64,000 nucleotides of DNA from Jonesiaceae bacterium BS-20. GTDB lineage: Bacteria > Actinomycetota > Actinomycetes > Actinomycetales > Cellulomonadaceae. The position numbers and the translations under genes were made by a program. How positions within the stretch are numbered: position 1 is the stretch's first letter; each line of letters begins with the position of its first letter. The notes under the pieces were generated by a model. The model made no database searches, was not told the DNA's origin, and saw only the letters and a program-made list of their open reading frames with translations. This document shows, in pieces, positions 1 through 64,000 of this stretch. The DNA lies in contig CP146203.1 in the NCBI GenBank assembly GCA_039995105.1, forward strand, positions 744,001 through 808,000, written 5' to 3'.

Positions 1-786
1 TAGATCTGCCTGCCACAGTCCATGAATCAGGGCACCCATGAATGAGTCTCCTGCACCTACGGTATCTACCACGGTGACCTTTTGCGCGGCTACGTTAATG
101 ACACCGGCCGCACTAACTCCAATGGCTCCCGAGCCACCGAGGGTCACAACTACGACCGCGGGTCCAAGTGCCAACCAGTTCTGAGCAATCGTTTGCGGGC
201 CTTCACCAGGATAGAGCCACTCAAGGTCTTCATCTGAAACCTTGACCACGTCAGATATCTTGACGTATTCCTCGATCAGTGGCCGAGCAACTGCCACGTC
301 ACCCATGAGCGATGGGCGCGCGTTGGGGTCATAGGTGATGGTCGCCGTGTCGCGTGCAGACGTCAGTAGGGCCAAAATGTCTGGGCCACCGGGCTCAAGA
401 ATCGGAGCGATCGACCCGGTGTGCGCCACTATTGAACCAGCTGGAACAGTTGCGTCTGCTGGGATTTGCGGGTCAAGATCAAACTCATATGTGGCTGAGC
501 CGTCTTGGGCCAACGTTGCTATTGCAACGGAGGTTTTCTTCGCTTTGTCGCTACCCTCAGCAACTGTCACGTGGGACTCTTTTAACCACTCGGTGATCAA
601 GGTGCCGTGGGCATCTTGCCCAAACCACGCCAGAAGTTGTGCCTGGCGGCCTAACCGGCCAAGGGTGAGAGCAACGTTGGTGGGGCTACCACCCGGGTGC
701 TCTGCTACGGTCCCATCTGCTTTGTGAACCACATCAATGAGTGCTTCGCCAACAATGAATGCGCAGCGCGCATCTGGTGTAGACAT
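1..786 (-). CDS. PfkB-family carbohydrate kinase (fructokinase-like), 3' end outside window
   Basis: Read on the minus strand from an ATG at 786, 262 codons are visible before the window edge; the family is usually about 300-320 residues, so only the C-terminus is missing. Both PfkB signatures are visible: a GGSPTNVALTLGRLG-type motif near residue 30 and DTVGAGDSF near the left edge, where the Asp is the catalytic base of the family. It should phosphorylate a sugar such as fructose with ATP in the cytoplasm; the exact sugar cannot be told. Its start lies 7 bp after the end of xseB, so it is probably the last gene of an xseA-xseB-kinase operon. Family assignment is firm, substrate is inference. 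Confidence 0.88.
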   Translation of the reverse strand, partial: MSTPDARCAFIVGEALIDVVHKADGTVAEHPGGSPTNVALTLGRLGRQAQLLAWFGQDAHGTLITEWLKESHVTVAEGSDKAKKTSVAIATLAQDGSATYEFDLDPQIPADATVPAGSIVAHTGSIAPILEPGGPDILALLTSARDTATITYDPNARPSLMGDVAVARPLIEEYVKISDVVKVSDEDLEWLYPGEGPQTIAQNWLALGPAVVVVTLGGSGAIGVSAAGVINVAAQKVTVVDTVGAGDSFMGALIHGLWQADL

Positions 787-793
787 TGTCTTC

Positions 794-1036
794 CTAATCT
801 TCCGAGTCAGCGCTGGATTGGGCGCGAACAGCTTCGAGGCGGGCACGAGCGCCATCCAGCCATTGCTGGCAGCGTTGGGCAAGAAGTTCACCCTGTTCCC
901 ACAGGGCTAAAGCAGACTCAAGAGGTTCGCCGCCTGCTTCCAAGCGGCTCACTACGCCCACCAACTCGTCACGTGCCTGCTCATAGGTTAGCGCTTCAAT
1001 GCGAACTATGTTTGTTGCCACTTCTTCTTGGGACAT
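794..1036 (-). CDS. xseB: Exodeoxyribonuclease VII small subunit
   Basis: An 80-residue acidic, helical protein with the family core LTYEQARDELVGVVSRLEAG and a downstream SLALWEQGE-like helix (here SALALWEQGELL). XseB subunits bind along the long helices of XseA to form exonuclease VII, which cuts single-stranded DNA from both ends to oligonucleotides and acts in repair. The length is typical of the family. It lies 35 bp downstream of xseA in the same orientation, which agrees with a shared transcript. Assignment rests on motif, size and the adjacent large subunit. Confidence 0.93.
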   Translation of the reverse strand: MSQEEVATNIVRIEALTYEQARDELVGVVSRLEAGGEPLESALALWEQGELLAQRCQQWLDGARARLEAVRAQSSADSED

Positions 1037-1071
1037 TTACGTTCCCTCCTTACGGGACCTGCGGTTAAAGT

Positions 1072-2325
1072 TTAGGGTTTTGGAACGATCGTTGCATCGA
1101 TGGTTCCAAGTTCGAGACGGATTGAGATTTCGCTTCCCACGGGAGCCTGCTCGGGGCGGCGAACGATGGCCCCGGTGGGGGTTTGCACCACCGCGTAACC
1201 TCGGGCCAACGTTGCCGCCGGAGACAGGGCTGTGACCTGCGCGCGCAGCTGATTTACTTGACCGGAAGCGGTAAGGAGTTGGCGGTCAAAAGCTGAAAGA
1301 GCACGGGAACGGTCACGGTCTAACGCTTGCTGCAGCGGAACCAGCAAACTTAAGGGGGAAGCCAAACTGGGCCGGCTGCGCACAGCGGTCAAACCAGCTT
1401 GTTCCCTGTCCAGCATGGTCTGGATGGCTTGAGCCATGCGGTCCCTTGCTTGATCAACCCCGGCGAGTTCCTCCGCAACGTTTGGAACAATACGTTTTGC
1501 GGCATCGGTAGGCGTTGACGCGCGGTAGTCGGCAACCAAATCTAGGATTGGGGTGTCCCTCTCGTGCCCAATCGCTGACACGATTGGCGTCACGGCGTTG
1601 CTGGCGGCCCGCACGAGCGACTCATTGCTGAACGGCAGTAAATCCTCGACCGCCCCGCCGCCGCGGGCAATAACGATCACATCAATTTCAGGGTTGCTAT
1701 CAAGTTCGCTAAGCGCAGCGGTTACTTGACTGACCGCGTTGACTCCCTGAACCGCGACTTCACGTACGGTGAATTGAACCGAGGGCCACCGAGCCTTCGC
1801 GTTTACCAATACATCATGCATGGCCTCGGAGTTGCGGCCACAGATTAGGCCCACCCGGTTGGGTAGGAAAGGGAGCGGCTTTTTGCGCTGGGGATCAAAC
1901 AAACCCTCGGCGGCAAGGAGCGCCTTGAGCTGCTCAATTTTGGCAAGGAGATCCCCGACTCCGAGCTGCGCAATTTCCGATGCCTGCAACTGGAAGGAGC
2001 CGCGCTTGGCCCAGAACGTTGGTTTAGCCCGCACAACCACGTGGGCGCCCTCGCTCAGGGGCCCTGCAGCGTCGAGTGCGGACGAGAAAATGGAGACCGG
2101 CAACGAGAGATCCTGGTTGGTATCCCGCAGGGTAATGAACGACATACCCGCTCTGCGATTGAGCTGGACGACCTGCCCTTCAACCCAGACCACGGACATC
2201 TTGTCAATGTATTCCGCAATCTTTGCTGACAACAACCGCACCGGCCAGGGACTGGTTTTGGTGGTTTGTGCGGCAAGCTCTGGAAGGGGAGCGGGATCAC
2301 TTTGGGCTGAGGAATTCGAGGTCAC
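1072..2325 (-). CDS. xseA: Exodeoxyribonuclease VII large subunit
   Basis: A 417-residue protein with the usual XseA order: an N-terminal OB-fold (around residues 25-120, with VWVEGQVVQLNRRAGM and FITLRD) that binds single-stranded DNA, then the catalytic domain with VGLICGRNSEAMHDV, VIARGGGAVEDLLPF and SAIGHERDTPILDLVAD-type motifs, then a long helical region for XseB binding and a C-terminal LARGYAVV element. It is the catalytic subunit of exonuclease VII. The start is GTG at 2325. The length matches actinobacterial XseA. It is divergent from ispH with an 81 bp gap that should hold both promoters. Confidence 0.95.
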   Translation of the reverse strand: MTSNSSAQSDPAPLPELAAQTTKTSPWPVRLLSAKIAEYIDKMSVVWVEGQVVQLNRRAGMSFITLRDTNQDLSLPVSIFSSALDAAGPLSEGAHVVVRAKPTFWAKRGSFQLQASEIAQLGVGDLLAKIEQLKALLAAEGLFDPQRKKPLPFLPNRVGLICGRNSEAMHDVLVNAKARWPSVQFTVREVAVQGVNAVSQVTAALSELDSNPEIDVIVIARGGGAVEDLLPFSNESLVRAASNAVTPIVSAIGHERDTPILDLVADYRASTPTDAAKRIVPNVAEELAGVDQARDRMAQAIQTMLDREQAGLTAVRSRPSLASPLSLLVPLQQALDRDRSRALSAFDRQLLTASGQVNQLRAQVTALSPAATLARGYAVVQTPTGAIVRRPEQAPVGSEISIRLELGTIDATIVPKP

Positions 2326-2406
2326 CCCCTAATTGTGCCCTCTACCTGTGATATTTCTTCACTAGGACCACCGGAATTACGCCACTTTCTCTATTAGACT
2401 CAAAGA

Positions 2407-3555
2407 GTGAGCCAACTTGAATTTGTTTCGGGTATTAGTTCCGAGTCATCAGAGTCCGTCCTACACCGTCCTATGGCAACGGGGTCCGCCACGAAAGATG
2501 GCGCGGAACCCAGAGTCCCTAACGGTAAGAAGGTCCTCCTCGCAGCGCCCCGCGGCTACTGCGCCGGAGTTGACCGTGCCGTTATTGCCGTTGAGAAGGC
2601 ACTTGAACTTCACGGTGCGCCCATTTATGTGCGCAAGGAGATTGTCCACAACAAGTACGTAGTGGAAACTCTTGCCGACCGTGGCGCTATCTTCGTTGAA
2701 GAAACCGATGAAGTTCCGGAGGGTGCCCGCGTGGTGTTTTCCGCCCACGGTGTTTCGCCAGCGGTCATTGAATCCGCTAAGCAACGCAACCTGGAAACCA
2801 TCGACGCTACGTGCCCCTTGGTGACCAAGGTGCACAAGGAGGCCGTCCGGTTTGCGGAAGAAGACTATGACATCTTGCTCATTGGGCACACGGGCCATGA
2901 GGAAGTCGAGGGCACCGCGGGTGAGGCACCCGACCACATCCAAATTGTGGACAGCCCCGATGACGTTGACAAGGTAACCGTGCGGGACCCAAATAAGGTG
3001 ATTTGGCTGTCGCAAACGACCCTGTCCGTGGATGAAACCATGGAGACCGTGGACAAGCTCAAGGAGCGGTTCCCAACTCTGCAAAACCCACCAAGCGATG
3101 ACATCTGCTATGCCACGCAGAACCGTCAGGTAGCGGTCAAGAAGCTGGCTCCAGACTGCGACGTGGTCTTGGTAGTTGGCTCGACCAACTCGTCCAACTC
3201 GGTGCGCCTCATGGAAGTTGCCAAGGACGCTGGTGCAACCACCTCCTACCTGATCGACTACGCCAAGGAAATTGACGAGGCCTGGCTCGACGGCGCTAAG
3301 ACGGTTGGTTTGACGTCCGGTGCCTCAGTGCCTGACATCTTGGTTCAAGAGGTTTTGATGTACTTGGCCGAGCGTGGATTCTATGACGTCGAGGAAGTTC
3401 GCACGGCAACCGAGGACCTCATGTTCTCGCTTCCGCGTGAGATTCGTGCTGACCTCAAGGCCGCCGGCAAGCTGGAGAAGCGTCCTAACCGCGGCGTGCG
3501 CAAGTCCCTTGAAGTCACCCCGGTAACGTCCAGTGGCGGCTGCAACGACCTGTAA
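2407..3555 (+). CDS. ispH: 4-hydroxy-3-methylbut-2-enyl diphosphate reductase
   Basis: IspH (LytB) makes IPP and DMAPP in the last step of the MEP isoprenoid pathway, using a [4Fe-4S] cluster. The three cluster cysteines are visible in [23 protein letters not shown] and [11 protein letters not shown], together with the conserved [10 protein letters not shown] and SSNSVRL motifs. The GTG start at 2407 gives 382 residues with about 35 residues before the first conserved motif; an ATG at 2473 gives a length nearer to most homologues and cannot be excluded. The C-terminal tail after the fold is short and Lys/Arg/Ser-rich. It stands alone, with a terminator downstream. Confidence 0.95.
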
Positions 3556-3587
3556 CAACTGCATACAGCGGTAGTGAAAAACTATTG

Positions 3588-3632
3588 ACTGGGCCGGACA
3601 AACTATCTGTGGTTTGCTCGGCCCAGTTTTGT
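3588..3632. terminator. Terminator between ispH and rmuC
   Basis: Inverted repeat ACTGGGCCG ... CGGCCCAGT, with extra pairing towards the loop, followed on the plus strand by TTTTG. A short A-run lies on the other side. It sits between two convergent genes and may serve both. Confidence 0.75.
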
Positions 3633-3666
3633 TTGCCTACGGCTTCAGCAACAGCTTCAAGGCGGG

Positions 3667-4962
3667 CTACAGGTCCGGCAAGGTTGCGGGGGTTTCCGCA
3701 GCCAGATCCAAGGCGGCAGGCTGACGCGCATAGGAATTAACCATGGCGGGGGTCTCTAGTTCCTGGCTGACGAGGTCGAGGTCTTCTAACCGGCGGGCGC
3801 TGACGAGCACCCGGGACTCGTAGGAACTAATCGCGCGGTTGTATGTCTCCGCCGAGGTTTGGATGGCACGTCCCACCTTGGACAGATGCCCGGAGAGAAC
3901 CGCGAGCCGGGCATGGAGTTCCTTACCAACCTTGAGGACCTGCTGGGCGTTCTCGGTGATAGCCTCTTGGCGCCAGGTAAATGACACGGTCTTGAGCAAT
4001 GCCAACAGGGTGGTTGGGGTTGCGATGACTACATTGCGAGAGAATGCGTAATCCAAGATGGCAGGGTCGTGGTCCAATGCGGCTGACAAGAAAGACTCGG
4101 CCGGCAGGAACATGACCACAAACTCGGGGGAGTTGGTGAACTGGTCCCAGTACGCCTTGGTACTCAGGTCATCAACATGCTTCTTGACGTGCCGCACGTG
4201 TGCTCCCATCCGTTCAAATCGCACGGTTTCATCTTGGGCCTGGGTGGAATCGAGGTAACCCACAAGAGCGACCTTGGAATCCACCACAATGTTCTTGTTA
4301 CCCGCCAGGTGCACGACCATATCCGGACGCAGCTGCCCGTCATCGGTTTGCACGGTCACTTGGGTAGAGAAGTCAACGCGGTTCATCATGCCAGCGGACT
4401 CAACGAGTCTGCGCAGCTGTGCCTCGCCCCAGGCGCCGCGAACATCCGAGGTGCGCAATGCGGTTACCAATTGCGAGGTCTGGGTGCGCAGTGACTGTGA
4501 CTCGGTTGCAAGCGCCCGCATCTGCTCTGTCAATGTTGCGGCAGAATTGACCCGAGATTCCTCGGCTAAGCCCAATTGGGTGCGTAGCTGGCCCAACGAC
4601 GTGTTGAGCGGCTCAACCATGGCCTCGATGGCAACCGCGCGTTTTGCCATGTCAGCCTGACCGGCAACCTGGGTGGTCCGCAGATGCTGATCAGCAAGAC
4701 TCAGAAACTGCCGGTTGTTCATTTGTAAAGCCTCGGCGGCCAGGGACTTAAACTCGTTACCCAACTGCGTCTGAGTGGCCTGAGCGGCTTCTAACCGTTC
4801 CGCAAACGCAGCCCGCTCAGCCGTGATCGCCGTGGACAGCCGGGCAACCTCAATCTCAAGGTTTTGGTTACGCGCCCCTGCGCGCACCAATGCGAGGACG
4901 TAGCCAAGCACCATGCCCACTACCAGTCCGGTCAATAACAACAGCCACATCGAAAGATCCAT
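3667..4962 (-). CDS. rmuC: RmuC family DNA recombination protein
   Basis: A 431-residue protein with one N-terminal membrane segment (about residues 5-25), a long coiled coil (about 30-170), and the RmuC domain with GAWGEAQLRRLVESAGM, RPDMVVHL, NIVVDSKVAL and FMPAES-like (here MFLPAESFL) motifs. RmuC proteins limit inversions at short inverted repeats in E. coli and carry a nuclease-like fold; the enzymatic activity is not established. The start is ATG at 4962 and the length is normal. It is convergent with ispH and divergent from ychF. The intergenic side towards ychF carries a nested inverted repeat, described separately. Confidence 0.9.
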   Translation of the reverse strand: MDLSMWLLLLTGLVVGMVLGYVLALVRAGARNQNLEIEVARLSTAITAERAAFAERLEAAQATQTQLGNEFKSLAAEALQMNNRQFLSLADQHLRTTQVAGQADMAKRAVAIEAMVEPLNTSLGQLRTQLGLAEESRVNSAATLTEQMRALATESQSLRTQTSQLVTALRTSDVRGAWGEAQLRRLVESAGMMNRVDFSTQVTVQTDDGQLRPDMVVHLAGNKNIVVDSKVALVGYLDSTQAQDETVRFERMGAHVRHVKKHVDDLSTKAYWDQFTNSPEFVVMFLPAESFLSAALDHDPAILDYAFSRNVVIATPTTLLALLKTVSFTWRQEAITENAQQVLKVGKELHARLAVLSGHLSKVGRAIQTSAETYNRAISSYESRVLVSARRLEDLDLVSQELETPAMVNSYARQPAALDLAAETPATLPDL

Positions 4963-5006
4963 GGCTCAAGTGTGCACCCTGCCTCTGACATACCTTGTTG
5001 GGCGCC

Positions 5007-5079
5007 AACACCCGGGTTTCAGAGGCTGAGTACATTCTTAACGTACTGGGCCTCTGAAACGTGGTGGGGCCCGGGTGTT
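5007..5079. repeat. Nested interrupted inverted repeat between rmuC and ychF
   Basis: The left arm AACACCCGGG + TTTCAGAGGC (5007-5026) is repeated in inverted order as GCCTCTGAAA (5050-5059) and CCCGGGTGTT (5070-5079). A 10-base insert (5060-5069) lies between the two right-hand blocks. Inside the arms, GTAC occurs on each side of the centre. The two 10-base blocks pair perfectly. It lies in a divergent promoter region, so it could be an operator, a cruciform or RNA hairpin, or a vestige of a small repeat. Confidence 0.8.
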
Positions 5080-5192
5080 TGCGGCAGACTTATCCCGATT
5101 TCAAGCCAAACACTGTGATGTTGATCCGCAAACCGAGCAATTTTGCTACTTTGTTGGCCCCGGCGCCCGCTTCAGAAGTAGACTCTGAAACC

Positions 5193-6296
5193 GTGTCCCT
5201 TACAATTGGAATCGTTGGTCTTCCCAACGTAGGTAAATCAACTTTGTTCAACGCGCTAACCCGTGCAACGGTTCTCGCGGCAAACTACCCGTTTGCCACG
5301 ATCGAACCCAACGTGGGTGTGGTGCCGCTTCCGGACGAACGGCTGAACAAGCTGGCCGAGATCTTCGGGTCCCAAAAGATCCTGCCGGCGGTTGTTTCCT
5401 TCGTTGATATCGCCGGGATTGTGCGTGGCGCGAGTGAGGGTGAAGGACTTGGCAACAAGTTCCTTGCAAACATCCGTGAAGCCGAGGCCATTTGCCAGGT
5501 GACCCGCGCGTTCGCCGACCCAGACGTGGTCCACGTTGACGGTAAGGTCTCACCCAAGGATGACATTGAGACCATCAACACCGAGCTGATCCTCGCTGAC
5601 ATGCAAACCCTTGAACGTGCGCTCGTGCGCATTGAAAAGGAAGTAAAGATCAAGAAGGGCGACCCGGTTCTATTCGCGGCCGCACAAAAAGCCATGACCA
5701 TCTTGGAGAAGGGGGAGACCCTGTTCTCTGCTGCCGCCGCAGCCGGACTGGACCTCGCTGAGATCTCCTCGCTCCAGCTCATGACCGCAAAGCCATTCAT
5801 CTACGTGTTCAACACCGATGATGAGGGACTGGCAAACAAGGAGTTCCAAGAGGAACTGGCCGCACTAGTGGCACCCGCCGAGGCCATCTTCCTCGATGCT
5901 CAGTTTGAGTCAGAGCTGGTTGAGCTCGAAGACGATGAGGCAGCCGAGATGCTTGCTGACTCCGGACAAGACGAACCCGGCCTGCACAAGCTAGCCCGCG
6001 TTGGCTTTGATACCCTTGGCCTGCAGACCTACCTCACCGCCGGACCAAAAGAGGCCCGTGCCTGGACCATCCACAAGGGCTGGACCGCACCGCAGGCCGC
6101 CGGAGTCATTCACACCGACTTTGAGCGCGGCTTCATCAAGGCTGAGGTCATCTCGTTCGAAGACCTCGTTGAGACCGGATCCGTAGCCAACGCTCGCGCA
6201 GCCGGAAAGGCCCGCGTTGAGGGCAAGGACTACGTCATGGTTGATGGCGATGTGGTGGAATTCCGTTCAGGACTTACGTCTGGAAACAAGAAATAG
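5193..6296 (+). CDS. ychF: Redox-regulated ATPase YchF (OBG-family)
   Basis: I place the start at GTG 5193 because the protein then begins SLTIGIVGLPNVGKSTLFN, which is how YchF proteins normally start; the open frame extends 44 codons further upstream but that part has no family similarity. The resulting 367 residues match the usual ~363. Visible motifs are the P-loop GLPNVGKST, the switch region NYPFATIEPN and DIAGIVRGASEGEGLGN, plus the C-terminal TGS domain ending VEGKDYVMVDGDVVEFR. YchF binds ATP rather than GTP and associates with ribosomes. A foreign restriction-modification-like module begins 31 bp after its stop. Confidence 0.95.
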   Translation: MSLTIGIVGLPNVGKSTLFNALTRATVLAANYPFATIEPNVGVVPLPDERLNKLAEIFGSQKILPAVVSFVDIAGIVRGASEGEGLGNKFLANIREAEAICQVTRAFADPDVVHVDGKVSPKDDIETINTELILADMQTLERALVRIEKEVKIKKGDPVLFAAAQKAMTILEKGETLFSAAAAAGLDLAEISSLQLMTAKPFIYVFNTDDEGLANKEFQEELAALVAPAEAIFLDAQFESELVELEDDEAAEMLADSGQDEPGLHKLARVGFDTLGLQTYLTAGPKEARAWTIHKGWTAPQAAGVIHTDFERGFIKAEVISFEDLVETGSVANARAAGKARVEGKDYVMVDGDVVEFRSGLTSGNKK

Positions 6297-6327
6297 AACA
6301 CCTTAGCTACAAGAGAATGAGGACGAT

Positions 6328-6984
6328 GTGGTCAACGATGAGGGCGTCAAGCCTCTAACTCGATCGAAGCAGCGCGTCGCGGATCACGGTGAAGTTTTCA
6401 CGCCTGCCTGGATGGTCGATGGCATGCTCGACCTCGTTAAGCATGAGTCCGAGCGGATCGACTCACGCGTGCTGGAACCCGCGTGCGGTTCCGGCAACTT
6501 TCTCGTGCCGACGCTGGCTCGCAAACTCGCAACCGTTGCGACCCGCCATGGCAAGAGTGAGTTCGAGAAGCGCCATTATGCGCTCTTCGCTCTCATGTGT
6601 GTCTATGGCATTGAGCTGCTCGAAGATAACGCGGAGGAATGCCGAGACAGCTTGGCCCGGCTCTTCAACTCCTTCCTAGAGATCGACGTCACGGATGAAT
6701 GGGCGGCGGCGGCACGCGTTGTGCTGGACACGAACATTGTCCGCGGCGACGCTCTTACGATGATGCTGACAAACGGCAACCCGATCACATTCGCCGAATG
6801 GGGGTACTTGGGGAAGGGGAAGTTTCAGCGCCGTGACTTCCGGTATGACGAACTTACTCAACGCTCCGCATGGGAGGCAGAGGGTTCGCTCTTCGCTGAT
6901 TTGGGGGGCGACCTGTTCGCACCGCATGCAACCCACCCAACGATGACCGTGAGTGATTTGGCCGGACTGGCGGATGCCAGATGA
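6328..6984 (+). CDS. Adenine-methyltransferase-like protein, first subunit of three-gene R-M module
   Basis: A 218-residue protein with an EVFTPAWMV segment near residue 22 and a SAM-binding motif I, LEPACGSGNFLVP, at about residues 49-61. No NPPY catalytic motif is present, so it is probably not an active methyltransferase alone; it may recognise DNA or stimulate the next protein. Conserved-looking stretches follow (EKRHYALFALMCVYGIELL, AEWGYLGKGKFQRRDF). GTG start at 6328 with GAGGA upstream. Its stop overlaps the start of the next gene by 4 bp, so the two are translationally coupled. Proteins of this layout occur next to Eco57I-type methylases; the exact role here is inference. Confidence 0.78.
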   Translation: MVNDEGVKPLTRSKQRVADHGEVFTPAWMVDGMLDLVKHESERIDSRVLEPACGSGNFLVPTLARKLATVATRHGKSEFEKRHYALFALMCVYGIELLEDNAEECRDSLARLFNSFLEIDVTDEWAAAARVVLDTNIVRGDALTMMLTNGNPITFAEWGYLGKGKFQRRDFRYDELTQRSAWEAEGSLFADLGGDLFAPHATHPTMTVSDLAGLADAR

Positions 6985-8651
6985 GTGCTATGCAAGCCTC
7001 GTTCACCCTGCGAGGGCATAATCCGGATGTCTTGACCTGCATCGCGAACCTCTCCAACGATGAGGTATTTACATCTCCCGAGTTCGCCAACCAGATGCTC
7101 GACACGCTCGCGGCAGCGTGGGCCGACGCTAACGACGGCGCGGACATCTGGGCGGATCCCAATGTCGCTTTCCTCGACCCCTTCACGAAATCGGGAGTGT
7201 TCCTTCGTGAGATCGTTCATCGTCTCAGCGAAGGACTGATCTTGGAGATTCCCGACTTGACCGAGCGGATCGATCACATACTTACGAAGCAAGTCTTCGG
7301 CATCGGGCTCACCGAGCTGACCGCGTTATTGGCTCGTCGAAGCGTGTATTGCTCGAAGTTCGCCAACGGTCCGCACTCTATCGCGAAGTCTTTCACGACC
7401 GAGGATGGTCATATCTGGTTCGAGCGCACCGAGCACACCTGGGGCGGCGGTAAGCGTGAGTTCCGTGTCGATCCCATCACGAGTGAAGAGGTTACGGTCT
7501 ACACCAATCGCAAGTGCATCTACTGCGGGGCGGGCGAGGACGACTACGCGCGCAGCAACGACCTCGAAACTCACGCCTACGCCTTCATCCACACCGACGA
7601 CATCAAAGCTCGCATCGCCGAGCTGTTTGGAGACAACATGCAGTTCGACGTCATCATCGGCAACCCTCCTTACCAGCTCGATGATGGAGGCGCAGGCTCC
7701 AGCGCTCAGCCGATCTATAACAAGTTCGTGGAGTCTGCGAAATCCCTCGATCCTCGATACCTGTCGCTTGTTATACCCGCTCGGTGGTATTCAGGTGGGA
7801 AAGGGCTGAACGAGTTTCGACAGGAGATGCTAGGCGACGCTCGACTCTCCGTCATCCACGACTACCCCGACACGAACGACGTCTTTCCGGGGCTGAATGT
7901 GCGCGGCGGGATCATGTACTTCCTCTGGGAACGAGATCACCGAGGCGACGCTACGGTGACAAACCATATGGGAGGTCGGAATTTCGGCTCTGGGTCCCGC
8001 CCACTGTTGGAGCGGGGGCTCGACACGTTCATTCGGTTCAGTGGAGCAGTTGACATCATTTCGAAGGTCGTCCGCATGGAGACTGGGCAGTCCTCCAGCT
8101 TTGCGCTTCCGTCGTCCAAGTCCTTCGCGGAGCTGGTTTCAGCGAGAAAACCGTTCGGATTGGCGACGAACTTCGGCGAGTTCTCCCCGCGCCCGACCCC
8201 CACGCAACAGATCGAACTTCGTAGGTTCGGGGCGACCGGCTATGTTTCTGAAAAGCAGTTGATCGAGAACACCGATTGGGTAAATGAATGGAAGCTTCTC
8301 GTGCCGTACGCAAGTCCGGGAAGTGATGACTATCCGCATCTCGTTCTCTCGAACCCCATTGTGGCTGGCCCAGGCACGGCCTGTACCGAGACTTACTTGG
8401 TCGTCGGACCATTCGACTCGGAGGCGGAGTGTCTGAACGCGCGTTCGTACATGAGAACTCAACTGTTTAGATTCCTCGTGTTGACACTACGGGCGTCGCA
8501 ACACGTTACCCAGAAGGTGTACCGCCTAGTGCCCAAGCTCGACTTGTCTACTGCATGGGATGATGACGCGCTCTATGCGCGCTACCAGATCACTGGGGAT
8601 GAGAGTGAGCTCATTGACACCCTGGTGAAACCAGTCGCGTGGGAGATCTAG
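6981..8651 (+). CDS. Eco57I-like N6-adenine DNA methyltransferase
   Basis: A 556-residue protein. Residues 29-36 carry an EVFTSPEF segment, residues 64-75 a motif I variant (FLDPFTKSGVFL), and residues 228-231 the catalytic motif IV NPPY in FDVIIGNPPYQ. Between them lies a region with one CxxC pair (CIYCG, ~179). These are features of N6-adenine methyltransferases of the Eco57I/type III kind, which transfer methyl from SAM to adenine in a target site. The C-terminal half is probably the target recognition region. ATG at 6981 overlaps the upstream stop. Together with the first gene and the following helicase it looks like a complete modification and restriction set. Confidence 0.85.
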   Translation: MSAMQASFTLRGHNPDVLTCIANLSNDEVFTSPEFANQMLDTLAAAWADANDGADIWADPNVAFLDPFTKSGVFLREIVHRLSEGLILEIPDLTERIDHILTKQVFGIGLTELTALLARRSVYCSKFANGPHSIAKSFTTEDGHIWFERTEHTWGGGKREFRVDPITSEEVTVYTNRKCIYCGAGEDDYARSNDLETHAYAFIHTDDIKARIAELFGDNMQFDVIIGNPPYQLDDGGAGSSAQPIYNKFVESAKSLDPRYLSLVIPARWYSGGKGLNEFRQEMLGDARLSVIHDYPDTNDVFPGLNVRGGIMYFLWERDHRGDATVTNHMGGRNFGSGSRPLLERGLDTFIRFSGAVDIISKVVRMETGQSSSFALPSSKSFAELVSARKPFGLATNFGEFSPRPTPTQQIELRRFGATGYVSEKQLIENTDWVNEWKLLVPYASPGSDDYPHLVLSNPIVAGPGTACTETYLVVGPFDSEAECLNARSYMRTQLFRFLVLTLRASQHVTQKVYRLVPKLDLSTAWDDDALYARYQITGDESELIDTLVKPVAWEI

Positions 8652-8653
8652 GA

Positions 8654-11239
<2,586 letters not shown>

Positions 11240-11449
11240 GTGCATGAATCGGGCGTCCGTGCCAGGGGTCTCAATTGTTCATGCGATTTATCATCCTCTC
11301 GCTCGGTTTGATCACGATGCTTGGGCAGAGCGCTTCCAGCACGCCAGCATGTAGTCGCTGGTGCACCGTTGGCGCATGAAGTCGTGTGGTATGACCGATT
11401 GAAGTGTTAATTCTGCACAGCTCTTACGTTTAGGCGGTAGCATGGGTAC

Positions 11450-13006
11450 ATGAACGAGCGCTCCACCACACCCCGCAAGGCGGCCATTTACCTCCGCATC
11501 TCGCAGGACCGTGAGATGGACGGGCTCGCCATTGACCGTCAGCGTGAGGACTGCGAGAACCTTGCTCGGTTCCGGCGCTGGGAGGTTGCCGAGACATACG
11601 TCGATCAGTCGAAAAGCGCCACAGACCGGACCACGATCCGTCCGGACTATGACCGCATGGTCGCCGACTACCTGCTTGGGCGGTTCGATGCGATTATCTG
11701 CTACGACCTTGACAGGCTCACCAGACAGCCTCGGCAGTTGGAGGACTGGATCGACGCCGCCGAGCTACGGGGGCTTGCCCTTGTCACAGCTAACGGGGAC
11801 GCTGACCTGTCCACCGACGGTGGGCGAATGTATGCACGCATCAAGGCTGCCGTTGCGCGCGCCGAGATGGAGCGAAAGAGCGCTCGTCAATCTGCCGCAC
11901 AGAGGCAGCGAGCTATGCAGGGGCGTGCCCCCAAAGGTATGCGCCCGCTCGGCTACGCGGTCAACGGTGAAGTGATCCGCGATGAAGCTGAAGTTGTTAA
12001 AGCAATTTACGGCCTGTTCACGAGGAGCGAGCACCCAGAGTCATTACGCTCGCTCGCGCGAGCGCTCAGCGGCGGCAAGAAGATCGAGGGTCTCTCCCCC
12101 CTTCCCAAGCACACGCATACCGTGAGCGTCGAACGGGCAGCCATCCGCGAGCAGCAGGGTCTCGAACCTCGACCGATCGTTGAGGACGGTCCGTGGTCGC
12201 CCTCAACCGTGCTTGGCATTCTGCGGAACCCACGCTATGCGGCGTTGAGCACATATACACCGAAGTTCACTCAGGCGGACGGAAAGCGCCGACGGATGTG
12301 GAAAGCCCAGATTCTCCGTGATGATGCTGGGGAGCCGATCCGAGGGCAGTGGGAACCGGTCGTTAGCGATGAGACATGGTGGAAGGTACAGCAGGTGCTC
12401 GATGATAAGGAGCGCGTGACGAACACATCCGGCTCGACCAAACGCAAACACCTTGGCAGCGGACTCTACCGGTGCGGATACGCCGACGAGGAGACCGGTG
12501 AGCCTTGTGGAAAAAAGGTGACCGGGGCACCGCGTGGGTACAAGTGCGCTGGCCACATCGTTCGCTCGGGTGCTGCCATCGACGATTTTGTGACGGCGGT
12601 CGTCGCGAAGCGTCTTGCATGCAAGGATGCTAGAGCGATGGTCGAGGTCGCAGACGGTGGACCGCACGGGGCCGGCATCGACTCGGCGATCAGCGACCAG
12701 CGGGCGCGAATTCTGCGCGCCGAAGCCGACTACGATGCTGAGATTATTGAGGCGCGCGACCTCAAACGCGTACGGGACGCAGCAGAAGCACGTATCCAAG
12801 AACTGGAGGCCGTGAAGCTTATACAAGGCCGAGTGGGCACGCTGTCTCCGATCTTGGGCGTTGAGGACCCCGCCACCGCGTTCCAGGAGGCGTCGCTTGA
12901 TCTACGTCGTCAGACCATCGATACCCTTGCCACGGTCACGCTTCTTGCCCAGCCGCGCGGGCGCAAGGGGTTTAAGATCGAGTCGGTTGTCGTCGACTGG
13001 AGGTAG
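11450..13006 (+). CDS. Large serine recombinase (site-specific integrase)
   Basis: A 518-residue protein with an N-terminal resolvase domain: AAIYLRISQD (catalytic Ser near residue 18), IDRQREDC, AIICYDLDRLTRQP and the TANGDADLSTDGGRMYARI helix region. A recombinase DNA-binding domain follows (PLGYAVNGEVIRDEAEVV through PRYAALSTYTPK). Then comes a zinc-ribbon-like region (CGYADEETGEPCGKK ... YKCAGH, about 335-370) and a C-terminal coiled coil. It joins attP and attB without needing host factors; reversal normally needs a directionality factor. ATG at 11450, with a TAGCAT -10-like hexamer about 12 bp upstream. In such elements the integrase gene usually lies next to an attachment site, so one element end may be within 11240-11450. 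Confidence 0.92.
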   Translation: MNERSTTPRKAAIYLRISQDREMDGLAIDRQREDCENLARFRRWEVAETYVDQSKSATDRTTIRPDYDRMVADYLLGRFDAIICYDLDRLTRQPRQLEDWIDAAELRGLALVTANGDADLSTDGGRMYARIKAAVARAEMERKSARQSAAQRQRAMQGRAPKGMRPLGYAVNGEVIRDEAEVVKAIYGLFTRSEHPESLRSLARALSGGKKIEGLSPLPKHTHTVSVERAAIREQQGLEPRPIVEDGPWSPSTVLGILRNPRYAALSTYTPKFTQADGKRRRMWKAQILRDDAGEPIRGQWEPVVSDETWWKVQQVLDDKERVTNTSGSTKRKHLGSGLYRCGYADEETGEPCGKKVTGAPRGYKCAGHIVRSGAAIDDFVTAVVAKRLACKDARAMVEVADGGPHGAGIDSAISDQRARILRAEADYDAEIIEARDLKRVRDAAEARIQELEAVKLIQGRVGTLSPILGVEDPATAFQEASLDLRRQTIDTLATVTLLAQPRGRKGFKIESVVVDWR

Positions 13007-13017
13007 GGTTCCCCACG

Positions 13018-13042
13018 ATCTGCCCCGCACAGCGGGGCCGGA
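13018..13042 (+). terminator. Possible terminator after the serine recombinase
   Basis: GCCCCG cacag CGGGGC hairpin shortly after the recombinase stop, without a clear T-run. It may equally be a structured leader ahead of ardA. Confidence 0.35.
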
Positions 13043-13141
13043 AGACCTCCTGAGAGCGGACGGCGCTGCGTAACTGCGTCGATTCACCGAGCACGACTGC
13101 CTGTCGCGCCGCCGCTCTCCCCGACCACGGAGGAGACCGCC

Positions 13142-13693
13142 ATGACCACGTCCATGACCGACACCGCACCCCGCGCCTGGATCGGATGCCTGCACTGCTA
13201 CAACGACGGACGCCTCGTCGGCGAGTGGTTCGACGCCGAGGACGCCGACACCATCACCCTCGCCGACGTCCACGGCGGCCCCGGACGCGTCCGTGAGGGC
13301 TGCGAGGAGCTGTGGGTGATGGACCACGAGAACATCCCGGTCGACGGCGAGATGAGCCCCCACGCCGCCGCTGCGTGGGCTCGTGTGATCCTCGTGGTAC
13401 CCGAACACCAGCGCGGAGCCCTCTGCGCGTGGGTCACCTCCGGAAGCTATGTCTCCGAGGGTACCGGCGACCTGCCGTCGGTCTCGGACTTCGAAGAGCG
13501 CTTCTGCGGCACGTGGGGCAGCTTCCGCGATTTCGCGGAGAACCTGGCCGATGAGATCGATCTCATCCCTTCTAACGCTCCCGAGGAGCTAGAGCGGTAC
13601 TTCAACTGGGACTCATGGACGCGAGACCTGGAACACGACTACACGGTCGTGCGCGCAGACTCTCTGTCTGTCTACGTGTTCCGTGATCTCTGA
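13142..13693 (+). CDS. ardA: Antirestriction protein ArdA
   Basis: A 183-residue strongly acidic protein. Its C-terminal part, EELERYFNWDSWTRDLEHDY followed by VYVFRDL, matches the ArdA pattern (a YFDYEAFARDLE-like helix, then an F/V-F-R ending). ArdA proteins are dimers that mimic DNA shape and charge and block type I restriction enzymes while an incoming element enters a cell. The start is ATG 13142 with AGGAG 6 bp upstream. It lies downstream of the serine recombinase and 12 bp before a small acidic ORF. Its high GC and Asp/Glu-rich composition differ from the neighbouring core genes, consistent with a transferred element. Confidence 0.88.
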   Translation: MTTSMTDTAPRAWIGCLHCYNDGRLVGEWFDAEDADTITLADVHGGPGRVREGCEELWVMDHENIPVDGEMSPHAAAAWARVILVVPEHQRGALCAWVTSGSYVSEGTGDLPSVSDFEERFCGTWGSFRDFAENLADEIDLIPSNAPEELERYFNWDSWTRDLEHDYTVVRADSLSVYVFRDL

Positions 13694-13705
13694 GAGGGGC
13701 TGAGC

Positions 13706-13912
13706 ATGAGTGCAGAATCCAACGCTCGTAGCCACGCTGAGTCGTTCCGCTGGTGGGTCGGCAACCCGGAGATGACCGACGAAGAAGCCCATCTTCAAGA
13801 CCTTCTCGCCTTGCACAAGGCGACCGTCGAGTTGATCCGTCAGCAGCGGGACCTGCTCGGGTACTACGACGCCGATGATGAGCTGTTCGGAGATGACCCC
13901 TACATCGGATGA
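13706..13912 (+). CDS. Small acidic hypothetical protein of the mobile element
   Basis: A 68-residue ORF with ATG at 13706 preceded by GAGGGG. The sequence is acidic and probably helical (DEEAHLQDLLALHKATVELI), ending in an Asp-rich stretch. I do not recognise a family. It follows ardA by 12 bp in the same orientation and is the last gene before the terminator, so it is probably co-transcribed with ardA. The tight spacing, good ribosome site and codon use like ardA argue that it is real. Confidence 0.6.
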   Translation: MSAESNARSHAESFRWWVGNPEMTDEEAHLQDLLALHKATVELIRQQRDLLGYYDADDELFGDDPYIG

Positions 13913-13915
13913 CAT

Positions 13916-13953
13916 GAGAGCACCCCGTGGCCGCAGTCACGGGGTGCTCTCTT
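13916..13953. terminator. Strong terminator hairpin, split from its T-tract by the group II intron
   Basis: A perfect 14-base stem GAGAGCACCCCGTG / CACGGGGTGCTCTC with an 8-base loop, followed by TT at 13952-13953. The intron begins at once. Joining the sequence after the intron (TTTCG...) would restore a CTTTTTCG-type run. It lies between the convergent ardA side and the mob operon. Confidence 0.85.
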
Positions 13954-14281
13954 GTACGCCCGGCATGGGCATTTGCTTGGAGGTGAAAGTCCTCTGGTCG
14001 AGAAGGTGGTTTAAGACCTAGCTAATGGCAACTGCGTCATCAGTGGTTGGGATGAAGCGGTTTTGGCCGTGAGGTTAGGACTGATGGGGCAGGGGTCAGC
14101 AGAGGTCATAGTACTTACCGGGATACGTGTTTGGGTCAGGTGATGACGCCAAGGACGCCCACATTGTTGGGGGTAGGGAAGGGCTGAACGCTGGGAATTG
14201 ATGTTTGAAGCACGGGTTCTCGTGTTCACGTGATAATCGCAGAATACCCATGAACGTGGGGCAGAGAGGGGTAGGGTACCG

Positions 14282-15625
14282 GTGAATCTGGGAGAGTACC
14301 TTCTTGTGCGTAGCGGTGAATCGGCGGCTGGTGGGGATGATATCTGGAACCAACAAGATGATCTGTGGGAACGTGTGTTCTCGCAATCAAACTTGTTGGT
14401 TGCGTTGAAACGTGTTGAGCGTAATAAGGGTGCTGCCGGTGTTGATGGGCTTCAAACGCATGAACTGCGTGACTGGCTCACTGATCACTGGGGAAGTACC
14501 CGGGTTGCTCTTGATGCTGGTACTTATGCGCCGTTGCCGGTGCGTCAGGTGATGATTCCCAAGCCTGATGGTGGGCAGCGGATGTTGGGGGTGCCGTCCG
14601 TGGTGGATCGCTTGATCCAGCAAGCAATCGCGCAAGTCTTATCTCCGGTCTTTGAGCCGGGGTTTGTGCCGGTGTCTTATGGATTTCGGCCGGGTAAAAG
14701 CGCCCACGATGCCGTGAAGGTCGCCCAATTGGTGATCTCCCAGGGCTATCGGTGGGTAGTTGAGGTTGATCTTGATGCGTTCTTTGATCGGGTGAACCAT
14801 GACGTGCTGATGTCCAGAGTTGCGCGGAAGGTGAAAGATAAACGGGTCTTGAAGCTGGTCCGCCGTTATCTTGAAGCGGGAATCATGACGCAGGGTGTTC
14901 GGCGGGAAACGGCGGAAGGAACCCCTCAGGGATCCCCTTTGTCACCGTTACTGTCGAATATCATTCTTGACGATTTTGATCAGGAGTTCTGGTCTCGGAG
15001 GCATCGCTTCGTGCGATACGCCGACGACCTAAGAATCTTTGTGAGATCGAAGAGAGCTGCGATTCGGGTGCTTGAGCAGGCGACGAAAGTCCTTGAAGGG
15101 CGCTTGTTGCTTCGGGTGAACCGACAGAAGTCCACGATTAATCCAGCGAAGGTAGCTACATTGCTGGGTTTCGGGTTCTACTTCGCCAAAGGCGGAGTCG
15201 TGAAGGTGCGGATTGCTCCGAAAGCGTTTACACGTATGAAGGAGCGAATTCGGGAACTGACTTCACGGAAGTGGAGTATCTCGATGGAATATCGCATTCA
15301 AAAGCTGAACCGCTATATCCGGGGTTGGATGGGCTATTTCAGGTTGTCTCAGACACCGGGAAAGTTCACTTATCTAGATCAGTGGTTTCGGCGCAGGATG
15401 CGGCAAATCCGTTGGAAGGAATGGAAGAATCCGCGTACTCGGGTGGCGAATCTGCGGCGGCTTGGAATAGCGTCCGGGAAAGCCTATGAGTGGGGTATGA
15501 CCAGTCGTGCCTACTGGCGGATTGCGAAATCTCCAATCCTTTCACGAGCACTACCTAACGAATACTGGGCAGATCAAGGCCTACTCTCCTTTCGCCATGC
15601 ATGGGATAGGTTTCAAACGACCTAG
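14282..15625 (+). CDS. ltrA: Group II intron reverse transcriptase/maturase
   Basis: A 447-residue intron-encoded protein. Reverse transcriptase blocks are clear: GAAGVDG near residue 50, MIPKPDGGQRMLGVP at 91-105, VDLDAFFDRVNHD near 162, EGTPQGSPLSPLLSNI at 212-227 and the catalytic YADD at 246-249. The maturase (X) domain follows, with the RYIRGWMGYF element near 345. No HNH endonuclease domain follows the short DNA-binding region, as in class C and several other bacterial lineages. It helps the intron RNA to splice and copies it into new sites. GTG start at 14282. All motifs are intact, so the element may be active. Confidence 0.93.
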   Translation: MNLGEYLLVRSGESAAGGDDIWNQQDDLWERVFSQSNLLVALKRVERNKGAAGVDGLQTHELRDWLTDHWGSTRVALDAGTYAPLPVRQVMIPKPDGGQRMLGVPSVVDRLIQQAIAQVLSPVFEPGFVPVSYGFRPGKSAHDAVKVAQLVISQGYRWVVEVDLDAFFDRVNHDVLMSRVARKVKDKRVLKLVRRYLEAGIMTQGVRRETAEGTPQGSPLSPLLSNIILDDFDQEFWSRRHRFVRYADDLRIFVRSKRAAIRVLEQATKVLEGRLLLRVNRQKSTINPAKVATLLGFGFYFAKGGVVKVRIAPKAFTRMKERIRELTSRKWSISMEYRIQKLNRYIRGWMGYFRLSQTPGKFTYLDQWFRRRMRQIRWKEWKNPRTRVANLRRLGIASGKAYEWGMTSRAYWRIAKSPILSRALPNEYWADQGLLSFRHAWDRFQTT

Positions 15626-15627
15626 CG

Positions 15628-15697
15628 AACCGCCGGATGCGGGCCCGCATGTCCGGTGGTGTGAGAGGCGGGAGCTAGACACTCCCGCCTACTCGAT
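15628..15697 (+). ncRNA. Group II intron domains V and VI
   Basis: Domain V: ACCGCCGGA ... TCCGGTGGT outer stem with inner GCGG-gc-CCGC and a two-base bulge on one side (15628-15661). It carries a CGC in the first strand, compatible with the class C catalytic triad. Domain VI follows as GAGGCGGGAG ... CTCCCGCCTAC with the branch-point A expected near its 3' side. This is the catalytic core and branch-point region of the intron. Confidence 0.8.
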
Positions 15698-15706
15698 TTT
15701 CGTCGT

Positions 15707-16663
15707 TCACCAGCCTCGATAGGACTCGTAGAGCTTTCTTCCGGCCCACCAGATGAGCCAGCTGAAGCCTGCGCATCCGCCGAGAGCACCGAGGGCGATC
15801 AACGCCTTCGACCACAACGCGGTAGCCGCAGCGAACGAGTCCCACGTCCAGCCGAGCAGCGGGCCGATACCCAGCATCTGACTGGCACCACCGACCAGAC
15901 CACCGAGCACGATGAACGCAACGGCGAAGGGCACCAGTGCCTGGCAGACCTGACCGATCATCGCCCAGGTCAGCTTGCCCGCGAGCCGCTCGACCCGGCG
16001 CTCAGCCTGCTCAGACGTGGCGATGACCTCCCGAGCGGCTGAGGTCATCTCAGCGAGCTTCTCCGCCCCGAGTCTGCTGACGCGCTCTTCGAGGCCAGCA
16101 ACGATCTGCTCGACCCGCTGGATGGGAGCCTCGACGGCCTTCGCGAGACGAGAGTCGAGGAGCTTCACGGCGTGCTGGGTGAGCTTCTCGGTGTCGATCC
16201 GAACGTTGCCGCGCTTGCGTACGACATCGGCGAGATCATCCGAGGCCGAAGCCATCATCTTCTGCTGCTTGGTGATCGCCTGCATCATCGAGTACGCCAC
16301 GAGATCGGAGCGCGTCACGCTCGACCCATCGGGCAGCTTCACGACGGCGCTGCTGCTCAGCTGCTGCGCGACGCTTGCGAGCGTTTTCTCGATCTCCTGC
16401 AGCCGCTTTTTCATCTCGGCGTCGAGCTGCGGCGTGGAGGGCGGCTCGTGCTGCTGCGAGGTCGACAGGAGATCCATCCTCTTCGTCTGTTCCTCGTCCA
16501 TCACCTTCACGTACTCGGTAAGATTCGTGACTGCCGCCGTCAACTTCCCGATTTGCTGCCTGTCGGCGGCGTGCTCCGAGGTTGAGTTCTCCAACATCCG
16601 CATAGCCAGAGACAGCATTTCCTCCTTCATGTCCTCCTGTTGCATCTTGTCCAGTGCTCCCAT
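15707..16663 (-). CDS. Coiled-coil membrane protein of the mobilization operon (MobB-like position)
   Basis: A 318-residue protein from ATG 16663, with GGAAAGGGA about 6 bp upstream. Residues 1-230 are mostly charged helices with heptad character (long Glu/Arg/Gln stretches). Two or three hydrophobic segments lie at about 237-262 and 280-308, followed by a short basic end. It is probably an inner-membrane protein with a cytoplasmic coiled coil. Its first 428 bp overlap the relaxase gene in another frame, as MobB genes overlap MobA in some mobilizable plasmids, where MobB anchors the relaxase to the membrane or type IV system. That role is inferred from position and topology, not sequence identity. 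Its stop lies 9 bp from the intron end. Confidence 0.68.
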   Translation of the reverse strand: MGALDKMQQEDMKEEMLSLAMRMLENSTSEHAADRQQIGKLTAAVTNLTEYVKVMDEEQTKRMDLLSTSQQHEPPSTPQLDAEMKKRLQEIEKTLASVAQQLSSSAVVKLPDGSSVTRSDLVAYSMMQAITKQQKMMASASDDLADVVRKRGNVRIDTEKLTQHAVKLLDSRLAKAVEAPIQRVEQIVAGLEERVSRLGAEKLAEMTSAAREVIATSEQAERRVERLAGKLTWAMIGQVCQALVPFAVAFIVLGGLVGGASQMLGIGPLLGWTWDSFAAATALWSKALIALGALGGCAGFSWLIWWAGRKLYESYRGW

Positions 16664-17486
16664 GTTTTTTCCCTTTCCGTGAGTGGTAGTCGAATATCGT
16701 TTGTGCGCCCGCTGCCGTGAACTCCGGGGTGAGTCCGGACGCCTTCTTCCGACCGAGTTTCCCGTTGTTCGTGCGACGCATCTTGTAGCTCCAACCGTCG
16801 CGGTTCGTCACCGCGAGCGTGATCCCGTGTTCGGACAGAACCTGCTCGAACACCGCACGATTTACCGATCGCTTGTCAAGTAACGACTCATAGATCTTGT
16901 CGCCGAGCACCTGCTCGAAGCCGCCAGGGGCGAAGGCCTCTCGGCGCAATTCCCAGTCAGGCTTCGGCTCCTCGGGGTCAGGCAGCACCGAGAGACCTTC
17001 ATCCCTCATCAGCTCGTCGTTCAGCTGGCGCAGTCCGTGCTTCCAGGAGGTGTACCGCTGGAGGCTCCTGCCGGTGAAGTTGTCGTGGTTGACCACGAGG
17101 ATGTGCGCGTGCGCATGTCCTCCGGCGGAGTCCTTGTGGACGACGACCATGTAGTCGGCGGAGTGCATGCGCTCGGCCAGCTCGACAGCCAAGTCACGAA
17201 CCCTATCGAGGTCCTCCTGATTGGTCACATCGAACTCGTCGGGATGGAATGCCAGCACGTAGCTCTGAAGCTGGTTTTTCCTTCCGTGTGCCTCGGCCAA
17301 GCGCTCGGCACGCTTGACGAACTCCGCAGGGGTTGAAGCACCGCCCGCCATCTTCATGGCGAACGACGCGGCGCGCGTCCGCCCGTCTTCCTTGAGCTTC
17401 TGCTCGCGCTCAGAGTCCCTGCCGTAGAGGACGTAGCCGACGCTCCCCGAGGCGCTCGTCGAGGGCCTCACGTTGATGGTGCTCAT
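16236..17486 (-). CDS. Relaxase / mobilization nuclease
   Basis: A 416-residue protein with an N-terminal relaxase domain. Tyrosines at 18 and 21 (GYVLYG) are candidates for the nicking residue, and the metal-binding histidine motif is GGHAHAHILVVNHDN (His 124, 126, 128). The three-histidine signature is typical of MOB relaxases that nick oriT and lead the strand during transfer; a MOBP or MOBQ relative seems likely but is not settled. From about residue 270 the protein turns low-complexity and then forms a charged Ala/Arg/Glu helix. That last third lies in the region overlapped by the next gene. The ATG at 17486 overlaps the MobC-like stop by 4 bp. Confidence 0.85.
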   Translation of the reverse strand: MSTINVRPSTSASGSVGYVLYGRDSEREQKLKEDGRTRAASFAMKMAGGASTPAEFVKRAERLAEAHGRKNQLQSYVLAFHPDEFDVTNQEDLDRVRDLAVELAERMHSADYMVVVHKDSAGGHAHAHILVVNHDNFTGRSLQRYTSWKHGLRQLNDELMRDEGLSVLPDPEEPKPDWELRREAFAPGGFEQVLGDKIYESLLDKRSVNRAVFEQVLSEHGITLAVTNRDGWSYKMRRTNNGKLGRKKASGLTPEFTAAGAQTIFDYHSRKGKKHGSTGQDATGGHEGGNAVSGYADVGELNLGARRRQAANREVDGGSHESYRVREGDGRGTDEEDGSPVDLAAARAALHAAARRRDEKAAAGDRENARKRRAAAEQQRRREAARWVERDALRSRGVLDDAGDHQAAEDDGFGLG

Positions 17487-18163
17487 GTCCGCGTCCGATC
17501 ACCGAGAGAGGCACGCACGTCATCCACCGCAGCCATCACCTCGCGCAGGAGACCGTCATCGACGGCAGCACCCCGGCGCAGTGCCTGGTTGAGGTTCACC
17601 CCAACACGACGGAGCTGGTCAACTGCCGGAGCAAGGATGGTAAGCGCCACGCCCTTCTCTCCGGCACATGCCTCCAGCGACTCGACCTTGGCCGACCGAG
17701 CATCCAGTGCATCGAGCATGACTGCGCGAGCCCACGCGCTTGGCTTCACGCTGAGCACCCGAGCACGGCGACGGATCGCATCGCGATCAGCCACCGTCAA
17801 CCGCACGTCGAGAGAGACCTCCCGTCGACGGCTGTTCCGAGGCTCCACCGGAGCCTCGTCCGACCCTGTCAGCTCCGCATCGCCCCGACCGGTGTTCACC
17901 TTGGAGTCGTGGTGCTGCTGCGCTGACAGAGCCGGGTCTTCCTCCCATCCCTCCGACCGATCCCGACCAGCGTTGCCATGGGTGTCGGGCTCGGTCTCCT
18001 GGGTGTACGGAAGACAGCCAGCAGGGTTCTTGTCGGACATTTCGCTAGCGCTCATGTCTTCCAAGAACCGCTGGCCTCCGTCCTCGCTCGCTACGCTCCC
18101 TGCGGGCGGAGGGTACCCGGGACGCTGGCGCAAGTCCCGGATCGGAGCCGTCAGCCGTTCCAC
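17483..18163 (-). CDS. mobC: MobC-like relaxosome accessory protein
   Basis: A 226-residue protein. The first ~115 residues are polar and disordered. Residues ~117-150 look like a ribbon-helix-helix segment (VSLDVRLTVADRDAIRRRA). The C-terminal part has LRRVGVNLNQALRRG, which matches the MobC-family signature (LxRxGxNLNQ). MobC proteins bind near oriT and help the relaxase open the nick site. The start could be internal (ATG around residue 37 or 42), because the upstream part overlaps the small-protein gene by 12 bp and is not conserved-looking. It is coupled to the relaxase by an ATGA overlap. Confidence 0.78.
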   Translation of the reverse strand: MERLTAPIRDLRQRPGYPPPAGSVASEDGGQRFLEDMSASEMSDKNPAGCLPYTQETEPDTHGNAGRDRSEGWEEDPALSAQQHHDSKVNTGRGDAELTGSDEAPVEPRNSRRREVSLDVRLTVADRDAIRRRARVLSVKPSAWARAVMLDALDARSAKVESLEACAGEKGVALTILAPAVDQLRRVGVNLNQALRRGAAVDDGLLREVMAAVDDVRASLGDRTRT

Positions 18164-18474
18164 GGTGCCGCCTCCTCATGTTCAGAGTCGACAGCCTGTG
18201 CGGCAGCCTCGTCGACCACATCACTCGAACGCGATGCAGCCTTCTTAGCCCGCTTGGCCCGCTTGTCGCGCTCGGCCGCGAGAAGCTCAGCCGCCTCCTT
18301 CGCGAGGCCGTCGTAAAGATCGGGGTGCTCCTCGCGGAGCAGCTCGATGACCCGCGCGTCAACGCGGCGCTGCTCTTCCGCAGCAGCACGCTTGAGCCTC
18401 GCGATACGGTCGGCTGCGCGGCGGCGCTCCTGCACGATCAGCTCGTCGAAGTTGGTGGAGATGTTGTTCGTCAT
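18151..18474 (-). CDS. Small charged coiled-coil protein of the mobilization operon
   Basis: A 107-residue protein from ATG 18474, chosen because GGAAGGAA lies 6 bp upstream and the start is 2 bp after the DUF3223 stop. It begins MTNNISTNFDELIVQERRRA and continues as Arg/Lys/Glu/Ala-rich helix (RIARLKRAAAEEQRR), ending acidic. I do not recognise a family. Its size, charge and place just before mobC suggest a DNA-binding or relaxosome-structural role, but this is inference only. Confidence 0.6.
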   Translation of the reverse strand: MTNNISTNFDELIVQERRRAADRIARLKRAAAEEQRRVDARVIELLREEHPDLYDGLAKEAAELLAAERDKRAKRAKKAASRSSDVVDEAAAQAVDSEHEEAAPWNG

Positions 18475-18476
18475 GG

Positions 18477-18797
18477 TCAGTTCCTTCCGATTGAACGGCC
18501 GACCGGCCGCAGGTTTGTGATGCATTTCTTGATGGACCAGTTGTCGTCCGTGCCGTCCTCGTGGAGCACGAGGAAGTTCCTCGTGCCCCATTCAGGGATG
18601 AGGGCGACGATGATCGCGGAGATGCCGACGCCGTGCTTGCGGTCGGCCTCTGGATGATGGGCGAGGAGGTCGCGGGCGAACGAATCATCGGGACCGTTCA
18701 GAACCTCTCCGAGGCCCGAGCGGTTCAGCACGGCGCTGGCGTGCTTGGCGATCGCCTGTTTGGTCGGGAACGTGAGTCCTCCGAGGATGTAGCTCAT
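18477..18797 (-). CDS. DUF3223 (DCL-like) domain protein
   Basis: A 106-residue protein from ATG 18797 (GAGG 8 bp upstream; a second ATG two codons earlier is too close to that site). It matches the DUF3223 pattern: an N-terminal FPTKQAIAKHASAVLNR helix, DDSFARDLLAHHPEADRKHGVG, then IPEWGTRNFLVLHEDG and FSIKKCI-like SIKKCITNL. The family also occurs as the DeCL domain at the end of plant RNA polymerase IV/V subunits and in plant plastid rRNA maturation proteins. Its bacterial function is unknown. It lies 10 bp after the DNA polymerase, inside the replication-mobilization operon, which hints at a nucleic-acid role. Confidence 0.8.
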   Translation of the reverse strand: MSYILGGLTFPTKQAIAKHASAVLNRSGLGEVLNGPDDSFARDLLAHHPEADRKHGVGISAIIVALIPEWGTRNFLVLHEDGTDDNWSIKKCITNLRPVGRSIGRN

Positions 18798-18807
18798 CGT
18801 CATCACC

Positions 18808-21800
18808 TCATGTGGCGTCGGCAGATGCCGACGCATCGAAGGGGTTGACCGCCTGCATCCACTCGACGTAGGGCTGAATCGCGTCCAAGTCGACGTCGAT
18901 CTGACGTTCGGTCTTGGAACGGGCATGCGACCAGAAGCGCTCCTTTACCCGAGGGAGCCCGAATGCCTCGAAGGCGTCCAGACGGTCCGCCAGAGGCACA
19001 CCTGGATGGAGCCACGGGATGTCGATGATCTCCTGGCGGAACGCGATCACTATGCCCTTGGCGATGCGCACAAGCTGCTCTGCATAGGCGACCGACCCGT
19101 CCTCGTCGAGCAGAACGTCGAGCCGATCGAAGTAGTCCTCCCACTGCTCGACCGTTCGACGTACGGGAGAGCGACTCCACACAGGTTCGCCAAGGGCGTC
19201 GTCCCATTCCTTGAGCCCCTGATCGACCGAGCGCCCCAGCAAAGCCTGCTCGGGAGACTCCCAGGGCATGGTGTGCACGTGGGCGACCTCATGCTGAACC
19301 CCGTCGATGTCGATGATGTCGAGGGACATCCCCTCACTGATAGGGCGGCGCTTACGGTCGAACTCGATCGTCTGCTGCTTGTGGACCACACGCGGCGCAA
19401 AGTCCAACCGCTTCTCGATTCGAGTCAGTTCCTGCACAGAAGGGAAGACCTTCATCGTCACTGGGAGCGCACCATCACGACTCGCCATCAGCGAGTACAT
19501 GTGGTCGCGGTCGGCCTGGCTGTCGTGCTCGATGCCTTCAGGGAGCTTGTACCCCCCGTGGGCCAGGACCCCGCCGGGCTGTCGGCTGAAATTTGCCCGC
19601 GTGGTGACGTTGAGCAGATCGGTCTGCTGGTGCTTGCGCTCCCACATCTCGTCGGAGCCGGTCAGCACGAGACGGGACTCACGCCAGATCGGACCGAGCC
19701 CGAAGAGGTCCAGGCCGTTGACCACGTCCAGGTCGGCGTCGGTGATGAACCCGTCGGTCGTGCAGGACGGCGTGCTGTAGCCCAGCTCGTGGAGCTGGTT
19801 AAGCGTCGCGAGTAACACCGCCCTCACGAGCCCAGTGGTCATGGACGCGTGCCACGGCGATGTGATCGCAGACCCACCGACGGAGTCCCGCTCCTGAGCC
19901 CATGCGTCCCAACCGCGCTGACCCATGACGCCCTGTGCCAGTTTGCCGTACGGGGAGTTCGCCATCAGTTTGAGGACGTTCTGTTCGAACGACTTCTTGC
20001 CGAACTGCTCTTTGGCCCGTGCCCGGTCATCGAGGAGCTGCTTGTACGCACCACGAAGCAGACGAGACGGAGCCCCCTGCGCGTCGGTGAGAGTCCGCCC
20101 GAAGTGTCCGATCTGACACGTCACTTTCGCACCCAGGGTCAGTGCGAGCCAGACCTCTGGGCCGGTCGCCCAGACCCCGCGAGCACCTCCACTCGTGCGG
20201 GGATAGATCATCGACCCTTCGACCGGGACCGGCAGCGACGGGAACGCGACCGTGCTCGGGAACTCGAAGCTGACGAACCCGAGGAATGGCGTGAGAGGGC
20301 TGTCGAAGTCAGACAGTGCGAGGTCGACGTTGTTGACCGTCCGGAGGATGACGCCGTCGGGGTGTTCGTAGTCGACATCCCAGATCGTCGAGCTGGACGT
20401 GGGATAGCACGACTGGAGGTCGAAGTCGTTGGTCACCCGTGCGAACAGACCGAGTTCCGCAGACATGTTGTAGCCACCACGAAAGCTCATTGCTGAGGCA
20501 TGAATCCACGTCGCTGCAGCCCCGTCGATCGGCTCCAAGGCCCGCACCCGGTAGAAGTCGAGTTGCTGTTCCTCGACACCGGCAGCACCCTCCTGGGTCT
20601 TCGTTACCTTGTGGAGTCCGCCGAAGACGGTGTTGAAGTCCCGGCTGTCGCCAATCTCCTCCTGGATGAGACCTTTCACCGCTTTCGCAGCCGCCGTCGG
20701 TAGGGTCAGCGGGACGGCCCGATGATCACCGTAGAGCTGGCTCACGTACTCCAGCGCGATCACTGCGTTGTTGGCCGCATAGTCGAGAAACTCCACAGGA
20801 TGCAGAGCGAGGTATTCGTCCATCCGCGTGATCCAGTCACCGGGAACGTCCAGCTTTGGTGTCCCGATCGCTGCTCCCAGCGCCTTGAGCGGTTCAGCAC
20901 CGCTCTGCGCCATCGTGTCGCGGATCGCGACTTCCACCGGCAGCTTCCACCGCCAATTCTCCCCAGACAGCACCATGCGGGCGGGTTTGGTAGACACCAT
21001 GCCCGCGCTGGCCGAGATCACCGTGCGGAGGATATCGGGGGCACGACCATCCAGCCACCGGGCCTGCCGACTGTCCCATCCAGCACGATCGGACAGAGCT
21101 TTCGCCCTGCCCGGATAAGACCGGTTCCAGACGTTGATCGCTTTTCTGCGGTCAACGAAGGTCGTCAGGTCGGCGTGCTGGAAGTGCGCGACCAGCGTGA
21201 TCGGCAAAGCACGAGGAACACCCTCAGTACCGCGCTTGAACCACACCGCCGGATGAGACTTACCGTCATCGCCGACAGCGGTCTGGGCAGGAACGCCTTT
21301 CTCCTTCCAGCCTACGGCGAGCGGGTGTTCGTGGAGGCCCAGGGACATGATCGCGATCTCAAGACCCTTCTCGAACGAGAGACGGGCCGTGCGAGGCCCG
21401 CGAGGCCCGATGTAATTCCGCGGGATGACCACGCACAGCCGAAGCCGGGAATCATCGAGAGGATCGATCGCCGCGAACTGGTATGAGACGATCTTCCGTA
21501 CCACGTGCTCGTCCTCGCCGACCCAAGCGCGATCGGCATCCATCAGATCAATCGCCACGAACTCGGTGTCGAAGCCGATGACAATGGACTCCTGATCGGT
21601 GGACATCGCGACCACCGAGGGGTAACGACCGAACCCAGCAGCACTACGAGGGTCGCGCTGAATTGAGCGCGTCAGCACCTCAAATACGGCAGGGTGCTTT
21701 CGCGACGTCGCCGTGTCGGTGACTATCGACCGCGACCATCCGGCATCATCGACGGTCTCGCTGGCATTGGCGGCGGCGGCGGAAGGGGGCTGCTCCCCAT

Positions 21801-21912
21801 ACGACGGTGCCGCCAGTGCGCTCTGACATGGGGTTTTAGCGGTCTCACGCGTGCGGATAAGGTCTTTTCCGCACGCTGAGGAGTGTTCGTCGTACCCGGT
21901 GGCGGCGATCAT
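18808..21912 (-). CDS. Family B DNA polymerase of a mobile element (candidate primer-independent PolB)
   Basis: A 1034-residue protein. An N-terminal extension (1-105) precedes an exonuclease domain: ExoI GFDTEF (Asp115, Glu117), a LVAHFQHADL ExoII-like motif and FLDYAANNAV as a candidate ExoIII. The polymerase domain has motif A DLQSCYP (498-504), motif B LKLMANSPYGKL (Asn652-Gly656) and motif C TTDG with Asp720. The two catalytic aspartates (498, 720) are present; motif C is TTD rather than DTD. This arrangement fits the protein-primed and primer-independent branch of family B found on plasmids and pipolins. Its ATG overlaps the HTH gene stop (ATGA), supporting the long start. It would replicate the element. 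Whether it can start without a primer is not shown. Confidence 0.82.
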   Translation of the reverse strand: MIAATGYDEHSSACGKDLIRTRETAKTPCQSALAAPSYGEQPPSAAAANASETVDDAGWSRSIVTDTATSRKHPAVFEVLTRSIQRDPRSAAGFGRYPSVVAMSTDQESIVIGFDTEFVAIDLMDADRAWVGEDEHVVRKIVSYQFAAIDPLDDSRLRLCVVIPRNYIGPRGPRTARLSFEKGLEIAIMSLGLHEHPLAVGWKEKGVPAQTAVGDDGKSHPAVWFKRGTEGVPRALPITLVAHFQHADLTTFVDRRKAINVWNRSYPGRAKALSDRAGWDSRQARWLDGRAPDILRTVISASAGMVSTKPARMVLSGENWRWKLPVEVAIRDTMAQSGAEPLKALGAAIGTPKLDVPGDWITRMDEYLALHPVEFLDYAANNAVIALEYVSQLYGDHRAVPLTLPTAAAKAVKGLIQEEIGDSRDFNTVFGGLHKVTKTQEGAAGVEEQQLDFYRVRALEPIDGAAATWIHASAMSFRGGYNMSAELGLFARVTNDFDLQSCYPTSSSTIWDVDYEHPDGVILRTVNNVDLALSDFDSPLTPFLGFVSFEFPSTVAFPSLPVPVEGSMIYPRTSGGARGVWATGPEVWLALTLGAKVTCQIGHFGRTLTDAQGAPSRLLRGAYKQLLDDRARAKEQFGKKSFEQNVLKLMANSPYGKLAQGVMGQRGWDAWAQERDSVGGSAITSPWHASMTTGLVRAVLLATLNQLHELGYSTPSCTTDGFITDADLDVVNGLDLFGLGPIWRESRLVLTGSDEMWERKHQQTDLLNVTTRANFSRQPGGVLAHGGYKLPEGIEHDSQADRDHMYSLMASRDGALPVTMKVFPSVQELTRIEKRLDFAPRVVHKQQTIEFDRKRRPISEGMSLDIIDIDGVQHEVAHVHTMPWESPEQALLGRSVDQGLKEWDDALGEPVWSRSPVRRTVEQWEDYFDRLDVLLDEDGSVAYAEQLVRIAKGIVIAFRQEIIDIPWLHPGVPLADRLDAFEAFGLPRVKERFWSHARSKTERQIDVDLDAIQPYVEWMQAVNPFDASASADAT

Positions 21913-22205
21913 GATGCGTCCCCGAGCAGGTGGCGCAATCGCCGGGTTTGCTCTGCGCTGAGAGGGGGTGCGGCTGACACCAGGCGCTCGATGGCAGCAT
22001 CGACTTGGCTAATGCGTGGGGGAGCCAAGAGCGCGTCGAGGTCACTCTGACGCAGTCGGATGCGTCGACCGAGTCGATGGGCAGGCAATCTGCCATCAGT
22101 GATGTACTTGCGTAGGGTTGAGTACCCGGCGTAGCCGAGATCAACAGCCTCGCGAAGACTGAGAAACTTGTCGTGGCTGGGAGTGGACTTGGGGCGTGCA
22201 GGCAT
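21909..22205 (-). CDS. Excisionase-family helix-turn-helix protein
   Basis: A 98-residue protein with a winged MerR/Xis-type HTH: LSLREAVDLGYAGYSTLRKYITDGRLPAHRLGRRIRLRQSDLDALL (split: the STLRKYI helix reads DNA, RIRLRQSDLDALL is the typical end). It belongs to the small excisionase/AlpA-like group. It is first in the seven-gene operon and overlaps the polymerase start, so it may control the operon and also act as directionality factor for the serine recombinase; both are inference. It starts at ATG 22205. A -10-like TAGCAT and -35-like TTGGCG pair about 180-210 bp upstream on the same strand could drive it. Confidence 0.82.
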   Translation of the reverse strand: MPARPKSTPSHDKFLSLREAVDLGYAGYSTLRKYITDGRLPAHRLGRRIRLRQSDLDALLAPPRISQVDAAIERLVSAAPPLSAEQTRRLRHLLGDAS

Positions 22206-22568
22206 AGCGATGCGACTCTCCGTGAGGAGTTGTCGCTCGCGTGGCTATAGGCGGAGCCGCTGGAATTCTTACCAGGCTGTGGTTTGGTCGCTCGCAAAGT
22301 GTCGACCTGCTGTGCCGTCCCGCACTTCGACGGACCGCTCTCTAGTGGCTAGGTCTTCGCGTAGTCGAAGGTGTTGATTACTTTTATGCTAGCGCAACGA
22401 AGCCCGTGACGCCAAGTACTAGCGCTAAATAGACATTAGTACTGTCCTAAACGTTGTGGAATTCCGCTTCAACGTCTAGAACGTCATTCTCAGCGCAGCC
22501 AAAGCCGGGAACTGACTCGCGCCAACACCTTTAGAGCGTTGTTGTGGCGTAGTTAGAGTACTTTGCAA
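22206..22568. other. Intergenic region at the element edge, no gene seen
   Basis: About 360 bp between the excisionase-like gene and the IS3 remnant. On the minus strand I see TTGGCG, an 18-base spacer and TAGCAT around 22385-22415, a possible promoter of the mob/pol operon. A palindromic TAGCGCTA lies near 22431, and AGTACT occurs twice within about 30 bp. This is the best place to look for one attachment site. I found no coding region. Confidence 0.45.
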
Positions 22569-22583
22569 GGCCCCTTCACTCCA

Positions 22584-22703
22584 TGAACTGGTCCCTGGAA
22601 GCTAGACAACTTAATTAAAGCATCACGCTGCGAGGGCATGAGCACGGTATTCCATCGGGCTCATGCCCTTAAGCGTTAACGAGAGACGCACGGATGCGAT
22701 TAC
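22584..22703 (-). pseudogene. IS3-family transposase (OrfB) C-terminal remnant and IS end
   Basis: On the minus strand, the last ~27 codons before the TGA at 22623 read LSLTLKGMSPMEYRAHALAA, which is the typical end of IS3-family OrfB integrases. An in-frame stop at 22704 shows that the rest is gone. Beyond the stop, TGAACTGGTCCCTGGAAGC at 22584 (plus strand) looks like the terminal inverted repeat. It is therefore a truncated insertion sequence next to the mobile element. Confidence 0.75.
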
Positions 22704-22726
22704 TCAATGGCCTGTCGCTCCAGGTA

Positions 22727-22954
22727 CTACTCGGCTGCTTCGCTTTGGTCCACTTTCTTGGCGGCCAAGGCTTTCACAATGATTCCAGCTCCCACAACGA
22801 GGAAACCCCAACCCAGCAGGACCCCGAATAGTCCAAGAAAGTCGTTGTTGTTGGCCCAATCCCGGTAGAAAACAGAGGTCCTGATAGCTTGCCATGCAAG
22901 GCCCAAACTGATGAGCGCTACGCCGCTTACCCACAGAGTGATGTTTTTAGCCAT
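22727..22954 (-). CDS. Small membrane protein, two predicted TM segments
   Basis: A 75-residue protein from ATG 22954. Hydrophobic segments lie at about residues 5-24 (ITLWVSGVALISLGLAWQAI) and 38-62 (LGLFGVLLGWGFLVVGAGII), with a polar loop between and a charged end (KKVDQSEAAE). I do not recognise a named family. The clean two-segment pattern and absence of competing frames support a real gene. It stands alone on the minus strand between the IS remnant and the CPBP locus, so nothing about its role follows from context. Confidence 0.6.
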   Translation of the reverse strand: MAKNITLWVSGVALISLGLAWQAIRTSVFYRDWANNNDFLGLFGVLLGWGFLVVGAGIIVKALAAKKVDQSEAAE

Positions 22955-23434
22955 GAATGCAAGCCTAGGTTAACGTGCAGGAAAGTCGCGTGCGTTCCGC
23001 CAGTGTCGAATTTTCTGCGCATGCAGTTGTTCTAATGCGCTTCGACGAGTGGGGCCGGGCATGATGTTCATCTCGCGCACCCCGCGTTGCCTTGGATAGA
23101 ATTATTCAAAGTTATTCCGTGCCGGAGCGTGGTGGAGTTTCAAAGCTCGAACTGAAACTTTGGTATCTGATCCCACAAACTCCGTCGGACTCTCTGTGTG
23201 TTAGTCAGCGATGACGCTGCGGTCTGCGCTGAAGCCGATCGTTTCTGGTTGATGCCCGGACGAAGAGATGTCCTCCTGCCTGATCCTTGGAAGAAGAACT
23301 GGGTAATTCCTATCTGAGATAACTCGATCATGGCGGCTGCAGAGGCGCTCTTCGAATCGATTAACTTCCAAGAACACGCCGTCGGCGTGCTCTGTGGCTT
23401 CGGGTCTCTCACTAATTGAAGGAGAAACTAACTG
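22955..23434. other. 480 bp without a supported gene; possible decayed coding fragment
   Basis: No complete gene is convincing. On the plus strand a ~45-codon stretch around 23170-23310 without a start codon encodes a protein-like segment (ADRFWLMPGRRDVLLPDPWKK), flanked by stops. It may be the end of a lost gene. A 90-codon minus-strand frame over the same bases has unnatural composition and I reject it. The ribosome site GAAGGAG for the CPBP gene lies at the right end. Confidence 0.35.
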
Positions 23435-24274
23435 ATGGCAACAGACTTGGAAGGCACCTGGAAACAGTTCTGGGGCACGGGCCGACTGTGGAAGGCCTTT
23501 TTGATCGCGCTGATTTATCTTTGCCTATACCTTGCAGCAGGCTGGGTCAGTGCGGAGATCTCTCCCGCACACATCAATCTTGATAGTGTCTTCGATTCAC
23601 CAGCGGGTGTCTTTTATGGGTTGACCTTCGGGTTGATTGTTGGTGCGATTCTGCTGAGTGTGTTTGTGGCCTCGCTCGGATGGTTTGGTGACCTGTTCAG
23701 ACGACAACCGGTCAGTGGGCGGTGGTAGATGTGGCTTGGCCCCGTGATCCCCGTGCTCGCCATTGTTTTACGGCTCTTTGGCATTGACTATCGGATGTAT
23801 CCGCCGAGCGTTGTCGTCTTGACCATGGCAACAGGGCTGTTGGTTGGATTCACTGAAGAAATCCTTACCCGTGGTATTGCCGTAAAAATTCTGCGTGACG
23901 CAGGGCTGGGTGAATGGAGTGTGGCTGTGGTGTCATCTGGCATCTTTGCTTTGCTACACGCAGCCAATCTCTTCTCGGGGATGTCAATCGTGACCGTTCT
24001 GGGAACGATAGGGTACACGTTTGCGTTTGGCATGCTGATGTATCTGACGCTGTGGGTGACCGGGCACTTGATCTGGCCCATGCTCATTCATGGGCTGACT
24101 GACCCCACGATCATGCTCGCTACGGGTGGAATTGATCAGTATGGTATTACGGAGAATACTCTTCTTGAGTTAGCCGGTCCTGCGAATCTTCTGACAATGA
24201 TTGTGGCCGTAGTGGCACTAATCTGTATTCGGGGTCGAGTAGCCAAGGACAATTCTGCGACTGGATTGAAGTAG
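23435..24274 (+). pseudogene. CPBP-family intramembrane protease split by an in-frame TAG
   Basis: Two open parts (23435-23728 and 23729-24274) are in the same frame and separated only by TAG at 23726-23728. Together they make about 279 residues, the usual size of CPBP (CAAX protease / bacteriocin-processing) proteins. The first part gives two TM segments; the second has the active motifs TEEILTRG (Glu43, Glu44, Arg48 of that part), FALLHAAN (His77) and LIHGLTD (His121). An ATG directly follows the stop (TAGATG), so the second part could be re-initiated, but without the N-terminal helices. GAAGGAG precedes the first ATG. A nonsense mutation, a sequencing error or readthrough are the options; I favour a recent pseudogene. 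Confidence 0.8.
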
Positions 24275-24508
24275 TCCGTATATGTACTTGTCCCGTTAGA
24301 TCTCAGAAACCAATGTTTCTGGTAGGCAGGTATAAGGGTCTTGCCGGATGCGCTGGCCCGGTGCGAGAGGGACCTCGTTGTTTAGTTGCGTGCGCGGACG
24401 TAGCATTAGCCTGCCCCAATCGGAACCGGGGCAGCACATTAGTGTGGAAGCAAGCACTTCATCTAAGATGGTGCAACGTCTGTGTCTGCCAAGATTTGAG
24501 GTTTCTGC

Positions 24509-25171
24509 GTGACTGAAGTGGTGTCTACCGTGATTGATCCGGCTCAGATTTTGGCCCAGTTTGATGCTGCCAGTGAGGACGCGACGTTCATAGACCTAGA
24601 CAACGGCTATGCCTACACAATCGATGCCCGCCTGCATGTTTACTCCGATGGCCAGCGCTGGGCGCTGATTGGTGAGGTGCTCGGGTACAACCCGCGGTCC
24701 GGAAATGTGGTCGACGTGCTTCACTACTTTGGCAACGCCCTGACCAGCGGCCCCGTTGGATACGAGAATGAGGACTTCTTGTTCCGCGTCGAAAACATGG
24801 AGCAGGTTGAGGACGTGAATGAGCCCGAGGAATTCCGCGGCGGTCCCATCCGAGTCCGTGGCATAGACCTTGTAGTTCAGGCTCAGCCCGGCGACGAACT
24901 CGACGGTGTTTTCCGGAGTCTGGTCCCGGAGCACCGTGATTTGTTGCTGGCCACCGAGGAAGAGTTGCGCCGGCGAATCCCCACCGATCTGCCAAAGGTG
25001 CTTCGCCTTGAGGAATGGAACCAACCTGACCTCTTTGAGACTCCACCTAGTGCTAGTGAGAGCTACCGGTTGATCGCGCAGGTTCTTGCCACGGCTGATG
25101 CTTCTCGGTGGATCCCTACGCTGGCTCCCAATACCCACTGGAGCAACTGGCCGGATTCCGGCTCACTTTGA
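24509..25171 (+). CDS. DUF7003-like hypothetical protein
   Basis: A 220-residue soluble acidic protein from GTG 24509. It begins with ILAQFDAA and LDNGYAYTIDARLHVYSDGQRWALIGEVLGYN, and later has LLLATEEELRRRIPTDLPKVLRLEEWNQPDL and ends with a PNTHWSNWP motif. I believe this matches a broadly distributed domain of unknown function (DUF7003), found in many bacteria with the same start and the same THWxNWP end. The function is unknown. It stands alone; a GC-rich hairpin (CTGCCCC ... GGGGCAG) lies about 75 bp upstream. Confidence 0.65.
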   Translation: MTEVVSTVIDPAQILAQFDAASEDATFIDLDNGYAYTIDARLHVYSDGQRWALIGEVLGYNPRSGNVVDVLHYFGNALTSGPVGYENEDFLFRVENMEQVEDVNEPEEFRGGPIRVRGIDLVVQAQPGDELDGVFRSLVPEHRDLLLATEEELRRRIPTDLPKVLRLEEWNQPDLFETPPSASESYRLIAQVLATADASRWIPTLAPNTHWSNWPDSGSL

Positions 25172-25279
25172 GCCATCGCGCAGCAGAATTAGACATGGTG
25201 CGGCAGGATGACACTTTGTGCGGCAGCAGTCAAACCGGACCAGCAGGCTTTGGGGGAGCCTAGGTAGCACGGCGATCCC

Positions 25280-25873
25280 TTAGTGATCCAGGTCTGTCGT
25301 GATGCGCCGGATTGCCTTGCCAGGATTGGGAGCATTATCGGGGTTGAGGTCGAGTGCGCGGTGGATGGTGAGGCCCTCAATCAGGGCATCGACTAAACGT
25401 GCGGTGGTGGGATCGAAGTGTTCCTCGAGTGCGGCACGGGTGCGACCCATCCACTGGGTGGTGATGTCACGAAAGGCCGGGTTGCGGGCCGCGAGCGTGT
25501 AGAGCTCGAGGGTGAGCGTCAGATCGTGTTGCTCGGCAAAGATGTCATCGCTGATGTTTGCGGCGACAGCTAGTAGGGCATCGTCTTGGGTAAGAACTTG
25601 GGCCATGCGCTTGTCAAAACGCTCGGCAACGTTGTTGGCAAACCGGCTAAATGCACTGTGAAGTAGCTCGTCCATGCCTGTGAAGTGGTAGGTCATTGAC
25701 CCGAGTGGAACGTCCGCCGCCGCGGCAACCTTACGGTGTGAGGTGCCGGCGACACCCTCGGTTGCAATGACGCGTAGTGCGGCATCGATAATCTTGTTAC
25801 GGCGGTCGGGATCGACCCGGCGGACCGGTGCGGGGGTAGCGGCCCGGTTGGACGCGCCGGACTCAGATTTCAC
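25280..25873 (-). CDS. TetR-family transcriptional regulator
   Basis: A 197-residue protein. The N-terminal HTH is clear: RNKIIDAALRVIATEGVAGTSHRKVAAAADVP followed by LGSMTYHF (residues ~25-65), the usual TetR DNA-binding unit. The C-terminal helical ligand domain has YTLAARNPAFRDITTQWM, similar to the TetR_C group of efflux and small-molecule regulators. Its start overlaps the end of the acetyltransferase gene by 11 bp, so both lie on one transcript. The palindrome at the operon start is its likely operator, giving autoregulation; that link is inference. The ligand is unknown. Confidence 0.9.
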   Translation of the reverse strand: MKSESGASNRAATPAPVRRVDPDRRNKIIDAALRVIATEGVAGTSHRKVAAAADVPLGSMTYHFTGMDELLHSAFSRFANNVAERFDKRMAQVLTQDDALLAVAANISDDIFAEQHDLTLTLELYTLAARNPAFRDITTQWMGRTRAALEEHFDPTTARLVDALIEGLTIHRALDLNPDNAPNPGKAIRRITTDLDH

Positions 25874-26441
25874 GGATGACCTTGGCTGGGTTGCCTACAG
25901 CGACTACGTTTGCGGGAATATCCTTGGTCACCACGGCGCCGGCACCAATCACCGAGTTGTCACCGATTGTCACTCCCGGGCAGACGATCACGCCGCCGCC
26001 GAGCCACACGTTATTGCCAATCACAATCGGCTCCGCTGCCTCGAGTTTGTCCTTGCGCGGCTGTGGATCGACCGGGTGCGTTGGGGTGAGGAGCTGAACG
26101 TTGGGTCCTATCTGGCAGTCCTGCCCAATCGTGATCGTAGCGACGTCGAGGGCTACAAGGTTGTAGTTGGCAAAGGTGCGGGCACCAATGTGGATGTTCT
26201 CGCCGTAGTCAACATAGAACGGCGGCTTGATGTAGGCGTCATCGCCGAGCGTACCCACAACCGATTCGAGTAGACCCCGCGCTGAGGGGTCATCAGCGAG
26301 AACCGCCCGGTGATACTCGTCCGCTAGACGAGCTGCCCGCTTTGCGAGGTGTTCACTTTCTGGATCGTCGGCAATGTAAAGGTCGCCCGCGAGCATTCGT
26401 TCGCGGTTGGTTCGGGGGTCACCTGCAAAATAATCGGTCAT
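25863..26441 (-). CDS. maa: Maltose/galactoside O-acetyltransferase-type left-handed beta-helix enzyme
   Basis: A 192-residue protein with an N-terminal Mac domain (RERMLAGDLYIADDPE) and a hexapeptide-repeat beta-helix, including the catalytic region NVQLLTPTHPVD and the closing motif NVWLGGGVIVCPGVTIGDNSVIGAGAVVTKDIP. Enzymes of this kind transfer acetyl from acetyl-CoA to sugars such as maltose or galactosides. Length and motif order are normal. The start is ATG 26441. It leads a two-gene operon with the TetR gene. A 14-base palindrome begins one base upstream of the ATG, suggesting that the mRNA is leaderless or nearly so. The exact sugar is not known. Confidence 0.88.
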   Translation of the reverse strand: MTDYFAGDPRTNRERMLAGDLYIADDPESEHLAKRAARLADEYHRAVLADDPSARGLLESVVGTLGDDAYIKPPFYVDYGENIHIGARTFANYNLVALDVATITIGQDCQIGPNVQLLTPTHPVDPQPRKDKLEAAEPIVIGNNVWLGGGVIVCPGVTIGDNSVIGAGAVVTKDIPANVVAVGNPAKVIREI

Positions 26442-26442
26442 G

Positions 26443-26456
26443 TGTACGATCGTACA
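26443..26456. promoter_or_regulatory. Palindromic operator (TGTACGATCGTACA) at the start of the maa-tetR operon
   Basis: A perfect 14-base palindrome ends one base before the maa start codon. It includes TACGAT, which could serve as the -10 box for a leaderless transcript. TetR proteins bind such palindromes, so repression by the operon's own regulator is likely. Confidence 0.7.
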
Positions 26457-26583
26457 TCAATGGGGTGCGGGTGTGCACATCAAGCAATATTGCTCGAGCA
26501 GCGTGACCTTTCAGCCCAAAGCCCCAGAAGAACCTGGGAGCTGCCTTGAGTTCCTGCGGATCAGGGTCAGAAACTGCGACGCC

Positions 26584-27069
26584 TCATCGAAGTGGTCGGG
26601 AAGGTTTAAGGTGGGCCAAGTTGGTCAGGGAAGACCAAACGCCAATGCGCGGGTAATCGATGGTCACGCCGGTTACACCGTATTTTTCGAATGACATTGC
26701 CCAATCTAGGGCTTCTGGCAAAGGTGGCGCGAACAGGATCAGGGGGTCACCTTCTGCGAGGATCCCAGCCGAGAGCGCGGCTTCCTTGGCTCGTTGAGGA
26801 GTGGTGAATACGCACAGGATTGGGCCTGACTGACCCGCGAGCATGAATGGGCGAGGGGCTTGGGGCGTACCGCGATTGATGCATATCCAATACGGCAATG
26901 AAGCCACCGCTTCCCAGAGTTTGACTTGGGGTGCGACCTCCTTGGGGGAAGCCTTGCAAACCTGGTCTAACCGATCAATCGCTTCCAAAAGGCGAGGGTC
27001 GGGTGGAGACAACTTGGGGGCGGGCCGCCCATGGTTTTGAGATTGCGTGCTCAACGGGAGTCCTAACAT
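26584..27069 (-). CDS. SseB-like hypothetical protein
   Basis: A 161-residue soluble protein. Its centre, LWEAVASLPYWICINRG ... PFMLAGQSGPILCVFTTPQRAKEAA, and the later YGVTGVTIDYP resemble the SseB N-terminal domain layout seen in actinobacterial proteins of unknown function. The start is uncertain; an internal ATG is absent, so 27069 is used. No operon partner is evident; it is divergent from the monooxygenase-like pseudogene. The family call is moderate and the role unknown. Confidence 0.5.
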   Translation of the reverse strand: MLGLPLSTQSQNHGRPAPKLSPPDPRLLEAIDRLDQVCKASPKEVAPQVKLWEAVASLPYWICINRGTPQAPRPFMLAGQSGPILCVFTTPQRAKEAALSAGILAEGDPLILFAPPLPEALDWAMSFEKYGVTGVTIDYPRIGVWSSLTNLAHLKPSRPLR

Positions 27070-27200
27070 GGGCTAATGAATCAGTTCATGGTATCCCTAT
27101 CTGGAGTCATGCTGGGGGTAGAGGTGTTGGACGCTTTGACGCGTGGAAAGATTTCCTGTGAGGATCAAGAGATGCAGACTCAAACGCCCGTGATGACCCC

Positions 27201-27896
27201 ATGAGTTTTTTCTCTTTCCATCTAGCAAACGTGCCGCTAGTGACGGCAGCCGGTGCACTCCTCGTAGCCCCCAAGTCACCGGGGCTCTTGCACATTGAGG
27301 TCATGGCCAACATGGAATTGGGGGCGGCGGTGCTGTCCCTAAAGCGGATGCAGCTGCGCTGTATTGCCGTATTCGCCGAGTGGGAAAGTGAGGCGGCGCT
27401 GGAGACGTTTCTGGCCGCGCACCCGGTGGGGCGCAGACTCAACCTGGGCTGGCACGTGCGGCTTGCATTCTTGCGCCGCTGGGGGCAAGTCCAAGAGTTT
27501 GCTCACTTGCCCGAGATCGCGGGACGTTCCATTCCAAGTGAGCCCATCGTCGCGCTCACGATCGCTCGCATGCGGTTGCCGCAACTTCTCCGCTTCATCC
27601 ACTGGGGACGTCCGGTTGAACGCCAGGTATGAGACCATCCCGATGCCGTACTTGCGTTGGCAGCAATCCGCTTGCCTAGGACCGTGGCTACGTTTTCAAT
27701 CTGGACTTCTGCACGGGCGATGACGTCAATGGTTTTTGGGCGCGACCAAGGACAATCTTCCCAACACCACACGGCGGGGATGGCCGAGCGGGAACGACGA
27801 GACTTCCACCATGAATTCACTACGCTGCGGTTCCGGCCCCTGTCCGAACACGGAACCTGGGAAGGCCAGTCGAACCATATTCCGTGGTCGGTATGA
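27201..27896 (+). pseudogene. Spheroidene-monooxygenase (CrtA)-like gene interrupted by an in-frame TGA
   Basis: Codons from ATG 27201 run to a TGA at 27630-27632 and then continue in the same frame to 27896 (about 231 codons in all). Part one has MELGAAVLS and IAVFAEWESEAALETFL; part two has VATFSIWTSARAMTSMVFGR, RERRDFHHEFTTLRFRPLSEHGTWEG. Both halves fit one CrtA-like protein in which the HH...RFRP segment lies near the end, so the stop is inside a conserved domain. There is no frameshift; a single base change would restore it. The family occurs in many non-carotenoid actinobacteria as a haem monooxygenase-like protein of unknown substrate. It is probably inactive as it stands. Confidence 0.7.
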
Positions 27897-27976
27897 ACCG
27901 TGCCAACTGGCTCAGCAAGAACGCAAGGCCGATCCCGGAAGCGGTCAGGCATCGTCAGTCTTTGGCCTTCCCCTAG

Positions 27977-29188
27977 CTAGACCTTAACGGCGTACGGAAA
28001 ATCCGGTTCGCGGTCTTGGAAGCTCAAGATACTGTCATTTTGGATAATGCCGTCTTGGATCTCGATCGAGCGAGAAATAGTGAGATCGTTGGCCCACGCC
28101 GCTGGCCCTTCCATGACCGTACGAAGGAAAGGCAAAATCGCCTCGCTGATCTCCCACGTCGCGGAATTCCACAGGTAGGACGGGCTGTGGTCGACACCGT
28201 AGTAGTGCACACCTTGGCCGACCGTGAACATTGGCTCGTCAAAGGTTGTTGGCTTTGCCCATTCAAATCCCATACCTTCGTCGCAGGAGACATCGATGAT
28301 CAGACTCCCTGGCGTGAACGATTCGAGGTCTTCATTACGCAGGTAGGTCAGCGGGGCTGCCACGTTCTGAAAGGTGCAGTTCACAACAATGTTATGCGAC
28401 GCCAAGAACTCGGGGAGTAGAACCGTCCCGTCTGGAGTCTCGACTTCACTGAGGTGGACCGCGCCGTCATCGGTGTTGAGTTGGGTGATGTGTGCCGTAT
28501 GAATTGGCGAGCCCACCGCTGCCGCGCCGCGTTGGGTGAGCACCTGGATGTCGTACACGCCGTGCGCTTTGAGCGCGGTGACTGCGCCACGTGCCGTCGC
28601 CCCAAAACCAATGACCACCGCGCTCAGTCGGGGCCCGTAGTCACCGGTCAAGCCGACTAGGCGCATTGCATCTAGAACCGAACAGTAGCCCGCAAGCTCG
28701 TTGTTCTTGTGAAACACATGGAGGCTGAAGTCTCCCCGAGGACTCCAGTGATTCATCGCCTCGAACGCAACCAGGGTGAGCCGGTTGTCAATCGCGGTCT
28801 GCGTCATTTCGGTATTCTGGACACAGTGCGGCCACCCCCACAGCACACGGCCGGCGGGAATTTCCGCCGCATCTGTGACCTGGGGTTTGGGCAGAAGCAG
28901 GACGTCAGCCGACGCAATGACCTCGGCGCGTTCTGCGACCCGGCCTACTCGGGACTCGAGGTAACCCGGCTCCAATTCAAAGTCGGCGCCGTAACCGCGC
29001 TCAACAATCATGCGAGCACGTATGTCTGGGTCAATGCGGTCAAGGTGAAGCGGGTGGATGGCGAGCCAGCGCTCGTTTTCCATTGTGGAGTCTGCAAGTA
29101 GTCCGAGAGTGAGTAACTCTTTTTCCGGCGATCCTAGGTGCGGTGTCGCTGCGGAAGTAGCAAAAGAGGGTTGGGTAGAGTCGGACAT
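27977..29188 (-). CDS. Alanine dehydrogenase/PNT-family oxidoreductase, N5-(carboxyethyl)ornithine synthase-like
   Basis: A 403-residue protein with a two-domain arrangement. The N-terminal part has ENERWLAIHPLHLDRI and a VLWGWPHCVQNTEMTQ motif; the NAD(P)-binding part has SAVVIGFGATARGAVTALKAHG (residues ~195-215), and VHYYGVDHSPSYLWNSATWEIS lies near the end. The GWPHCVQ-type motif and the overall order resemble N5-(carboxyethyl)-L-ornithine synthase and related alanine-dehydrogenase-like enzymes. These make reductive carboxyethyl condensations of pyruvate with an amino acid. The substrate here is unknown. ATG start at 29188. It stands alone on the minus strand. Confidence 0.7.
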   Translation of the reverse strand: MSDSTQPSFATSAATPHLGSPEKELLTLGLLADSTMENERWLAIHPLHLDRIDPDIRARMIVERGYGADFELEPGYLESRVGRVAERAEVIASADVLLLPKPQVTDAAEIPAGRVLWGWPHCVQNTEMTQTAIDNRLTLVAFEAMNHWSPRGDFSLHVFHKNNELAGYCSVLDAMRLVGLTGDYGPRLSAVVIGFGATARGAVTALKAHGVYDIQVLTQRGAAAVGSPIHTAHITQLNTDDGAVHLSEVETPDGTVLLPEFLASHNIVVNCTFQNVAAPLTYLRNEDLESFTPGSLIIDVSCDEGMGFEWAKPTTFDEPMFTVGQGVHYYGVDHSPSYLWNSATWEISEAILPFLRTVMEGPAAWANDLTISRSIEIQDGIIQNDSILSFQDREPDFPYAVKV

Positions 29189-29325
29189 CTAGATCCCGTC
29201 GTTGGAGAACCAAAGTTGGCTCCTGCCTTGACTCTACGCTTGTCTGGGCTGGGACTCGGTTTGCTCAGCATGTTGCCCTGCGTTCCTGAAGACTTCAAGG
29301 CGCGTTGCAGCAGCGCTGAAACTTA

Positions 29326-29883
29326 CTAGCTACGGTTCTCTTTCAGGCGCCGGTTGGCACGGCTCAGGCTTATGCCACCGCCTATCCCCGCGCCGGTTCC
29401 CATCACCATGAAGACGATGCCAAGATAATTGGGGAAGGACCAGCCCGCCTCTGCAAGAGCCGGGATCTCATTGACCAGCAGCACCGCGGGACTGTCTCCA
29501 ACCCGGTACAGTACGGCTTGCCCAACAATTTGGTCTTTGGTGGGGAAGTCCTCCAGCCAGCCATAGGGGGTGCCCAGGTCCGGAAAGAACCGCGGATAGC
29601 GATTGGTTTCCATGACATGCTCGGTGCCGTCGGTTCCGGTGAAGACCAGTTTTGCGTGAGAGGTACTCAGTTCCCTGTCGTTGCCTCGTCCGATTGAAAC
29701 TTGGGCATCGGTGACAGCTCCGGAAAGCCCGGTTGCCTGCAAGTCGTGAGCCAGATTGGTATCGCTTGAGCCTATGCGGAACATATTGAAACCAAAGAGT
29801 AATAGCGCACCGGCAAAAATCAAGATAATGATCGACGCGCCTCGCATGGTGCGAGGCGGAACGGGTTGCGGGTAGGCGTTCAT
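29326..29883 (-). CDS. DUF3592-like membrane protein
   Basis: A 185-residue protein with TM segments at about residues 15-35 (SIIILIFAGALLLFGFNMF) and 150-172 (YLGIVFMVMGTGAGIGGGI), enclosing an extracytoplasmic domain of about 110 residues. Within it, DAQVSIGRGNDRELSTSHAKLVF and VGQAVLYRVGDSPAVLLV resemble DUF3592-type domains (short beta-rich). ATG 29883. The function is unknown. It is divergent from the following methyltransferase-like gene. Confidence 0.6.
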   Translation of the reverse strand: MNAYPQPVPPRTMRGASIIILIFAGALLLFGFNMFRIGSSDTNLAHDLQATGLSGAVTDAQVSIGRGNDRELSTSHAKLVFTGTDGTEHVMETNRYPRFFPDLGTPYGWLEDFPTKDQIVGQAVLYRVGDSPAVLLVNEIPALAEAGWSFPNYLGIVFMVMGTGAGIGGGISLSRANRRLKENRS

Positions 29884-29999
29884 AGTCTTAGCGTATTCCT
29901 CAGGACTACCTTGCCAGGACTACCTTGCAAAGTTCCGTCCCATTTTTTCAGGTCTTTCATCCGGGTCTCAGGATCCATGCATCAACCAAGGGAGTTGGC

Positions 30000-30467
30000 A
30001 TGCCAAATATTCCACCGGTCGTAGTTGCAGGGGCAGCGGGTCTGACCCAATTGGTGCTTGCCCGCGGGGCTCGGTCTGGAAAAAGTGCTTGGGCGCTGGG
30101 TGGGCTGGTGGCGGGGGCTGCCGCCACCCTTGCCGGCAGCGCGGTAACTACCTTCCAGCACGTTGGCACCACGGTTGATCCCATGGAGGTTGACCGCGCA
30201 AAGGCGCTTGTTGACCGCGGACCTTTTAGGTTTACCCGCAATCCCATGTATCTAGGAATCACGGGGGTTCTTTTGGGCCATGCAATAGCTCGTAGATCAG
30301 TTTTGGCCACGTTGCCCGTGGCGGGTTTTATGGCCGTCATGAGTGCCACCCAGATTCCGCGTGAGGAAGCGGCATTGACCGCCAAATTTGGCAGCGCTTA
30401 TACGGAATATTTACGCAGGGTTCCGCGCTGGTTAGGTCCCATTGGTGAGGCCAGCCATCGTCAATAA
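30000..30467 (+). CDS. Isoprenylcysteine carboxyl methyltransferase-like membrane methyltransferase
   Basis: A 155-residue protein from ATG 30000, chosen for its GGGAG site 6 bp upstream; the open frame extends further but without similarity. TM-like segments cover residues ~5-20, 27-50 and 88-115. The conserved C-terminal motif is visible: GPFRFTRNPMYLGITGVLLG, then EEAALTAKFGSAYTEYLRRVPRW, the SAM- and substrate-binding signature of the ICMT/PEMT (NnrU-like) superfamily. The substrate in bacteria is usually unknown. It stands 55 bp before a DUF4259 gene in the same orientation. Confidence 0.82.
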   Translation: MPNIPPVVVAGAAGLTQLVLARGARSGKSAWALGGLVAGAAATLAGSAVTTFQHVGTTVDPMEVDRAKALVDRGPFRFTRNPMYLGITGVLLGHAIARRSVLATLPVAGFMAVMSATQIPREEAALTAKFGSAYTEYLRRVPRWLGPIGEASHRQ

Positions 30468-30522
30468 TTAGCAAGCCCGCACACAACCACTTACTTTGGA
30501 CCTAACCTGACCGGGAGTAAAC

Positions 30523-30939
30523 ATGGGCACTTGGGATGCCACCCCTTTTGGGAATGACAATGCGGCAGATTTTGCCTTCGAGTTCGATGATGCTCACACG
30601 ATCGCTCAGATCGCCTCCGTCCTGGAGGCGGCTTTGGACACGGTGCTTGATGAACCGGGTGAGATTGAGGCCCCGGATGGGGAGATTGCGATTGCCGCTG
30701 CGGCGCTTGTTGTTGCGTGGGAATTTCCCGATGCCGCAGATGCGGGATACGCGCAGTCACTTGACCCGTGGCCGCGTGTGGCACGGCCGCTTCCGGAGCA
30801 CTTGTCGTTGAAAGCCGCGGAAGTGTTGGACCGCATGCAAGAGGCAGAAGAAAACGAGTTAGTCGAGCTGTGGCGCGAGACAGAATCATATTCCGAGTTC
30901 GTTGCGGAGCTAACTTCCTTACGTTCCTACTTTCCGTAG
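30523..30939 (+). CDS. DUF4259 family protein
   Basis: A 138-residue acidic protein that begins MGTWDATPFGNDNAADFAFE, the hallmark start of DUF4259, and ends with WRETESYSEFVAELTSLRSYF. The middle is helical and Ala/Glu-rich. Function is unknown; members are common as stand-alone small proteins in actinobacteria and elsewhere. The start is ATG 30523 with GGGAG about 7 bp upstream. It may be co-transcribed with the methyltransferase-like gene. Confidence 0.85.
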   Translation: MGTWDATPFGNDNAADFAFEFDDAHTIAQIASVLEAALDTVLDEPGEIEAPDGEIAIAAAALVVAWEFPDAADAGYAQSLDPWPRVARPLPEHLSLKAAEVLDRMQEAEENELVELWRETESYSEFVAELTSLRSYFP

Positions 30940-31067
30940 CCTTGCAAGGTGCCCCATACCTCGGGTATTCCCCAAGAACCGGCCCCCAAGGTCAGTAGGA
31001 GATATTTGGGCGCAAGGCAGGCGCAGACTTCCGCAACCACTGGGTGTTTCGCCCGTAGTATCTTGGT

Positions 31068-32153
31068 ATGGTAACTAACTCCCAGATTCAACGAGTCAGC
31101 CTAGGTCCCGTGAACAACGCGGTTGCAAACTTGTCGCCGGGTTACTTTGCCTTGGTGATGGCGACCGGGATTCTCTCGGTGGGATTTCATAACGTGGGGG
31201 CGGGGGTGCTCTCGGGGGCTTTGTTAGGAATCGCGTTGGTTGCCTACGTGACCCTGTGGGCTCTTTATATCTGGCGGGTTGTCCAGTTTCGCTCCCACGT
31301 ACTCAGAGACATGCGGGACCCGGAGAAAGTTTTTGCCTACTTCACCGTTGTTGCCGGAACCGATGTGCTTGCGGTTCGGCTACTCCAAGCGGACCTGCCC
31401 GGGTTGGCAATGCCGCTGGTATTTTTTGGAGCCATCTTATGGTTTGTCTTCGGTTACATCTTGCCGTGGCAGGTTTTGATGACCAGGGATGGCAAGCCTA
31501 TCTTGGCTCGTACTAATGGGACCTGGTTCATTTGGGCGGTAGCCAGTCAATCCCTGGCGATCGGGATGAGTCAGATTCAACCCTTCTTTAATGATGGTGC
31601 CCCGTGGGTGGGGCTTGTCGCGGTCCTGTCGTGGTCTGTTGGGGTGGCGTTATATGTGGGAGTAGCAATCCTGGTAACGCTGCGTATCATCCACTACGGC
31701 ATTACCGCCGCCCAATTTGAGCCGCCCTACTGGGTATCCATGGGAGGCCTAGCAATAGCGGTGGTTGCAGGAGCGAACATTGTCGATATGCAGTCCACCC
31801 CCATGGTTGATGCCACCCGGGTGCTTATAGCCGGAACCGTAGTGATCTTTTGGTGCTTCGCTGCTTGGCTGGTCCCCATGCTTATTGGTGCCGGGGTCTG
31901 GCGACACTGGGTGAGTAAAGTTCCACTGGCTTACACAGCGAGCCTCTGGTCAATAGTTTTTCCGCTGGGAATGTTTGCCGTGGCCTCAATTAGTTTGGGG
32001 AGGGTGGACAAACTTCCAATTGTCGAAGCGGTAGGTGACGTTGCCCTTGTTGGCGCCCTGCTGGCGTGGTTGTTGGTCTTGGTCGCCATGTTGAGCGGGA
32101 CCGGAAGGCTCATGCTCGCTCAATGGCGGGCATCGCGAAAAAAAGAAAACTAG
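31068..32153 (+). CDS. TDT-family transporter (TehA/SLAC1-like tellurite resistance or C4-dicarboxylate carrier)
   Basis: A 361-residue integral membrane protein with about ten TM segments and a short soluble start. The first TM begins LSPGYFALVMATGILSVG, the signature of the TDT family; later hydrophobic segments follow in the usual pattern, ending at a basic tail (WRASRKKEN). Members carry anions such as malate or chloride and some give tellurite resistance; the substrate here cannot be told. The length is normal for the family. ATG start at 31068. It is followed after 280 bp by the peptide transporter operon. Confidence 0.85.
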   Translation: MVTNSQIQRVSLGPVNNAVANLSPGYFALVMATGILSVGFHNVGAGVLSGALLGIALVAYVTLWALYIWRVVQFRSHVLRDMRDPEKVFAYFTVVAGTDVLAVRLLQADLPGLAMPLVFFGAILWFVFGYILPWQVLMTRDGKPILARTNGTWFIWAVASQSLAIGMSQIQPFFNDGAPWVGLVAVLSWSVGVALYVGVAILVTLRIIHYGITAAQFEPPYWVSMGGLAIAVVAGANIVDMQSTPMVDATRVLIAGTVVIFWCFAAWLVPMLIGAGVWRHWVSKVPLAYTASLWSIVFPLGMFAVASISLGRVDKLPIVEAVGDVALVGALLAWLLVLVAMLSGTGRLMLAQWRASRKKEN

Positions 32154-32435
32154 GACAGCTGAAAAACTTGATTGTTACGCCATGTTACGGCCCGTGGACG
32201 TTGATAATGGGCCGAAGTGTGAAATGAATATCAATATTTGAGAAATAAAGCAACTCAAGTCGAACTTATATCACTTCGGTAACGAAGTTTCCGCTCACTC
32301 CGAAAATTGCAACGGCAAGCGTTAAACGTGGGTACCGTTGTACCTAACACTATGGGAGCCACTGTGCCGTTTTGTTCAGAAGCTATGACAGGTTCTGCAA
32401 AAAAAGTTTCGGCACCTCCCATTCTTCAAGGAGGA

Positions 32436-34088
32436 ATGTTGAAGATCAACAAGCTCGTTGGGGCGGCCGCAGCCGTTCTGACCGCATCGCTTGTGCTGAC
32501 CGCTTGCGGTGCCAGCGACAAGCCAAAGGAAAGCGAAACACCATCGGCTTCCGAGGGTACCGACAAGCCATCAGGCTCGGGCGCGACCTTCCAGATTGCA
32601 TACAACGCTGACGGTGGCCACCAGGCATGGGTTGACGCTGTAACTAACAGCATCAAGAACACCCTTGAAATCGATGCTAGCGGCGCGCCATACCCAACCT
32701 TTGGTGACTTCCGTACGGAAATTACCGAAGAGAAGATCCAGACCGGTTTCCGCACCGGTTGGCAGGCTGACTACCCAAGCCTCTACAACTTCCTTGGCCC
32801 GCTGTACGGCACCGGAGCCGGTTCAAACGACGGTCGTTACTCATCCGAGGAATTTGACGCAGCGATCAACGCGGGTCTGCAGGCAACTGACCTTGCTTCC
32901 GCAAACGCTGAGTTTGACAAGGCACAAGAGGTACTCCTCAAGGATCTGCCAGCAATTCCACTGTGGTACGCCAACGTCAACGGTGGCTGGTCAAAGGATG
33001 TTGAGAACGTAGTCTTTGGCTGGAACTCCGTTCCGCTGTACTACGCAATCACCAAGGCGGATGGTTCAGCAGTCACCGCTAACGGAACCGAGCCAGCAAA
33101 CGGTCTGATTCCAACCATGACCAACGAGGTCGGTGGCGGACGCATCATGGACCTCGTCTTCACCGGTCTGGTGACGTACACCGCCGAGGGTGAAACTCAG
33201 AACGAGATCGCTGAGTCCATCACTTCGGAAGACAACGTAACCTGGACCATCAAGATCAAGGGTGACAAGAAGTTCACCAACGGTGAAGCCATCACCGCCA
33301 AGTCATTTGTTGATGCTTGGAACTGGGGTGCTGCGCTCAACAACAAGCAGCTCAACTCCTACTTCTTTGAGAACATCAAGGGCTTCTCATGGGATGAGAA
33401 CGTAGAGGCTATGGAAGGACTTGAGGTCGTTTCCGACACCGAGTTCAAGGTGACCCTGAACGGTCCACAGGCTGACTACCCGCTGAGTCTCGGCTACACC
33501 GCGTTTGTGCCACTGCCATCGGTTGCATACGACGACATGGCCGCCTTTGGTAAGGCTCCAATCGGTAACGGTCCATACACGATCGTTGACGGCTCATGGA
33601 AGAAGGACGTCTCAATCGACCTCGTTCCAAACGCTGACTACAACGGCAACCTCAAGGCCGCCAACTCCGGTATCAACTTTGTCTTCTACGACTCCTATGA
33701 CACCGCGTACAACGACCTGCTCTCAGACAACTTGGACGTCATTGACGGAATCCCTGACTCTGCATTCACCACCTACGAAGAGCAGCTCGAAGGCCGCGCA
33801 GTCAACCAGCCAGCCGCTATCTTCCAGTCCTTCACCATCCCAGAGCGTCTAGACCACTTTGGAATGGATGAAGAAGGCCAGCTGCGCCGTGCTGCAATTT
33901 CCATGTCGATTGACCGTGAACTGATCACGGAAAAGATCTTCGCAGGCACCCGTACCCCAGCTAAGGACTTCACTTCACCGGTTATCGCCGGTTGGAATGA
34001 CTCCCTTGCCGGTGTAGACGTGCTGTCCTACAACCCAGAAGAAGCTAAGAAGCTTTGGGCGCAGGCAAACGAAATCAGCCCTTGGTAA
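32436..34088 (+). CDS. Peptide ABC transporter substrate-binding lipoprotein, apparently circularly permuted
   Basis: About 550 residues with a lipoprotein signal (LTAC, Cys24). Residues 50-207 are what normally forms the C-terminal end of family 5 (DppA/OppA) binding proteins: FQIAYNADGGHQAW, SSNDG-like GAGSNDGRYSSEEFD, LPAIPLWY, then FGWNSVPLYYAITK. Residues 208-550 then give the normal N-terminal part: NGTEPANGLIPTMTNEVGGG, FTGLVTYTAEG, the conserved NGEAITAKSFVDAWNWG and LPSVAYDD, ending NPEEAKKLWAQANEISPW followed at once by TAA. In usual proteins the last phrase leads straight into FQIAYNADGG. AAGGAGG lies only 1 bp before the ATG and 4 bp before a TTG (32439), so the TTG may be the true start. 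It binds oligopeptides outside the membrane. Confidence 0.85.
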   Translation: MLKINKLVGAAAAVLTASLVLTACGASDKPKESETPSASEGTDKPSGSGATFQIAYNADGGHQAWVDAVTNSIKNTLEIDASGAPYPTFGDFRTEITEEKIQTGFRTGWQADYPSLYNFLGPLYGTGAGSNDGRYSSEEFDAAINAGLQATDLASANAEFDKAQEVLLKDLPAIPLWYANVNGGWSKDVENVVFGWNSVPLYYAITKADGSAVTANGTEPANGLIPTMTNEVGGGRIMDLVFTGLVTYTAEGETQNEIAESITSEDNVTWTIKIKGDKKFTNGEAITAKSFVDAWNWGAALNNKQLNSYFFENIKGFSWDENVEAMEGLEVVSDTEFKVTLNGPQADYPLSLGYTAFVPLPSVAYDDMAAFGKAPIGNGPYTIVDGSWKKDVSIDLVPNADYNGNLKAANSGINFVFYDSYDTAYNDLLSDNLDVIDGIPDSAFTTYEEQLEGRAVNQPAAIFQSFTIPERLDHFGMDEEGQLRRAAISMSIDRELITEKIFAGTRTPAKDFTSPVIAGWNDSLAGVDVLSYNPEEAKKLWAQANEISPW

Positions 34089-34128
34089 TCTGATCTATTT
34101 CCGTTTTCGGAACTAGTCACCAGTGGTT

Positions 34129-34172
34129 CTGACGAGGTGGAAAACTACTATGTTTTCCACCTCGTCAGTGTT
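34129..34172 (+). terminator. Strong hairpin between binding protein and first permease
   Basis: A perfect 16-base stem CTGACGAGGTGGAAAA / TTTTCCACCTCGTCAG with an 8-base loop, followed by TGTTTG. Placed inside the operon, it probably ends most transcripts or protects the 3' end of the binding-protein mRNA, so that the binding protein is made in excess over the permeases. Confidence 0.85.
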
Positions 34173-34257
34173 TGTATGGCGCGTGGTCTTAATATATGGA
34201 CCAACGTATGTAGGATAAGGCGATTGAACTTAACAATGACGAGGAAGGATTAAGCCG

Positions 34258-35184
34258 ATGCTCCGATATGTCGGGCGGCGAGTCCTGCAGATGATCCCCG
34301 TGTTCTTCGGGGCGACTCTGTTGATTTACGCAATGGTGTTTGGTCTGCCTGGAGACCCAATTCAGGCGATGGGTGGAGACCGTGGTCTATCGCCCGAGGT
34401 TGCCGCTCAAATTAGTGCGCAGTACAACCTGGATAAGCCTTTTTTCATTCAATATCTTTTATATATCAAAGGGATCTTGACGCTCGATTTCGGTATGACC
34501 TTCTCCGGTGAGCAGGTCATCGACGTTATCGCTCGAGCATTCCCAATCACCATCAGGCTCGCGCTCATGGCACTCGTACTTGAGGCCGTTTTTGGTGTTC
34601 TGTTTGGTTTCATCGCAGGAATGCGAAAGGGCGGGATCTTCGACGGCACCGTTCTCTTGGTCTCACTGCTCCTGATTGCCGTACCAACCTTCGTTGTTGG
34701 TTTTATCATGCAATTCTTTGTTGGAGTTAAGCTCGGTTGGCTGCCCACAACAGCGGGAGATGGGACGAGCCTCAAATCGCTTCTGATGCCAGCGATTGTG
34801 CTGGCTGCCGTCTCCTTTGCATACGTCTTGCGCCTTACCCGCACGGCGGTTGCAGAAAACGTAAGCGCGGACCACGTGCGTACTGCGACGGCGAAGGGCT
34901 TGCCGTATTCTCGCGTCACCGTGGTGCACATTTTGCGTAACTCGCTGATCCCGGTAATTACCTTCCTGGGGGCCGACCTTGGAGCGCTCATGGGTGGGGC
35001 AATCGTCACCGAGGGAATCTTTAATATCAGTGGTGTGGGTGGAACCCTATACCAAGCAATTATTAAGGGGGAACCCGCTACGGTTGTCTCCTTTGTGACA
35101 ATCCTGATTGTCGTCTACATCGTTGCCAACCTCCTTGTAGACATGCTGTACGCATTACTTGACCCAAGGATTCGATATGCCTGA
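34258..35184 (+). CDS. Peptide ABC transporter permease (DppB/OppB type)
   Basis: A 308-residue permease with six TM segments. It starts MLRYVGRRVLQMIPVFFGATLLIYAMVFG (usual DppB N-terminus) and has LPGDP and the EAA-loop region TATAKGLPYSRVTVVHILRNSLIPVITFLG (about 205-235), which contacts the ATPase. It ends LLVDMLYALLDPRIRYA, typical for the family. GAGGAAGG precedes ATG 34258 by about 9 bp. Its last 8 bp overlap the start of the second permease. It forms the membrane pore with that partner. Confidence 0.93.
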   Translation: MLRYVGRRVLQMIPVFFGATLLIYAMVFGLPGDPIQAMGGDRGLSPEVAAQISAQYNLDKPFFIQYLLYIKGILTLDFGMTFSGEQVIDVIARAFPITIRLALMALVLEAVFGVLFGFIAGMRKGGIFDGTVLLVSLLLIAVPTFVVGFIMQFFVGVKLGWLPTTAGDGTSLKSLLMPAIVLAAVSFAYVLRLTRTAVAENVSADHVRTATAKGLPYSRVTVVHILRNSLIPVITFLGADLGALMGGAIVTEGIFNISGVGGTLYQAIIKGEPATVVSFVTILIVVYIVANLLVDMLYALLDPRIRYA

Positions 35185-36139
35185 TAACAATAAGCCACGG
35201 GTCAAGTACCCCAAGCAAGAACACTTCGTTGCAGACGCCAGCAAGCTGGAAGAGCTCGTAGTCGACCGGATCGATGAAAATACTCTTTCCGCAAGCTTGT
35301 GGCAAGAAGCCTGGCGCAATCTGCGCCGGCGGGTCATGTTCTGGGTGGCCGCGGTCTTGATCCTCGCCGTCCTTGTCGTGGCATTCTTCCCATCGCTGTT
35401 TTCGAGCGTGGATCCTGCGTATTGCAGCCTGATCACCTCGCTTGATCCACCTACCGCAGGTCACCCATTTGGGTTTGACCGGCAGGGTTGCGACATTTAC
35501 GCACGCGTAATCTATGGCGCGCAAGCCTCGGTTTCGGTCGGGGTGGTGACAACACTGATCGTGGTGATCCTTGGTGGCACTATCGGTGCGCTTGCCGGGT
35601 TCTTTGGCGGGTTCTGGGATTCGCTGCTGTCACGTATCACCGACATCTTCTTCGCAATTCCACTGGTGCTCGCTGCGATCGTCGTTGGACAAGTATTCCG
35701 CTCCAATGCTGGTATCTGGGGAGTGGTAATGGTTCTGGGGGTCTTTGGATGGCCTCAGATCGCCCGTATCACCCGCGGTGCCGTCATCGGGGTCAAGAAC
35801 AATGACTTTGTAACGGCCGCTCGTGCTTTGGGTGCTAGCCGTTGGAACATCTTGTTCAAACACGTGCTCCCTAACGCAGCTGCCCCGATCATTGTGGTCG
35901 CAACGACCTCACTTGGCGTGTTTATCGTTGCCGAGGCCACCTTGTCCTTCCTTGGTATTGGGCTTCCGCAGGGCGTCCTATCCTGGGGACACGACATCGC
36001 CACGGCGCAGGTATCTCTGCGGACGAACCCAATGATCTTGTTCTACCCATCCATGGCGTTGGCCATCACGGTGCTTGGCTTTATTTTGCTCGGTGACGTA
36101 GTCCGTGATGCACTCGATCCAAAGGCGCGCAAACGATGA
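35177..36139 (+). CDS. Peptide ABC transporter permease (DppC/OppC type)
   Basis: A 320-residue protein from ATG 35177 (AAGGA 7 bp upstream). It has a ~45-residue cytoplasmic N-terminus, a first TM at VMFWVAAVLILAVLVVAFFP, then the DppC region HPFGFDRQGCDIYARVIYGAQASVSVG, and the EAA loop AARALGASRWNILFKHVLPNAAAPIIV. It ends LGDVVRDALDPKARKR. It pairs with DppB to form the channel. Its end overlaps the start of the fused ATPase gene by 4 bp, so the four-gene operon is tightly coupled after the hairpin. Confidence 0.93.
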   Translation: MPDNNKPRVKYPKQEHFVADASKLEELVVDRIDENTLSASLWQEAWRNLRRRVMFWVAAVLILAVLVVAFFPSLFSSVDPAYCSLITSLDPPTAGHPFGFDRQGCDIYARVIYGAQASVSVGVVTTLIVVILGGTIGALAGFFGGFWDSLLSRITDIFFAIPLVLAAIVVGQVFRSNAGIWGVVMVLGVFGWPQIARITRGAVIGVKNNDFVTAARALGASRWNILFKHVLPNAAAPIIVVATTSLGVFIVAEATLSFLGIGLPQGVLSWGHDIATAQVSLRTNPMILFYPSMALAITVLGFILLGDVVRDALDPKARKR

Positions 36140-38049
36140 CTGAAAATCAAGCAATGACACCGTTACTCGACGTTACGGATCTTGACGTTACATTTACTAC
36201 GGCGGCGGGCGTGGTCAACGCGGTCAAAGGTGCAAACCTGACCGTGTACCCGGGACAAACCGTTGCGATTGTGGGGGAGTCCGGATCCGGTAAGTCCACC
36301 ACGGCCCACGCGGTCATCAACCTTTTGCCGGGAACCGGTAAGGTCACCGGCGGGTCCATCAAGTTCGATGGTGAGGAGCTCACTACCGCCTCGAAGAAGC
36401 GGATTGTCGAGCTTCGAGGCCGCGACATTGGTTTGGTACCACAGGACCCTATGTCTAACCTGAACCCCGTTTGGAGTATCGGTTTCCAGATTAAGGAGAC
36501 CCTGAAAGCCAATAACGTGGATGTTTCTAGGACTGCGATTAGCAAGCTAGAGGCCGGGTTGGATGCCGCTGAGAGTGAATTCATTATCGGCTCCAAGTCG
36601 CTCAAACTGCTGAAGGCAGAACTCGGTGACAAGGCCGCTCTGATCGACGGCAAGATCGTGGCCGGTGCGACGTCCAAGAGCGGCGTCATCAAGGCCCTTT
36701 CAGCGGTGGGCGTTCCCAACGCGGATGCGCTGGCTGCAAAGTATGTCACCGGTGCAACCAAGAATGACCGCGTAGCGGGTCTCCTTGCAGAAGCAGGTTT
36801 GGCCGATGCCGCCCGGCGGGCAAAGCAGTACCCGCACGAGTTCTCCGGTGGTATGCGGCAACGCGCACTCATTGCTATTGGCTTGGCCGCGCGGCCAAAG
36901 CTCCTGATTGCCGATGAACCAACCTCGGCTTTGGACGTAACCGTTCAGCGGCAGATCTTGGATCACCTCGAAGGTTTGACCCAAGAATTTGGAACCGCTG
37001 TCCTGTTCATTACCCACGACCTAGGTCTGGCCGCCGAGCGCGCCGAGCACCTGGTAGTGATGTTCCGCGGTGAGGTTGTCGAATCCGGACCCGCGCTAGA
37101 GATCTTGCGCAACCCGCAACACCCGTACACCCAGAAGTTGGTAAAGGCAGCGCCTTCGTTGGCTTCCCGGCGTATTCAAAGCGCCAAGGCCGCGGGTGTT
37201 GAGGCGACCGACCTCTTGGCGCCAACCGCCGGGCACGGCGTGGATGAGGCTCGACCAAACGTCATTGAAGTTGAGCGCCTTTCCAAGGTGTTCCACATCC
37301 GTGGCCAAAAGGGTGACGCCAAGAACTTCAAGGCGGTTGACCACGTGTCATTTGCTTTGCAGCAGGGCACCACGCTTGCGATTGTGGGAGAGTCCGGCTC
37401 CGGTAAATCAACCGTAGCCAACATGGTCCTGAACCTTCTTGAGCCCACCGAGGGTGTGATCAAGTTTGATGGCCGTGACCTGGCAGGTCTCAGCGCCCAG
37501 GAACTGTTCAAGTTCCGGCGTCGGGTGCAGCCAATTTTCCAGAACCCATACGGCTCGCTCGACCCCATGTATTCGATCTTCCGAATCCTGGAAGAGCCTT
37601 TGCGGGTGCACAACATTGGCAGCAAGACCGAACGTCGCCAGCGCGTCAAAGACGTCTTGGAAATGGTGGCCATGCCAGAGTCCACCATGCGCCGGTACCC
37701 CAATGAACTGTCCGGTGGTCAGCGTCAGCGCATCGCGATCGCGCGGGCGCTAGCGTTGTCGCCAGAGGTGATCGTGTGCGATGAGGCTGTATCAGCGCTT
37801 GACGTTCTGGTTCAAGCGCAAGTCCTTGAACTACTCAATGACTTGCAGGCCGAGTTGGGCTTGAGTTACCTGTTCATTACCCATGACCTGGCCGTTGTGC
37901 GCCAAATCGCGGACGAGGTCATTGTGATGGAGAAGGGCAAGATCGTCGAACACGCATCAACCGATGAGGTCTTTGATAGTCCTTCCGCCGAGTACACTAG
38001 GCAGTTGCTTGAGGCAATTCCAGGTGGCTCGATCGAGCTAGGCGTTTAA
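36136..38049 (+). CDS. Fused double ATP-binding subunit of the peptide ABC transporter (DppD-DppF type)
   Basis: A 637-residue fusion of two nucleotide-binding domains. Domain 1: Walker A GESGSGKST (~47-55), Q-loop VPQDPMSNLNPV, signature FSGGMRQR (~236-243), Walker B LLIADEPTSALD. Domain 2: Walker A GESGSGKST, FQNPYGSLDPM, signature LSGGQRQRIAIARAL, Walker B VIVCDEAVSALD. Both have the oligopeptide-type C-terminal extension (NPQHPYTQKLV; SPSAEYTRQLLEAIPG). Domain 1 carries an extra segment of about 80 residues (~132-212; helical, Lys/Ala/Ser-rich) between the Q-loop and signature, absent in usual members. It drives peptide uptake with ATP. ATG 36136 overlaps the permease stop. Confidence 0.92.
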   Translation: MTENQAMTPLLDVTDLDVTFTTAAGVVNAVKGANLTVYPGQTVAIVGESGSGKSTTAHAVINLLPGTGKVTGGSIKFDGEELTTASKKRIVELRGRDIGLVPQDPMSNLNPVWSIGFQIKETLKANNVDVSRTAISKLEAGLDAAESEFIIGSKSLKLLKAELGDKAALIDGKIVAGATSKSGVIKALSAVGVPNADALAAKYVTGATKNDRVAGLLAEAGLADAARRAKQYPHEFSGGMRQRALIAIGLAARPKLLIADEPTSALDVTVQRQILDHLEGLTQEFGTAVLFITHDLGLAAERAEHLVVMFRGEVVESGPALEILRNPQHPYTQKLVKAAPSLASRRIQSAKAAGVEATDLLAPTAGHGVDEARPNVIEVERLSKVFHIRGQKGDAKNFKAVDHVSFALQQGTTLAIVGESGSGKSTVANMVLNLLEPTEGVIKFDGRDLAGLSAQELFKFRRRVQPIFQNPYGSLDPMYSIFRILEEPLRVHNIGSKTERRQRVKDVLEMVAMPESTMRRYPNELSGGQRQRIAIARALALSPEVIVCDEAVSALDVLVQAQVLELLNDLQAELGLSYLFITHDLAVVRQIADEVIVMEKGKIVEHASTDEVFDSPSAEYTRQLLEAIPGGSIELGV

Positions 38050-38077
38050 TTAAGGTTCCTAGCTTCGACCTTTAAAT

Positions 38078-38122
38078 GCAGCGCCGCTAGACATTCGATG
38101 TCTGGTGGCGCTGTATTTTTTC
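38078..38122 (+). terminator. Rho-independent terminator after the peptide transporter operon
   Basis: CAGCGCCGCTAGACA ttcga TGTCTGGTGGCGCTG stem (one G-T pair region) followed by TATTTTTTC. Ends the operon. Confidence 0.88.
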
Positions 38123-38283
38123 TGTGCAAACAGTCACAACCAAAGCGCGTCGCTGCCATGCTCCGGTACTATTGCATAGGCCATCGTGTGAAATGCCCCG
38201 TGCCAGACAGATAATGTCCGCAATGGTCCAGGCGCTGATATCGTCAGCGCGTCCCAATCTAGACACCGTGAAACGAGTTATTT

Positions 38284-40191
38284 ATGTCTGTGCGCTCTGA
38301 CCTGCGCAACGTGGCGATTGTCGCCCACGTCGACCATGGTAAAACCACTATGGTAGACGCCATGCTCCGCCACACCGGCGCTTTTGACGCACGCTCCAAC
38401 GTGGATGACCGTTCCATGGACTCAGGTGACCTGGAACGCGAAAAAGGTATCACCATCTTGGCTAAGAACACGGCCGTGCGTTACACCGGACCAGCTGCTG
38501 CGGCTGCCGGACACCCTGAGGGTGTCACCATCAACGTGATTGATACTCCTGGCCACGCCGACTTCGGTGGCGAGGTAGAACGCGGACTGTCCATGGTTGA
38601 TGGCGTTGTTCTCCTGGTGGACTCGGCTGAGGGTCCTCTGCCACAGACCCGCTTTGTACTGCGTAAGGCGCTAGCCGCCAAGAAGCCAGTCATTCTCGTG
38701 GTGAACAAGGTAGACCGCCCAGACGCACGTATTGACTACGTTGTTGAAGAGGCGACCGACCTGCTCCTGGGTCTGGCATCAGACTTGCAGGATGAGGTAG
38801 ACCTTGACATCGAGGCCGTACTTGACGTCCCAGTTGTGTACGCTTCCGCCAAGAACGGTCGCGCTTCACTGACTAAGCCGGCTGACGGTACCCTGCCAGA
38901 GGAAGAAGACGTCGAGGCTCTCTTTGAGACCATCATGTCTAAGATTCCCGCCCCAGAGTACGTGGCAGACGCGCCTCTCCAGGCGCACGTCACCAACCTT
39001 GACGCAACCCCATTCTTGGGCCGGTTGGCTCTGCTTCGCGTTCACAACGGTTACATCCACAAGGGCCAGCAGGTTGCTTGGTGCCGTGCGGACGGTTCAA
39101 TTCAGTCGGTAAAGATCACGGAGCTCCTTGAAACTAAGGGTCTCGAGCGGGTTACAACGGACAAGGCTGGCCCCGGCGATATCGTTGCAGTGGCCGGAAT
39201 CGCAGAGATCACCATTGGTGAGACCCTTGCGGACCTTGAAAACCCAATCCCGCTGCCATTGATCGAAATCGATGACCCAGCAATCTCCATGACCATTGGT
39301 ATCAACACCTCACCGCTTGCCGGTAAGGGCGGTAAGGGCCACAAGGTCACCGCACGCCAGGTCAAGGACCGTCTGGACACCGAGCTCGTGGGTAACGTTT
39401 CCCTCAAGGTCGTTCCAACCGAGCGTCCAGACGCTTGGGAAGTTCAGGGCCGTGGAGAACTAGCTCTTTCCATCCTAGTTGAGCAGATGCGCCGTGAAGG
39501 TTTTGAGCTCAACGTTGGTAAGCCACAGGTAGTAACCAAGCAGATCGATGGCAAGACGCACGAGCCAATGGAGCGCATGACCATTGACGTTCCTGAGGAA
39601 TACCTCGGTGCCGTCACCCAGCTGCTCGCGCAGCGTAAGGGACGCATGGAGTCCATGGCCAACCACGGTTCCGGCTGGGTTCGCATGGAGTTCGTTGTTC
39701 CAGCTCGCGGCCTGATTGGTTTCCGCACCCGGTTCATGACTGAGACCCGTGGAACCGGTATTGCCGCTTCACTGGCTGATGGTTACGAGCCATGGGCAGG
39801 TCCAATTGAGACCCGCACTAACGGTTCCTTGGTTGCCGACCGTTCCGGCTCGGTCACCCCGTTTGCCATGATCAACCTCCAAGACCGCGGTCACTTCTTT
39901 GTGGACCCAACTCAAGAGGTTTACGAGGGCATGATCGTTGGCGAGAACGCACGCGCGGACGACATGGACGTCAACATCACCAAGGAAAAGAAGCTCACCA
40001 ACATGCGTGCCGCTTCCTCGGATAACTTTGAGAACTTGGTGCCACCAATTCACTTGACCCTAGAGGAGTCACTTGAGTTTGCTCGCGAAGACGAGTGCGT
40101 TGAGGTTACCCCGGATATCATCCGTATCCGCAAGGTCATCTTGGACCAGACGGAGCGCGCTCGTGCGCACTCCCGCGCCAAGAAGTCTTGA
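38284..40191 (+). CDS. typA: Translational GTPase TypA/BipA
   Basis: A 635-residue ribosome-associated GTPase. G1 AHVDHGKTTMVD, G2 region ERGITI-like EREKGITI, G3 DTPGHADFGGEVERGLSMVDG, and G4 VVNKVDRPDAR are intact. The EF-G-like domains III and V and the BipA-specific C-terminal domain follow (RGLIGFRTRFMTETRGTG; FVDPTQEVYEGMIVGENAR; VPPIHLTLEESLEFAREDECVEVTP). It has a role in ribosome assembly and stress adaptation. The start is ATG 38284. It stands alone between two terminators. Confidence 0.97.
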   Translation: MSVRSDLRNVAIVAHVDHGKTTMVDAMLRHTGAFDARSNVDDRSMDSGDLEREKGITILAKNTAVRYTGPAAAAAGHPEGVTINVIDTPGHADFGGEVERGLSMVDGVVLLVDSAEGPLPQTRFVLRKALAAKKPVILVVNKVDRPDARIDYVVEEATDLLLGLASDLQDEVDLDIEAVLDVPVVYASAKNGRASLTKPADGTLPEEEDVEALFETIMSKIPAPEYVADAPLQAHVTNLDATPFLGRLALLRVHNGYIHKGQQVAWCRADGSIQSVKITELLETKGLERVTTDKAGPGDIVAVAGIAEITIGETLADLENPIPLPLIEIDDPAISMTIGINTSPLAGKGGKGHKVTARQVKDRLDTELVGNVSLKVVPTERPDAWEVQGRGELALSILVEQMRREGFELNVGKPQVVTKQIDGKTHEPMERMTIDVPEEYLGAVTQLLAQRKGRMESMANHGSGWVRMEFVVPARGLIGFRTRFMTETRGTGIAASLADGYEPWAGPIETRTNGSLVADRSGSVTPFAMINLQDRGHFFVDPTQEVYEGMIVGENARADDMDVNITKEKKLTNMRAASSDNFENLVPPIHLTLEESLEFAREDECVEVTPDIIRIRKVILDQTERARAHSRAKKS

Positions 40192-40232
40192 TCCAAGTAA
40201 TTTTGGATTTGTAGCTTTAGTTCAGTAGTTTT

Positions 40233-40266
40233 GGGCCCGGTACCCGCTTTTGTGGGTGCCGGGCCC
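40233..40266. terminator. GC-rich hairpin between typA and mshB
   Basis: GGGCCCGGTACCC gcttttgt GGGTGCCGGGCCC stem of 13 bp with one mismatch-type G-T pair. No T-run follows on the plus strand, so it may be a weak terminator or an mRNA-stabilising structure of typA. Confidence 0.6.
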
Positions 40267-40291
40267 AACCCATTTGACCCGAGGAATCACC

Positions 40292-41335
40292 ATGCCCCAA
40301 CTTGAGTTGCAGCCCCTTCTCGCAGTTCATGCCCACCCCGATGATGAGACCCTGTCCAACGCAGGACTGCTCGCCGCAACCGCTGCGGCCGGATTACCCG
40401 TTGCTGTCGTGACGGCGACCAGGGGAGAGCTGGGGGAAGTCATTGGTCCTCGCAAGGGCGAACTTGAAGGAGCTGGGCCGGTGCTGGCCGCGCACCGGAC
40501 GACCGAACTTACCGGCGCCCTTGCGGCGTTGGGAGTGCGCCAGCATGTGTTTTTGGATCAGGTGCCTGGCGGCACTGACGGCCGGTTCCAGGATTCAGGT
40601 ATGGCTTGGTTGGATCAGGAACTGGGTGCGGGACATAGCGCCGCAGCCGCTTTGGGTGATGACGTCCCCGCGGGTGCGCTGGTGAAGGTACCGCTTGCCG
40701 ATGCCGCACACCGGTTGGCCCGGGTAATCACCGAGTTGGCACCGCATACGGTAGTCACCTATGAACCGGGGGGAGGTTACGGTCACCCCGATCATGTACG
40801 CACCTACGACATTACTACCGCAGCAATCGCTCTAGCAGCGAGCGGGATTGACGGTCGCAAGTATGAGGTTCAGCGACTGCTATGGACGGTCATTCCAAAA
40901 GAAGTACTGCAAGCAGGGCGCAGTGCGCTGTTGGCAACCGGCAATACCGCGGCGGATGCTTCCGGACTGGCAAACTATCCAGCTACGACGGACCCGATCG
41001 CGTCGGTGGGAGTACCACTACAGGATCAACTGCTAACGCTGGATATTCGCCCGGTCCTGGCAAACGTGCTTGGGGCACTGCAATCTCATGGCACTCAAGT
41101 GCAATGGGCCCAAAGTTATGCGCCACCCGTTGAACTTGAAATCGCTACCCCTGACGTGGGGGCGGCCGCGGGCAGCGCTGGCCCGGGCGCAGCGGATCAC
41201 AAATCTGTGGCTAAATATGAGCTGAGCGGCTCATTCGCCTTGTCAAATAACATAGTTGCCCCGTTGCTCAGCCACGAGTTCTATCTGCCCGCCCAACTTG
41301 GCCAGGCCAATGAGACGATCCACCAACGTGTGTGA
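40292..41335 (+). CDS. mshB: N-acetyl-1-D-myo-inositol-2-amino-2-deoxy-glucopyranoside deacetylase (MshB-like)
   Basis: A 347-residue PIG-L superfamily zinc deacetylase. Zinc and catalytic motifs are AVHAHPDDETLSNAG (residues ~12-26) and GGGYGHPDHVRTYD (~167-180); TATRGELGEVIG is the typical MshB strand. MshB removes acetate from GlcNAc-Ins in mycothiol synthesis, the main low-molecular-weight thiol of actinobacteria. I use ATG 40292, which has GAGG 8 bp upstream; the open frame starts earlier inside the hairpin. A membrane protein gene follows in the same orientation, as often seen in actinobacteria. Confidence 0.87.
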   Translation: MPQLELQPLLAVHAHPDDETLSNAGLLAATAAAGLPVAVVTATRGELGEVIGPRKGELEGAGPVLAAHRTTELTGALAALGVRQHVFLDQVPGGTDGRFQDSGMAWLDQELGAGHSAAAALGDDVPAGALVKVPLADAAHRLARVITELAPHTVVTYEPGGGYGHPDHVRTYDITTAAIALAASGIDGRKYEVQRLLWTVIPKEVLQAGRSALLATGNTAADASGLANYPATTDPIASVGVPLQDQLLTLDIRPVLANVLGALQSHGTQVQWAQSYAPPVELEIATPDVGAAAGSAGPGAADHKSVAKYELSGSFALSNNIVAPLLSHEFYLPAQLGQANETIHQRV

Positions 41336-41408
41336 GCCGTTACCGCGCTTAGGTAATACCCAGCCCACCTACGAGGCTCAATCAGCAACTACGGGTAACG
41401 TTGGACCC

Positions 41409-41801
41409 ATGAATCTAATGAAGTCCAATGTGTGGTGGAAAGTTATTGAATACCTGACAGCGCTTGTGCTGGGTGGATTCATTGGACTCGTAGGCACCGC
41501 AGTACACCGCCAGTGGCAACCGATCATGCTCATTGCGGCACTATTGGTGGTTCTCAGCGGTGGAATCATGATGCGGGCGTTTAGCGGAATGATCGCCGTT
41601 GGCGTGTATGGCGCCACGTGGTTTGTTGTGGTTCAGGTCCTGTCCTTAGAGGGGCCCGGCGGGGACGTGTTACTGCCCGGTCAAATGCTGAGTTACTTTT
41701 GGTTGATTGGCGGACTGGTCATGCTCGTTGTTGCGAGTTTCACCCCCAGAAGTTGGTTCAGTGAACGAACACACAGCCCCGTTCCACAAAATATTCTCTA
41801 G
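41409..41801 (+). CDS. DUF6113-like small membrane protein
   Basis: A 130-residue protein from ATG 41409, with TM segments at about residues 14-30 (LTALVLGGFIGLVGTAV), 37-55, 60-78 and 92-112. The open frame begins earlier, overlapping mshB, but that part is not hydrophobic and looks spurious. Actinobacteria often have such a four-helix membrane protein after mshB; the function is unknown. It ends before a poly-C tract that precedes the VanW gene. Confidence 0.6.
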   Translation: MNLMKSNVWWKVIEYLTALVLGGFIGLVGTAVHRQWQPIMLIAALLVVLSGGIMMRAFSGMIAVGVYGATWFVVVQVLSLEGPGGDVLLPGQMLSYFWLIGGLVMLVVASFTPRSWFSERTHSPVPQNIL

Positions 41802-41836
41802 ACTATGCGGGGGCACCTCTGTCTTTTGTGTGTATT

Positions 41837-41846
41837 CCCCCCCCCC
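41837..41846 (+). repeat. Ten-base poly-C tract upstream of the VanW-family gene
   Basis: A run of ten C between TGTGTATT and TTTGACGTG, directly followed by a TTGACG -35-like hexamer. Such a run is prone to slipped-strand change, and it lies 69 bp ahead of a wall-protein gene. Confidence 0.85.
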
Positions 41847-41914
41847 TTTGACGTGTACTTTAGCGCTGCATCAGCCACACCCGTGTGCGCAGCTTTCTGA
41901 CTGGAGTTTTTTCC

Positions 41915-44449
41915 TTGGCTAACACCGACGACCAGGTCCCCGCGGATTCTGAGCTCGAAGCGTCCGGTTCAATCGCACCTGAAACCGGCGATCAAACTCC
42001 GGATTTTGAGGTCCTCGCAACGGTTCCCATCGAGGATTCGCCCGTCGGTCAAGGCGACGAGCCTGCCCAATCGGATGGCGGAAGCGAGCCAATCGACGAG
42101 ACGCAGCCACAGGCATCGGAAAGCGTTGACTCCGAAAGTGACGTCGCACCGGACCAGGCAGACGCCGTACCGGACCAGACAGTCGAGCCTGACGCGGCAG
42201 CCGAATTTTTCGAAGATGCCAATGCTGAAGATCAGCTCGACGCGGCAAGCACGGTAGACACCCCGGTAGACGCTGTTCCCGTTGTAGCAGACAGTGCAGT
42301 TGAAGCAGACAGTGCAGTTGAAGCAGACAGCGCAGAGACCGTCGAGTCTGCGCCTGAATCAGCAGATGCCGCATCCGGCCTTGAGCCTGAAAATCGGGTA
42401 GCCTCCCCAGCGCCCATCCCGATCTTGTCGACCCCGCCGCAGGACTTCGATGCTGCAGACCTCACTCCCGCGAATGATGTTCCAACCGAGACTCTCGCGG
42501 CAGTTCCAACAGAGTCATCTTTGGATACGAGCGCTCACAGCGCAGACCAAGACGCTCCGAATGCCGACGAATCGCAGCTCGCAATCGATGAAACTGCGAT
42601 CCTAGCGGGCGGACCAATCCGGGATGCCATCGAACCTGGCGTAATCGAACCTGGCGTAATCATCGAACCTGGCCTAGAGCAGGAGCCCAAGGTGGCGCTG
42701 AAACAGACGAAGCAGGGGCCCAAAGCGAAGCAGAAGGCCAAATCTGCCAGCTCAAAGAAGCGGGGCCGTAAGGCGCTGATCGGCACGGCCGTGGGCATTG
42801 TTGTAGTGGCCGGTGCCTACACCGGTGGGCAGTGGCTGGTCAGCGACAACGTGGCGCGTGGCACGACGGTTGCGGGCGTTGAGATAGGCGGCCTGCAAAC
42901 TGATGCTGCGGTGGCCAAACTGGAAGAATCGCTTGGGGGAGTGCTGGACACTCCGGTTGAACTGGCGGCTTTAGACCTCACCGCCACAATTGTTCCCCAT
43001 GAGGCAGGGGTAGTTTTTGATGCCAAGGCAACAATTGCGGGCCTGACGGACTTCAATATGGATCCTATGATTCTGTGGTCCCACATTGTAGGTGGCGACG
43101 CAATTGAACCGGTTTTGACCATTGATGAACAGAAACTAGACACTGAGTTTTCTGCAGCGGCGCAAAGCCTGCGCACTGAACCTACCAATGGCAGCGTTGG
43201 CTTCGAAGGTACCAAGGCGGTCATGACCGACGCGATCGAAGGCACGGAAGTTGACGTGCCTGCGGCCAAGGACCTGCTCATTGGGGAGCTCTTTACCAAG
43301 CAACGGCCACTTGCCTTGCCAACCCAACCTATTGAGCCTGAGATCAATGCACAGGAATCCGCTGCTGCGTTTGCGCAAGCCCAGAAAATGGCTTCCGGAC
43401 CAGTAACCGTCGCGGTTGGTGAGCAGAAGGCTGAAATTCCGGTTGACGCTTTTATCCCGGTGACCAGCTTCCACGCTAAAGAGGGCAACCTTGAGGTTAA
43501 TGTGGATGCCGAGGCGCTGGCGAAGGCCGTAATCGAGCGGACCGACAAACTCCTTGCACCGGCCAAAAACGCGGCATTTAAGTTTGAGAACGGAAAGCCA
43601 GTAATCGTTGCGGGCAAGGCCGGAACCTCACTCGACCCCGAGGCGCTGAAGACGGCGTTTGTCACTGCGGCAACGGGAACCGAACGCACGGCAACCACGG
43701 AACTGGTAACCAAGGATCCAGAACGTGGAGTCACCGAGTTAGAAGCGATGGGTGTTAAGGAAAAGGTAGCAACGTTCTCAACCCCCATCACCAATGAACG
43801 CCAACGTAACCTCAACTTGAGTAACGCTGCTGAGAAGATCACCGGCTACCTAGTAGAGCCCGGTAAGGAATTTGACCTCCTGAAGATCATTGGCCCAATC
43901 ACCGCTGACAACGGCTACCACAATGCCGGTGTTGTGGTTAATGGCGTGCACACCGACGGTATGGGTGGGGGCCTGTCCCAGGTTGCTACCACCACCTACA
44001 ACACCGGATTCTTTGCCGGTATGGCTGACGTGACGCACCGCCCTCACTCGTACTACTTTGGGCGCTACCCGGCGGGCCGTGAAGCCACGCTGTATGTCGG
44101 GTCGATCGACATGATTTGGCGCAATGACTCCCCGCATGGTGTCTTGATGCGAGCCTACCTCGCCGATGGAAAACTCACGGTCGAGGCATGGAGCACCAAG
44201 ACTTACGAGGTCAAGGAGTCCACCTCCGGGCGCTACAACGTGGTTCCCATTCGCATGGTGAACTCGACGGATGCCAAGTGCAAACCGTTTAGGGGTGGAA
44301 ACCCCGGTTTTGGTGTGACCATCAGCCGCACCGTCACTGAGATTGCGACCGGCAAGGTTGTGATCGATGAGAAAAACTCCTGGACTTACAAGCCGGATAA
44401 CGGTGTGACCTGCAACAAGCCAGAACCTAAGACGGAAACTAACGACTGA
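41915..44449 (+). CDS. VanW-family membrane-anchored protein with peptidoglycan-binding-4-like domains
   Basis: About 844 residues from TTG 41915 (GGAG 8 bp upstream; a GTG at 41885 is possible). The first ~275 residues are acidic, disordered and rich in Asp/Glu/Ala, with short tandem repeats (VEADSA three times; VIEPG). A basic stretch (KSASSKKRGRK) and one TM segment follow (~286-308). Outside are repeated domains of the peptidoglycan-binding-4 type (AGVEIGGLQTDAAVAKLEESLGG; LAKAVIERTDKLL). The VanW domain has YLVEPGKEFDLLKIIGP, YHNAGVVVNG and GGGLSQVATTTYNTGFFAG. This topology gives a cytoplasmic tail and a wall-facing region. VanW's biochemical role is unknown; similar proteins (YoaR-like) are linked to wall maintenance. 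Confidence 0.85.
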   Translation: MANTDDQVPADSELEASGSIAPETGDQTPDFEVLATVPIEDSPVGQGDEPAQSDGGSEPIDETQPQASESVDSESDVAPDQADAVPDQTVEPDAAAEFFEDANAEDQLDAASTVDTPVDAVPVVADSAVEADSAVEADSAETVESAPESADAASGLEPENRVASPAPIPILSTPPQDFDAADLTPANDVPTETLAAVPTESSLDTSAHSADQDAPNADESQLAIDETAILAGGPIRDAIEPGVIEPGVIIEPGLEQEPKVALKQTKQGPKAKQKAKSASSKKRGRKALIGTAVGIVVVAGAYTGGQWLVSDNVARGTTVAGVEIGGLQTDAAVAKLEESLGGVLDTPVELAALDLTATIVPHEAGVVFDAKATIAGLTDFNMDPMILWSHIVGGDAIEPVLTIDEQKLDTEFSAAAQSLRTEPTNGSVGFEGTKAVMTDAIEGTEVDVPAAKDLLIGELFTKQRPLALPTQPIEPEINAQESAAAFAQAQKMASGPVTVAVGEQKAEIPVDAFIPVTSFHAKEGNLEVNVDAEALAKAVIERTDKLLAPAKNAAFKFENGKPVIVAGKAGTSLDPEALKTAFVTAATGTERTATTELVTKDPERGVTELEAMGVKEKVATFSTPITNERQRNLNLSNAAEKITGYLVEPGKEFDLLKIIGPITADNGYHNAGVVVNGVHTDGMGGGLSQVATTTYNTGFFAGMADVTHRPHSYYFGRYPAGREATLYVGSIDMIWRNDSPHGVLMRAYLADGKLTVEAWSTKTYEVKESTSGRYNVVPIRMVNSTDAKCKPFRGGNPGFGVTISRTVTEIATGKVVIDEKNSWTYKPDNGVTCNKPEPKTETND
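42281..42334 (+). repeat. 18-bp tandem repeat, three copies, within the VanW-family gene
   Basis: GTTGAAGCAGACAGTGCA units at 42281, 42299 and 42317, the first and third with one change each. They encode VEADSA-type hexapeptides in the acidic cytoplasmic tail. A second set of 15-base ATCGAACCTGGCGTA-like units follows at about 42629-42673. Confidence 0.85.
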
Positions 44450-44519
44450 GCCTAAGGCTGATACGCTCAAGGGCGAACTTGTTTTTCCGGGCTGCCGGAA
44501 ACTGCTGCGAGAGAATGGG

Positions 44520-45398
44520 TTGAACATGCTGGGCAAAAGCGGACGTGAGTCTGGCGCGCATGCGCGCTTAGCTGCCGAACTTGGTAACTGGTCCGCAAAC
44601 GACAATGATCTGCTGGATCTTGGCGCACAAAGCGTCATGCTGGCAACCATTGCCGAGATCGACGGCATCAGCGCCGTGGTCCACATTGGTCACCCGGCCC
44701 AGCCGTTGCCCGAGTTGGAACGCCTGCTCCTGTCAGCGCCGGGAACGCTCATGTTGACCTCTGCCGTGGCAGTTGAGTCCCAGTGGACTCTGGTCTACCG
44801 CGGCAAGGAACACTCGGGTGTGGTTATCGTTGACGAGGCAGGTATGCGGGACACCCGGTACGCGCTGCGCTCCTTAGGCCTGACCCCACACGTGGTCCAG
44901 ACCCCAATGTCGATCGAAGCGCGCGTTGAACTAGCGGGTGAGTTTGACGCACTCGTGGTTGAACGCGATCAAATTCCGGCGGGCTACGTTGCGCACCCGG
45001 ACAGCGACCGGCTCAAAGAGTTGCCAGTGATCTGGTACGGACTACTCGAGACAGTTTCCGAGCTTCCGCAGTTCCAGGATCCCGCCCAGGTATGGCTGGC
45101 TTTTGGTCCGGAGCAGGATCACCGCGGTAGCCTGCAGTCAATCTTGCAGGTATTTGCCGACCACAACGTCGACCTGCAGCACCTGCGGTCGCAGCGGTCT
45201 ACCGAGAGTTCTCACGTCTTTTTGTCCTCGTTTGGGCTGGATGGCGCCCAGAGCCTGCGCAATTTGGTGACCGATCTAGAGTCCCGCGGGGTTCAAAACC
45301 GTATCCTTGCGATCTTTGATGGCCAGCACTTTGTGCCTGGTCCGGACGCGCTCGAGCCGGTCTGGTCACGGCAGTTGTCCGCGGAGCAAAGCGCGTAG
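44520..45398 (+). CDS. ACT-domain protein ahead of pheA (degenerate prephenate-dehydratase-like)
   Basis: A 292-residue protein; TTG 44520 or ATG 44526 are both possible starts. The C-terminus has an ACT-like regulatory domain (DHRGSLQSILQVFADHNVDLQHLRSQRS, about 200-285), the type that binds phenylalanine in prephenate dehydratase. The first ~190 residues resemble a two-lobed periplasmic-fold but lack the TRF catalytic signature. It ends 4 bp before pheA and is probably co-transcribed. It may be a regulatory partner or paralogue of the dehydratase. This is inference from domain and place. Confidence 0.65.
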   Translation: MNMLGKSGRESGAHARLAAELGNWSANDNDLLDLGAQSVMLATIAEIDGISAVVHIGHPAQPLPELERLLLSAPGTLMLTSAVAVESQWTLVYRGKEHSGVVIVDEAGMRDTRYALRSLGLTPHVVQTPMSIEARVELAGEFDALVVERDQIPAGYVAHPDSDRLKELPVIWYGLLETVSELPQFQDPAQVWLAFGPEQDHRGSLQSILQVFADHNVDLQHLRSQRSTESSHVFLSSFGLDGAQSLRNLVTDLESRGVQNRILAIFDGQHFVPGPDALEPVWSRQLSAEQSA

Positions 45399-45402
45399 CC
45401 TC

Positions 45403-46374
45403 ATGTCCCAAACGATCGCTTACCTAGGACCTCAGGGAACGTTTACGCATGCTGCCGCGCTCAAGGTTGCGGTCCCCGACTGCCAGCTTGAAGCGCTAGG
45501 GCAAGTTACCGATGTGTACGAGATGGTTAATTCCTCGCGTGCGCGCTTTGGGCTCGTTGCTATCGAGAGTTCGGTTGAAGGCTATGTGGTGCCGTCTCTC
45601 GATGCCTTAGCGGCCAGCGCCAATGTGGTTGCGATCGATGAAGTGTTCGTTGAAATATCTTTCGATGCCTTCGCCCATAAAGCGGCAACGGGGGAGTTCA
45701 CCGAGGTCACGTCCCACCCGCACGGCTTGGCGCAGTGCCAAGGGTTCATTGACGCCCGAGGTTTGGCCCGGGTGCCCGCAGCGTCAAACGCCGCGGCCTG
45801 CAGAGACGTGGCACCGCATCAAATTGCGTTAGGTCCGGCAATCTGCGGTGATCTCTACGGTCTGACCACGGTTGCGACCGATGTCCAAGATTTTAGTGGT
45901 GCCCGCACCAGGTTCCTGCTCATTACTGCACGCGATACCGCCGCCGAACATTTGGCAGCGGTGCGACAAGGCTCGCAATCGCCCATAGGTTTGTCGATCG
46001 CACAGGCCACACAGTGGCACTCGATGATCGCAATTACGCCAACGGTGACCGGACCCGGTGTGTTGGCCCGGATCACCCGAGAATTTGGTCGCTTCGGAGT
46101 GAATCTGTCGAGCGTCATTACTCGACCGATTAAGGCTCTTGAAGGTAAATACACGTTTATCTTGACGGTCGATCAGCCACCGTGGCAAACGGAATTACGC
46201 CAAGTTCTAGATCGCCTGTTGGCTGCAGACGACGCCCTGAAGACCCTCGGAGTGTTCCCCTCTCGTGGGCAGATTGATGACCGCGTTGACGAGTCCCGGC
46301 TGGCGCCGGGAACTGCCTACCGGCAACTGTCCCAGGCGGAACTGAACCGTGCACTGCTGTGGCCGGACCGGTAA
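45403..46374 (+). CDS. pheA: Prephenate dehydratase
   Basis: A 323-residue protein from ATG 45403, starting MSQTIAYLGPQGTFTHAAAL as usual. The catalytic TRF is present in SGARTRFLLIT (about 163-173), along with FGLVAIESSVEGYV. The ACT domain follows (GPGVLARITREFGRFGVNLSSVITRPIK), with ESRP-like feedback site ITRP. It converts prephenate to phenylpyruvate for phenylalanine synthesis. The gene overlaps tyrA by 16 bp, so aromatic amino acid branches are coupled. The C-terminal ~40 residues after the ACT domain are extra but short. Confidence 0.92.
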   Translation: MSQTIAYLGPQGTFTHAAALKVAVPDCQLEALGQVTDVYEMVNSSRARFGLVAIESSVEGYVVPSLDALAASANVVAIDEVFVEISFDAFAHKAATGEFTEVTSHPHGLAQCQGFIDARGLARVPAASNAAACRDVAPHQIALGPAICGDLYGLTTVATDVQDFSGARTRFLLITARDTAAEHLAAVRQGSQSPIGLSIAQATQWHSMIAITPTVTGPGVLARITREFGRFGVNLSSVITRPIKALEGKYTFILTVDQPPWQTELRQVLDRLLAADDALKTLGVFPSRGQIDDRVDESRLAPGTAYRQLSQAELNRALLWPDR

Positions 46375-47465
46375 GTTCGGTGACCACTGCACGGGCGACG
46401 TCAGCCAATTCGGAGCCAAGCTTTGTGGATAGCCAACGGCACGGACCACTACGCGTCGCCGTCTTGGGTTTGGGGCTCATAGGTGGCTCGGTAGCGCTCG
46501 GAATTTTAGCCCATCAGGCCAGCTCGGCCGGCAAGCTATCCGTGGGTGCGGACCAGGCTACTTTAGCCGCCGTGGTTGGTTGGGACCCCGATGACCAGAC
46601 CCGGGCGGCCGCAGCCGAGCAAGGGATACAGATCGCACGGACGGCCAGTGCCGCGGTAGACAATGCGGACCTCGTGGTGCTGTGCGGACCGCTGAAGACG
46701 CTTGCCGCGACGGCACGTGAAATAGCTCCGCACCTGCGACCGCGCGCGATGATCACGGATGTTGGCTCCGTTAAGTCAGCGGTGCGCCGGGCCATGAAGG
46801 ATGCCGGCCTCAATGATCGCTATGTCGGGGCCCACCCCATGGCGGGCATGGAAGTCGCCGGCTTTTCTGCTGCTCGCGCGGACCTGCTCCGGGGTGCAAC
46901 GTGGGCGCTGACCGTTGATGACCATACCGTCGCCGCCAACGTTGTGACCCTGCTGGAGTTTGTTACCTCGGTGTTTGCGGCCCGCGTTATCGTCCTTGAT
47001 GATCACAGCCATGATGCCGCCGCGGCAATCATTAGCCATGTGCCGCACGTATTGGCCCACGCACTGTTGGGGCACGCCGCAATGAGTGCACAAAGGGTTG
47101 TCGCTCAACGATTAGCTGCCGGGAGCTTTCGCGATGGCACGCGGGTCGCCCGGCTGAATCCGGCCCGCAACCAGGCGATGGTGGAAGACAACCGTGAAGC
47201 GGTGATCAGCTCGCTGCGGCTGGTCATGGCGGATCTCGGCGCGCTCGTCTCTGACCTGGAAACGGGAACGAATACAGCTGAGTTCTTTAACCGAGCGTTG
47301 GACTGGGAACCACCACGGGACTCGACGGGCCAGGTCGTTGAGGTAGACACGGTGAACTGGCGCCAAGAAATACTTCAGCTGGGCGCTCACGGAAGCCTTA
47401 TTACGGGAGTAACCGTTGTGCAAGCTGCGCCATACACCGCCGTGCTGGCCGTCGAACGCGCTTAG
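46359..47465 (+). CDS. tyrA: Prephenate dehydrogenase
   Basis: A 368-residue protein from GTG 46359. The N-terminal Rossmann fold has LRVAVLGLGLIGGSVALGILA (about 33-53) and later TDVGSVKSAVRRAM, GAHPMAGMEVAGFSAAR and ISHVPHVLAHALL, the standard TyrA catalytic region with the conserved His in GAHPMAG. It oxidises prephenate (or arogenate) to the tyrosine precursor with NAD(P)+. It overlaps pheA in another frame and ends convergent with a small minus-strand gene, with 4 bp overlap at the stops. Confidence 0.92.
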   Translation: MAGPVSSVTTARATSANSEPSFVDSQRHGPLRVAVLGLGLIGGSVALGILAHQASSAGKLSVGADQATLAAVVGWDPDDQTRAAAAEQGIQIARTASAAVDNADLVVLCGPLKTLAATAREIAPHLRPRAMITDVGSVKSAVRRAMKDAGLNDRYVGAHPMAGMEVAGFSAARADLLRGATWALTVDDHTVAANVVTLLEFVTSVFAARVIVLDDHSHDAAAAIISHVPHVLAHALLGHAAMSAQRVVAQRLAAGSFRDGTRVARLNPARNQAMVEDNREAVISSLRLVMADLGALVSDLETGTNTAEFFNRALDWEPPRDSTGQVVEVDTVNWRQEILQLGAHGSLITGVTVVQAAPYTAVLAVERA

Positions 47466-47719
47466 GACCTGGGGCGGCGCGGTGCGGGGCGTGGTGGAAT
47501 CATCTTGCCTATCGCGATTTCTAGAGCCGCAATTGTAACTGTTTCGGTCTGAGTCTGTAATGTCACACCGCTGGCATCGGTTTTCACTACCGTTCCCTTC
47601 ACGTCGGTGTAAAGATGGGGAGAACCAGATGGCAGTTTTTTGCGCACGACTACCCGTTGCCCGACGAGCCAAGTCAGCCACAGCGGGTCGGGTACGTTCT
47701 GGGCAGTATTATTGTTCAT
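47462..47719 (-). CDS. Small SH3-like domain protein resembling the N-terminus of actinobacterial GNAT proteins
   Basis: An 85-residue protein. LVGQRVVVRKKLPSGSPHLYTDVKGTVVKTD ... VTIAALEIAIGKMIPPRP looks like the small beta-barrel found at the N-terminus of a mycobacterial-type GNAT acetyltransferase (GQRVVVRxxLP, TDVxG, PPRP), which in many actinobacteria lies next to fdxA. Here only the barrel is present; no acetyltransferase domain follows, and the protein ends in basic PAPRRPRS. It is divergent from fdxA by 135 bp, matching the usual gene neighbourhood. The function is unknown. Confidence 0.6.
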   Translation of the reverse strand: MNNNTAQNVPDPLWLTWLVGQRVVVRKKLPSGSPHLYTDVKGTVVKTDASGVTLQTQTETVTIAALEIAIGKMIPPRPAPRRPRS

Positions 47720-47854
47720 AGGTTGCTTAGTTTACCCGGCCTGGTAATGGCTTGGGTGAACGGGGCTTAGGGAAGAGTTGCCGTACAGTGCACCATGAAT
47801 TCGGACTATAGTTATTGCGCCGGAGTCAGCATTACGGGTTGAAAGGATTAAACA

Positions 47855-48175
47855 ATGACATACGTGATTGCCAAGCCATGCGTTGACGTAAAAGATAGGT
47901 CATGTGTGGACGAGTGCCCCGTTGACTGTATTTATGAGGGAAACAGGTCGCTGTACATTCACCCAGACGAGTGCGTGGACTGCGGCGCCTGTGAACCGGT
48001 GTGCCCGGTTGAAGCCATCTATTATGAGGACGATGTGCCCGAGGAGTGGTCCGAGTTTTACCGCGCCAACGTGGAGTTTTTTGACGACCTAGGTTCCCCA
48101 GGTGGGGCAGCGAAACTAGGCGTAATCAACAAGGACCACGAGGTTATTTCGGTTCTCCCACCCCAGGGTGACTAA
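47855..48175 (+). CDS. fdxA: 7Fe ferredoxin (FdxA type)
   Basis: A 106-residue ferredoxin. The cysteines fit one [3Fe-4S] and one [4Fe-4S] cluster: C9, C17, C21 and C25 region (CVDVKDRSCVDECPVDCI) and CVDCGACEPVCPVEA (about 42-56). It begins MTYVIAKPCVDVKDRSCVDE, typical of the actinobacterial FdxA that carries electrons to oxidoreductases and cytochromes P450. GAAAGGA lies upstream of ATG 47855. It is followed by a terminator, and citrate synthase starts 250 bp later. Confidence 0.95.
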   Translation: MTYVIAKPCVDVKDRSCVDECPVDCIYEGNRSLYIHPDECVDCGACEPVCPVEAIYYEDDVPEEWSEFYRANVEFFDDLGSPGGAAKLGVINKDHEVISVLPPQGD

Positions 48176-48186
48176 CAAAAGTTGCG

Positions 48187-48222
48187 GGATCCGCCTCCGT
48201 CTCAGGTGGCGGATCCTTCTTC
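48187..48222 (+). terminator. Terminator after fdxA
   Basis: GGATCCGCC tccgtctcaggt GGCGGATCC hairpin followed by TTCTTCCC. The T-run is interrupted by C. Confidence 0.75.
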
Positions 48223-48425
48223 CCTGTGAGAGTTGTCACTAGACTCGTGGGTCTTTGGGCCCTATAGAATTTCGGTATTTCCCCCGATCCGGGTACCTTC
48301 ATAAGAAGGCCAATCTGCTGATGGGACTCGTTCGAGTGCCATCGATGGATAACGAATAAACATGCCGCACAATCGGCGTGGTGTTTATGCGCTCACGAAG
48401 CCGTGAGGGCATACGGAAGGATGAC

Positions 48426-49724
48426 ATGACGGATACCCTAAATGCACCAGTCAAACTGACCGTTGGCGAGCAAACCCAAGAGCTTCCGGTGGTTTCAGCA
48501 ACGGATGGCAATGACGGGATCGTGGTTTCCTCGCTCCTGCGCACCACCAACATGGTGACTGTTGACCCAGGATTCATGAATACAGCCTCGTGCGAGTCCC
48601 AGGTGACTTACATTGACGGCGACCAGGGGATCTTGCGGTACCGCGGTTACCCCATCGACCAGTTGGCGGAAAAGGCAAACTTCCTTGAGGTGGCTTACCT
48701 GCTGATCAACGGTGAACTTCCCTCGGCTTCCGAGCTCGAGGCATTTGAGGCTCGGGTAAACCGGCACACCCTGGTTCCAGAGGACTTCCGGACGTTCATG
48801 GGTTCGTTCCCAACGAACGCACACCCAATGGCGGTGCTGTCATCGTCGATCAATGCGCTGTCCACCTTCTACCCGGAGTCGTTGGATCCGTTTGATGATG
48901 AAACCGTAGAACTCGCCACGGTGCTGTTGCTGGCAAAGACCCGCACGATCACTTCTTTCCTACACCGTCGCCGTATGGGGCAACCGCTCCTGTACCCGGA
49001 CTACTCCCGCGGATACGTTGATGACTTCTTGCGTATGACGTTCTCAGAGCCGTACCACAAGTACGATTCAGACCCGGCAGTGGTGGATGCGCTAGATACG
49101 CTCCTGATCCTGCACGCAGACCACGAACAAAACTGTTCCACCTCAACCGTTCGCATTGTTGGCTCGAGCCACGCAAACCTGTACGCCTCGGTCGCGGCCG
49201 GTGTCAATGCGCTCTCGGGCCCCCTGCACGGTGGCGCCAACGAGTCCGTGTTGACCATGCTCACCGAGATTCAGGCTACCGGCGGTAACCCTAAGGCGTT
49301 CATGGAGCGGGTCAAGAACAAAGAAGACGGTATCCGTCTCATGGGCTTTGGTCACCGGGTATATAAGAATTACGATCCACGCGCTGCGATTGTCAAGAAG
49401 AGCGCGGACACCGTACTTGCAACGCTGGGTAAGAAAGATCCGTTGCTAGATATCGCTTTGGAACTTGAGGATATCGCGCTCAACGATGACTACTTCATTT
49501 CCCGCAAGCTCTATCCAAACGTGGACTTCTACACCGGGCTGATCTACAAGGCAATGGGCTTTGAGCCAGCAATGTTCACGCCACTCTTTGCGCTGGGCCG
49601 GATGCCCGGTTGGATTGCGCAATGGCGTGAAATGATGAAGGACCCGCAGACCAAAATTGGCCGCCCACGCCAGATCTATACGGGCGCCATAGAACGCAAC
49701 TACGTGGATCTGACACAACGCTGA
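48426..49724 (+). CDS. gltA: Citrate synthase
   Basis: A 432-residue type II citrate synthase, from ATG 48426 (GGAAGG upstream; the longer frame adds 16 unlikely residues). Visible: GFMNTASCESQVTYIDGDQGILRYRGYPIDQLA, the catalytic His regions NCSTSTVRIVGSSHANLYASVAAGVNALSGPLHGGANE and LMGFGHRVYKNYDPRA, and the Asp region YPNVDFYTGLIYKAMGF. It condenses oxaloacetate and acetyl-CoA to citrate, the entry step of the TCA cycle; sdhAB lie later in the window. Length is normal. It ends at a terminator. Confidence 0.96.
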   Translation: MTDTLNAPVKLTVGEQTQELPVVSATDGNDGIVVSSLLRTTNMVTVDPGFMNTASCESQVTYIDGDQGILRYRGYPIDQLAEKANFLEVAYLLINGELPSASELEAFEARVNRHTLVPEDFRTFMGSFPTNAHPMAVLSSSINALSTFYPESLDPFDDETVELATVLLLAKTRTITSFLHRRRMGQPLLYPDYSRGYVDDFLRMTFSEPYHKYDSDPAVVDALDTLLILHADHEQNCSTSTVRIVGSSHANLYASVAAGVNALSGPLHGGANESVLTMLTEIQATGGNPKAFMERVKNKEDGIRLMGFGHRVYKNYDPRAAIVKKSADTVLATLGKKDPLLDIALELEDIALNDDYFISRKLYPNVDFYTGLIYKAMGFEPAMFTPLFALGRMPGWIAQWREMMKDPQTKIGRPRQIYTGAIERNYVDLTQR

Positions 49725-49739
49725 GAAACCACGCTTAGG

Positions 49740-49780
49740 TAAATGCTGTCCGACCATCGGTCGGGCAGCATTTACTTTCT
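49740..49780 (+). terminator. Terminator after gltA
   Basis: TAAATGCTGTCCGACC atc GGTCGGGCAGCATTTA, a near-perfect 16-base stem with a three-base loop, followed by CTTTCT. It could work in both directions. Confidence 0.88.
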
Positions 49781-49897
49781 CATCGCGTCCTTGGAATAAC
49801 CCGACCGTTCGCAAATTCGCGGTGAAGTTTTCAAGAATCATAGGTGTTCGCAGGCCAAATGGGCCGCAGCGGTGACCAAAGGAAATAGGCTTAACTC

Positions 49898-50695
49898 ATG
49901 ACCACATCATTTAGCACTGGAGCAGCAAAGAACCGCAAGGCTTACCAAAAGGGTCCTGTGGTGTTGCGCGGAAGTCAGATCCCAACGTCAACCTCGGATC
50001 AGCGCCTGCTGAGTAACACCAACCAGACCGATTGGGTACACAACGATCCGTGGCGGGTCATGCGTATTCAAAGCGAGTTTGTTGAGGGCTTTGGTGCGTT
50101 GGCTGAGATTGGTCCGGCCATCTCCGTATTTGGCTCGGCCCGCACTAAAGCGGATCACCCTGACTATCTGCTAGCGGAAGAAGCAGCCCGGCTGATTGTT
50201 GAGCGCGGATACGCGGTTATTACCGGTGGTGGCCCAGGTGTCATGGAAGCTGCCAACAAGGGCGCCCATGAAGCAGGGGGCCTCTCAATTGGGCTTGGTA
50301 TTGAACTACCCTTCGAGGAAGGGATGAACCAGTACGTGGACCTCGGGGTGAACTTCCGTTACTTCTTTGCCCGCAAGACCATGTTCTTAAAGTACTCCTC
50401 CGGTTTTGTGGTGCTTCCTGGTGGCTTTGGTACCTTTGACGAACTCTTCGAGGCCTTGACACTCGTACAGACGCAAAAGGTCACCGAGTTCTCCATTGTT
50501 CTCGTGGGTAAGGAGTACTGGAGCCCACTGGTGGACTGGCTCAAGAACACGGTCGCCGAGCGCGGCATGATCAACCCCAAGGACTTGGACCTCTTCCAAA
50601 TTGTTGAAACCGCGCAAGAAGCTGTCCAGATCGTCGCGGATCGTGCTGATGAAATTCGGGTCAACGGTCAAGACGGTCAGCCAGTTAAAGGATGA
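49898..50695 (+). CDS. LOG-family / TIGR00730 Rossmann-fold nucleotide hydrolase
   Basis: A 265-residue protein with the lysine-decarboxylase-like signature: VITGGGPGVMEAANKGAHEAGG (about 108-130) and VVLPGGFGTFDELFEALTLVQT (~170-192), i.e. GGGxGxME and PGGxGTxxE. Family members release cytokinin-type bases from nucleoside monophosphates, though most bacterial members have unclear physiological roles. ATG 49898. The stop overlaps the start of the folP2-like gene (ATGA), the same arrangement as the equivalent mycobacterial locus. Confidence 0.88.
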   Translation: MTTSFSTGAAKNRKAYQKGPVVLRGSQIPTSTSDQRLLSNTNQTDWVHNDPWRVMRIQSEFVEGFGALAEIGPAISVFGSARTKADHPDYLLAEEAARLIVERGYAVITGGGPGVMEAANKGAHEAGGLSIGLGIELPFEEGMNQYVDLGVNFRYFFARKTMFLKYSSGFVVLPGGFGTFDELFEALTLVQTQKVTEFSIVLVGKEYWSPLVDWLKNTVAERGMINPKDLDLFQIVETAQEAVQIVADRADEIRVNGQDGQPVKG

Positions 50696-51624
50696 ATGTG
50701 TCGGCTTCCTTTGGGATTCCTCCGGCGAGCAGTCCGCTCATCCTGCGGGGCCAAGAAGTCGGGCGCCAGAGCCCTGCGATTATGGCAATCATTAACCGCA
50801 CCACGGACTCGTTCTACTCGGGCGCCCGGCAACTCGACGATGATCAAGCGCTGCGGTCAGCCGAGTTGGCTTTGACTGGTGGCGCGCAAATTGTGGACAT
50901 TGGGGGAGTGCGCGCCGGGGGAGGTCCGGTCATCGACACGGAAACCGAGATTCAGCGAGTTGTGCCATTTATTGCGCGCTTGCGGCAAGAGTTTCCAGAC
51001 CTGTTGATCTCGGTGGATACCTGGCGGGCTCAGGTAGCCCAGGCCGCGGCGGAAGTCGGGGCGGATCTTATCAATGACACTTGGGCCGGGCATGACCCGC
51101 AGCTGGTCCATGTAGCGGCGCGTAGTGGGGTCGGGGTGGTGTGCTCGCACACCGGTGGTCTGACCCCACGCACCGACCCGTACCGGGTTACCTACCATGC
51201 GGCAGACCCTGCTGCCGATCCGCAAGACGCCGTCGTTGCAGACGTCTTGCAAACATTGGCAGCAGCGGCCCAGCGAGCGGTCGATGCCGGGGTCAAGCCT
51301 GAGTCTGTGCTGGTCGACCCCACACATGACTTTGGTAAAAACACCTGGCACTCGTTGCACTTGGTTCGCAACACTGCGCGGTTGACCGAGCTAGGCTTTC
51401 CGGTACTGATGGCGCTGTCAAGAAAAGATTTCGTGGGTGAGTCCCTAGATCTTCCTGCGGGTGAGCGTCTTGAGGGCACCTTGGCAGCGACCGCGCTTGC
51501 GGCTTGGCTGGGAGCAAAGGTATTTCGTGCTCATGATGTCCAAGCAACGCGGCGCACATTAGACATGATCGCCACCTTGCGTGCGGATCTTGCGCCGGCT
51601 CGGATTACCAGGGCAGTTCAGTAG
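50692..51624 (+). CDS. folP: Dihydropteroate synthase homologue, FolP2 type
   Basis: A 310-residue TIM-barrel protein. In place of the usual VMGVVNVTPDSFSDGG it reads IMAIINRTTDSFYSGA (about 30-45), then ALTGGAQIVDIGGVRAGGGPVID, DLLISVDTWRAQVAQAAAEVGADLINDTW, and LVDPTHDFGKNTWHSLHLVRN. These differences match the FolP2 paralogue of actinobacteria, whose enzyme activity is doubtful or different from the FolP1 dihydropteroate synthase. The gene neighbourhood (LOG gene before, DUF3117 after) also matches the FolP2 locus. The true folate enzyme is expected elsewhere. Confidence 0.85.
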   Translation: MNVSASFGIPPASSPLILRGQEVGRQSPAIMAIINRTTDSFYSGARQLDDDQALRSAELALTGGAQIVDIGGVRAGGGPVIDTETEIQRVVPFIARLRQEFPDLLISVDTWRAQVAQAAAEVGADLINDTWAGHDPQLVHVAARSGVGVVCSHTGGLTPRTDPYRVTYHAADPAADPQDAVVADVLQTLAAAAQRAVDAGVKPESVLVDPTHDFGKNTWHSLHLVRNTARLTELGFPVLMALSRKDFVGESLDLPAGERLEGTLAATALAAWLGAKVFRAHDVQATRRTLDMIATLRADLAPARITRAVQ

Positions 51625-51810
51625 TTTCAGGTGAACTGGTTCACGGCGGCGCGCGGTCAATGGTGGCTTATGGGTATTCCATGAGTAAAATGGAATTGAG
51701 TTTGCCGCTCTTTTATCCCCACTCATCTGTGCGGATACCTAGTAACTGCCGGTTTGGCTCTGATTGAGCGGTCTAAAGTCTAACCGAGCGCAACGATTGG
51801 AGAGCCACAA

Positions 51811-51978
51811 ATGGCTGCAATGAAGCCCCGTACTGGAGACGGCCCAATGGAGGTTGTAAAGGAGGGGCGCGGCATTATCATGCGTGTTCCACTGGAAGGT
51901 GGAGGACGCTTGGTTGTGGAACTTAACCAAGCAGAAGCAGATGAACTTGGCAACGCCATGCAAGAGGTAATGAGCTGA
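51811..51978 (+). CDS. DUF3117 family small protein
   Basis: A 55-residue protein that begins MAAMKPRTGDGPMEVVKEGR and continues GIIMRVPLEGGGRLVVELNQAEADELGNAM. This is the well-conserved actinobacterial DUF3117 family, always about 55 residues. ATG 51811 with GGAGAG about 7 bp upstream. Function unknown; the strong conservation suggests a structural or regulatory role. It lies between folP2 and pepA. Confidence 0.93.
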   Translation: MAAMKPRTGDGPMEVVKEGRGIIMRVPLEGGGRLVVELNQAEADELGNAMQEVMS

Positions 51979-51980
51979 TA

Positions 51981-53564
51981 TTGATTTCACCAATGAGTGC
52001 CCAGTCAGTGCGGGAGCAGGGCGTGCAGTTGCGTGGCCTGCCCGCAGTGACGGTAACGCGTGGCACGATCAAAAACTGTACTTTTCTTGACGACGGCACC
52101 GTTGACGCAATTGCGGTAGGCGTTGGAGCACCGGTCTTGGGTGACGATGAATTGCAGCCACGTTCCGGAACGGTCCACGCTTCGGCGCGGTACCGGGTGG
52201 ACCTCGCCGAATTGGCGGAACGAGCACACTTTAAGGCGGCTGCGGGTACCACCCACATTGTTGATCTACCACGAGTCCACGGTGGATCCGGTGCCGTTTT
52301 GCCGTGGCAGGGCCTGCCGCTACGAATCATTATCGTGGGTGTAGGAACGGGCTCCGACTCGGACCTGCGCAAAGCTGGCGCCGCCTTGGCTAAGGTAACC
52401 ACCGGATTGGGCCGGGTCGTCACGACGGTCACCGGCCGCAGCGATGACCGAGGAACCGGGCACTTTGTTGAGGGGTACCTTTTGGGTGCCTACCGTCCGT
52501 GGAATTTGCGCACGGCAGCCCCCGGGCCTCAAGCGGCCAGCGAATTGGTTTTGCTTGGCCCAAACAGCCAGGCGGCAGTCGATGTGGCTACCCGTCATAG
52601 TCAACTGACCTGGCTGAGCAGAGACCTTAGCTCTGTTCCACCAAACCTTAAAACTCCGGTCTGGCTTGCCAACCAGTTTGAAGCCATCAGTAAGTCCCTT
52701 GGGCTTACCGTACGCCGTTGGGAAGGCGCCGAGCTGGCTGCAGCTGGCTTCCGTACCATCGCAGCGGTTGGAGACGGCTCAGCAAACCCGCCGGTCCTTC
52801 TTCAGGTGGACTACACCCCGCAAGAGCCTGCGGACAAGCACGTAGTTCTGGTGGGTAAGGGCGTCACCTTTGACACCGGCGGAATCTCAATCAAGCGGCC
52901 GCGCGAGACCATGGTCGACATGAAAATTGATATGACCGGTGCCGCAGCTGCTTTTAGCGCCGTCTTGGGGGCCGCCCAATCGCAAGTCCCCCACGCGGTG
53001 ACGGCATTACTGCCACTCGTGGAAAACCACTTCGGTGAGCGTTCCTACCGTCCCGGTGACATCATTACCAGTTACGGCGGCACCACGATTGAAATTGGCA
53101 ACACGGATGCTGAGGGCCGCCTGATCATGGCTGACGCCCTTGAATATGCGGTCACGCAGTTGCAGCCGGACCTCATCATTGACTTGGCTACCCTAACCGG
53201 AGCCGCGGCGGTGACCCTAGGAAGTTCCCACGCAGCACTGTTCACCAACGATGACGCACTGGTTACCTCTCTCATAGCTGCAGGTGAAGAGACGGGGGAG
53301 CGCCTATGGCACATGCCATTAGTCCCGGACTACGCACCCGCACTCGAATCCACGGTGGCGGACATTCGAAACATCCCGCAGACACCACTTGGGGCGGGTG
53401 CCACCGTTGCGGCGATGTTCTTGGAACGCTTTGTGGGCACGGTGCCCTGGGCACACCTCGATATTGCTGGCCCAGCGATCAGTGCCAAGGAACGCCACGA
53501 GGTCAACAAGGGGCCAACCGGTTTTGGGGCTCGCGTAGTGACAAGATTCTTGGAGACCTTGTAA
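51981..53564 (+). CDS. pepA: Leucyl aminopeptidase (M17)
   Basis: About 527 residues. The N-terminal domain is poorly conserved. The C-terminal catalytic domain has the zinc-binding VLVGKGVTFDTGGISIKRP, MKIDMTGAAAAFSA, the signature IGNTDAEGRLIMADAL, and DLATLTGAAAVTLGSSHAA. It removes N-terminal amino acids from peptides using two zinc ions in a hexamer. The start is TTG 51981 or ATG 51993; neither has a strong ribosome site. It follows the DUF3117 gene by 2 bp and ends at a terminator. Confidence 0.93.
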   Translation: MISPMSAQSVREQGVQLRGLPAVTVTRGTIKNCTFLDDGTVDAIAVGVGAPVLGDDELQPRSGTVHASARYRVDLAELAERAHFKAAAGTTHIVDLPRVHGGSGAVLPWQGLPLRIIIVGVGTGSDSDLRKAGAALAKVTTGLGRVVTTVTGRSDDRGTGHFVEGYLLGAYRPWNLRTAAPGPQAASELVLLGPNSQAAVDVATRHSQLTWLSRDLSSVPPNLKTPVWLANQFEAISKSLGLTVRRWEGAELAAAGFRTIAAVGDGSANPPVLLQVDYTPQEPADKHVVLVGKGVTFDTGGISIKRPRETMVDMKIDMTGAAAAFSAVLGAAQSQVPHAVTALLPLVENHFGERSYRPGDIITSYGGTTIEIGNTDAEGRLIMADALEYAVTQLQPDLIIDLATLTGAAAVTLGSSHAALFTNDDALVTSLIAAGEETGERLWHMPLVPDYAPALESTVADIRNIPQTPLGAGATVAAMFLERFVGTVPWAHLDIAGPAISAKERHEVNKGPTGFGARVVTRFLETL

Positions 53565-53640
53565 ACCTGCACGCAAACCCCAGCTAGACCCAACAGTGTG
53601 TGTGCGCTAAAACCAGTGCACCCACTCGAGAACTAAAAAT

Positions 53641-53684
53641 AGTGCGGGACCGGTGAATACTCTCACCGGTCCCGCACTGTTTTG
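53641..53684. terminator. Strong bidirectional terminator between pepA and the O-methyltransferase
   Basis: AGTGCGGGACCGGTG aatactct CACCGGTCCCGCACT, a perfect 15-base stem, followed by GTTTTG and preceded by AAAAATA. It lies between convergent genes. Confidence 0.92.
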
Positions 53685-53707
53685 CCACCCGAACAAACTT
53701 AGCGTAC

Positions 53708-54343
53708 TTAGATAGCCTGTTTCACTGCGGCCAGTAGTCCGTTGCCTACCGGCACAAGCGCCGGGAGCCACTGTGGGGCATCGAGAAAGTACTTGTGCAG
53801 CGTACGCAGAGCGACCACTGGCTCCTCCCGATTAGCTGGATCCGCCACGCGGCCATTAGCCAGTGCATTTTCAATGATGACTAATCCGCCCACTCGGAGC
53901 AGCCGCTCAGCCTGCTCAACGTACTGCATGAGATCGCCTTGACCTGCGCCTATGACAACCATGTCGTAGCCGGAGTCGGCCAATCGAGGCAGCACCTCGT
54001 GCGGGTTACCGGTGATCGCACGGCACCGTACCGGGCGGATTCCGGCGGCTGAAAAAGCGAGACGCGCCGCCTTGTGAAGCTCAAGTTCCGAGTCGATTGT
54101 GGTGAGCACTCCGTCCGGTGTCATACCTGACAGCAGCCACAGTGAGCCAACCCCCGTCCCGGTGCCAATTTCCACGGCGGTGCGTACCGCTGCCGTTGCG
54201 GCTAGCAACCGCAAGGCCGATCCAACGGCAGGTGTTACGGAGGTGGCGCCCAAATGGGCGGCACGTTCCCGAGCGTCAAGGAGAATCTCATCCTCGGTAA
54301 TGAACTCTTCCGCGTACGCCCAATCACGAGCTATCTCAGTCAC
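53708..54343 (-). CDS. SAM-dependent O-methyltransferase
   Basis: A 211-residue protein from GTG 54343, chosen for GGTGGAGG 6 bp upstream; the frame extends further but is unsupported. It begins TEIARDWAYAEEFITEDEILLDARERA and has SAM motif AVEIGTGTGVGSLWLLSGM (about 57-75) and DMVVIGAGQGDLMQYVEQAERLLRVGGLVIIENAL. It is of the catechol-O-methyltransferase type, and its gene is divergent from the ECF sigma gene, the same arrangement as around sigE in mycobacteria. The substrate is unknown. Confidence 0.88.
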   Translation of the reverse strand: MTEIARDWAYAEEFITEDEILLDARERAAHLGATSVTPAVGSALRLLAATAAVRTAVEIGTGTGVGSLWLLSGMTPDGVLTTIDSELELHKAARLAFSAAGIRPVRCRAITGNPHEVLPRLADSGYDMVVIGAGQGDLMQYVEQAERLLRVGGLVIIENALANGRVADPANREEPVVALRTLHKYFLDAPQWLPALVPVGNGLLAAVKQAI

Positions 54344-54579
54344 GCGATGCCTCCACCTGCAAAGAATTGCTGTTCCGCTGCATGAACCAAGCTGCGGAAT
54401 CCTACCGACGCATGGGCCGGTAGGTACGGAACCCATTTTAACTGGCAACGGCGTTAAGACAGCGAACCGGCGCGGCCAATATTTTGGTGACTGATAAGTA
54501 TTGCGCCACCAGAATAAATTGTGTGATGACCGTGAAAAACCATGCCGTGGCCGGTTTAGTGGCATTTAAAGGTGGAATA

Positions 54580-55194
54580 ATGGCCGTGATGACTAATCAG
54601 GGATTATCCGCAGCGGCCGAGTGGCACCCGCCATCTTGGGAAGAAGTGGTGCAGGAACACTTTGGCAGGGTGTACCGGCTCGCGTTTCGGCTGAGCGGCA
54701 ACCAGCATGATGCTGAGGACATAACCCAAGAAGTTTTCATCCGGGTGTTCAAATCACTGAAGAACTTCCAACCCGGCTCAATTGAGGGTTGGCTCCACCG
54801 AATCACCACAAACGTGTTTCTGGATCTCGTGCGCCGCAAGAAGCGAATTCGCATGGACCCAATGGGGGAAGAAGCGGCCGGATACGCGGATCGAAGTGAC
54901 CTCAATGATCCGCAACGCCATTTTGACTACCGCAACCTCGACCACGACATTCAGCGTGCGCTCAATGACCTTGCGCCGCAATACCGAATTGTTGTGGTGC
55001 TGTGCGACATTGAGGGACTGAGCTACGAAGAAATAGCGCAAACCCTTGGGGTCAAGCTCGGTACCGTGCGGTCCCGTATCCACCGGGCCCGAGCGAAGCT
55101 GCGAGTGAGTTTGACACACCTGACCCCCAATGAACCGCTTCCAGCTGCTGCCAGCGTGGACCCAACCCTCAGCGCTGCGGGTGGTGGCCAGTGA
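54580..55194 (+). CDS. sigE: ECF RNA polymerase sigma factor (SigE type)
   Basis: A 204-residue ECF sigma factor. Region 2: [30 protein letters not shown] and [20 protein letters not shown] (-10 recognition). Region 4: [44 protein letters not shown] (-35 recognition). I use ATG 54580 (GGTGG 5 bp upstream); three upstream starts in frame are also possible. The rseA-like, htrA and tatB genes follow with overlaps, so this is the mycobacterial-type SigE envelope-stress operon. Autoregulation is likely but no SigE promoter was checked. Confidence 0.93.
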
Positions 55195-56150
55195 CGCCAC
55201 ACCTTGGGGAGCAAGCCTCTGCGTTGGTGGATAATCAACTTTCAGGTGCCGAGCAGGAGCGCGCTTTTATGCACTTAGCGCAGTGCGCGAGCTGCGTTGA
55301 AGAAGTAACGGCGATCCGGCAGGCTCGGGCGCTCCTACACCGAGCCTCGCAGGTCCCAGCCCCCCGGTTGGAACTGATGGAATCGCTCATTCGATTGGAA
55401 GTTTCCGGGCCGCCCGCCCAATTCGCATCCCCGATTCCCGCGTTAGACGCTAACCCTTTCTTGGTTCCTCAGTCGGTGACCGCATCCGGGTATCGAGGCG
55501 ATATTAGTGGGCCCCAGGGACTTGCAAGACACTGGCCCAAGTATGTGGCGGGCCTAACCGTGAGCGCGTTATGTGCCAGCATGTACGTCCTGGGTGGACG
55601 TCCAACCGTAACGCCCCGGTTAACAGCGCTAGCAACGCAGGAACACCTGAGCAGAACATTGACCACTCATGACTTTGCGCCGGTATCTGAGGTCGCACAG
55701 CGGGGCAGATCCGGAATGATCAACGCAATTGATTGGCCCAAACTTGAGTCGTGGTTAGCCGCCCACAAGTACGCCGTCCCACAGAATCTACCTGCCTCGG
55801 TTACGGTCGAAAGGGTTGGATTTTCAACTGCGAACCCTGGAGTGCTCGAAATGGTTTTTGGTACCGACGTAGGCCAGGTCATGTTGACCGAAACTTACGG
55901 TCAACTGGATTTATCTGCGGTTTCCGCCCTGCCGCCAATTGAACATGAGTCAGGTAACATCTACGTGATCAGCCAGAGTCCGGCACACTTGATTTGGCAG
56001 AGCGGTGAAAACGTTGTTGAACTGAGCTCGACGGCCTCGGTATCCCAGATTGGTCAGATGACTGAACAGTTTGCAGTCAGCAACAGCGATCAGGGTCTGA
56101 CGGACCGCATGGTTCGTGGGCTCACACAGATAACCGGAGTGCAGCCATGA
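55191..56150 (+). CDS. rseA: Zinc-containing anti-sigma factor (RseA-like)
   Basis: A 319-residue protein from GTG 55191, overlapping the sigE stop. It has the ZAS motif HLAQCASC (His x3 Cys x2 Cys, about residues 28-36) with the preceding helix [19 protein letters not shown] hydrophobic segment lies near 120-140 ([22 protein letters not shown]), followed by a polar ~170-residue domain. The extracytoplasmic part has no recognised fold. It should hold SigE inactive until stress, when redox or proteolysis frees it. It overlaps htrA by 4 bp. Confidence 0.85.
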
Positions 56151-57721
56151 CATATCCTGACCAATCGCCGATCATCCCTGACCCGGTCAACAGGTTTGCG
56201 CCGCCGCCAAATGGAATACCTGAGCCGCCAGTCCAGCAGGCAGGGTCAGCACCCGAGCAAGTATCCGGTTTTCCAGCAGATCGGCCAGATACTCAACCAG
56301 CGGCTAACGGAAGCCCGTTCGCAGCCCCCGGTGGGCTGGGAGCCGAATACGCGGCCCAGACGAGCCCGTTTGCGGCCCCAGGTGGGGGAGGAACCCCGCA
56401 CGGGGCCCAGCCCAGCCAACCCGAAACCCCGCCGGTTCCACTTCCACCTACGGCGGGCTACAACGCCACGTTGCACCAGGAAGTCTTTGGGCAGGTTCCT
56501 TCGCCCTTTGATCAAGAACACGGCTCACCGTATTCATCCATTGGCGCAGGGCCGCTCATGGCAGCCGGTTACTTTGGTGAATCTCAAATTCCGCACACTC
56601 CACACACGCCGAGAAAGCGTGGTCTTGGGTTTGGTGCGGTCACCGGCTTAGTTCTACTGGCATTGGTAGCGGGCGCCGGCGGCGGTGTGCTGGCCACAAA
56701 GTTTCTCCCTGGGTCGTCTACAACCGCGGGTAAAACCGTCATTACCCAGGTTGGCCCCGGTGATTCGGATACGGACTTGAGCCGCACCCCCGGATCGGTT
56801 GCGGACACTGCGTCGCGCGTTTTGCCTTCGGTGGTATCGATCCAGGTCGCTAGCGGCGGCGGGTTTAGCACCGGATCCGGGTTTGTCCTGACCGCAGATG
56901 GCTACATTATTACAAATGATCACGTCATCCAAGAGGCTAAAGATGGTGGAACCGTCACGGTAGCATTTGCCGATGGTCAGGAGTACACCGCTGAGCTCAT
57001 TGGGTCGACGGTTGAATACGACCTCGCTGTAATTAAGGTCGAGCGTGACGGACTGCAACCCCTAGCATTAGCTGACTCGGACGCCCTCGTTGTTGGTGAT
57101 CAGGTCATTGCGATTGGTGCTCCGCTGGGTCTTGAAGGCACGGTTACTACGGGTATTATTTCCGCGTTAAACCGCCCGGTTACGGCCGGGGACGTTCAGT
57201 CCACCTCGTATATCAACGCGGTCCAAACCGATGCTGCAATTAACCCGGGCAACTCGGGTGGCCCGTTGGTCAACGTGTCGGGAGAGGTGATCGGGGTGAA
57301 CTCCGCGATCGCCCAAACGCCAAGCCAACTCAGTGGCACCACCGGATCAATTGGTCTGGGCTTTGCCATTGCGTCCAATCAAGTTGGCCGCACTGCCGCC
57401 CAGATCATTGAAAATGGTTATGCGACCTATCCAATTATTGGCGTCCTGTTGAACTCCGTGTACGCGGGTGAGGGTGTGCAGATTGTGCCAACCAATACTC
57501 CGGGTCAACCGGCAGTGACGCCGGGCGGCCCCGGGGCCCTAGCCGGTTTGGAACCGGGGGAGATCATTTTGGCCATAAATGGTCGCCCCGTAACCCAGTC
57601 TGATGAGCTCATCGTTGCGATCCGGGCCAAGGCTCCCGGGGATGAAGTAGAGTTAACAGTTCGCAATGGCTCGAAGGAACGCTTGGTAACGATGGTCCTT
57701 GGGGAAGCAAAAAGCGAGTAG
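56147..57721 (+). CDS. htrA: HtrA/DegP-like serine protease
   Basis: A 524-residue protein. The first ~160 residues are Pro/Gly/Gln-rich and disordered (cytoplasmic), then a TM segment (LGFGAVTGLVLLALVAGAGGGVLAT, ~166-190). The trypsin-like domain has the triad in ITNDHVIQEA (His), EYDLAVIKVERDG (Asp), and AAINPGNSGGPLVNVSGEVIGVNS (Ser). A PDZ domain ends the protein (APGDEVELTVRNG; GLEPGEIILAINGRPV). It degrades or refolds damaged exported proteins. It is coupled to the anti-sigma gene, matching its role in the SigE response. Confidence 0.95.
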   Translation: MTYPDQSPIIPDPVNRFAPPPNGIPEPPVQQAGSAPEQVSGFPADRPDTQPAANGSPFAAPGGLGAEYAAQTSPFAAPGGGGTPHGAQPSQPETPPVPLPPTAGYNATLHQEVFGQVPSPFDQEHGSPYSSIGAGPLMAAGYFGESQIPHTPHTPRKRGLGFGAVTGLVLLALVAGAGGGVLATKFLPGSSTTAGKTVITQVGPGDSDTDLSRTPGSVADTASRVLPSVVSIQVASGGGFSTGSGFVLTADGYIITNDHVIQEAKDGGTVTVAFADGQEYTAELIGSTVEYDLAVIKVERDGLQPLALADSDALVVGDQVIAIGAPLGLEGTVTTGIISALNRPVTAGDVQSTSYINAVQTDAAINPGNSGGPLVNVSGEVIGVNSAIAQTPSQLSGTTGSIGLGFAIASNQVGRTAAQIIENGYATYPIIGVLLNSVYAGEGVQIVPTNTPGQPAVTPGGPGALAGLEPGEIILAINGRPVTQSDELIVAIRAKAPGDEVELTVRNGSKERLVTMVLGEAKSE

Positions 57722-57756
57722 TTTACCGGCTGGATTCAATCTTAGAAGGCGTTGAC

Positions 57757-58206
57757 GTGTTCGGAATTAATGGTGGCGAGCTCATCATCATCCTTGTGCT
57801 TGCCGTGGTTATTATCGGGCCTGAACGGCTGCCGCAATTTGCGGAACAATTAGCGCACTGGGTCCGCAAGGGCAAGCAACTCTTTGCGCAAGCGAAAGAA
57901 AAGGTTGACGAGGAACTGGGCCCAGAAATTGGGGATGTCGACTGGGCCAAGCTTGACCCACGGCAATATGACCCCCGCAAGATTGTCCGTGAAACCCTCC
58001 TAGAAGACACGGTTCTGGACCCCGCGTACGCAGCGAAACAAGCAGCCAAAGCGGCTGGAGCCGCGGTCCCGGTAACAGCTATGGTCGCCGGGGGCCCAGC
58101 TGCGGCATCGGGAATCCCAAAATCGCCATATGCCGGGTCCGGATTTGAAAGATATCAACCTCTCGATGCCGGGAAACCTGCCCCGTTTGACCCAGAAGCC
58201 ACCTAA
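57757..58206 (+). CDS. tatB: Sec-independent translocase subunit TatB
   Basis: A 149-residue protein from GTG 57757. It starts with a single N-terminal TM helix (GGELIIILVLAVVIIGPERLPQFAEQL), then an amphipathic helix (AHWVRKGKQLFAQAKEKVDEEL), and a long hydrophilic tail, the TatB layout. With TatA and TatC it exports folded twin-arginine proteins. It lies 35 bp after htrA, as in mycobacteria. The conserved Gly-Pro-Glu-Arg-Leu-Pro after the helix is intact. Confidence 0.93.
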   Translation: MFGINGGELIIILVLAVVIIGPERLPQFAEQLAHWVRKGKQLFAQAKEKVDEELGPEIGDVDWAKLDPRQYDPRKIVRETLLEDTVLDPAYAAKQAAKAAGAAVPVTAMVAGGPAAASGIPKSPYAGSGFERYQPLDAGKPAPFDPEAT

Positions 58207-59280
<1,074 letters not shown>

Positions 59281-59282
59281 GT

Positions 59283-59837
59283 ATGAGTCCAGACGAGCTA
59301 GGGCCGGATCAAAAACAAATAGGAATTTCCATAGCAATTCCGCCGCCATTCGCAGAGGAACTGACCGCTGCACGGGAGAGCTTTGGTGACCCGCTTGCGC
59401 GTGCCATTCCTCCGCATATCACCCTGCTTGGCCCCACGGTCATCAACGTTGGGGACCTTGACATGATCCGGGACCACACCGCTAGGGCCGCTAACACGAT
59501 CAAGCCCTTCCGGGTGCACCTTCGTGGGACCGCGACTTTTAGGCCGATTTCTCCCGTGGTCTTCATCCAGGTGGTACAAGGTATCTCCGAATGTGAATCT
59601 CTTGAGCGGGCAGTTCGTAGCGGACCGCTGGATCTACCAACCAGGTTTAACTACCACCCCCACGTCACAATTGCGCATGAGGTTTCAGAGCGTGAACTGG
59701 ACCGAGCCTTTGCAGACATGAACTCCTACAATGCGATTTTTCAGATCAATAAGATCCACCTATTCGAGCACGGCTCCGACCATAGGTGGCGTCCTGTGAC
59801 GAGTTTCCCATTGGGATCTTCCGGAGGAATCTCCTAA
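59283..59837 (+). CDS. 2'-5' RNA ligase (LigT/2H phosphoesterase)-like protein
   Basis: A 184-residue protein with the two HxT/S motifs of the 2H superfamily: IPPHITLLGP (about 39-48) and YHPHVTIAHE (about 121-130). The spacing of about 82 residues is normal. 2H enzymes open or join 2',5'-phosphodiester or cyclic phosphate bonds in RNA. ATG 59283, 2 bp after trpS stop, suggests co-transcription; a role in RNA repair would fit but is not shown. Confidence 0.88.
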   Translation: MSPDELGPDQKQIGISIAIPPPFAEELTAARESFGDPLARAIPPHITLLGPTVINVGDLDMIRDHTARAANTIKPFRVHLRGTATFRPISPVVFIQVVQGISECESLERAVRSGPLDLPTRFNYHPHVTIAHEVSERELDRAFADMNSYNAIFQINKIHLFEHGSDHRWRPVTSFPLGSSGGIS

Positions 59838-59888
59838 CAGGCCGTGCCATGACCAGGCATTGGGTTTATGGTCGCTTAGGCTCATAGG

Positions 59889-61025
59889 GTGAGTCCTAAC
59901 AAACGATTTTCTCTCCCCGCACTGTTCACCGCGCTAGCACTGTGGCTGAAGCAATTCAGTGCACTGATTGTGGCCTCCCGTCCATTGCGGGCTTGGAAAC
60001 GGTTCACGCAGGCGAATGGTCCAACCCTCTGCGGTGGCATTGCATACACCGCGCTATTTTCTATTTTTGGTGCACTGACCATCGGGTATACCGTGTTCTC
60101 CCGGATCCTTGGTGGTAATGAAGAGCTGATGGATTCACTGTTGGATACCATCGACGACTTCATGCCCGGGTTACTGAAGATCAATGGAAAAGATGGGCTG
60201 ATTGCTCCCAACAGTCTCATTTTGGAATCCGGCCTGACCCTGACCTCGGTGATTGCCGGTGTCGTACTGTTATGGGCCGCGCTGGGGTGTATGAGCGCAA
60301 TTAGGCGTTCGACACGGGCTATGTTTGACCTGCCGGTCAAACAGTCCAACATGGCGCTGGCAAAGTTGCGTGAGCTGGCAGGTTTGGGAATCCTTGGATT
60401 GAGCGTCCTCGTAGTAACGGTCGCCTCGGTCTCAGTCACGGCAGCCGGGCGCTGGTTCATTGGCGCATTTAACTTGCCGGACTTCGCCAACTGGGCGATT
60501 CCCACAGGAACCATTTTCATCAGTTTCCTGATCGATGGTGCAGTCTTCTTGCTCGTTGTACGAGTCCTTGCCGGGGTGCAACTGCCTACGCGAGACAAAC
60601 TCCTTGGGGCTGGGCTGTCCGCACTGGGATATGGGGCGCTGCGACAAGTTGGAACCGCGCTCGTAGCATCCAGCGCTTCGAATGCCTCGGGTAACTTCGT
60701 TGTTGCTTCCCTTGCTGTCTTCATAACCCTGCTGCTGTGGGTAAACTTCAGTGCCACCATTTTTCTTGTGGTGTGTGCATTTGCTGCCAACCCCACACAA
60801 GCGGAATTAGATATGGCCACCCCTATTCCAGGGCAGCAACCACTCGTGACAATAGCCAACCAGCCCGTAGACCCTATTTCCCAGCAGATTTCACGGAACC
60901 GGGCTCTCATCTTGCGGGAAATTCTGGTAGCCCTCGCCGCTTTCCAACTGGGCAAACGAGCCCAGCGCAAGCAGGCAGTCAAGAACTGCACGGAAGCGGG
61001 CAACAAAGATAGGTTGACCGTCTGA
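59889..61025 (+). CDS. YihY/BrkB family membrane protein
   Basis: A 378-residue protein from GTG 59889 with six hydrophobic segments. It has the family motif near the first segment (NGPTLCGGIAYTALFSIFGALTIGYTVF) and TPTRDKLLGAGLSALGY-like LPTRDKLLGAGLSALGYGALRQVG later. Members were once called ribonuclease BN or virulence factor BrkB; the present view is an integral membrane protein of unknown function. An antisense frame of nearly the same length covers it and I reject that. A bidirectional terminator follows. Confidence 0.88.
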   Translation: MSPNKRFSLPALFTALALWLKQFSALIVASRPLRAWKRFTQANGPTLCGGIAYTALFSIFGALTIGYTVFSRILGGNEELMDSLLDTIDDFMPGLLKINGKDGLIAPNSLILESGLTLTSVIAGVVLLWAALGCMSAIRRSTRAMFDLPVKQSNMALAKLRELAGLGILGLSVLVVTVASVSVTAAGRWFIGAFNLPDFANWAIPTGTIFISFLIDGAVFLLVVRVLAGVQLPTRDKLLGAGLSALGYGALRQVGTALVASSASNASGNFVVASLAVFITLLLWVNFSATIFLVVCAFAANPTQAELDMATPIPGQQPLVTIANQPVDPISQQISRNRALILREILVALAAFQLGKRAQRKQAVKNCTEAGNKDRLTV

Positions 61026-61137
61026 CTCCAGCACTATGAACTATGAGGTTTCCGAAATTTCCACGCGGGCAAAGCGCCTTGCGTGGGGCCACTGGGGCTG
61101 GGGGGCTTTGCTGCCGGTGGGGATGGCAACCGCTGGC

Positions 61138-61177
61138 AAAAAAACTAGGTGGGGCTACGGCCCCACCTAGTTTTTTT
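61138..61177. terminator. Strong bidirectional terminator
   Basis: AAAAAAACTAGGTGGGGC tac GGCCCCACCTAGTTTTTTT: a long stem with A- and T-runs on both flanks. It ends the plus-strand YihY gene and the minus-strand sdh operon. Confidence 0.95.
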
Positions 61178-61200
61178 GTCTACCTTGTTACTGAAACTGC

Positions 61201-61965
61201 TTAGAAGGCGCGGCGGATCATTGCCTGCTTGACCTCGGCAATTGCCTTGGTCACTTCAATTCCACGTGGGCAAGCCTCGGTGCAGTTGAAGGTGGTGCGG
61301 CAACGCCACACGCCTTCCTTGTCGTTGAGGATCTCGAGGCGCTGCTCGGCACCCGCGTCACGGGAGTCAAAGATGAAGCGGTGGGCGTTGACAATGGCCG
61401 CAGGGCCAAAGTATTGTCCATCGGTCCAAAAGACCGGGCAAGATGACGTGCACGCAGCGCACAGAATGCACTTGGTGGTGTCATCAAAGCGCTCACGTTC
61501 GGCAGCACTCTGAATGCGTTCCTTGGAAGGCTGGTTGCCCTCGGTGATCAGGAACGGCATGATCTCACGGTAGGAAGCGAAGAACGGTTCCATGTCCACA
61601 ACCAGGTCCTTCAAGACCGGCAAGCCCTTAATGGGCTCAACCAGAATTGGCTTGTCCGGGTTAATGTCCTTGAGCAGAGTCTTGCACGCAAGACGGTTGC
61701 GGCCGTTAATGCGCATGGCGTCTGATCCACAAATACCGTGGGCGCATGAGCGCCTAAAGGTCAGCGAGCCATCGTGGTCCCACTTGATCTTGTGTAGAGC
61801 ATCAAGAACGCGGTCCGTGCCGTACATGGTGAGCTTGTACTCGTCCCAGTACGACTCTTCGCCGCGGTCGGACTCAGGCAGGTAACGCCGTACCTTGAGG
61901 GTGATATCAAAGGTCTTGATTTCACTCGCGGGCTTGGGCTGGGCGTTTTCAATTGTGGGCGACAT
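61201..61965 (-). CDS. sdhB: Succinate dehydrogenase iron-sulfur subunit
   Basis: A 254-residue protein. The three cluster motifs are in order: CAHGICGSDAMRINGRNRLAC ([2Fe-2S], about 74-95), CILCAACTSSCPVFW ([4Fe-4S], ~168-182) and CRTTFNCTEACPRGI ([3Fe-4S], ~225-240). It passes electrons from the flavin subunit to the quinone. Its start overlaps the sdhA stop by 1 bp. It is the last gene of the sdh operon before the terminator. Confidence 0.97.
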   Translation of the reverse strand: MSPTIENAQPKPASEIKTFDITLKVRRYLPESDRGEESYWDEYKLTMYGTDRVLDALHKIKWDHDGSLTFRRSCAHGICGSDAMRINGRNRLACKTLLKDINPDKPILVEPIKGLPVLKDLVVDMEPFFASYREIMPFLITEGNQPSKERIQSAAERERFDDTTKCILCAACTSSCPVFWTDGQYFGPAAIVNAHRFIFDSRDAGAEQRLEILNDKEGVWRCRTTFNCTEACPRGIEVTKAIAEVKQAMIRRAF

Positions 61966-63815
61966 CAGTAGTTCCGTTCCATCGGCTCGTACCGGGTCTG
62001 TACTACGGGCTTGGACCCGAGGACAACCTTGTACGTATCGAATTCTGATACGTGCGCAAATGCAGTGTCCAGGTTGATCTCGTCTTCGACGGACTCGTGG
62101 TTACCCTCCGAGCCTTCGAGTGGGCGACGGTAGATCATGGTGTGCTGCATGTAGTTTGCGTCATCACGGTCTGGGTAGTCCTCGCGGAAGTGGCCACCGC
62201 GTGACTCCTTGCGGTTGAGCGCTGCAATAACCGTGACCTCAGCGAGGTCCAGCAAGAAGCCGAGCTCGAGAGCCTCAAGCAGGTCCGTGTTAAACATTTT
62301 GCCCTTGTCCTGGACTGAAACGTTCTTATACCGGCCCTGAAGCACCCGAATATCAGCCAGTGCCTGGCGTAGGGACTCGTCGGTGCGGAAGACCTGGGCG
62401 TTAGCGTCCATGGTCTCCTGTAGCGCGCTACGTACCTCGGCTACGCGCTCACCGTCTGGGCGCGTGCGTAGTTCTTCAAGCTGGCGTACCACGGGTAGGT
62501 GGGCCTCAGCTGGCAGGTCAATGAAGCTCGCGGTCTTGGCGTAGGCGGCGGCGCTGCGTCCGGCGCGCTTACCAAAGACGTTGATATCGAGCAGGGAGTT
62601 GGTACCCAAGCGGTTGGCGCCGTGGACCGAAACGCAGGCCACCTCACCGGCCGCATAGAGGCCACGAACAACATCGGTTGAGTTCCGTAGAACTTCGGTT
62701 TCAATGTTGGTTGGGATGCCGCCCATTGCGTAGTGCGCGGTTGGGTATACCGGAACCGGTTCCGTGTATGGCTCAATACCTAGGTAGGTACGTGCAAACT
62801 CGGTGATATCTGGAAGCTTGGCGTCGATGTGAGCCGGTTCCAGGTGGGTCAGGTCAAGCAGAACGTAGTCCTTGTTTGGCCCGGCACCACGGCCTTCACG
62901 GACCTCATTTGCCATTGAGCGCGCAACAATATCGCGCGGGGCAAGGTCCTTAATGGTCGGTGCGTAACGCTCCATGAAGCGTTCACCATCACCGTTACGT
63001 AGAATTCCACCCTCACCACGGGCAGCCTCAGACAGCAGGATGCCCAAGCCCGCAAGGCCGGTTGGGTGGAACTGGAAGAATTCCATGTCCTCAAGTGGCA
63101 GTCCGCGGCGTAGAGCCAGGGCCATGCCGTCACCGGTCAGGGTGTGAGCGTTTGAGGTGGTCTTGAAGATCTTGCCCGCGCCGCCGGTTGCAAAGACGAT
63201 CGACTTGGCCTGGAAGACGTGAATCTCACCGGTCGCAAGGTCGTAGGCAACCACGCCGGTTGCGTTGACCTCTTCGCCATCGGGGACATGCCCAGCAGAT
63301 AGATCGTGATCAACGATGAGGTCGAGCACGTAGAACTCGTTAAAAAATTCAACGTCTTGCTTGACGCAGTTTTGGTACAGGGTCTGCAAGATCATGTGCC
63401 CGGTGCGGTCAGCTGCGTAGCAGGCGCGGCGTACGGCAGCTTCACCGTGGTTACGGGTGTGTCCACCGAAGCGGCGCTGGTCGATCTTGCCTTCTGGGGT
63501 GCGGTTAAACGGCAGGCCCATGCGCTCAAGGTCGAGAACAGCGTCAATGGCTTCTTTGGCCATGACCTCTGCTGCGTCCTGGTCTACCAGGTAGTCGCCA
63601 CCCTTGACGGTGTCAAAGGTGTGCCACTCCCAGTTGTCTTCTTCCACGTTGGCCAGTGCGGCGCACATGCCGCCCTGAGCAGCACCCGTGTGGGAACGGG
63701 TTGGGTAAAGCTTTGAAATAACGGCTGTGCGGGCTTCCCCGGATGCCTCCAGTGCTGCGCGCATTCCCGCGCCACCGGCTCCGACGATCACTACGTCGTA
63801 CTGATGGATCTGCAT
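61965..63815 (-). CDS. sdhA: Succinate dehydrogenase flavoprotein subunit
   Basis: A 616-residue protein from ATG 63815 ([24 protein letters not shown]); AGGAGG lies about 12 bp upstream. The FAD-binding Rossmann motif GAGGAG is at the start, the covalent-FAD His region [10 protein letters not shown] near 48, and [11 protein letters not shown]-like [23 protein letters not shown] later. It also has [21 protein letters not shown] and [24 protein letters not shown]. It oxidises succinate to fumarate (Complex II/TCA cycle). The upstream part of the frame (to 63908) overlaps sdhD and is not used. Confidence 0.97.
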
Positions 63816-63856
63816 CTTGTTCGATGCCTCCTGTTTAGAAGTTTGAAGGGGAACGA

Positions 63857-64000
63857 TCAGGCGGTGCAGATCGAGGGGAGCAGGTCTGCCGGGGCGCCGG
63901 GTGGGCACGGTTCAAACGTGAAGATCACAAGGGTACCGAGCACCACGGTGATGGTGAAGGCCAAGTACAACAGTACTTTCAGCGTTGCCCGGGTGCGGTA
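63857..64000 (-). CDS. sdhD: Succinate dehydrogenase membrane anchor subunit, C-terminal part
   Basis: The last 47 residues of a membrane protein, running off the right edge. A TM helix is visible ([23 protein letters not shown]) followed by a short Pro/Cys-rich end. Its position just before sdhA in the same orientation matches the order sdhC-sdhD-sdhA-sdhB of actinobacteria. It anchors the enzyme and helps form the quinone site. Identity rests mainly on context; only the end is seen. Confidence 0.8.

Follow-up and report, generated by a model that had tools for sequence, protein, structure and literature searches.

The window analysed here, a stretch of 64,000 nucleotides from the genome of Jonesiaceae bacterium BS-20 (contig CP146203.1, positions 744,001 to 808,000), carries an intact operon of the dppABC-DF type on its forward strand. 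The first gene (32436 to 34088; ORF list and phmmer alignment) encodes a DppA-like protein of 550 amino acids when read from the ATG at 32436 and is preceded by the Shine-Dalgarno-like sequence AAGGAGG (32428 to 32434, from reading the sequence). It is followed by genes for a DppB-type permease with a BPD_transp_1 domain (34258 to 35184), a DppC-type permease with BPD_transp_1 and OppC_N domains (35159 to 36139), and a fused DppD-DppF-type ATPase with two ABC_tran domains (36136 to 38049), all assigned from the ORF list and a domain search. As listed, the dppC ORF begins inside dppB; its actual start may be near 35174. The typA/bipA gene is located downstream of these genes, and a gene for an anion channel of the SLAC1/TDT type (PF03595; 31068 to 32153) lies just upstream of the operon.

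The DppA-like protein starts with a lipoprotein signal peptide (32436 to 32507) resembling those of relatives with the normal segment order; the lipobox LTAC-G occupies residues 21 to 25, and Cys24 is encoded by nucleotides 32505 to 32507. As relatives read GG-[TTG/GTG]-KI, the TTG at 32439 may be the start codon instead of the ATG at 32436. A low-complexity linker (residues 25 to 50; 32508 to 32585), for which the structure model gave pLDDT values below 50, leads from the lipidated cysteine to the first folded strand. Then follow about 157 residues that are C-terminal in a normal DppA (residues 51 to 207; 32586 to 33056), the turn ADGS (residues 208 to 211; 33057 to 33068) and about 340 residues that make up the N-terminal two thirds of a normal DppA (residues 211 to 550; 33066 to 34085), after which the stop codon is reached. 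The last residues, ISPW, mark a breakpoint designated BP1. The ADGS turn, delimited by both alignment and model, connects LYYAITK, formerly the C-terminal strand, with AVTANG, formerly the N-terminal one; linkers of this kind are absent at either end of normal genes.

Using phmmer against PDB sequences, residues 51 to 210 were found to match chain residues 380 to 539 of Mtb DppA (Rv3666c; PDB 6e4d, 7jls, 8wd9) with 161 bits, and residues 211 to 550 to match chain residues 29 to 377 with 364 bits. The two blocks together tile the whole of normal Mtb DppA in swapped order, and both segments align at full length with this protein and with substrate-binding proteins (SBPs) of family 5/cluster C. 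PF00496 was matched with an E value of 4.8e-48 over profile positions 3 to 277 only, the match falling in the later of the two segments, as a permutation predicts. An earlier note on this DNA had claimed that 32436 to 34088 encodes a circularly permuted DppA/OppA-type (family 5, PF00496) lipoprotein, and this was confirmed by the sequence comparisons: the ORF, the Cys24 lipobox, the order of the segments, the position of the junction and the intactness of signal peptide, frame and operon were all as described, and the 5' segment, on which the claim hinged, does align with the C-terminal 160 or so residues of the family. Two details had to be revised. The C-terminal segment itself stands, but it begins at residues 51-52 (TFQIAYN) and not at residue 50, and the junction near 33057, which had been thought free of extra sequence, contains ADGS as a short added linker.

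The window protein shares with Mtb DppA and other family 5 members homology over its whole folded part, a lipoprotein export signal and a location beside DppB and DppC permeases and ATPases of the oligopeptide type; a like fold is predicted for it. What it lacks is the canonical N-to-C order of the family 5 fold: unlike in Mtb DppA, the segments are swapped at BP1, the termini lie in the ISPW/FQIAYN loop, and the old termini are joined by a turn. Only a portion of the permuted chain is matched by Pfam and NCBIfam models, a warning that proteins of this type are split or given too low a score in profile searches and annotation.

The search for relatives made use of the permuted protein as the query, with which a normal gene gives two swapped matches and a permuted gene one collinear match. 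Collinear matches were obtained in G018, G054, a Bifidobacteriaceae record (L031), G1365 and G1313, over nearly the whole protein in seven further genomes of the window's own family, in more genomes of the same order, and in G817, which belongs to another order. In all, about 20 other genomes, including single-contig ones, had the swapped order of the window gene, most of the proteins concerned being 45 to 66% identical to the window protein; the normal order that the earlier note suggested looking for was found in about 170 sampled relatives. An assembly or sequencing artefact that swapped the two parts of a normal dppA has nothing in its favour except the oddity of the gene itself, and its probability is negligible: the 3.53-Mb genome consists of one contig with 99.98% completeness, and as the same order occurs, in frame and with a signal peptide, in some 20 other genomes from several families, misassembly was excluded. 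A doubled-query search of 169 sampled genomes of the order revealed the gene in 89, in seven of which it was permuted, always at BP1. In family f45, one of the 12 gene-bearing genomes was permuted, and of the five sampled genomes of its genus the other four had the normal order; these frequencies are estimates from genome samples. A search of plasmids gave as best rows either two-piece matches, of the kind produced by normal-order genes, or distant relatives. One genome (G352) contains three diverged permuted paralogues on different contigs (L204, L205 and L206), of which L204 is very divergent, with at most 45% identity to any other.

Four breakpoints were identified, in relatives spread over the phylum. 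BP1, the ISPW/FQIAYN loop used in the window, is present in five lineages. At BP2 (L150/L208, genome G1027) the protein starts with DVRRRQAVSMAI and ends with ELAASWHG; at BP3 (L157/L207, G1424) it starts with LSGVTVVDDRTLEV and ends in the preceding loop; and at BP4 (L155/L209, G1313) it starts with NAFRTGWQFDYPS and ends after FAGLRTEVNDAK, L209 finishing in a nonhomologous tail. BP3 and BP4 were seen in one genome each, and BP2 in one full gene and one fragment; the latter comes from another genome of that genus, is 84% identical and has the same end point. When projected onto PDB 7jls by means of phmmer, the breakpoints fall approximately, since the edges were taken from the best stretches only, at 377|380 (BP1), 310|311 (BP2), 145|146 (BP3) and 427|430 (BP4). 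The model of the window protein places the equivalents of BP2 to BP4 between helices and strands. All four breakpoints lie no more than a few residues from the positions at which normal-order genes vary most in length (resampling P = 0.0004). A doubled-query scan also flagged L025 as a candidate fifth breakpoint; on alignment it proved to be of normal order, the signal region having produced noise.

Where the two were compared, permuted and normal genes occupy the same operon slot. Two normal-order relatives of the window gene, L243 and L244, lie in the same gene arrangement, their products being, respectively, 74 and 69% (DppB), 68 and 66% (DppC), 64 and 68% (DF-type ATPase) and 83 and 82% (TypA) identical to those of the window; this shared arrangement, flanks included, places the permuted gene of the window in the orthologous slot. 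Likewise, permuted L235 shares its slot with normal L233 and L236 of the same genus, L213 with L054 and L060, and L209 with L110. The signal peptides of the permuted genes also match those of the local normal genes which, together with the local flanks, argues for permutation in place.

An alternative is that a single ancient permutation at BP1 was spread by horizontal transfer, gene conversion from resident normal copies having mimicked the local character of the genes. Similar junction turns (TK-ADG, TK-AEGG, SK-PEGG) in several lineages would fit such a history, although a beta-hairpin is likely to be closed by a turn of the ADG type, and the likeness can therefore be convergent. Trees built after rotating all proteins into the normal order require seven to eight changes between normal and permuted order (eight on the maximum-likelihood tree). 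In approximately unbiased (AU) tests, a single clade of all BP1 proteins was rejected (lnL 242.7 lower, p = 0.00018), as were clades uniting f1, the group that holds the window gene, with f19 (p = 0.00076) or with f45 (p = 0.0005); as the groups were chosen once the first trees had been seen, these p values are somewhat generous. Clades of f1 with f3 and of f1 with f20 were not rejected, and these three groups, which could form a single clade, may go back to the same BP1 event.

The f19 and f45 permutants belong to different well-supported groups of normal genes, and trees of the separate halves agree on this: with the N-terminal as well as the C-terminal half, the f19 pair groups with normal Microbacterium genes, the f45 permutant L214 with normal f45 genes, L209 (BP4) with normal L110 and L207 (BP3) with normal relatives. 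The f19 pair, L210 and L213, is 78 to 79% identical to normal Microbacterium genes vs 66% to other permutants. The window gene joins the remaining f1 permutants on trees of the whole protein and of the N-terminal half; on that of the C-terminal half it lies outside them, beside normal L162, with a weak support of 79, which makes the placement of its C-terminal half uncertain. From the rejected clades it follows that BP1 arose at least three times (in f1, possibly with f3 and f20, in f19, and in f45), and as BP2 to BP4 require events of their own in any case, at least six permutations took place. With slot and signal peptides local and each half of the f19 and f45 permutants grouping locally by itself, spread from one ancient BP1 event is improbable.

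The window gene very probably encodes a working lipid-anchored DppA-type protein in permuted form, in which the fold and the partnership with DppBC-DF would have been kept and which, like others of its kind, arose in place, the permutation having been a recurrent event. The most likely route is tandem duplication of dppA within the operon, after which the C-terminal half of one copy would have been fused to the N-terminal half of the next and the product trimmed. The old termini are adjacent strands that a tight turn could close at little cost, and we infer that this would explain why ADG-like linkers recur. No fused N-C-N-C intermediate was found among the loci examined, and the route is for that reason an inferred one; tandem normal-order copies, the raw material for it, are common at such loci.

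Seven tandem normal-order dppA-like genes, about 39 to 47% identical to the halves of the window protein, lie in one such locus (L248; G039:C1:724500-742500). Two tandem normal-order copies are present in the Cryobacterium loci L047, L049, L052, L053 and L061, with about 220 bp between the end of the first copy and the start of the conserved core in the second. Open frames of more than 1100 codons in G039, G298 and G350, considered as candidate N-C-N-C intermediates, were found to be separate tandem normal genes.

AlphaFold2 (AF2), given the normal-order homologues as separate halves, predicts an SBP fold for the permuted chain (pLDDT 82.9, pTM 0.80). Confidence at the junction was low to moderate as a consequence of the poor alignment of normal-order fragments there; the old terminal strands (model residues 178 to 184 and 189 to 194) are parted by a four-residue turn. 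A wider alignment (A2) built for the modelling was poorer than the first one. The best Foldseek matches of the model were Mtb DppA structures, covering only the longer half (about 350 of 510 residues), as is to be expected from a sequential aligner. If the chain folds as predicted, its folded part would begin, past the signal peptide and flexible linker, with the strand FQIAYN, in what known DppA/OppA structures suggest is the second lobe, run to the old C-terminus, pass through the tight ADGS turn into the old N-terminal strand and end at ISPW. The ligand site, the fold and the partnership with DppBC-DF would be retained, only the positions at which the chain starts and ends being different; as these have moved, the membrane anchor would hang from the other lobe. 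Whether such an anchor alters docking onto DppBC, so that the repeated use of BP1 reflects selection for a recurring adaptive switch and is not a neutral by-product of duplication, was also considered, and we regard this as rather unlikely.

The window gene is the sole family member found in its genome. Asp112, encoded at 32769 to 32771 and located in the motif GWQADYPS in an alignment of permuted and normal proteins, is conserved in 23 of the 24 permuted proteins and in 164 of the 170 normal ones and is likely equivalent to the Asp of Mtb DppA that was mutated in PDB 8xfc, according to the title of that entry; as a sign of peptide binding, the conserved DYPS Asp is only suggestive. The dN/dS values between permuted pairs, about 0.2 to 0.35 and leaning high because they take in some upstream sequence, indicate purifying selection. 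Combined with the intact operon and the conserved putative binding-site Asp, this points to an active peptide-binding protein, the likely function of which is ordinary peptide import. The nonhomologous tail of L209 (BP4) might raise the suspicion that the gene is decaying or has been diverted, its permuted product no longer serving the transporter. Such a fate is very unlikely, given the purifying selection, the retention of the Asp in nearly all permuted proteins, and the intact permease and ATPase genes downstream of the only family copy in the genome.

Circular permutations found in nature are usually viewed as single ancient events that set distant homologues apart. Recurrent permutations of one fold, as in the DNA methyltransferases, for which more than one is known, are usually ascribed to duplication and trimming. 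Circularly permuted GTPases are another recurrently permuted family, going by the available text of the source (PMC2430557). The permuted methyltransferases and GTPases are ancient separate families, whereas here permuted and normal orthologues share an operon slot and, in f45 and f19, a genus. Some cases are young, as is seen from the f45 genus, with only one of its five sampled genomes permuted, and from f19, in which L213 and normal L054 are about 79% identical.

The earlier note knew of no natural permuted member of family 5, and the search of the openly accessible literature agrees with this, none having been found there. The only naturally permuted SBP in that literature was TpMglB-2 (Tp0684) of Treponema pallidum, a lipoprotein of an ABC importer classified as 'Type Ic / Cluster Bc', which still binds glucose and for which the authors propose tethering as a reason (PMC4990184, available text). 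It belongs to the Type I sugar-binding class, a fold class other than that of the window protein, for which the matches listed were family 5 type proteins and not Type Ic members. In addition, the permuted part of TpMglB-2 is poorly conserved in sequence and may come from another gene, and recurrent permutation in place, of the kind described here, is not reported for it in the available text (PMC4990184). Family and phenomenon are therefore both known; the unusual part is the degree of recurrence at one locus, with at least six permutations at four sites in one orthologous gene and operon slot. The matched natural pairs that result allow the study of how a permutation originates and of folding, ligand release and the position of the lipid anchor in ABC importers.

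In the f3 genus g43, an SRR motif is present in the signal peptides of the permuted genes L112, L124, L128 to L130 and L212 (ISRRSFGLG, ISRRMFGG), which suggests that these permutants, unlike the window protein, are exported via Tat instead of Sec.
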